Assembly (NCBI GenBank): GCA_001275005.1
Contig: JWZX01001513.1
Location: forward strand, 1-20,483
Origin: Chrysochromulina tobinii
Taxonomy: Eukaryota; Haptophyta; Prymnesiales; Chrysochromulinaceae
Length of the DNA: 20,483 nucleotides
Direction: 5' to 3'
Shown: in pieces, positions 1 through 20,483 of the stretch
Position numbering within the stretch: the first letter of the stretch is position 1
Layout: each line of letters opens with the position of its first letter
Notes under the pieces: model-generated
What the model was told of the DNA's origin: nothing
Database searches by the model: none
Seen by the model: only the letters and a program-made list of their open reading frames with translations
Program-made: the position numbers and the translations under genes

Positions 1-2254
1 CCTCCTCCTCCTCCCCCTCCTCCTCCTCCTCCTCCTGCGCCTCCTCGTCCGCCTCCTCCTCCTCTTCCCCATTGCGCGCGCGGGCGGGGACGTGCGGTGT
101 GTGCGCGCGCGGCCCGAAATCCGGTTGGAAGCTGCCTAGGCAGGGGTGCAGGGAAGGCGTGTGCGGGTGCGCGGAGCTGATTCGCTCGGAAGAGCTGGCG
201 TTGGGCGCGGCGAGTTGGGAGCAGACGAGGGGCATGAGCAGGCACTCCTGCGCCTCCTCCTGCGCCTCCTCGTCCGCCTCCTCCTCCTCCTCCTCCTCCT
301 GCGCCTCCTCCTGCGCCTCCTCGTCCGCCTCCTCCTCCTCCTTCTCCTCCTGCACCTCCTCCTCCTCCGCCGCCTCCTCCTCCTCCTCCTCCTCCTTCTC
401 CTCCTGCGTCGCCCTCACCTCGTTGTCATCGTCATCATCCGCCGCCTGCGCAGCCTCCGCGGTCGTGCGTAGGTGAGCGGATAGTGCCGGATGTTCAGCG
501 GTAATCGCAGCAGCTGAGTCCTCCGCCGCTTTCTGAGCGGCCACAAGGTCTGCTTCGTGCTTAGCCATCTGCTCCAGCCACGCCCGCGTAGCTTCAGCCT
601 GGCGCTCGGCCCCAGCCTGTGCTTCTTGCTTCTCTGCCTCATCTCGCGCCAACCGCTCCGCCTCCGCCTCTGCAGCTGCCTGCGCCTCGAGTTGAGCGTG
701 GGCGAGCTGCAGCTGCCGCTGGTACGTCAGATCGGTGTCGCTGAGGAAGAGGCCGCCGCCTCCGCCTTTGGCAGGCGCTGCCGCTCTCGCCTCCTCATAC
801 CATTTGTCAGGCACGAGGGGTATCGCCGCGTTAAGCATCGCATTCCAAGCAGGAGTCTCAGTGAGAGAGAGAGCCGCACGCGGCGTGCTCGCACTCGAGC
901 TCCTCTGGCGCGCCACTAAGTCGACGAAGACGGGCGCGCGCTTGAGCTCGGAGTGGCATTGGATGACGGACGCAGCGAGCCACTCGATGGCTGGCTTCAC
1001 TTGCGAGTCGAATATCTTCGCACCGATGGCTAGCAGGTTTGTCACATGCGACCATACGGACGTGGAGCTCGTGCCGGCGTGGGCGGTGTAGAGGAAAAGC
1101 TGCGACAGAAGCTGTGGGAAGTCGGAGAGCGTGCGCACAGCCTGCGGGGGCGTAGGCGCAGGGCAGCCGACGTGCTCGTGTAGAGCCTCGCACCAGAGCG
1201 CGAGCAGCCCATCTGCGGCGGGCAGCAATTGCTCCGATCGGAGGATTGCAAAGGCCAGATCAACGCTCCGCTTCAGCAGCAGGTTCAGCGTCTCCCCGAT
1301 GCATCGCACGCTGGCGACCGACTGCGAGCAGAAGTACATGCGCAGCAAGAGCATAGAAGCGTCGAGAATGTCGACGGCGCAATCCATGTGCTCGCAAGGC
1401 AGGCGCATGCACAGATGGGCGAAGGTCTCGCGTCGAGTCTCGTCGCCCAATGCGAGCTCCCAGGCGGCTATGTGGCTCTTGCATAAGTTAGCCGCTACCT
1501 CTGCCTTCGAGCCGACTGCATCTACGGATCGACCCCGGGCCGGGAGCGCCGCCTTGAGCCAGCTGGCGACATGTTGAGGGCTGAGCTCCTCGTCGGCCAT
1601 CATGTCTATCGCGAGGTCAAGGAGCCTGCTGGGGAGCCAGAGCGGGCAATTGCCGCGCCCGGCGAGGTGGAGTGCAGGCTCGAGACCACGGCCCCTGGGA
1701 GCACTGAGGACGAGCTCGCCGAGCCGAGAGAGCTTCTTTGGCTCTTTCGGATCTGCGAGAAGAGCAAGAAGGTCCTTGAGCTGCTCATCGCTCCGGTTGA
1801 GATGAAAGTCGACCGCTTGTTTGTACTGCTCATCGCACCGCTCCGCATCTTTCTTCAGGGCCTCGAGTGCTGGATCATCCATCTTACAGCGGCGTTCTCG
1901 AGCGGCATGGCTGGCCACGCGGTTTCCCGCTTCATAAAGTGCACGCTGCGCTTCCACGATAGTCTCATCATCCGGCGAGGACATGATATTGAATAGGTAA
2001 ATGTAGACATACGCCGCAAACTCCGAAAGCGCTGCTAGCGCGGAGCCGGCCGCAGCACTGCGTATGGATGTGATGCGCTTGTCGAGCCCCTTGACGACTT
2101 CGGGGCGTGACCGAAGCTCATGCAGCTTCGGGTCGTCCGAGAAATGGAGCAGCTGGTGAAAGGCGCGCATGATCTGATGCGCCTCGATATCGCACGAGGC
2201 TACGGGCTGAGCCTCCAGGATGCGGATCAAACTTGTGCGATGTAAGACGGACAT
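1..2254 (-). CDS. Unrecognised large helical protein with acidic Glu-rich C-terminal part (partial, runs off left edge)
   Basis: The minus frame starting at ATG 2254-2252 (begins MSVLHRTSLIRILEAQ) stays open for 751 codons to position 2 with no stop, so the gene is truncated by the window edge. Frame was checked at 1882, 1339, 439, 235 and 73. Residues 1 to about 500 look like a mostly alpha-helical, armadillo-like fold with many Leu/Ala/Cys helices and no signal peptide or clear membrane segment. From about 520 to 600 there is an Ala/Glu/Gln coiled coil, then a low-complexity acidic tract coded by GAG/GCG/GAC/CAG repeats, a roughly 55-residue Ser/Pro/His-rich spacer (about 235-74), and a second acidic tract. 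A small upstream ORF of 22 codons (2325-2257) ends with TAA two bases before the ATG and could dampen translation. The gene is divergent from the DNMT5 gene and shares a 217-bp promoter. I do not recognise the family. The spacer could be an unspliced intron. Confidence 0.72.
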   Translation of the reverse strand, partial: MSVLHRTSLIRILEAQPVASCDIEAHQIMRAFHQLLHFSDDPKLHELRSRPEVVKGLDKRITSIRSAAAGSALAALSEFAAYVYIYLFNIMSSPDDETIVEAQRALYEAGNRVASHAARERRCKMDDPALEALKKDAERCDEQYKQAVDFHLNRSDEQLKDLLALLADPKEPKKLSRLGELVLSAPRGRGLEPALHLAGRGNCPLWLPSRLLDLAIDMMADEELSPQHVASWLKAALPARGRSVDAVGSKAEVAANLCKSHIAAWELALGDETRRETFAHLCMRLPCEHMDCAVDILDASMLLLRMYFCSQSVASVRCIGETLNLLLKRSVDLAFAILRSEQLLPAADGLLALWCEALHEHVGCPAPTPPQAVRTLSDFPQLLSQLFLYTAHAGTSSTSVWSHVTNLLAIGAKIFDSQVKPAIEWLAASVIQCHSELKRAPVFVDLVARQRSSSASTPRAALSLTETPAWNAMLNAAIPLVPDKWYEEARAAAPAKGGGGGLFLSDTDLTYQRQLQLAHAQLEAQAAAEAEAERLARDEAEKQEAQAGAERQAEATRAWLEQMAKHEADLVAAQKAAEDSAAAITAEHPALSAHLRTTAEAAQAADDDDDNEVRATQEEKEEEEEEEAAEEEEVQEEKEEEEADEEAQEEAQEEEEEEEADEEAQEEAQECLLMPLVCSQLAAPNASSSERISSAHPHTPSLHPCLGSFQPDFGPRAHTPHVPARARNGEEEEEADEEAQEEEEEEGEEEE
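247..400. repeat. (CTC/GAG)n trinucleotide tract with internal duplication
   Basis: Almost pure CTC triplets are broken by CGC, GTC and CTG. A block of roughly 50 bp (about 248-298) recurs at about 299-345. Positions 1-70 hold a second tract of the same composition. Read on the minus strand they code Glu with Ala, Asp and Gln, so they are coding microsatellites of the left gene. The strand is pure polypurine over long runs. Confidence 0.8.
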
Positions 2255-2471
2255 CCTTAGCGAGCGGCGGGCGCGGGGACGCTCGGGTTTGCGCACGTGC
2301 CTCCGAAAGTGCGTTCGCGGTACATGTCGGTGTTTCGCAAAAAGAACAAGTACATGTAACTACATGAAACCGATGGTGATTCGAAAGAATACGTAACCAG
2401 TCGTACATGTACATGTAACTACATGAAACCGATGGGTTTCGTTTAATTTTTTGTCGCGTTCGCGCGCCACA
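2255..2471. promoter_or_regulatory. Divergent promoter/5' leader region between the left gene and the DNMT5 gene
   Basis: These 217 bp separate two head-to-head start codons, ATG 2254 on minus and ATG 2472 on plus. The right half is clearly AT-richer than the coding flanks and carries a 27-bp exact direct repeat. A 22-codon upstream ORF for the minus gene lies at 2325-2257. No convincing TATA box was seen; the T-rich stretch TTTAATTTTTTG (about 2442-2453) lies just upstream of the plus start. The promoter assignment rests on gene geometry alone. Confidence 0.55.
2350..2435. repeat. Two exact 27-bp direct repeats in the divergent promoter
   Basis: Copies at 2350-2376 and 2409-2435 are identical over 27 nt and start 59 nt apart. 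Each contains the palindrome TACATGTA followed by ACTACATGAAACCGATGG. The spacing and position suggest paired regulatory sites or a promoter duplication. Function is inferred. Confidence 0.85.
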
Positions 2472-3164
2472 ATGCTCGAGCCGTCGACGCTGGCGCGGCG
2501 TTGCGAATTCCTGTGGGACACGCGGAACCCCAGCAAGTGGTACCGATGCATCATGGCGCCGCTCTCTGCGAATGATAAAATGATTCTCCTCAGGTACGTC
2601 AACGAGAATGCGATGGAAGAGCTCGAACTCTCCGAGGATGAGGAGGAACGCGGGAAATTGATTGCTCGCCTGCGTTGTCCGGGCACGCTGGACTGGCGGC
2701 CATCCGACGAGAAGAGGGCACAGGCCATCGCAGCTAGAGAACGATGGCCATTCGACGAGGCCGATGAGTGGCAGACGTCAGAACATGAATGGATCGGCAG
2801 GCGCGTCACCAGGGTGATAGATGGCATCGAGCTCGACGCGCGGGTGACAAAGTGGATTCCCGCCGACGGCACCGATCCTGCGCTGTGGCATGTGCTCCAC
2901 GACGATGGCGACGAGGAGGATCTCGACGAGGCCGAGATGCAGGCGGCGCTGGAAGCCTTTGAGCAGCGCACGAGCAAGCGCAAGGCGCCCTCGTCGTCTA
3001 AGGCGACCTCGTCGTCGAAGGCGGCGTCCCAGCCCAAGAAGCCCAAGGTGGCCCAAGTCGCTGTGACTTCAGCAGCTGAGTCACACCCCGATGACGGCGT
3101 GGTCGCCACTGGACGGCCACGTCGGAAGAGTGCGGATGTCGCCAAGAAACGGATGGGAACCATG

Positions 3165-3209
<45 letters not shown>

Positions 3210-6200
3210 AGCAACGATGGCGATGAGGAGGAGGAGGGCGCGGCACGCAGCCAGCGGAAGCGACGAGTGCCAGCGCGAGCGCCCCAGGGCAAGGGCAAGG
3301 CCAATGTCGGCAAGGCGCGTCCGGCCGACAGCGACGAGGAGGATGCGGACGACGCTGAGGAATACGTCGACTCGGACGACGACGATGGCAAGAGGAAGCG
3401 CAAAGGGCGGGGCGGCGGCGGCGGCGGCGGCAGAGGGCGTAGCGGCGGCGGAGGTGGTTCGCGGGCCCAGAGCGTGGTTGAGTTGGCCAAGGGGGAGCAG
3501 GACCTGAGTGACACAGCGGGCTTCAAGCAAGGCGAGAAGGCACTCACTAGGCACGTGATCGACGACTTTGTCGACACCCTCGGCCATGGTGCGCTTGATG
3601 AGGGCGTGGAGAGCCTCGTCACAGATCAGGCGAGTGCCGCTGATGGCCACTGATTGCCGCTGATTGCCACCACAGATGACCAAGGATGACCTCTGAGCCC
3701 CACTGATTGTCACTGAGTGCCACTCATTGCCACTCGTGTCCTCATGACGGATCAGTGGTCGCGGCTGATGCCGCTGCTCGAGGCCGCCGTGCGAGAGGGC
3801 GATGTGCCGCCCGACCTGAAGCTGCATACGCACTGCTCGGGCACCGACTGCATCGCGATCGCGCTCGCGGCGGGCGCGAGCCTGGCCCGTCGGAGCGGGC
3901 TGCCCCATTTCGCGCCCAAGCACCTGCTCTCGTGTGAGAATGAGCCGTTTAAGCAGGCGTACCTGGCGCGCAACTTCCCGGACGTGCTGCTCTCGCCAGA
4001 TGTCTCGCTGCTCGCGGAGACGCCGACGGGCGCGCGCTTCTCGACTGTGTTCCGAGGTGAGGCGATCGTTCCGCCGTGCGACCTCCTCGTGGGGGGCAGC
4101 TCGTGCAAGGACTTTTCGAACCTCAAGATGAAGTACCACGTCGGCGGCATCGAGGACGAGGGCACCTCCGGCACCACCTTCCGCGGCATCGTCGAGAACA
4201 TGTTCAAGGACGGTGCCAACGGACCGAAGCTCGTTCTCCTCGAGAACGTGGAGTCCGCTCCCTGGCACAAGATGGAAGAGTACATTAACGGGCGTGTGCT
4301 CCTCGCCACCATCAACGACAAGCTGCGCGGCTCAGGCAAGTGCTCCACGAGCGGCGACGCCGACGAGGAGGACGAGGACGCGAGGGGCGGCGCCAAAAAG
4401 GGCGCCAAGGCGGAGGAGCTCACATTCAAGCTCGACGGCTCGGGTGCCTTCTTGAGCGTCGACTCGTCGCCAGCGCACGTGGGCGTGCGCGAGGGTGTGC
4501 GGCTCCTCGGCGTGGCAGACGACATCGACGCCAAGGTGCGCCCGTTTGGCAAGCAGGTGCTCAAGGCGCTCGGGAAGCGGTGTACGCTCTCGCAGCTCGC
4601 CAAGGCGGCAGGCCTCGACATGAGCGGCAAGAAGCTCACGGGCAAGCGGCTGGCCGAGGTCAAGGCGAGCGGTCGTCACCAGGTGGACCAGTACTACGAG
4701 AATACGAGCGTGCTCGTCTTTGAGATGCCGTGCGAGTACCGCACGCAGCGCGTCAAGGTGGACACGAAAGAGTTTGGGCTGCCGCAGACGCGCAGCCGCT
4801 ACTACATGTTTGCGTGGCGCGTCGACGCCTTCCCGGGCGTGCCCCATCGCGACATTGGCGAGGGCTGGGTCCGACTCGTTGAGGGGCTCAAGGCACCTCT
4901 GCTCTATCCAGTCTCCGACTTCCTGCTGAGCGACGACCACGACATTGCGCGCCGCTACCGCGACATGCTGCAGGGGCGACCGGGAGAGCAGTTCGCCATG
5001 CACAAGGGCAAGGGCGACTTTTACTCGGACACTACACTCAAGCAGGTCAAGGGCGAGGAGAGGGGTGTCAAGTCGTACCAGCCTTCGTTCGATCTCGAGG
5101 TCAATCTCGGCTTCAAGCAAGGGGCAGGGATCCCCAAGTTTGCGCGCCCCTTTACCCATTGGGGCCCCAATGGCGTGCTGGCGCTGCGCTCGCCGTACGA
5201 GTGGACCGAGTACATTCGGTGCCTCGGCCGGCGCGCCGTCGACCTGATCGACGCGTGTTCCGTCAAAGTGGCCGAGGCGCATGTAGACGCGCTGCACCAG
5301 ATGGTCATCTGGGACATTTCGCAGAACATCCACCTGGTGGCGTCGCTCAACCGGCCGGGCACCTCGTGCTGCATCACGCCCGGCGGCAAGAATTACCTCT
5401 CGAGCCTCGGCCGCCCGATGTTTGGGTACGAGAAGCTGCTGCTGCAAGGCATCCCGCCCGACAAGCTGCTCCTCGGTCGAGAGACGGAGGTCCAGCTCTC
5501 CGACCTCGCGGGCAATGCCATGAGCATGCCTGTTGTGAGTGCCGCCGTGCTGGCCGCCCTGTGCGTCGGCGCCTTCTGCCGCAAGCTCCAGGCGCTCGAG
5601 ATCGAGCCGACAGCCGACGATGCGCTCGCGCGCGTGCTCGCTGCTGCGAGCGCGACGGCCGCGGCGGGCGGCAGCGGCGCCCACAGTGGCGCCCAAAACG
5701 GCGCCCCAAACGGCGCGGGCAAGGCCAAGAAGGCGAACAAGAGCAACCAGGCCGATGGTGCGGCGGCCTCGAACGCGAAGAGCTCGGCAGCGGCGGTGGC
5801 GGCCCAGAAGGCGCCCATGAAGCCGCTGCTTGCGCCGGCGCCGACAGCAAGTGACCGCAACCTGCTCGAGGTGCTGCGCGAGCTCTGTGCCGACACGGCG
5901 CTCCTCGATCGCGTGGTCGCCTCAAGCATCCTGTGCGCGTGCGAGACGAGCGGGCGCATCTCCGCCGATTCGATCCTCCAGTGCTCCGAGTGCATGTGCT
6001 CGGTCTGCTGTGGGTGCACCATCCGGTTTGAGGCCTCGTCCCATGCGCTGTGTCCCGCGTGCCCGGCGCAGCGCCCTCGGCTGCCGTTTGAATGCGAGCG
6101 CGAGCTTCGCGCGCGCCTACCCGCCGCGCTGCGCCTCTCGCTGGGCGATCTCGCGGGCGAGCTCGATGCTGACGTGGCCGCATGCCTCGCCGACGGGCTC

Positions 6201-9200
6201 GAGTTCCGATTGGCTCGCCTCGTGCGCGCGCGCGGCGCGTGGCAGCTCTGGTACTGCGCGTACTCGGAGGGCGCTGGCAGCTCGCTGGCGGACCTGCGGA
6301 TCAATCTCGGTTCGATCTCGACGAGACGCGGCGCGTGCGCGCTTCTCTACTCGCTCGACAAGGCGCGTCGGAAAGTGCGCGGCAAGGCGGAGCCCATCGC
6401 CCGCCTCGTGCTGTACGAGGGCGCCGTCGCGGGCGCTTGGGAGCGGCGGGCAGATGCAGCCGAGCTCCGGCTCCATCTCGCGGGCTCGGAGCCCACGATC
6501 TCGTGGCGAGCTGCGCTCGAGCTCACGAAGCTGCAGCACGAGCGCTGGCCCGGGCGCCTCGAGGTGCGCGCGAGCGGCGCCGTCCCGAGCGGCCCGAGCG
6601 GCGCGGGACGCCAGGACGGCGCTCGCCAGGACGGCGCCCGCCAGGACGGCGCCCGCCAGGGCGGCGTTCGCCAGGGCGGCGCTCGCCAGGACGGCGCCAG
6701 CCCTACTACGGCCGCGCGCCTCGTCGAAGGCACGTATGAGCGCCAGGGCTGCAAGGGCTCGTGTGCCCGGGACGCGCTCTATCGGCGCGTTGAGCCGGCG
6801 CCGACGGCGTCGCATCCGCTCACATGGCTCATCTACCTGCCCGAGCCGAACCATAATGGTCCGTGCCATCCGGCCATCTCCCTCTCGCCGAGCTACGGCG
6901 AGGGCGCCTCGCATGCGCTGCTCGATCTGCCGCCCGACTGGCTGCCGGACCATGCGCTCGGCACGGCGCTCGGCCCCGAGGGCGCCGAGGTGGGCGCCGC
7001 GGTGAAGCGGCGCAAGACGGGTGGGGGCAGCGGCGAGAGCGGCGGCGCTGAGAGTGGTGGCGGCGCGTGCGACGTTGATGCGTTCGTGCGCGTGTGGACG
7101 GCGACGACGCTCAGCTTCACAGTGCCCTCCGAGACCACGACTGTGAAGGATGGTCACGAGGCGACCGTCGTGTGCACAGTGGGTGGGTTGAGTCCGGCGA
7201 CCGCGAGCATGATGATCTCTCACGCGCTCCAGGACGAGCCCGGCAAGCTCGGCAGCGGCGGCGGCGGCGGCGGCGGCGGCGGCAGGGCGGCGGGAGTGGA
7301 GGGCGTCGTGTGGCTTCCTATCAGCCTCATGCGCGTCTCGAGCTCGGTCATCGAGCGGCGGCTGGCTGAGGCCATCGCACGCCCTCTGCTGGCCTGGAGT
7401 GCCCGGGGAGGCCTCGAGCGGCTCGTGAGCTGGCGCCCACTACGGCGCGCGGCGGGTGAGCCTGCGTGGGGCGCGTGCCCGAAGAGCACGCCGGCGCGCC
7501 CTGCCGAGAATTGGAGCGCCGAGGGCTTCCGAAGTTATGACGTGGCCGAGTCCAACCAATTCGAACGCGCCTTGCGCGAGCGCGCGCACTTTTGGGAGTC
7601 GCATGTGCATCGCGCCTCGGGCGAGGTGCGCCTCTCGGCGAACCCCACAGTGGCCGCACACCGCGCGGCCGAGCAGCTCATGCGCCACCGTGCGCAAGAC
7701 ACGCGCGGCGCGCTCACTGTGGAATGGCGCTGCCTCGAGCACGCCGAGCCGCCGCCGCGCTCCCTGCAGGGTGAGTTCACCATCCCGAGCTCGAAGGACT
7801 ATGAGCCCGAGAGCCAGAGCGACCTGCTAGGGGACGTGTGGGACGCGACGAAGCCGCTCTTTGACCGACAGGCGCGCCCTCACCCGCACCCAAACCCTAG
7901 CCTGCACCCTAGCCCGATCCCTACCTAACCCGAACCCTAGCCTGCACCTCTAGCCCTTTCCCTAGCCTGCACCCTAGCCCGATCCCTAACCCGAACCCTA
8001 ATCCTGAGCCCCGCTCTTTGGCCGACAGGCGCGCGCGCTCGCACGGATGCGTACCATCGAGGCGGGGGGCGTCTGCATGGACGAGGTGGAGTTCCATGAC
8101 GAAACTCTCCCGCACGTGGGCTTTACACTCGAGGCACGGGCCACGTACCGGTGCCCGCTCGGCGGCGGCGTCCTCGCTGACGTCATGGGCGGCGGCAAGA
8201 CGGTAACGGCGCTCGCGCTCATTGCGGCAGGTCGCCAGCGCGCGGCCGAAGGTCTACCCAAGGGCTCGCCACATCAGCTCAAGGCGACGCTGGTGGTGGC
8301 GCCGCCCATCCTGCTCCAGCAGTGGGATGACGAGCGCAAGAAGTTCACCGGCGACAAGCTGAGGAGCATCGTGATCCGATCTCCCTCGGCGCTCAAGCAG
8401 GTGACGAACCCCACTGATGGCGTCTGATTGCGCCTGATTGGTATCGTGATCCGATCTCCCTCGGCGCTCAAGCAGGTGACGAACCCCACTGATGGCGTCT
8501 GATTGCGCCTGATTGGTATCGTGATCCGATCTCCCTCGGCGCTCAAGCAGGTGAGCCTCGAGCAGATGCGCAAGGCCGACTTGATCCTTGTGGTGAGTGA
8601 TCTGCTGGGCGTGGACAAGAAGGAGGCACTCGACCCGAAGGACAAGGAGCTTTATCTCTCGCACCTCGCCTCGGTCGTGGGCCTCGACGCCGAGCTGCCC
8701 GATATGGTCCGGTACAACGTGCGCCAGGCGGGTGGCGAGCCCGACGTCTTCGAGGGCATCTGGCTGCCCGGCTTTGGCGCCAACCCGTACGCGGGCACCA
8801 ATGGGCGCCAGTGCGACCGGCACGCGGCAGCCCTCTTCACGAAGCGGTACCAGGATGCGGTGGACGCGCTGCGTCAGAAGCGATTCCCCGACTCGGCCAA
8901 GGGCGTGCCCCTCGAGTACTTTGTGTACGAGCGCGTCATCGTCGACGAGTGCCACGTGCCCATCTGCCTCGCCTCCTCGGCCAAGGACCACGTCAACGGC
9001 ATCTCGACCGGCGGCGAGTCCAAGTTCGAAAAGGCGGCGCTCTCCTCCAACCGCTCCTCGTGCGCCGTGCGCGAGCTCCTCGGCGTCTCGACGCCCGATG
9101 TGAGCAAGCGGCCGCTGCGCTGGCGGCGGGCAGTTTGGGGGCTGACCGGTACGCCGCTCCTGACGAGCGCCACGCGCATCACCGAGCTCGCCTCCATGTG

Positions 9201-10038
9201 CGCGGCGGCCTACACGTGCGGCGGGTCCGCGCACTGGCGCACGATGGAGCGTGCCAGCTTGCGCGACGTCTTCCTACGCTACCACGAGGCATGCACGTCG
9301 CGCTTGTACACGAGCCACTGCGTGCAGGCCGCGCAGCAGTACATCCAGCTCGCGATCCAGCGCAACAAGGCCGATGAGTTCGTAGGGGTCGAGTGCACGC
9401 CCGAGATCGTCGCCGTCGAGGTGGGGGCTGCTGAGGCGCCCGTCGTGTGGGGAAAGTCCTGGGCGGTACTGGAGGAGTCGAAGCTGGAGGAGGCAGCTGA
9501 GACGGCGGCCAAGGCGCGCTCGCGCCAGGCAGCTCTGCAGCAGCTCGTGGGCCTGCTGCAGGCCGAGGAGCCGGGCAGCAAGCTCGTCGTCTTCAGCCCG
9601 AGCGGCGCCGCCTTCGACGCCGCGCGTGCGGCCCTCGAGAGAGCGGGCGTCCCCGCCGCGTGCGTGCTCGAGGGTGACGACGCGCACAACCAGGCGACGC
9701 TCCACCGCTTCACGCAGCTGCGGATGGGCGTCGCGACGCGCGACCCGACCGACCCGCTCATTCTGCTCCTCTCCTTTGAGCACGCAGCCGGCCTCAACCT
9801 GCAGTACGTGTGCCACCACGTCGTGCTGTACGCGCCGCTCTGGGCGCAGGACACTGTGGCAGCGGTCGCCAACGAGCAGCAGGCGATCGGGCGTGTCTTT
9901 CGGTACGGACAGACCAAGAACGTGACCGTCCATCGTCTGCTCATGAAACGGGACGGCACCGGCGCCATGACCGTCGACGAGCACCTGTTCGCCCTCAACA
10001 CCAATGAGAACACGATCAAGGCCGCGACGAATATTTGA
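2472..10038 (+). CDS. DNMT5: DNMT5-type DNA cytosine-C5 methyltransferase with Tudor-like, RING-like and SNF2 ATPase domains (4 exons)
   Basis: Exons 2472-3629, 3756-7871, 8029-8400 and 8551-10038 join in phase 0 to 2377 residues. I chose ATG 2472 (context CCACAATGC) because the longer frame opens only with TTG. Residues about 10-70 may be Tudor-like. About 105-158 is Tudor-like (WIGRRV...LWHVLHDDGDEEDL). Then comes a Lys/Ser, poly-Asp and RGG-rich linker. The methyltransferase shows motif I HCSGTD (~411), motif IV GGSSCKDFS (~499, catalytic Cys), motif VI LLENVES (~547), motif VIII QTRSR (~730) and motif X LAGNAM (~970). A Cys cluster with CSEC and CPAC lies at ~1112-1152. The SNF2 part has GGGKT (~1810), DECH (~2014), LTGTP (~2078) and QAIGRVFRYGQ (~2325). 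Known DNMT5 enzymes use ATP to maintain CG methylation; the fungal enzyme has a chromodomain where this one has Tudor-like modules. Exon joins are inferred from frame and domain continuity, without transcript evidence. Confidence 0.9.
3168..3209. repeat. (GAC)14 microsatellite coding poly-Asp
   Basis: Fourteen GAC triplets in frame in exon 1 of the DNMT5 gene encode a poly-Asp run that continues into a mixed Asp/Glu acidic stretch. They lie in the linker between the Tudor-like and methyltransferase domains and are expected to vary in length between strains. Confidence 0.9.
3630..3755 (+). other. Intron 1 of the DNMT5 gene (GC-AG, 126 bp, repeat-bounded)
   Basis: Exon 1 frame ends GATCAG|GCGAGT (3629/3630) and exon 2 resumes GATCAG|TGGTCG (3755/3756). 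Removal joins ...SLVTDQ to WSRLMPLLEA... in phase 0. The 15 nt before each splice point (3615-3629 and 3741-3755) are similar, 12 of 15 identical. Inside are imperfect 10-bp repeats of CTGATTGCC type. An internal CAG near 3675 would leave an in-frame TGA, so it is unlikely to be the acceptor. Confidence 0.8.
6609..6698 (+). repeat. 15-bp coding minisatellite, six copies (RQDGA/RQGGA)
   Basis: Six in-frame copies of a 15-bp unit beginning CGCCAG encode Arg-Gln-Asp/Gly-Gly-Ala/Val. They sit between the Cys-rich module and the SNF2 part of the DNMT5 protein, so they are probably a flexible linker whose copy number can vary. Differences between copies are mostly single bases. Confidence 0.9.
7251..7284. 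repeat. (GGC)n microsatellite coding poly-Gly
   Basis: A run of GGC triplets in exon 2 of the DNMT5 gene encodes about ten consecutive Gly. A similar shorter Gly/Arg tract is coded at about 3408-3460. Both are low-complexity linkers and G-rich enough to fold. Confidence 0.85.
7872..8028 (+). other. Intron 2 of the DNMT5 gene (GC-AG, 157 bp) with telomere-like CCCTAA/CCCTAG repeats
   Basis: The donor CAG|GCGCGC (7871/7872) and acceptor CAG|GCGCGC (8028/8029) lie at the same point inside a 24-nt direct repeat (7854-7877 and 8011-8034, one mismatch). Removal joins KPLFDRQ to ARALARMRT in phase 0 and links the methyltransferase exon to the SNF2 exon. The body is C-rich degenerate CCCTAA/CCCTAG/CCCGAT units with a longer repeat order inside. 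No GT donor in a matching phase keeps the DATKPLFDRQ segment. The exact boundary within the repeat is ambiguous. Confidence 0.75.
8368..8554 (+). repeat. 75-bp tandem repeat, two exact copies plus 37 nt of a third, spanning exon 3/intron 3/exon 4
   Basis: Units start at 8368, 8443 and 8518. The first two are identical over 75 nt and the third matches for 37 nt, to 8554. The first 33 nt of each unit encode the exon segment IVIRSPSALKQ and the rest is intron-like. Because 75 is a multiple of 3 the frame is kept, but each full unit carries an in-frame TGA (8425 and 8500). Confidence 0.95.
8401..8550 (+). other. Intron 3 of the DNMT5 gene (GT-AG, 150 bp = two repeat units)
   Basis: The donor AAGCAG|GTGACG (8400/8401) and acceptor AAGCAG|GTGAGC (8550/8551) are at the same point in successive repeat copies. 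Removing exactly 150 bp gives ...IRSPSALKQ-VSLEQMRKADLILVV, which matches the expected SNF2 spacing between motif Ia and the following strand. Removing only one 75-bp unit would leave a stop, so both must go. Confidence 0.82.
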
Positions 10039-10204
10039 ATATCTGAGGGCTCGGCAGCGGCTGTGGTGGGCGGATGGGGGGCGCGTGTCCGCTCGTGCGG
10101 CGCGCGCGGGGAAGCGGACAAGAGGGTGCTGGGGATCGGCGCGGGGAGGCCTGCGCGACGTCGCTACCTTTCGTTTCACACGCATTTGTGCTTGTGCGAC
10201 CAGA

Positions 10205-10360
10205 CACTGAGTTCAAAATCAGGTGGTGGGGATAGTGTGTGAATCCATAAAGAAAACCTCCCCTCCCCTTTGGGTCAATCACTGAGTTCAAAATCAGGTG
10301 GTGGGGATAGTGCGTGTGAATCCTGAAAGAATACCTCCCCCTACCCCTTTGTGGGTCAAA
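10205..10360. repeat. Imperfect 75-bp tandem duplication downstream of the DNMT5 gene
   Basis: Copies start at 10205 and 10280. The first 29 nt or so (CACTGAGTTCAAAATCAGG and on) are identical; the rest differs by small indels and changes. The unit is AT-richer than its surroundings and lies in the probable 3' untranslated or intergenic region. Confidence 0.88.
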
Positions 10361-10540
10361 GTACCCTGTACCCGCCCCTGTACCCCTGGATCCGGGGGTT
10401 AAGGGGGTACAAGAGGTACAGGCAGGGTGCAGGGGGTACAGTAAGGGGTAAAGGGGGTAAAGGGGTAAAGGGGGTCCAGGGGGGTCCAGGGGGGGGTCCA
10501 GCGGGTCCAGGGGTCCAGGGTCCAGGGCCCAGGGTACAAG
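10361..10540. repeat. G-rich degenerate minisatellite (GGGGTA / GGGGTCCA units)
   Basis: The stretch begins with C-rich GTACCC units (about 10361-10388), passes a central GGATCC, and continues as G-rich GGGGGTAC, GGGGTAAA and GGGGTCCA units. The two halves are roughly inverted copies. Many runs of three or more G could form G-quadruplexes. Confidence 0.8.
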
Positions 10541-10815
10541 CCTGTGCCCTTCTACTCGGGGTCTATGGCCTCAGTGGAGACTATAACCCATAACCGTATG
10601 TCAATTGTCATCTACTACTGGCTCTCATCCAAATATCTGCACACAGGATGAGGTCTTGATGCTGAACTGTGGACACTGTATCAAGACGGCACACCACGCG
10701 CTCCTCATGCTTGTCGGGGTGCTTGCGCTTGAACTGCTTGCCCACCGGGTCGCAGAGCTCCATGTTCGTCGTTGGGTAGTCGGGCGGTGCGCAGCTTGGC
10801 GTGCGCTTGAGCCAC

Positions 10816-13800
10816 TCAGAGCTCCAAGTGGGAGGGGGCGCCTCGCCAAGCGTTTCGGAGGGCGCGCTCGGCTTGCTCATCTAGTTTATTGTGGCAGAGG
10901 CTGCGCACAGAGAGAGAGGGAAGGGGCATCATCAGGTGGCAAGGAGCAATGCGGAGCGTCAGATGGCAGGATATGCAAGGAAGGAGCAAAGAGCAGTGGA
11001 GAGCATCCGATGGCAGGATGCAAGGAAGAAGTGCTCCTTTTGAACCACATGCAGCATGCGGGAACGCAGAGTAGAGGCGCAGGGCTGCATCACACAAGAG
11101 CAGGCAGCGGCAGAGCACTGCTTTGGACAAGAGCGACGGAGCACGCGACGTGCGCAAGTGTTGGCACGTCGCCAGGGATTTTGGTCCAGAGTTTTTGGCC
11201 CCTCAAGTCCCTCAAGTTTGAGGCGAAACGTACCTCATTTTGGTCAGCGCGCCATTAACGCGCAGAGCGTCGGCAATCGCTGTGATGCCCTCTGCAGTAT
11301 AAGTTCCCTTGCCAAGATAATCGAGGCCGCACAGCTGGTTGGAGCTGAGGTTGAGGCTCGTCAGCCCGCCGTTGACGCCAAGCATCTTGGCCACATGCTT
11401 GGCACCTGCTGACCCTCCGATGTTGCTGCCACTGCCACGATGAGGGCTGTTGCTGATGTCAAGCTCCTTGAGCGTCTTGTTCTGTTCTAGAGCCTCGCAG
11501 ATGGCCTTGGTGCCCTCCTCCCCCAACTCGTTTTCCGCGAGTGATAATTTGGTCAGCCCGCCCGTGACAACGGCCTGTGACAGGTCTGACGCCAGCAGGA
11601 TCGCATCAGGCGGCTTGAGGCCCTGGTTGCGGAAGTCAGCGGTGGTCTGGTCGCGCTGGAAGTCAGCGGTGGTCTGGTCGCGCTGGATGCCGCAGAGCGA
11701 GATGCCCTTCTGCATGGCGACCTCAGCGAGCATCTTCGCAGACTCCGCATTAAGCTCATTGCCCAGAAGGTTGATCACCGTCAGCCCGCCTGTGACGGCC
11801 ACCATAGCCGCCACAGCGTTTGCTCCAACTGGACCGATGCCGTTGTACATGAAGTTGAGCGACGCGAGCTTCGTCTCTTTGTTGCTCTGGATGGCCTCGC
11901 AGACTGCGCTTACGCCCTCATCCTTGAGGAGGTTAGAGGACAAATTCAGGGCCGTCAGCGCGCCTGTGACGGCCACCATGGCCGCCACTGACTTTGCTCC
12001 CACTGGACCGATGCAGTTCTTGCCCATGTTGAGCGACGCGAGCTTGGTCTCCTTGTTACTCCGGATGGCCTCGCAGATTGCACTTACGCCCTCATCATTG
12101 AGGTAGTTGCAGGACAAATTCAGGGCCGTCAGCTCGCCATTAACGCGCAGGGCGTCGGCGAGTGCAGTGATGCCCTCTGCAGTGTAGGTGCCACCGAAGA
12201 GGGTCACTCCGCAGAGTGCGTTGTTGGAGAGGTCCAGGCTCGTCAGCCCGCCTGTGACAGCTACCATAGCCGCCACAGCGTTTGCTCCAACTGTACCGAT
12301 ATCGTTGTAATAGAAGTTGAGCGACGCGAGCTTGGTCTCCTTGTTGCTCTGGATAGCCGCGCAGACTGCGCTTACGCCCTCATCCTTGAGGCAGTTAGAG
12401 GACAAATCCAGGGCCGTCAGCGCGCCGTTGACGCCAAGCATCTTGGCCACATGCTTGGCACCTGCTGACCCTCCGATGTTGTCATTGTACTCGCCGCCGC
12501 TGATGTCAAGCTCCTTGAGCGTCCTGTTCTGTTCCAGTGCCTCGCAGATGGCTTTGGTGCCCTCCTCCATCAAGTTGTTGATGGCGAGCGACAGCTTCGT
12601 CAGCCCGCCATTGACGCGCAGGGCGTCGGCGATTGCAGTGATGCCCTCTGCGGTGTAAGTTCCTCTTCCACGACGATCGAGGCCGCACAGCTGGTTGGAG
12701 CTGAGGTTGAGGCTCGTCAGCACGCCGTTAATGCGCAGGGCGTCGGCGATTGCAGTGATGCCCTCTGCAGTGTAGGTGCCGCTGACGCCGCCGAAGGATT
12801 GGACCACTCCGCAGAGTGCGTTTTCGGAGAGGTTGATGCTCGTCAGCCCGCCATTGACGCCAAGCATCTTGGCCACATGCTTGGCACCTGCTGACCCTCC
12901 GATGTTGCCTTTGTACCCGCCGCTGATGTCAAGCTCCTTGAGCGTCGTGTTCTGTTCTAGTGCCTCGCAGATGGCTTTGGTGCCCACCTCCTCCAACTTG
13001 TTTTGGGCGAGCGACAGCTTCGTCAGCGCGCCATTGACGCGTACCATCTTGGCCACGTGCTTGGCTCCTGCTGAACCACCAGTGTTGCTGCCACAATGAT
13101 CTCCGCTGATATCGAGCTCCTTGAGCGTCGTGTTCTGTTCTAGTGCCTTGCAGATGGATTTGGTGCCTGCCTCCTCCAACTTGTTTTGGGCGAGCGACAG
13201 CTTCGTCAGCGCGACGTTGACACAAAGCATATTGGCAACATGCTTGGCTCCTGCTGTCCCTTCACTGATATCAAGCTCCTTAAGCGTCTTGTTCTGTTCA
13301 AGTGCCTCGCAGATGGCCTTGGTGCCCTCCTCCCCCAAATTGTTGTCGGCGAGCGACATTTTGGTCAGCGCGCCCATGACAGGTATGAGTCCAGCCACGA
13401 CCATGCCTCCCTCGTCTCCGACGTCTTTCCGCTTCAGGTCCAGCTTCGTGAGCGAGTTGGCGCGCATCTCCTTGATCGGGATCTCGTTGAACATCTCGAT
13501 CTTGAGGTTGCAGAGGACAGCGGCTGCGAGCTGCACAGCGCCGTCGCCCGCGATGTTGTTGCGGCGGACGTCAACGCGTGTCAGCGCGCCATTAGCAGCG
13601 AGTGCTGGAGCTAGAGCTGCTGCCCCCTCTGCACCAAGCCAGTTGTGGCTAAGACTGCGCAACAAACGAGAGCAAACGAGAGCATTCAACTGGCAATTAG
13701 CAAGTTAGTGGCTGCTACGAATCAAGTTTGTCAGATTTTGAGCGTCAAACTTACTCGATGTTCGTCAGCGCGCCGCTAGCACCAATGCCAATCAACAATG

Positions 13801-16800
13801 TGCGTGCATTGTCGCCTGTGATGCCTTGGTCGGACAGGTCGGCGGCGCCCACAACACCAATCAGGAGTATCCCAAGGGCATCCAAGCTTTCTGGTGACGT
13901 CCCCAGCAAGCCCTTCTTCTCCTCCTCCATCCGCAACGCTTCGCCACGCTGAACGCTGGCAACCGCCCCATCGAGCACCTGATGAGATGGCCAGCTGCCA
14001 AAGCCAAAGGGTGGACGAGAGCGCGGCTTCTGCAGCTTCTTCTCCCGATCGCCAGTAAAGCCCGGGAAAGCGAACCCACGTGGTCCACCGCATCCGTCTT
14101 TAAGCTGCTTGGCAAGATGTGCAAGGCCCACGAGCATCTTTGCGGGGAGGATCGTCGAAGCCTTGAGCTCAAAACGCCGCAGCTTCGTCGTCCCCCTCCG
14201 GCTGAACACCTCCTTCTCGAGCATATGAAGCCCCAGCTCCGTCACCAGGTTGTCGCGCAGCGTGAGGTGCGTCACCATGCTGGAGACGTAGAGGGGGAAG
14301 CACAATTGGAAATCTTCATCTGTCTGCCGGCACCCATGGACCGCAAGGTGGACATCAGATTCTTTGACTTCAGGTCCTTTGGGGCTGACAATTAATTTGT
14401 CTAGCCCCGATTTCTTAACTCCGTCCTTTGCGTCGAAGACGTGCCGCGCCAGAATGCGCCCCATGTCTGTTGTGAGCTCCCTCGGAAGCTGCTGCAGGAG
14501 CAAGGCTATGCACGTGGTCTCGCTCAGAGCGAGAGCGACAACTGCGGCACACACATCGGCCATGGGGTCGCTTTGGTCGTGCTGACGGCGGACCAGGGAA
14601 GCGAGCATGGTGTCGACATTTGTCTCATGCAGCTTCAAGCACGGCACGAGAGCGTTGGTGATTGTGCGCGCCGTGCCTCGCGCGTGGTCCCACATCTGTC
14701 GCAACCGTGAGGGCGCTTCCACAAGCACCTGGCCCTCTACATCGCAGATTCCGATGGCAACGAGTCGCGCTGATGGTGCACGGCTGAGCACGAGCTTTGC
14801 TTGGCCAGAGAGCCGCTTCATCGCCTGGCTGCTCGCCTTCTCCACTGGCTCCTTCGATGCAAGTGTGATGAGGAACACTTGGACACTCGCCCTTGGGTCG
14901 CAAAGGGCCTTCAGCAGCGCAAGCGCCGGGCGGATTGCAGCACGCGCCGCCCCATCCTCAGAGTCTGCAACGAAGGAGATGCCATCTAAGAGCACCGTCT
15001 TGAGCTGCGGTCGGCGCAACCACGTCTCGATCCCGCGCGCTGCATCCTGCCCGAGCGTGTTGTGCGAGAGATCAAGCCGCACAATGGACCTGCTCTGCTG
15101 CAGCCCCGCGCGAAACAGCGCGTCGAGCACCGACTGCGGCACATGATGGAGCGTGAGGTGCTTCAGGGAGCGCAGGGTCACCAGCGCGTGTGTGGACGGC
15201 AACTCCTTCACCTGAAACTCCTTTGCCTTAATGTCAATCTCATTGCGCGGCCCGGCCAGATGAAGCTGCTCAATGGAGCGCCCGGTGCCAAGTGCACTGA
15301 GCATAACGCTCCACTGGCGCGGCTCTAGCTGAAAGCCTTCGAGGCGCAAGATGCGTAGGCTCGAGGTCACGCCGAGAACATCATGAATGAATACTTCAGG
15401 AATTGCGCGCTCGTTCTGGTCGCCGAGCAGCAGCCGCCTCTTGTCATCAACGCCAATCAACGCCAACGTGTCTCCTTCGAGCTTTTTGAGCCGCTCCTTT
15501 AGCTGCGCCCAGTCGTCGAGTATGGCCAACTCGCGCACATGGCTCTGCGCCAGAGCGCCCGACAGGAGCGCGAGTTCGTTGCCCGACACTTGGCGCTTTG
15601 CAAAGCGAAGGCACCGCAGCTTCTCGTTGCCCGCGAGCGCCTCGCCCACCTGCTTGAACATGTCGATGCCCAGATTGTCAGGGACGCTGCGATAATCGAC
15701 CGAAGGCCACGAGCGCAGCACGAGCCGGAAGGGCACCTTATCGATCGAGGTGAGGCTTGCCAACTCGACCACGACGCTGACCATGGACTGATGGTACGCC
15801 TGCGCCGTGTCTCTGAGGTAGTAGAAGGTCTGATAGAGCTGGCCGACGGATGCGAGGAGCGACGCGAGGAGGGTGTAGTCATCAAAGGGTTTGCCGCGCC
15901 CCGCCGTGGTGTAGACGAGGTAACCCAGCTGGATGATGGCCTGGGGTGCTGACTCGAGCGCCGGCTCGAGCACGCGGCGCAGGTTCTCGTAGGCGCTGCT
16001 GAACGCCCCCGGCGTAGGTTGGTGGGGGAAGAAGATCAGGGTGAGGACCTCAACCAGAATCAGCAATGGCACGCCAATGGGAAGCGTGGCGATCGTGCAA
16101 AGCATGAACCAAGCTGTGTAGCCGAGGCGGAAGAGAGATTTCTCGAAGTTCTCGGAGTCCCTCATGCTTTTTGAGCAGCCGCACCTTGTGAGCAGACCAG
16201 ACACACAGCGGATCGACCGCGTTGCCAGCATCCCGAGCAGAACTCCAGGAAGCTCGACGACCACTATCATCGGAAGCATGCAGAGCAGAAACGCGATAAA
16301 AGACGCTGTTTGGTGCGATTCAGACCAAGAAGAGGCGCCCAGCCAGTCGCTAAGCACAGCACGCACGAATAAGGTGAACAACAGAAAGCCCAAGTCCTCA
16401 TAGATCTTAAAATCATATTGTTCGTATAAATACTCATAGATCTCAGTATAAATCGAGTTGTCAGCCGGCGTCTTGAGCACGTGCATGCCGAGGGCGAGCC
16501 AGAGCACGACCCAGCTGGCCAAGATGAAGATGATCGTGAGGCTGAAGAAGACGCGACGCACCTCGCCAGTGTCCCCGTTAAAGGTGCACTCGCCGCGCAC
16601 GAAGCCGTCGATGCTCGCCACCAGCTGCGCGTCGTTCGTGCACAGCCCGGCTGCGACAACAATGTCCGAGATCAAGTCAAAGATCGGCAGGAAGCGGTGG
16701 CGCAGGAAGAAGCCCATGAACGCGAGAGCAGAGGCGGCCGAGACGCTCGCAATCTCCTCCTTCAGCTTCAGCACCACACCCTCGGTCGACACGGCCGCGC

Positions 16801-19020
16801 CCTCGCCGTTGCCCTCGGCAAGGTCCTTGAGACCGTCGGCGCCCGCCATCAAGTAGTCTTGCGCCTGCTCCGCCAAGAATTGAGCTTGTTCGTGGGGCAT
16901 GCCAAGAGCTTCAAGTTTGCGCGCCGCTTCCTCCCGGGCACGTGTCAGCCCATCCTCCAGAAGCTCCTGCGCGAGCTCCTGCCCTCTATCCACGGCCTGC
17001 TTCAGCACCTTGTTCAGCAGCGCCTCTGGGCTGCGCACTAGCTCCGCCGCGATCTCTTCGTCAGGCATCATCGTCAGCACCTCGCGAACTATCCACACGA
17101 CGCGCGCATCGAAACTGCGCTGCTGAAGGCGCTCGCTGATCCAGTGCAACGTCATGGACTTGGCACAGCGCAAGGCCGCATCACCACCGCCGCCGTGAAA
17201 TTTAGCGGCAAAGAAGCTGCTGGCGAGCTTTGGCGGGTCGTATAGGGCCGCCAGCAGTTTATCGCCGTCAAGCAGAGCCTCGAGCTCTTCGATGGCCTGA
17301 TCCACGTCTTCGTCTTTCGCGCCGTACTCGACTAACTTGTGTCTTATCATCCGAACCAGCACGTCCTTCATCTCCGTCGCTTTCTCGCGGCTGCCCTGCT
17401 TTGCGGCGCGCAGCACCAGATCAAACATGATCGCCGGCAGCGCGTGCGGCTTTGCGGTGGCGAGAGTGATGATTGCTGGCTCCGTCAGCATTGCGTCTCT
17501 CGGCGGCGTCACATGAGAGGATGCGCCACCGCAGAGCGATTCAAGCTCCCCGACGAGCAGGCCCACGCACGAGTTGACGAGAAACTCGGTGGTGCTGCCG
17601 CCCGCAAGTGCCTTGGGGATGTGTGGACGGATGGTCGTTGCTAGCACCTCTTTCACGGTCGATTGAGTGAATGCCTTCTTCAGCTCCTCAGTCGAGCAGT
17701 GGGACAGCAGCACCGTGGCAAATGCGAGGAACTGCGACGAGACGGAGCCGCGCGAGGCGGCAGCGGCTTCGAAGTGAGCGGCCGAGAGTTTCTCGAGGTG
17801 GAGCGCACTGACCAGGTTTTGCACATCGTCGATGGGCACTGCCATTGTTTCTTGGAGCCCGTATTCAAGCGTGGCCCTAAGCAGGGACTGAATTAGCGTC
17901 GTCGAGGTGGACGGCAACTTCTTCACCACTTCTTTGCCAACATCTTCTTGAATGAGCTGTGCACGGCTGAGCACGACGGTCCGAACAAGCACCCAGGCGA
18001 AAGAAAAGAGCGCTCCGGCGTGCTTGCCGTCGCTGTCGAGGCACGCGAGAATCATGTCGCCAACCCCTGTCTGAGCATCTAACTTCGTGATCGCCGCAGC
18101 AGCCTTCTCGATGGCCGACTTGAAAACGCCCTGCAACTTCTCTCGAAGGTGGGTGTCGTTAAACGGAAGGCGCTCTAGCAAGGCACGCAGTAGCTCTGGC
18201 ACGGCTCTCGTCGCCAGCTCCTGCACCAGCTTTTCGTGGTCGCCCTCCTGCTGCAACGCTAAGCGCAGCACCTGCGACAAGGGTCGAGATATCCGAGGCA
18301 CAGCTCAGGTGCCAGACATCCGACGGCATCAGAGCGCGAGCGCAGCCATTCGCGCGCTCGGACGCTCACCTTTTCGGCCATGCGCTCGGGGTGGAGGGCG
18401 AGCTCGCGCAGCGCACTGTCGGGCAGCTTCTCGACGAGCGTGTCGATCTTGTCGAGATGCTCTTTCTCGATCACTTTGCCGAGGAGGTCATGCGTGCAAC
18501 GCGTGGCCAGAGCGCGCACCAATTCAGGGGCTTCGTCGTAGACATCGTAGGCGAGCGAGAGGGCATGCGCCGGAGTCTGCAGGACCTTTTGGAACTCATC
18601 CTCGTCAAGCATTTCTGCGAAGGCCGCCGCTAGGCGCTCAAGTTGCTTGGGCTCAAGCTTGAGAGTGAGCTTCTCGAGGGCCGACTGTATCAGCGTGTTC
18701 TTGAGCTTCAGCAGGATATCCTCCACCAGCCCCGAGGAGCGCAGAGAGTCGTGCATGGAGGCAAGGGCCTCGAAAAGGTCTGAACCCGCTATCTTGATAG
18801 ATTTCGCCCAGTCCGCCAAGAATCGCGCTTGATCTGGGGGCACGCCAAGAGCTTCCAGTTCGGCCAGCACGTCCGGCTCGGCCGGCTGGTTAGGAGCCTG
18901 CCCTGCTACCTCTGGCGTCTCCTCGGTTTCGTTCCGCGTCGACGCAAGGCTGCGTGTGGAGCCAGCCCCGATGGTACAAGTATCACTGTCCGCCGCTGCC
19001 TCTACGTCAACGGGGGCCAT
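10816..19020 (-). CDS. Giant XK-related-like multipass membrane protein fused to a leucine-rich repeat array (4 exons)
   Basis: Exons 19020-18370, 18271-13755, 13654-11234 and 10900-10816 join to 7674 nt (2558 codons with stop). Each junction restores a motif: MAEK-VLRLAL; GALTNI-D-LSHNWLG; GALTKM-S-LCHNKLDEQ. ATG 19020 is the first ATG in a frame that otherwise opens with GTG. Residues 1-720 are helical and soluble-looking. About 725-1040 holds 7-8 hydrophobic segments, including FLPIFDLISDIVVAAG (~744) and LESAPQAIIQL (~988), patterns like those of XK-related scramblases (D-x-x-x-D helix, E-x-x-P-Q helix). From about 1050 LRRs appear, divergent at first and then regular 28-30-residue LxxLxLxxN repeats of the ribonuclease-inhibitor/NLR class to the end, closing with a degenerate repeat. 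No NACHT or Walker A motif was seen. By family analogy XKR proteins move lipids across the plasma membrane; scramblase activity and ligand sensing here are inference. Confidence 0.85.
10901..11233 (-). other. Intron 3 of the XKR-like/LRR gene (GT-AG, 333 bp)
   Basis: On the minus strand the donor AAATGAG|GTACGT (11234/11233) is phase 2. The acceptor is preceded by a strong polypyrimidine tract (CCCTCTCTCTCTGTGCGCAG, 10901-10920). Joining AG to C makes Ser and continues a correct LRR (LTKM-S-LCHNKLDEQAERAL) to a stop at 10816. Confidence 0.88.
10926..11034. repeat. Imperfect 47-bp repeat inside intron 3 of the LRR gene
   Basis: Units with the shared core GATGGCAGGAT and GCAAGGAAG start at 10954 and 11001 (47 nt apart), with a more degraded relative at about 10926. 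They lie wholly within the intron and show no coding role. Confidence 0.7.
11240..13650 (-). repeat. Tandem LRR-coding repeat array with near-identical units
   Basis: On the minus strand, modules recur many times. AGAKHVAKMLGVNG-like modules lie near 13235, 13055, 12880, 12455 and 11395. TYTAEGITAIADALR modules lie near 12770, 12650, 12180 and 11290. TLKELDIS and NKETKLASLN modules also recur. Several are nearly identical at the nucleotide level over more than 40 bp, which indicates recent duplication or gene conversion. The larger period is about two LRRs (170-180 bp). Confidence 0.9.
11631..11684 (-). repeat. 27-bp exact tandem duplication inside the LRR exon
   Basis: The units 11631-11657 and 11658-11684 are identical and in frame. 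They duplicate nine codons (QRDQTTADF) within a non-LRR insert that begins SLCGI and ends with DAILLASDL. The insert interrupts the LRR array near its C-terminal end. Confidence 0.92.
13655..13754 (-). other. Intron 2 of the XKR-like/LRR gene (GT-AG, 100 bp)
   Basis: Minus-strand donor ATCGA|GTAAGT (13755/13754) is phase 2. The acceptor follows TCGTTTGTTGCGCAG (ends 13655). The splice creates Asp and completes the LRR LTNI-D-LSHNWLGAEG. Without splicing the upstream frame stops at once in TAA within the donor. Confidence 0.9.
18272..18369 (-). other. Intron 1 of the XKR-like/LRR gene (GT-AG, 98 bp)
   Basis: Minus-strand donor GAAAAG|GTGAGC (18370/18369) and acceptor CTTGTCGCAG|GTGCTG (18272/18271) are both phase 0. 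The join yields MAEK-VLRLALQQEGD in a continuous helical region. Both flanking frames end or begin only within this interval. Unlike the DNMT5 introns, it shows no direct repeat at its ends. Confidence 0.87.
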
Positions 19021-19232
19021 TGGATTGTCCTTGCGAACGAACAGCACACATGTAGAGCATCAACATATGGACGTGCATCAGAGTGTGCACCATCAGTGTG
19101 ACGGCGAGGGTGGCTGTGGCGACGGAGGTGGAGGAGGAGGCGGGTGCGGAGATGACGATGGTGAAGGACTTGAGGGCGGGAGCACATCCTTGGCGTGGAG
19201 GGCTTGGCGATGGAGGCGATAGTGGAGGCGAT

Positions 19233-19287
<55 letters not shown>
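19233..19287. repeat. (CAG)18 microsatellite upstream of the XKR-like/LRR gene
   Basis: An uninterrupted run of CAG/GCA triplets lies about 210 bp upstream of the inferred start codon of the minus-strand gene. In a plus-strand ORF it would code 18 Ala, but that ORF has no other support. Confidence 0.93.
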
Positions 19288-19288
<1 letters not shown>

Positions 19289-19351
19289 GACGGTAGGGTC
19301 GGGATGGGCGGGGTGGCGCGAGAGCGCGCTTCCCACCATGGTCCTGAAAGA

Positions 19352-19433
19352 CCACATGTCTTTTGGAACTCGACGGCGCAGAAAGTAATCATTCTGTCGA
19401 GTTCCAAACCGTGGAGCTCCAAAAATCATGTGG
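19352..19433. repeat. Inverted repeat / potential hairpin
   Basis: The 13-nt arms TTTGGAACTCGAC (19362-19374) and GTCGAGTTCCAAA (19396-19408) are perfectly complementary with a 21-nt loop. Outer arms CCACATG (19352-19358) and CATGTGG (19427-19433) are also complementary, and a second partial match (GAGCTCCAAAA) lies between. It may be a cruciform, a structured transcript or a remnant of a small inverted-repeat element. Confidence 0.75.
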
Positions 19434-19978
19434 AGTGCTGCTGCTCCTGTGAAACGTCTATGAATTCAATCGCTCTCAATGCAGTAAACCAATAGTACGG
19501 GCCGCTATTCGCAGCGACGGCTGCCACGGCGGCGCGCACGCGCGCGCCGCGGTGTCGTCTCCCCTTGGAGCAGTACAAGCATGACCCGACCTGTCTCACA
19601 CATGCACCAGCGCGCCGCGCGGCACCCGCCCTTGCCGTGCGGAGCCCGCGCCGCGATCACGGCCGCGCGCGCGCCGCGCGCCCCACCGCCCCTGGCACGC
19701 GTGCGCGACTGGAGTAGGTGCACCCCCCGCGCAGACTCGCACACCTTCTTGCTCCAGGCCATGTTATCAAAACTTCTGCTGCGTTACTGAGGTAGATTTA
19801 TTAGAACCACGCGATGCATGAAATTGAAAACGAGTACCCGACCGCCGCGCATGGAGTACCGGTGGTGAACGGCGCGCATTCAACGAAGAATCAAGGACTT
19901 ACTGGCGAGCGCCCCCCCAGTCCAGTCCCCTGCCATCAGACCACCATGGATTGCAGTGCAGCCTCTCTACTCCGAGAC

Positions 19979-20022
19979 CTATCTCCCATGCTATCTCCCA
20001 TGCTATCTCCCATGCTATCTCC
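19979..20022. repeat. 12-bp tandem repeat (CTATCTCCCATG), 3.7 copies
   Basis: Exact copies start at 19979, 19991 and 20003, and a partial copy at 20015. They lie just downstream of the Pro/Tyr-rich gene on the minus strand, probably in its 3' untranslated region. Confidence 0.93.
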
Positions 20023-20101
20023 TCGGCAGCGAGAGCGTCGTAATGAGCGCCGCGTCTGGTCCCTCAGGGAGGTCATCAGGGAGAGCCGCGCGGCTTCGCC
20101 G

Positions 20102-20483
20102 TCAGTGCCAGCCGGGATGCGGGTAGCCCAAGTAGGCATGCTGCGCGGGGGGCGGGTAGCCGGGGTAGGCATGCGGCGGGTATCCGGGCGGCGGCAGGTA
20201 GCCCATCGGCGGGTAGCCGGGCGCGGGCGGCAGGTAATGCGGCGGGTAGCCTGTGTAAGCATGCGGCGGCGGGTAGTTCGGCGGCGGGTAGTTCGGCGGC
20301 GGGTATCCCTGGACTGGAGGGTATGTCGGCGGAGGGACGCCGCTACCTGGGTATGCGCTCACGACGGCGCCATCACCAGGGTACGCGGCAGTCACTGGCG
20401 CAGGCGTCGTCGTCGTGAGCGCGGCCACCGGCGGCGGCGGCAGCGGCGGCGGCGGGGGGGCGGCCGGCGGCGGCGGCATGGGC
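20102..20483 (-). CDS. Pro/Tyr-rich protein with YPPP/GYPP repeats (C-terminal end, partial at right edge)
   Basis: The minus frame runs from the window edge to a TGA at 20104-20102. A possible ATG lies at 20479, but the frame is still open upstream, so it may be internal. The visible 125 residues start with poly-Pro/Ala and continue as repeats of PNYPPP, GYPPP, HAYPGYPP and similar, ending YPHPGWH. Such XYPPX tails occur on many unrelated eukaryotic proteins (annexins, rhodopsin tails, RNA-binding and membrane adaptor proteins) and often mediate weak multivalent contacts. The part that would identify the family lies outside the window. No membrane segment or signal peptide is seen. Confidence 0.6.
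   Translation of the reverse strand, partial: PMPPPPAAPPPPPLPPPPVAALTTTTPAPVTAAYPGDGAVVSAYPGSGVPPPTYPPVQGYPPPNYPPPNYPPPHAYTGYPPHYLPPAPGYPPMGYLPPPGYPPHAYPGYPPPAQHAYLGYPHPGWH

Follow-up and report, generated by a model that had tools for sequence, protein, structure and literature searches.

Can a single protein chain join leucine-rich repeats (LRRs) of the NLR kind to a membrane domain resembling that of lipid scramblases? The question is raised by a gene in a 20,483-nucleotide stretch of DNA from the haptophyte Chrysochromulina tobinii (GenBank assembly GCA_001275005.1, contig JWZX01001513.1), referred to here in its full length as the window. The window is part of contig C622 of an assembly of 53.15 Mb in 2,253 contigs, and 58 matches to light-harvesting proteins in the same genome identify the host as a photosynthetic eukaryote, an alga. 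XK-related (XKR) proteins are lipid scramblases of dying animal cells, and in plant and animal LRR receptors a single chain carries membrane helices as well as LRRs.

Gene structure and its support

A single gene was rebuilt from the DNA of the minus strand (19020-10816), with four exons and three GT-AG introns. It encodes exactly 2,557 residues, in agreement with the single protein across three introns that the initial annotation had proposed.

Exon 1, 18370..19020, minus strand: residues 1-217, beginning with the ATG at 19018-19020; without a Pfam family above cut-off
Intron 1, 18272..18369, minus strand: 98 bp, GT-AG; acceptor-side text also present in P0002
Exon 2, 13755..18271, minus strand: residues 218-1722 plus two bases; rest of the N-terminal region, membrane domain and first LRR block
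Intron 2, 13655..13754, minus strand: 100 bp, GT-AG; predicted protein P0002 unbroken here
Exon 3, 11234..13654, minus strand: main LRR array; LRR_6 at E 2.4e-45
Intron 3, 10901..11233, minus strand: 333 bp, GT-AG
Exon 4, 10816..10900, minus strand: final LRR and C-terminus (RNAWRGAPSHLEL), TGA at 10816-10818

LRR consensus is restored at joins 2 and 3 (LTNI/DLSHNWLG and LTKM/SLCHNKLD, where the slash marks the join), as had been claimed for two of the three joins. P0002, a predicted relative of 1,851 residues, is 64% identical over the searched region and 61% identical to exon 2. It runs from an N-terminal part through a membrane domain and into LRR_6 repeats, unbroken at the site of intron 2, a continuity read from the predicted protein. 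The string LSQVLR is common to P0002 and to the unspliced reading of the window through the intron-1 acceptor. A last exon similar to exon 4 (LDxQAxxALRNAWRGAPSHL) was found at 75-85% identity in at least three of the 26 loci compared (L013, L019 and L020), and among these the L020 copy adjoins NACHT.

All three introns are inferred from DNA, and the fusion could in principle be a gene-model error in which the LRR exons and the membrane part are two adjacent genes. Such an error is highly improbable, given that P0002, itself a predicted protein, passes unbroken from one part to the other, that the membrane domain and an LRR block lie together within exon 2, and that the consensus is restored across GT-AG joins. 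The two-gene and mis-splicing readings were dropped on the continuity of P0002 and the recurrence of the last exon. As predicted from genomic sequence, one gene almost certainly encodes the whole protein.

Organization of the protein

The N-terminal region is followed by the membrane domain and then by the repeats:

N-terminal region, 16766..19020, minus strand: residues 1-719, split by intron 1; helical-looking by eye
Membrane domain, 15668..16765, minus strand: residues 720-1085, XKR-like
Alpha1-like helix, 16664..16678, minus strand: carries D749 and D753, which motif spacing rather than a profile alignment suggests as equivalents of Xkr8 D26 and D30
Alpha4-like helix, 15911..15985, minus strand: NLRRVLEPALESAPQAIIQL, with R983, E986, E990 and Q994 corresponding to human Xkr8 R134, E137, E141 and Q145
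Alpha5-like helix, 15797..15877, minus strand: residues 1016-1042, bounds set by eye
First LRR block, 14708..15739, minus strand: residues about 1062-1405, immediately following the membrane helices; a beta/alpha solenoid in the predicted model

No Pfam family exceeds its cut-off in residues 1-719, and comparison of the N-terminal region with itself reveals no internal repeats. Residues 52-107 (window 18700-18867) resemble residues 474-528 of P0002 (50%, E 1e-10), which sit just upstream of the P0002 membrane domain, perhaps a trace of an old internal duplication.

Seven to eight hydrophobic segments had been counted in the initial annotation. This number was revised to five to seven, because five strong hydropathy peaks (residues 744-965) pass 1.4 and the weaker alpha4 and alpha5 stay below it. 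The two motifs quoted there, FDLISDIVVAAG and LESAPQAIIQL, are present at residues 748-759 and 989-999. Between alpha2 and alpha4 there are additional hydrophobic segments, and the LRRs begin directly after alpha5. The flanks before TM1 and after alpha5 are positive and the first loop, which carries C779, is acidic, suggesting that both ends of the protein are cytosolic. A relaxed pattern finds no P-loop in the whole protein, and a Pfam scan finds no NACHT, NB-ARC, kinase or TIR domain, bearing out the earlier statement that no nucleotide-binding switch is visible. In genome searches in which the best candidates were scored, the membrane domain, the N-terminal part of exon 2 and the first LRR block each match only themselves.

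The repeat arrays and the NACHT genes of the genome

The LRRs are of the ribonuclease-inhibitor type, with LRR_6 repeats and, as predicted for the first block, alternating beta and alpha elements. The model of the first block has a mean pLDDT of 53; most ten-residue blocks are at 66-86 with dips, in alternating strands and helices, and the remainder of the model (about residues 1410-1722) is below 50. Foldseek with this model gives 52 matches at E <= 0.001, and those listed are mainly CARMIL, NLRPs, ribonuclease inhibitors and other LRR proteins, with whole-model TM-scores of 0.16-0.32. A match of the first block to AAA_25 (E 0.0013, below cut-off) was rejected, given that it sits on LRR sequence in a protein without a P-loop.

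The main array (about residues 1690-2557) matches Pfam LRR_6 at E 2.4e-45. Its best matches in the PDB are LRRC34, LRR proteins of doublet microtubules and ribonuclease inhibitors (1.2e-23), with several NLRPs also found. SpoU_sub_bind, DUF2202 and LRR_R13L1-DRL21 also exceed their Pfam cut-offs in the exon-3 array, and the first two were taken as LRR look-alikes. Searched against the genome at E <= 1e-10, the array family has 205 matches, one of them the array itself, and among the matches listed short blocks are up to 80-90% identical. Inside the LRR exon, at window 11778-12138 and 12840-13256, the DNA is tandemly repeated in units of 174 and 183 bp with 84-86% matches, and from these repeats the array looks as if it grows by recombination.

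NACHT has 42 matches in the genome at E <= 0.01, 28 of them above the family cut-off, including five that reach it only with their in-frame neighbours; the same profile also matches all 14 control genomes, above cut-off in three. A NACHT relative and the array family share one strand at four of the loci examined: L008 (contig C577), L009 (C1485), L020 (C713) and L029 (C1008). C577 and C1485 carry the P-loop-like AGPASGKT and APPAAGKT, followed by LLLLDGLDEAG. An FG/FGG-rich stretch precedes NACHT in L008. The window protein shares with these NACHT-LRR (NLR) genes the same LRR array family, with the array of C577 an unusual linker, NLKIEMFNEIPIKEMRA, and with C713 a similar last exon. Unlike them, it has no NACHT and no P-loop, and a membrane domain stands in their place.

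When 13 LRR open frames were scanned, NACHT was found in two (L008 above and L009 below cut-off), BRCT with SAP in one and ankyrin repeats in one. The other nine contain LRR families and otherwise sub-threshold matches, except for SpoU_sub_bind above its cut-off within the LRRs of L014; DUF3140 exceeds its cut-off inside the LRRs of L009. The array family thus occurs in one open frame with BRCT and SAP (L010, 1693-5487) and in another with ankyrin repeats (L011, 3810-7772), and given such varied partners it looks like a module. The initial description of the array as NLR-style is strengthened by its family lying beside NACHT at four loci and by the shared linker and last exon, and the LRRs of the window protein are very probably of the NLR kind.

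Comparison of the membrane domain with XK-related proteins

Whole-domain searches do not retrieve the XKR family. XK-related is not among the Pfam matches of the whole protein or the whole domain of the window protein and its relatives, a consensus typed by eye matches no Pfam family, and whole-domain searches of the PDB give nothing at E <= 10. With a short profile, the sole PDB match is DAD1 (E 0.36). Pfam searches with the best-conserved 72 residues (972-1043, alpha4-alpha5) match XK-related in three of five members, with a best E of 0.008 and an E of 0.022 for the window, and XK-related is the only Pfam family matched by more than one member. P0005 matches at 0.028, and P0003 and P0004 do not match; two of the three matching members, the window and P0002, are 89% identical over this stretch. 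The score of the window segment alone is 14.2 bits, below the curated cut-off of 24.8 bits for XK-related (PF09815). True XKR segments, used as controls, reach 1e-22 to 1e-23, and nothing is matched by the window segment in reverse. Chance matches of similar size do occur, namely of the XKR8 segment to the unrelated EamA (0.03) and of one alpha4-alpha5 member to PhoR (0.12).

The alpha1-alpha2 stretch matches XKR in Pfam in none of five members, one of which matches TOM6p at 0.058. Searches of the genome with XK-related and with rat XKR9 gave no match; they missed the window itself and neither had a positive control, so that they are uninformative on absence. Searches of viral contigs and of prokaryote genome contigs gave no relative. 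In these comparisons P0001 is the window's own protein, and P0007 (97% identical over 17% of the query) and P0008 were left unaligned. P0008, which has FDMVSTSS where the others have FDxxSD and an apparent frame-shift afterwards, was also left out of the residue tables.

Profiles of four family members were compared by hhalign with the solved XKR8 (7DCE), XKR9 (7P14) and XKR4 (9BOJ). The helix LRRVLEPALESAPQ falls on alpha4 of XKR8 with a score of 31.1 and a probability of 12.6%; a global alignment of the same profiles has a probability of 0.02%. The score compares with a mean of 15.5 (s.d. 2.7, maximum 27.7) for 200 column shuffles that preserve hydropathy, a maximum of 23.8 for 100 free shuffles and 11.3 for the reversed profile. 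For alpha4-alpha5 alone the score is 30.75 (probability 70%) against 11.6 +/- 2.5 for the shuffles (maximum 19.2), none of 200 reaching it. For alpha1-alpha2 the score of 16.1 was reached by four of 200 shuffles, and the alignment covers the beginning of TM2 and misses the D-x3-D helix. Comparison of the second XKR repeat with the domain by hhalign gave nothing above background. The motif had been noticed before testing, and these scores are therefore confirmation of a suggested match and no blind discovery.

Structure prediction does not add to this. AlphaFold2 on six sequences of the membrane domain gave an unusable model with a pLDDT of 45. With this model Foldseek found nothing at E <= 0.001, and VIA-align returned helical pieces, with no XKR among the 50 rows listed. 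The predicted model and the searches made with it are evidence neither for nor against an XKR fold.

The residues of the scrambling path provide a separate comparison. In mouse Xkr8, replacement by alanine of D26, D30, K134 (R134 in human), E137, E141 or R183 markedly reduces phosphatidylserine exposure, as described in the relevant passage of PMC8500837. Five of these six residues have counterparts in the window protein, in the right order, and R183 is without a clear one. R983, E986, E990 and Q994 are kept in all five aligned members that cover alpha4, and D749 and D753 in all five that cover alpha1; no profile aligns the helix of D749 and D753 to XKR alpha1, and its equivalence with D26 and D30 rests on spacing. 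In the window and loci L008-L023, which together amount to 335,718 residues when translated, the loose pattern [RK]-x2-E-x3-E-x3-Q occurs four times and a strict version with [STG]-x-P-Q once, in the window itself. The resemblance to XKR put forward in the initial annotation is thus upheld for alpha4-alpha5 and the matched path residues; it is not for the whole domain, for alpha1-alpha2 or for the second repeat.

A neighbouring gene

A plus-strand gene at window 3717-10038 encodes a C-5 cytosine methylase domain (E 3.5e-6), then an SNF2-related domain (E 1e-10), together with a helicase C-terminus that stays below threshold, a domain order reminiscent of DNMT5. Within it, at 8368-8554 (plus strand), a 75-bp unit is present in 2.5 copies at 100% identity, with AAGCAG/GT in each unit. 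A putative intron at 8401-8550, which consists of two units and begins with GT and ends with AG, would remove in-frame stops and join LKQ/VSLEQMRK. Its sequence suggests an intron that arose through tandem duplication, a route to new introns named in PMC4974935.

Interpretation and alternatives

The membrane domain is best read as related to the first repeat of XK-related scramblases but divergent from it, and judged by its sequence the domain is probably, if not securely, homologous to XKR. The two repeats of XKR proteins are structurally related, and each comprises four segments that span the membrane plus a helix that is partly inserted. The window domain is like XKR in the sequence of alpha4-alpha5 and in the R-x2-E-x3-E-x3-Q motif of the Xkr8 scrambling path and, as far as spacing shows, in the D-x3-D motif of that path; it is unlike XKR in its sub-threshold similarity, its extra segments between alpha2 and alpha4, its one recognisable repeat and its fusion to LRRs. 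Because the similarity is sub-threshold and the second repeat is unrecognised, the domain is called XKR-like only and is placed outside formal membership of PF09815. That the protein as a whole joins an NLR-type LRR array to a divergent XKR-like membrane effector and lacks a nucleotide switch is plausible, and we hold it to be slightly short of probable.

A mechanism can be proposed on this basis. Both ends of the protein would face the cytosol, and the LRRs may bind a ligand or a stress-altered protein, or may mask the membrane domain at rest; as they adjoin that domain, they could keep it shut until ligand binds. Binding would then relieve the inhibition, by analogy with the removal of the C-terminal tail in animal XKR9, which has two related repeats and a caspase-cleaved tail and whose C-terminus is said in PMC8298096 to inhibit it. 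Lipid headgroups would cross along an acidic path formed by D749, D753, E986 and E990, and an inner-leaflet lipid so exposed might serve as a damage or death signal. Only one XKR-type repeat is recognisable, and the working unit would therefore have to be dimeric or draw on the additional hydrophobic segments. Sensor-gated scrambling of this kind, which is argued by analogy, is a tentative proposal. The fullest form of the idea, a switch-free algal immune receptor with NLR-class LRRs and a single-repeat XKR-type scramblase in which recognition itself flips lipids, seems rather unlikely.

Two other readings were weighed, each of which we regard as fairly unlikely. The membrane domain may belong to another polytopic family, be it a channel, a transporter or something new, such that its ESxPQ helix would reflect convergence or very ancient kinship and the protein would be an LRR-gated channel or transporter. 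The failure of whole-domain searches and of alpha1-alpha2 to match XKR, the extra hydrophobic segments, the second repeat that hhalign does not find, chance matches of like E (EamA, 0.03) and the unusable predicted fold all favour such a family. Against it, XK-related is the sole Pfam family to recur in matches of the best-conserved stretch, the shuffles fall short of the profile score, and five of the six path residues are matched in order. The protein may instead have a housekeeping role in scrambling lipids or shaping membranes, with the LRRs as an assembly scaffold and not as a danger sensor. Such LRRs match PDB proteins that are not immune (LRRC34, DRC5, radial spoke protein 15 and RanGAP), some of them axonemal; the membrane domain, the N-terminal part of exon 2 and the first LRR block are single in the genome among the best candidates scored; and exon 2 shares 61% identity with P0002. 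A scaffold is harder to reconcile with the C-terminal array and last exon, which belong to an expanded LRR family found beside NACHT, and with the 174- and 183-bp DNA repeats, whose 84-86% matches would fit recombining recognition arrays. 

Novelty and significance

Unlike plant and animal LRR receptors, the window protein has several membrane segments, and its LRRs come after them and are probably cytosolic. In a 2010 survey, the relevant passage of PMC2939053 counts zero LRR receptors in the haptophyte Emiliania huxleyi. In the open-licence literature we found no description of LRRs combined with an XKR-like domain, nor was the combination described in the best-ranked part of that literature on NACHT and NLR proteins in algae and haptophytes. 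To our knowledge, NLR-type recognition and XKR-type lipid exposure have so far been separate systems. What would be new is an NLR-type LRR protein in which a scramblase-like membrane domain, here XKR-like, replaces the switch.

If the reading with an XKR-like effector is true, NLR-type recognition would be joined to XKR-type lipid exposure in one chain, in a unicellular alga, and the protein would make it possible to test directly whether NLR repeats serve algae in sensing infection or damage, with exposed lipid as the signal. It would also be a candidate for an XKR fold built from one repeat. If the single-repeat reading is true, XKR scramblases may descend from an ancestor with one repeat, a form still working as a dimer, and NLR LRR exons may have been swapped onto membrane effectors in algae.
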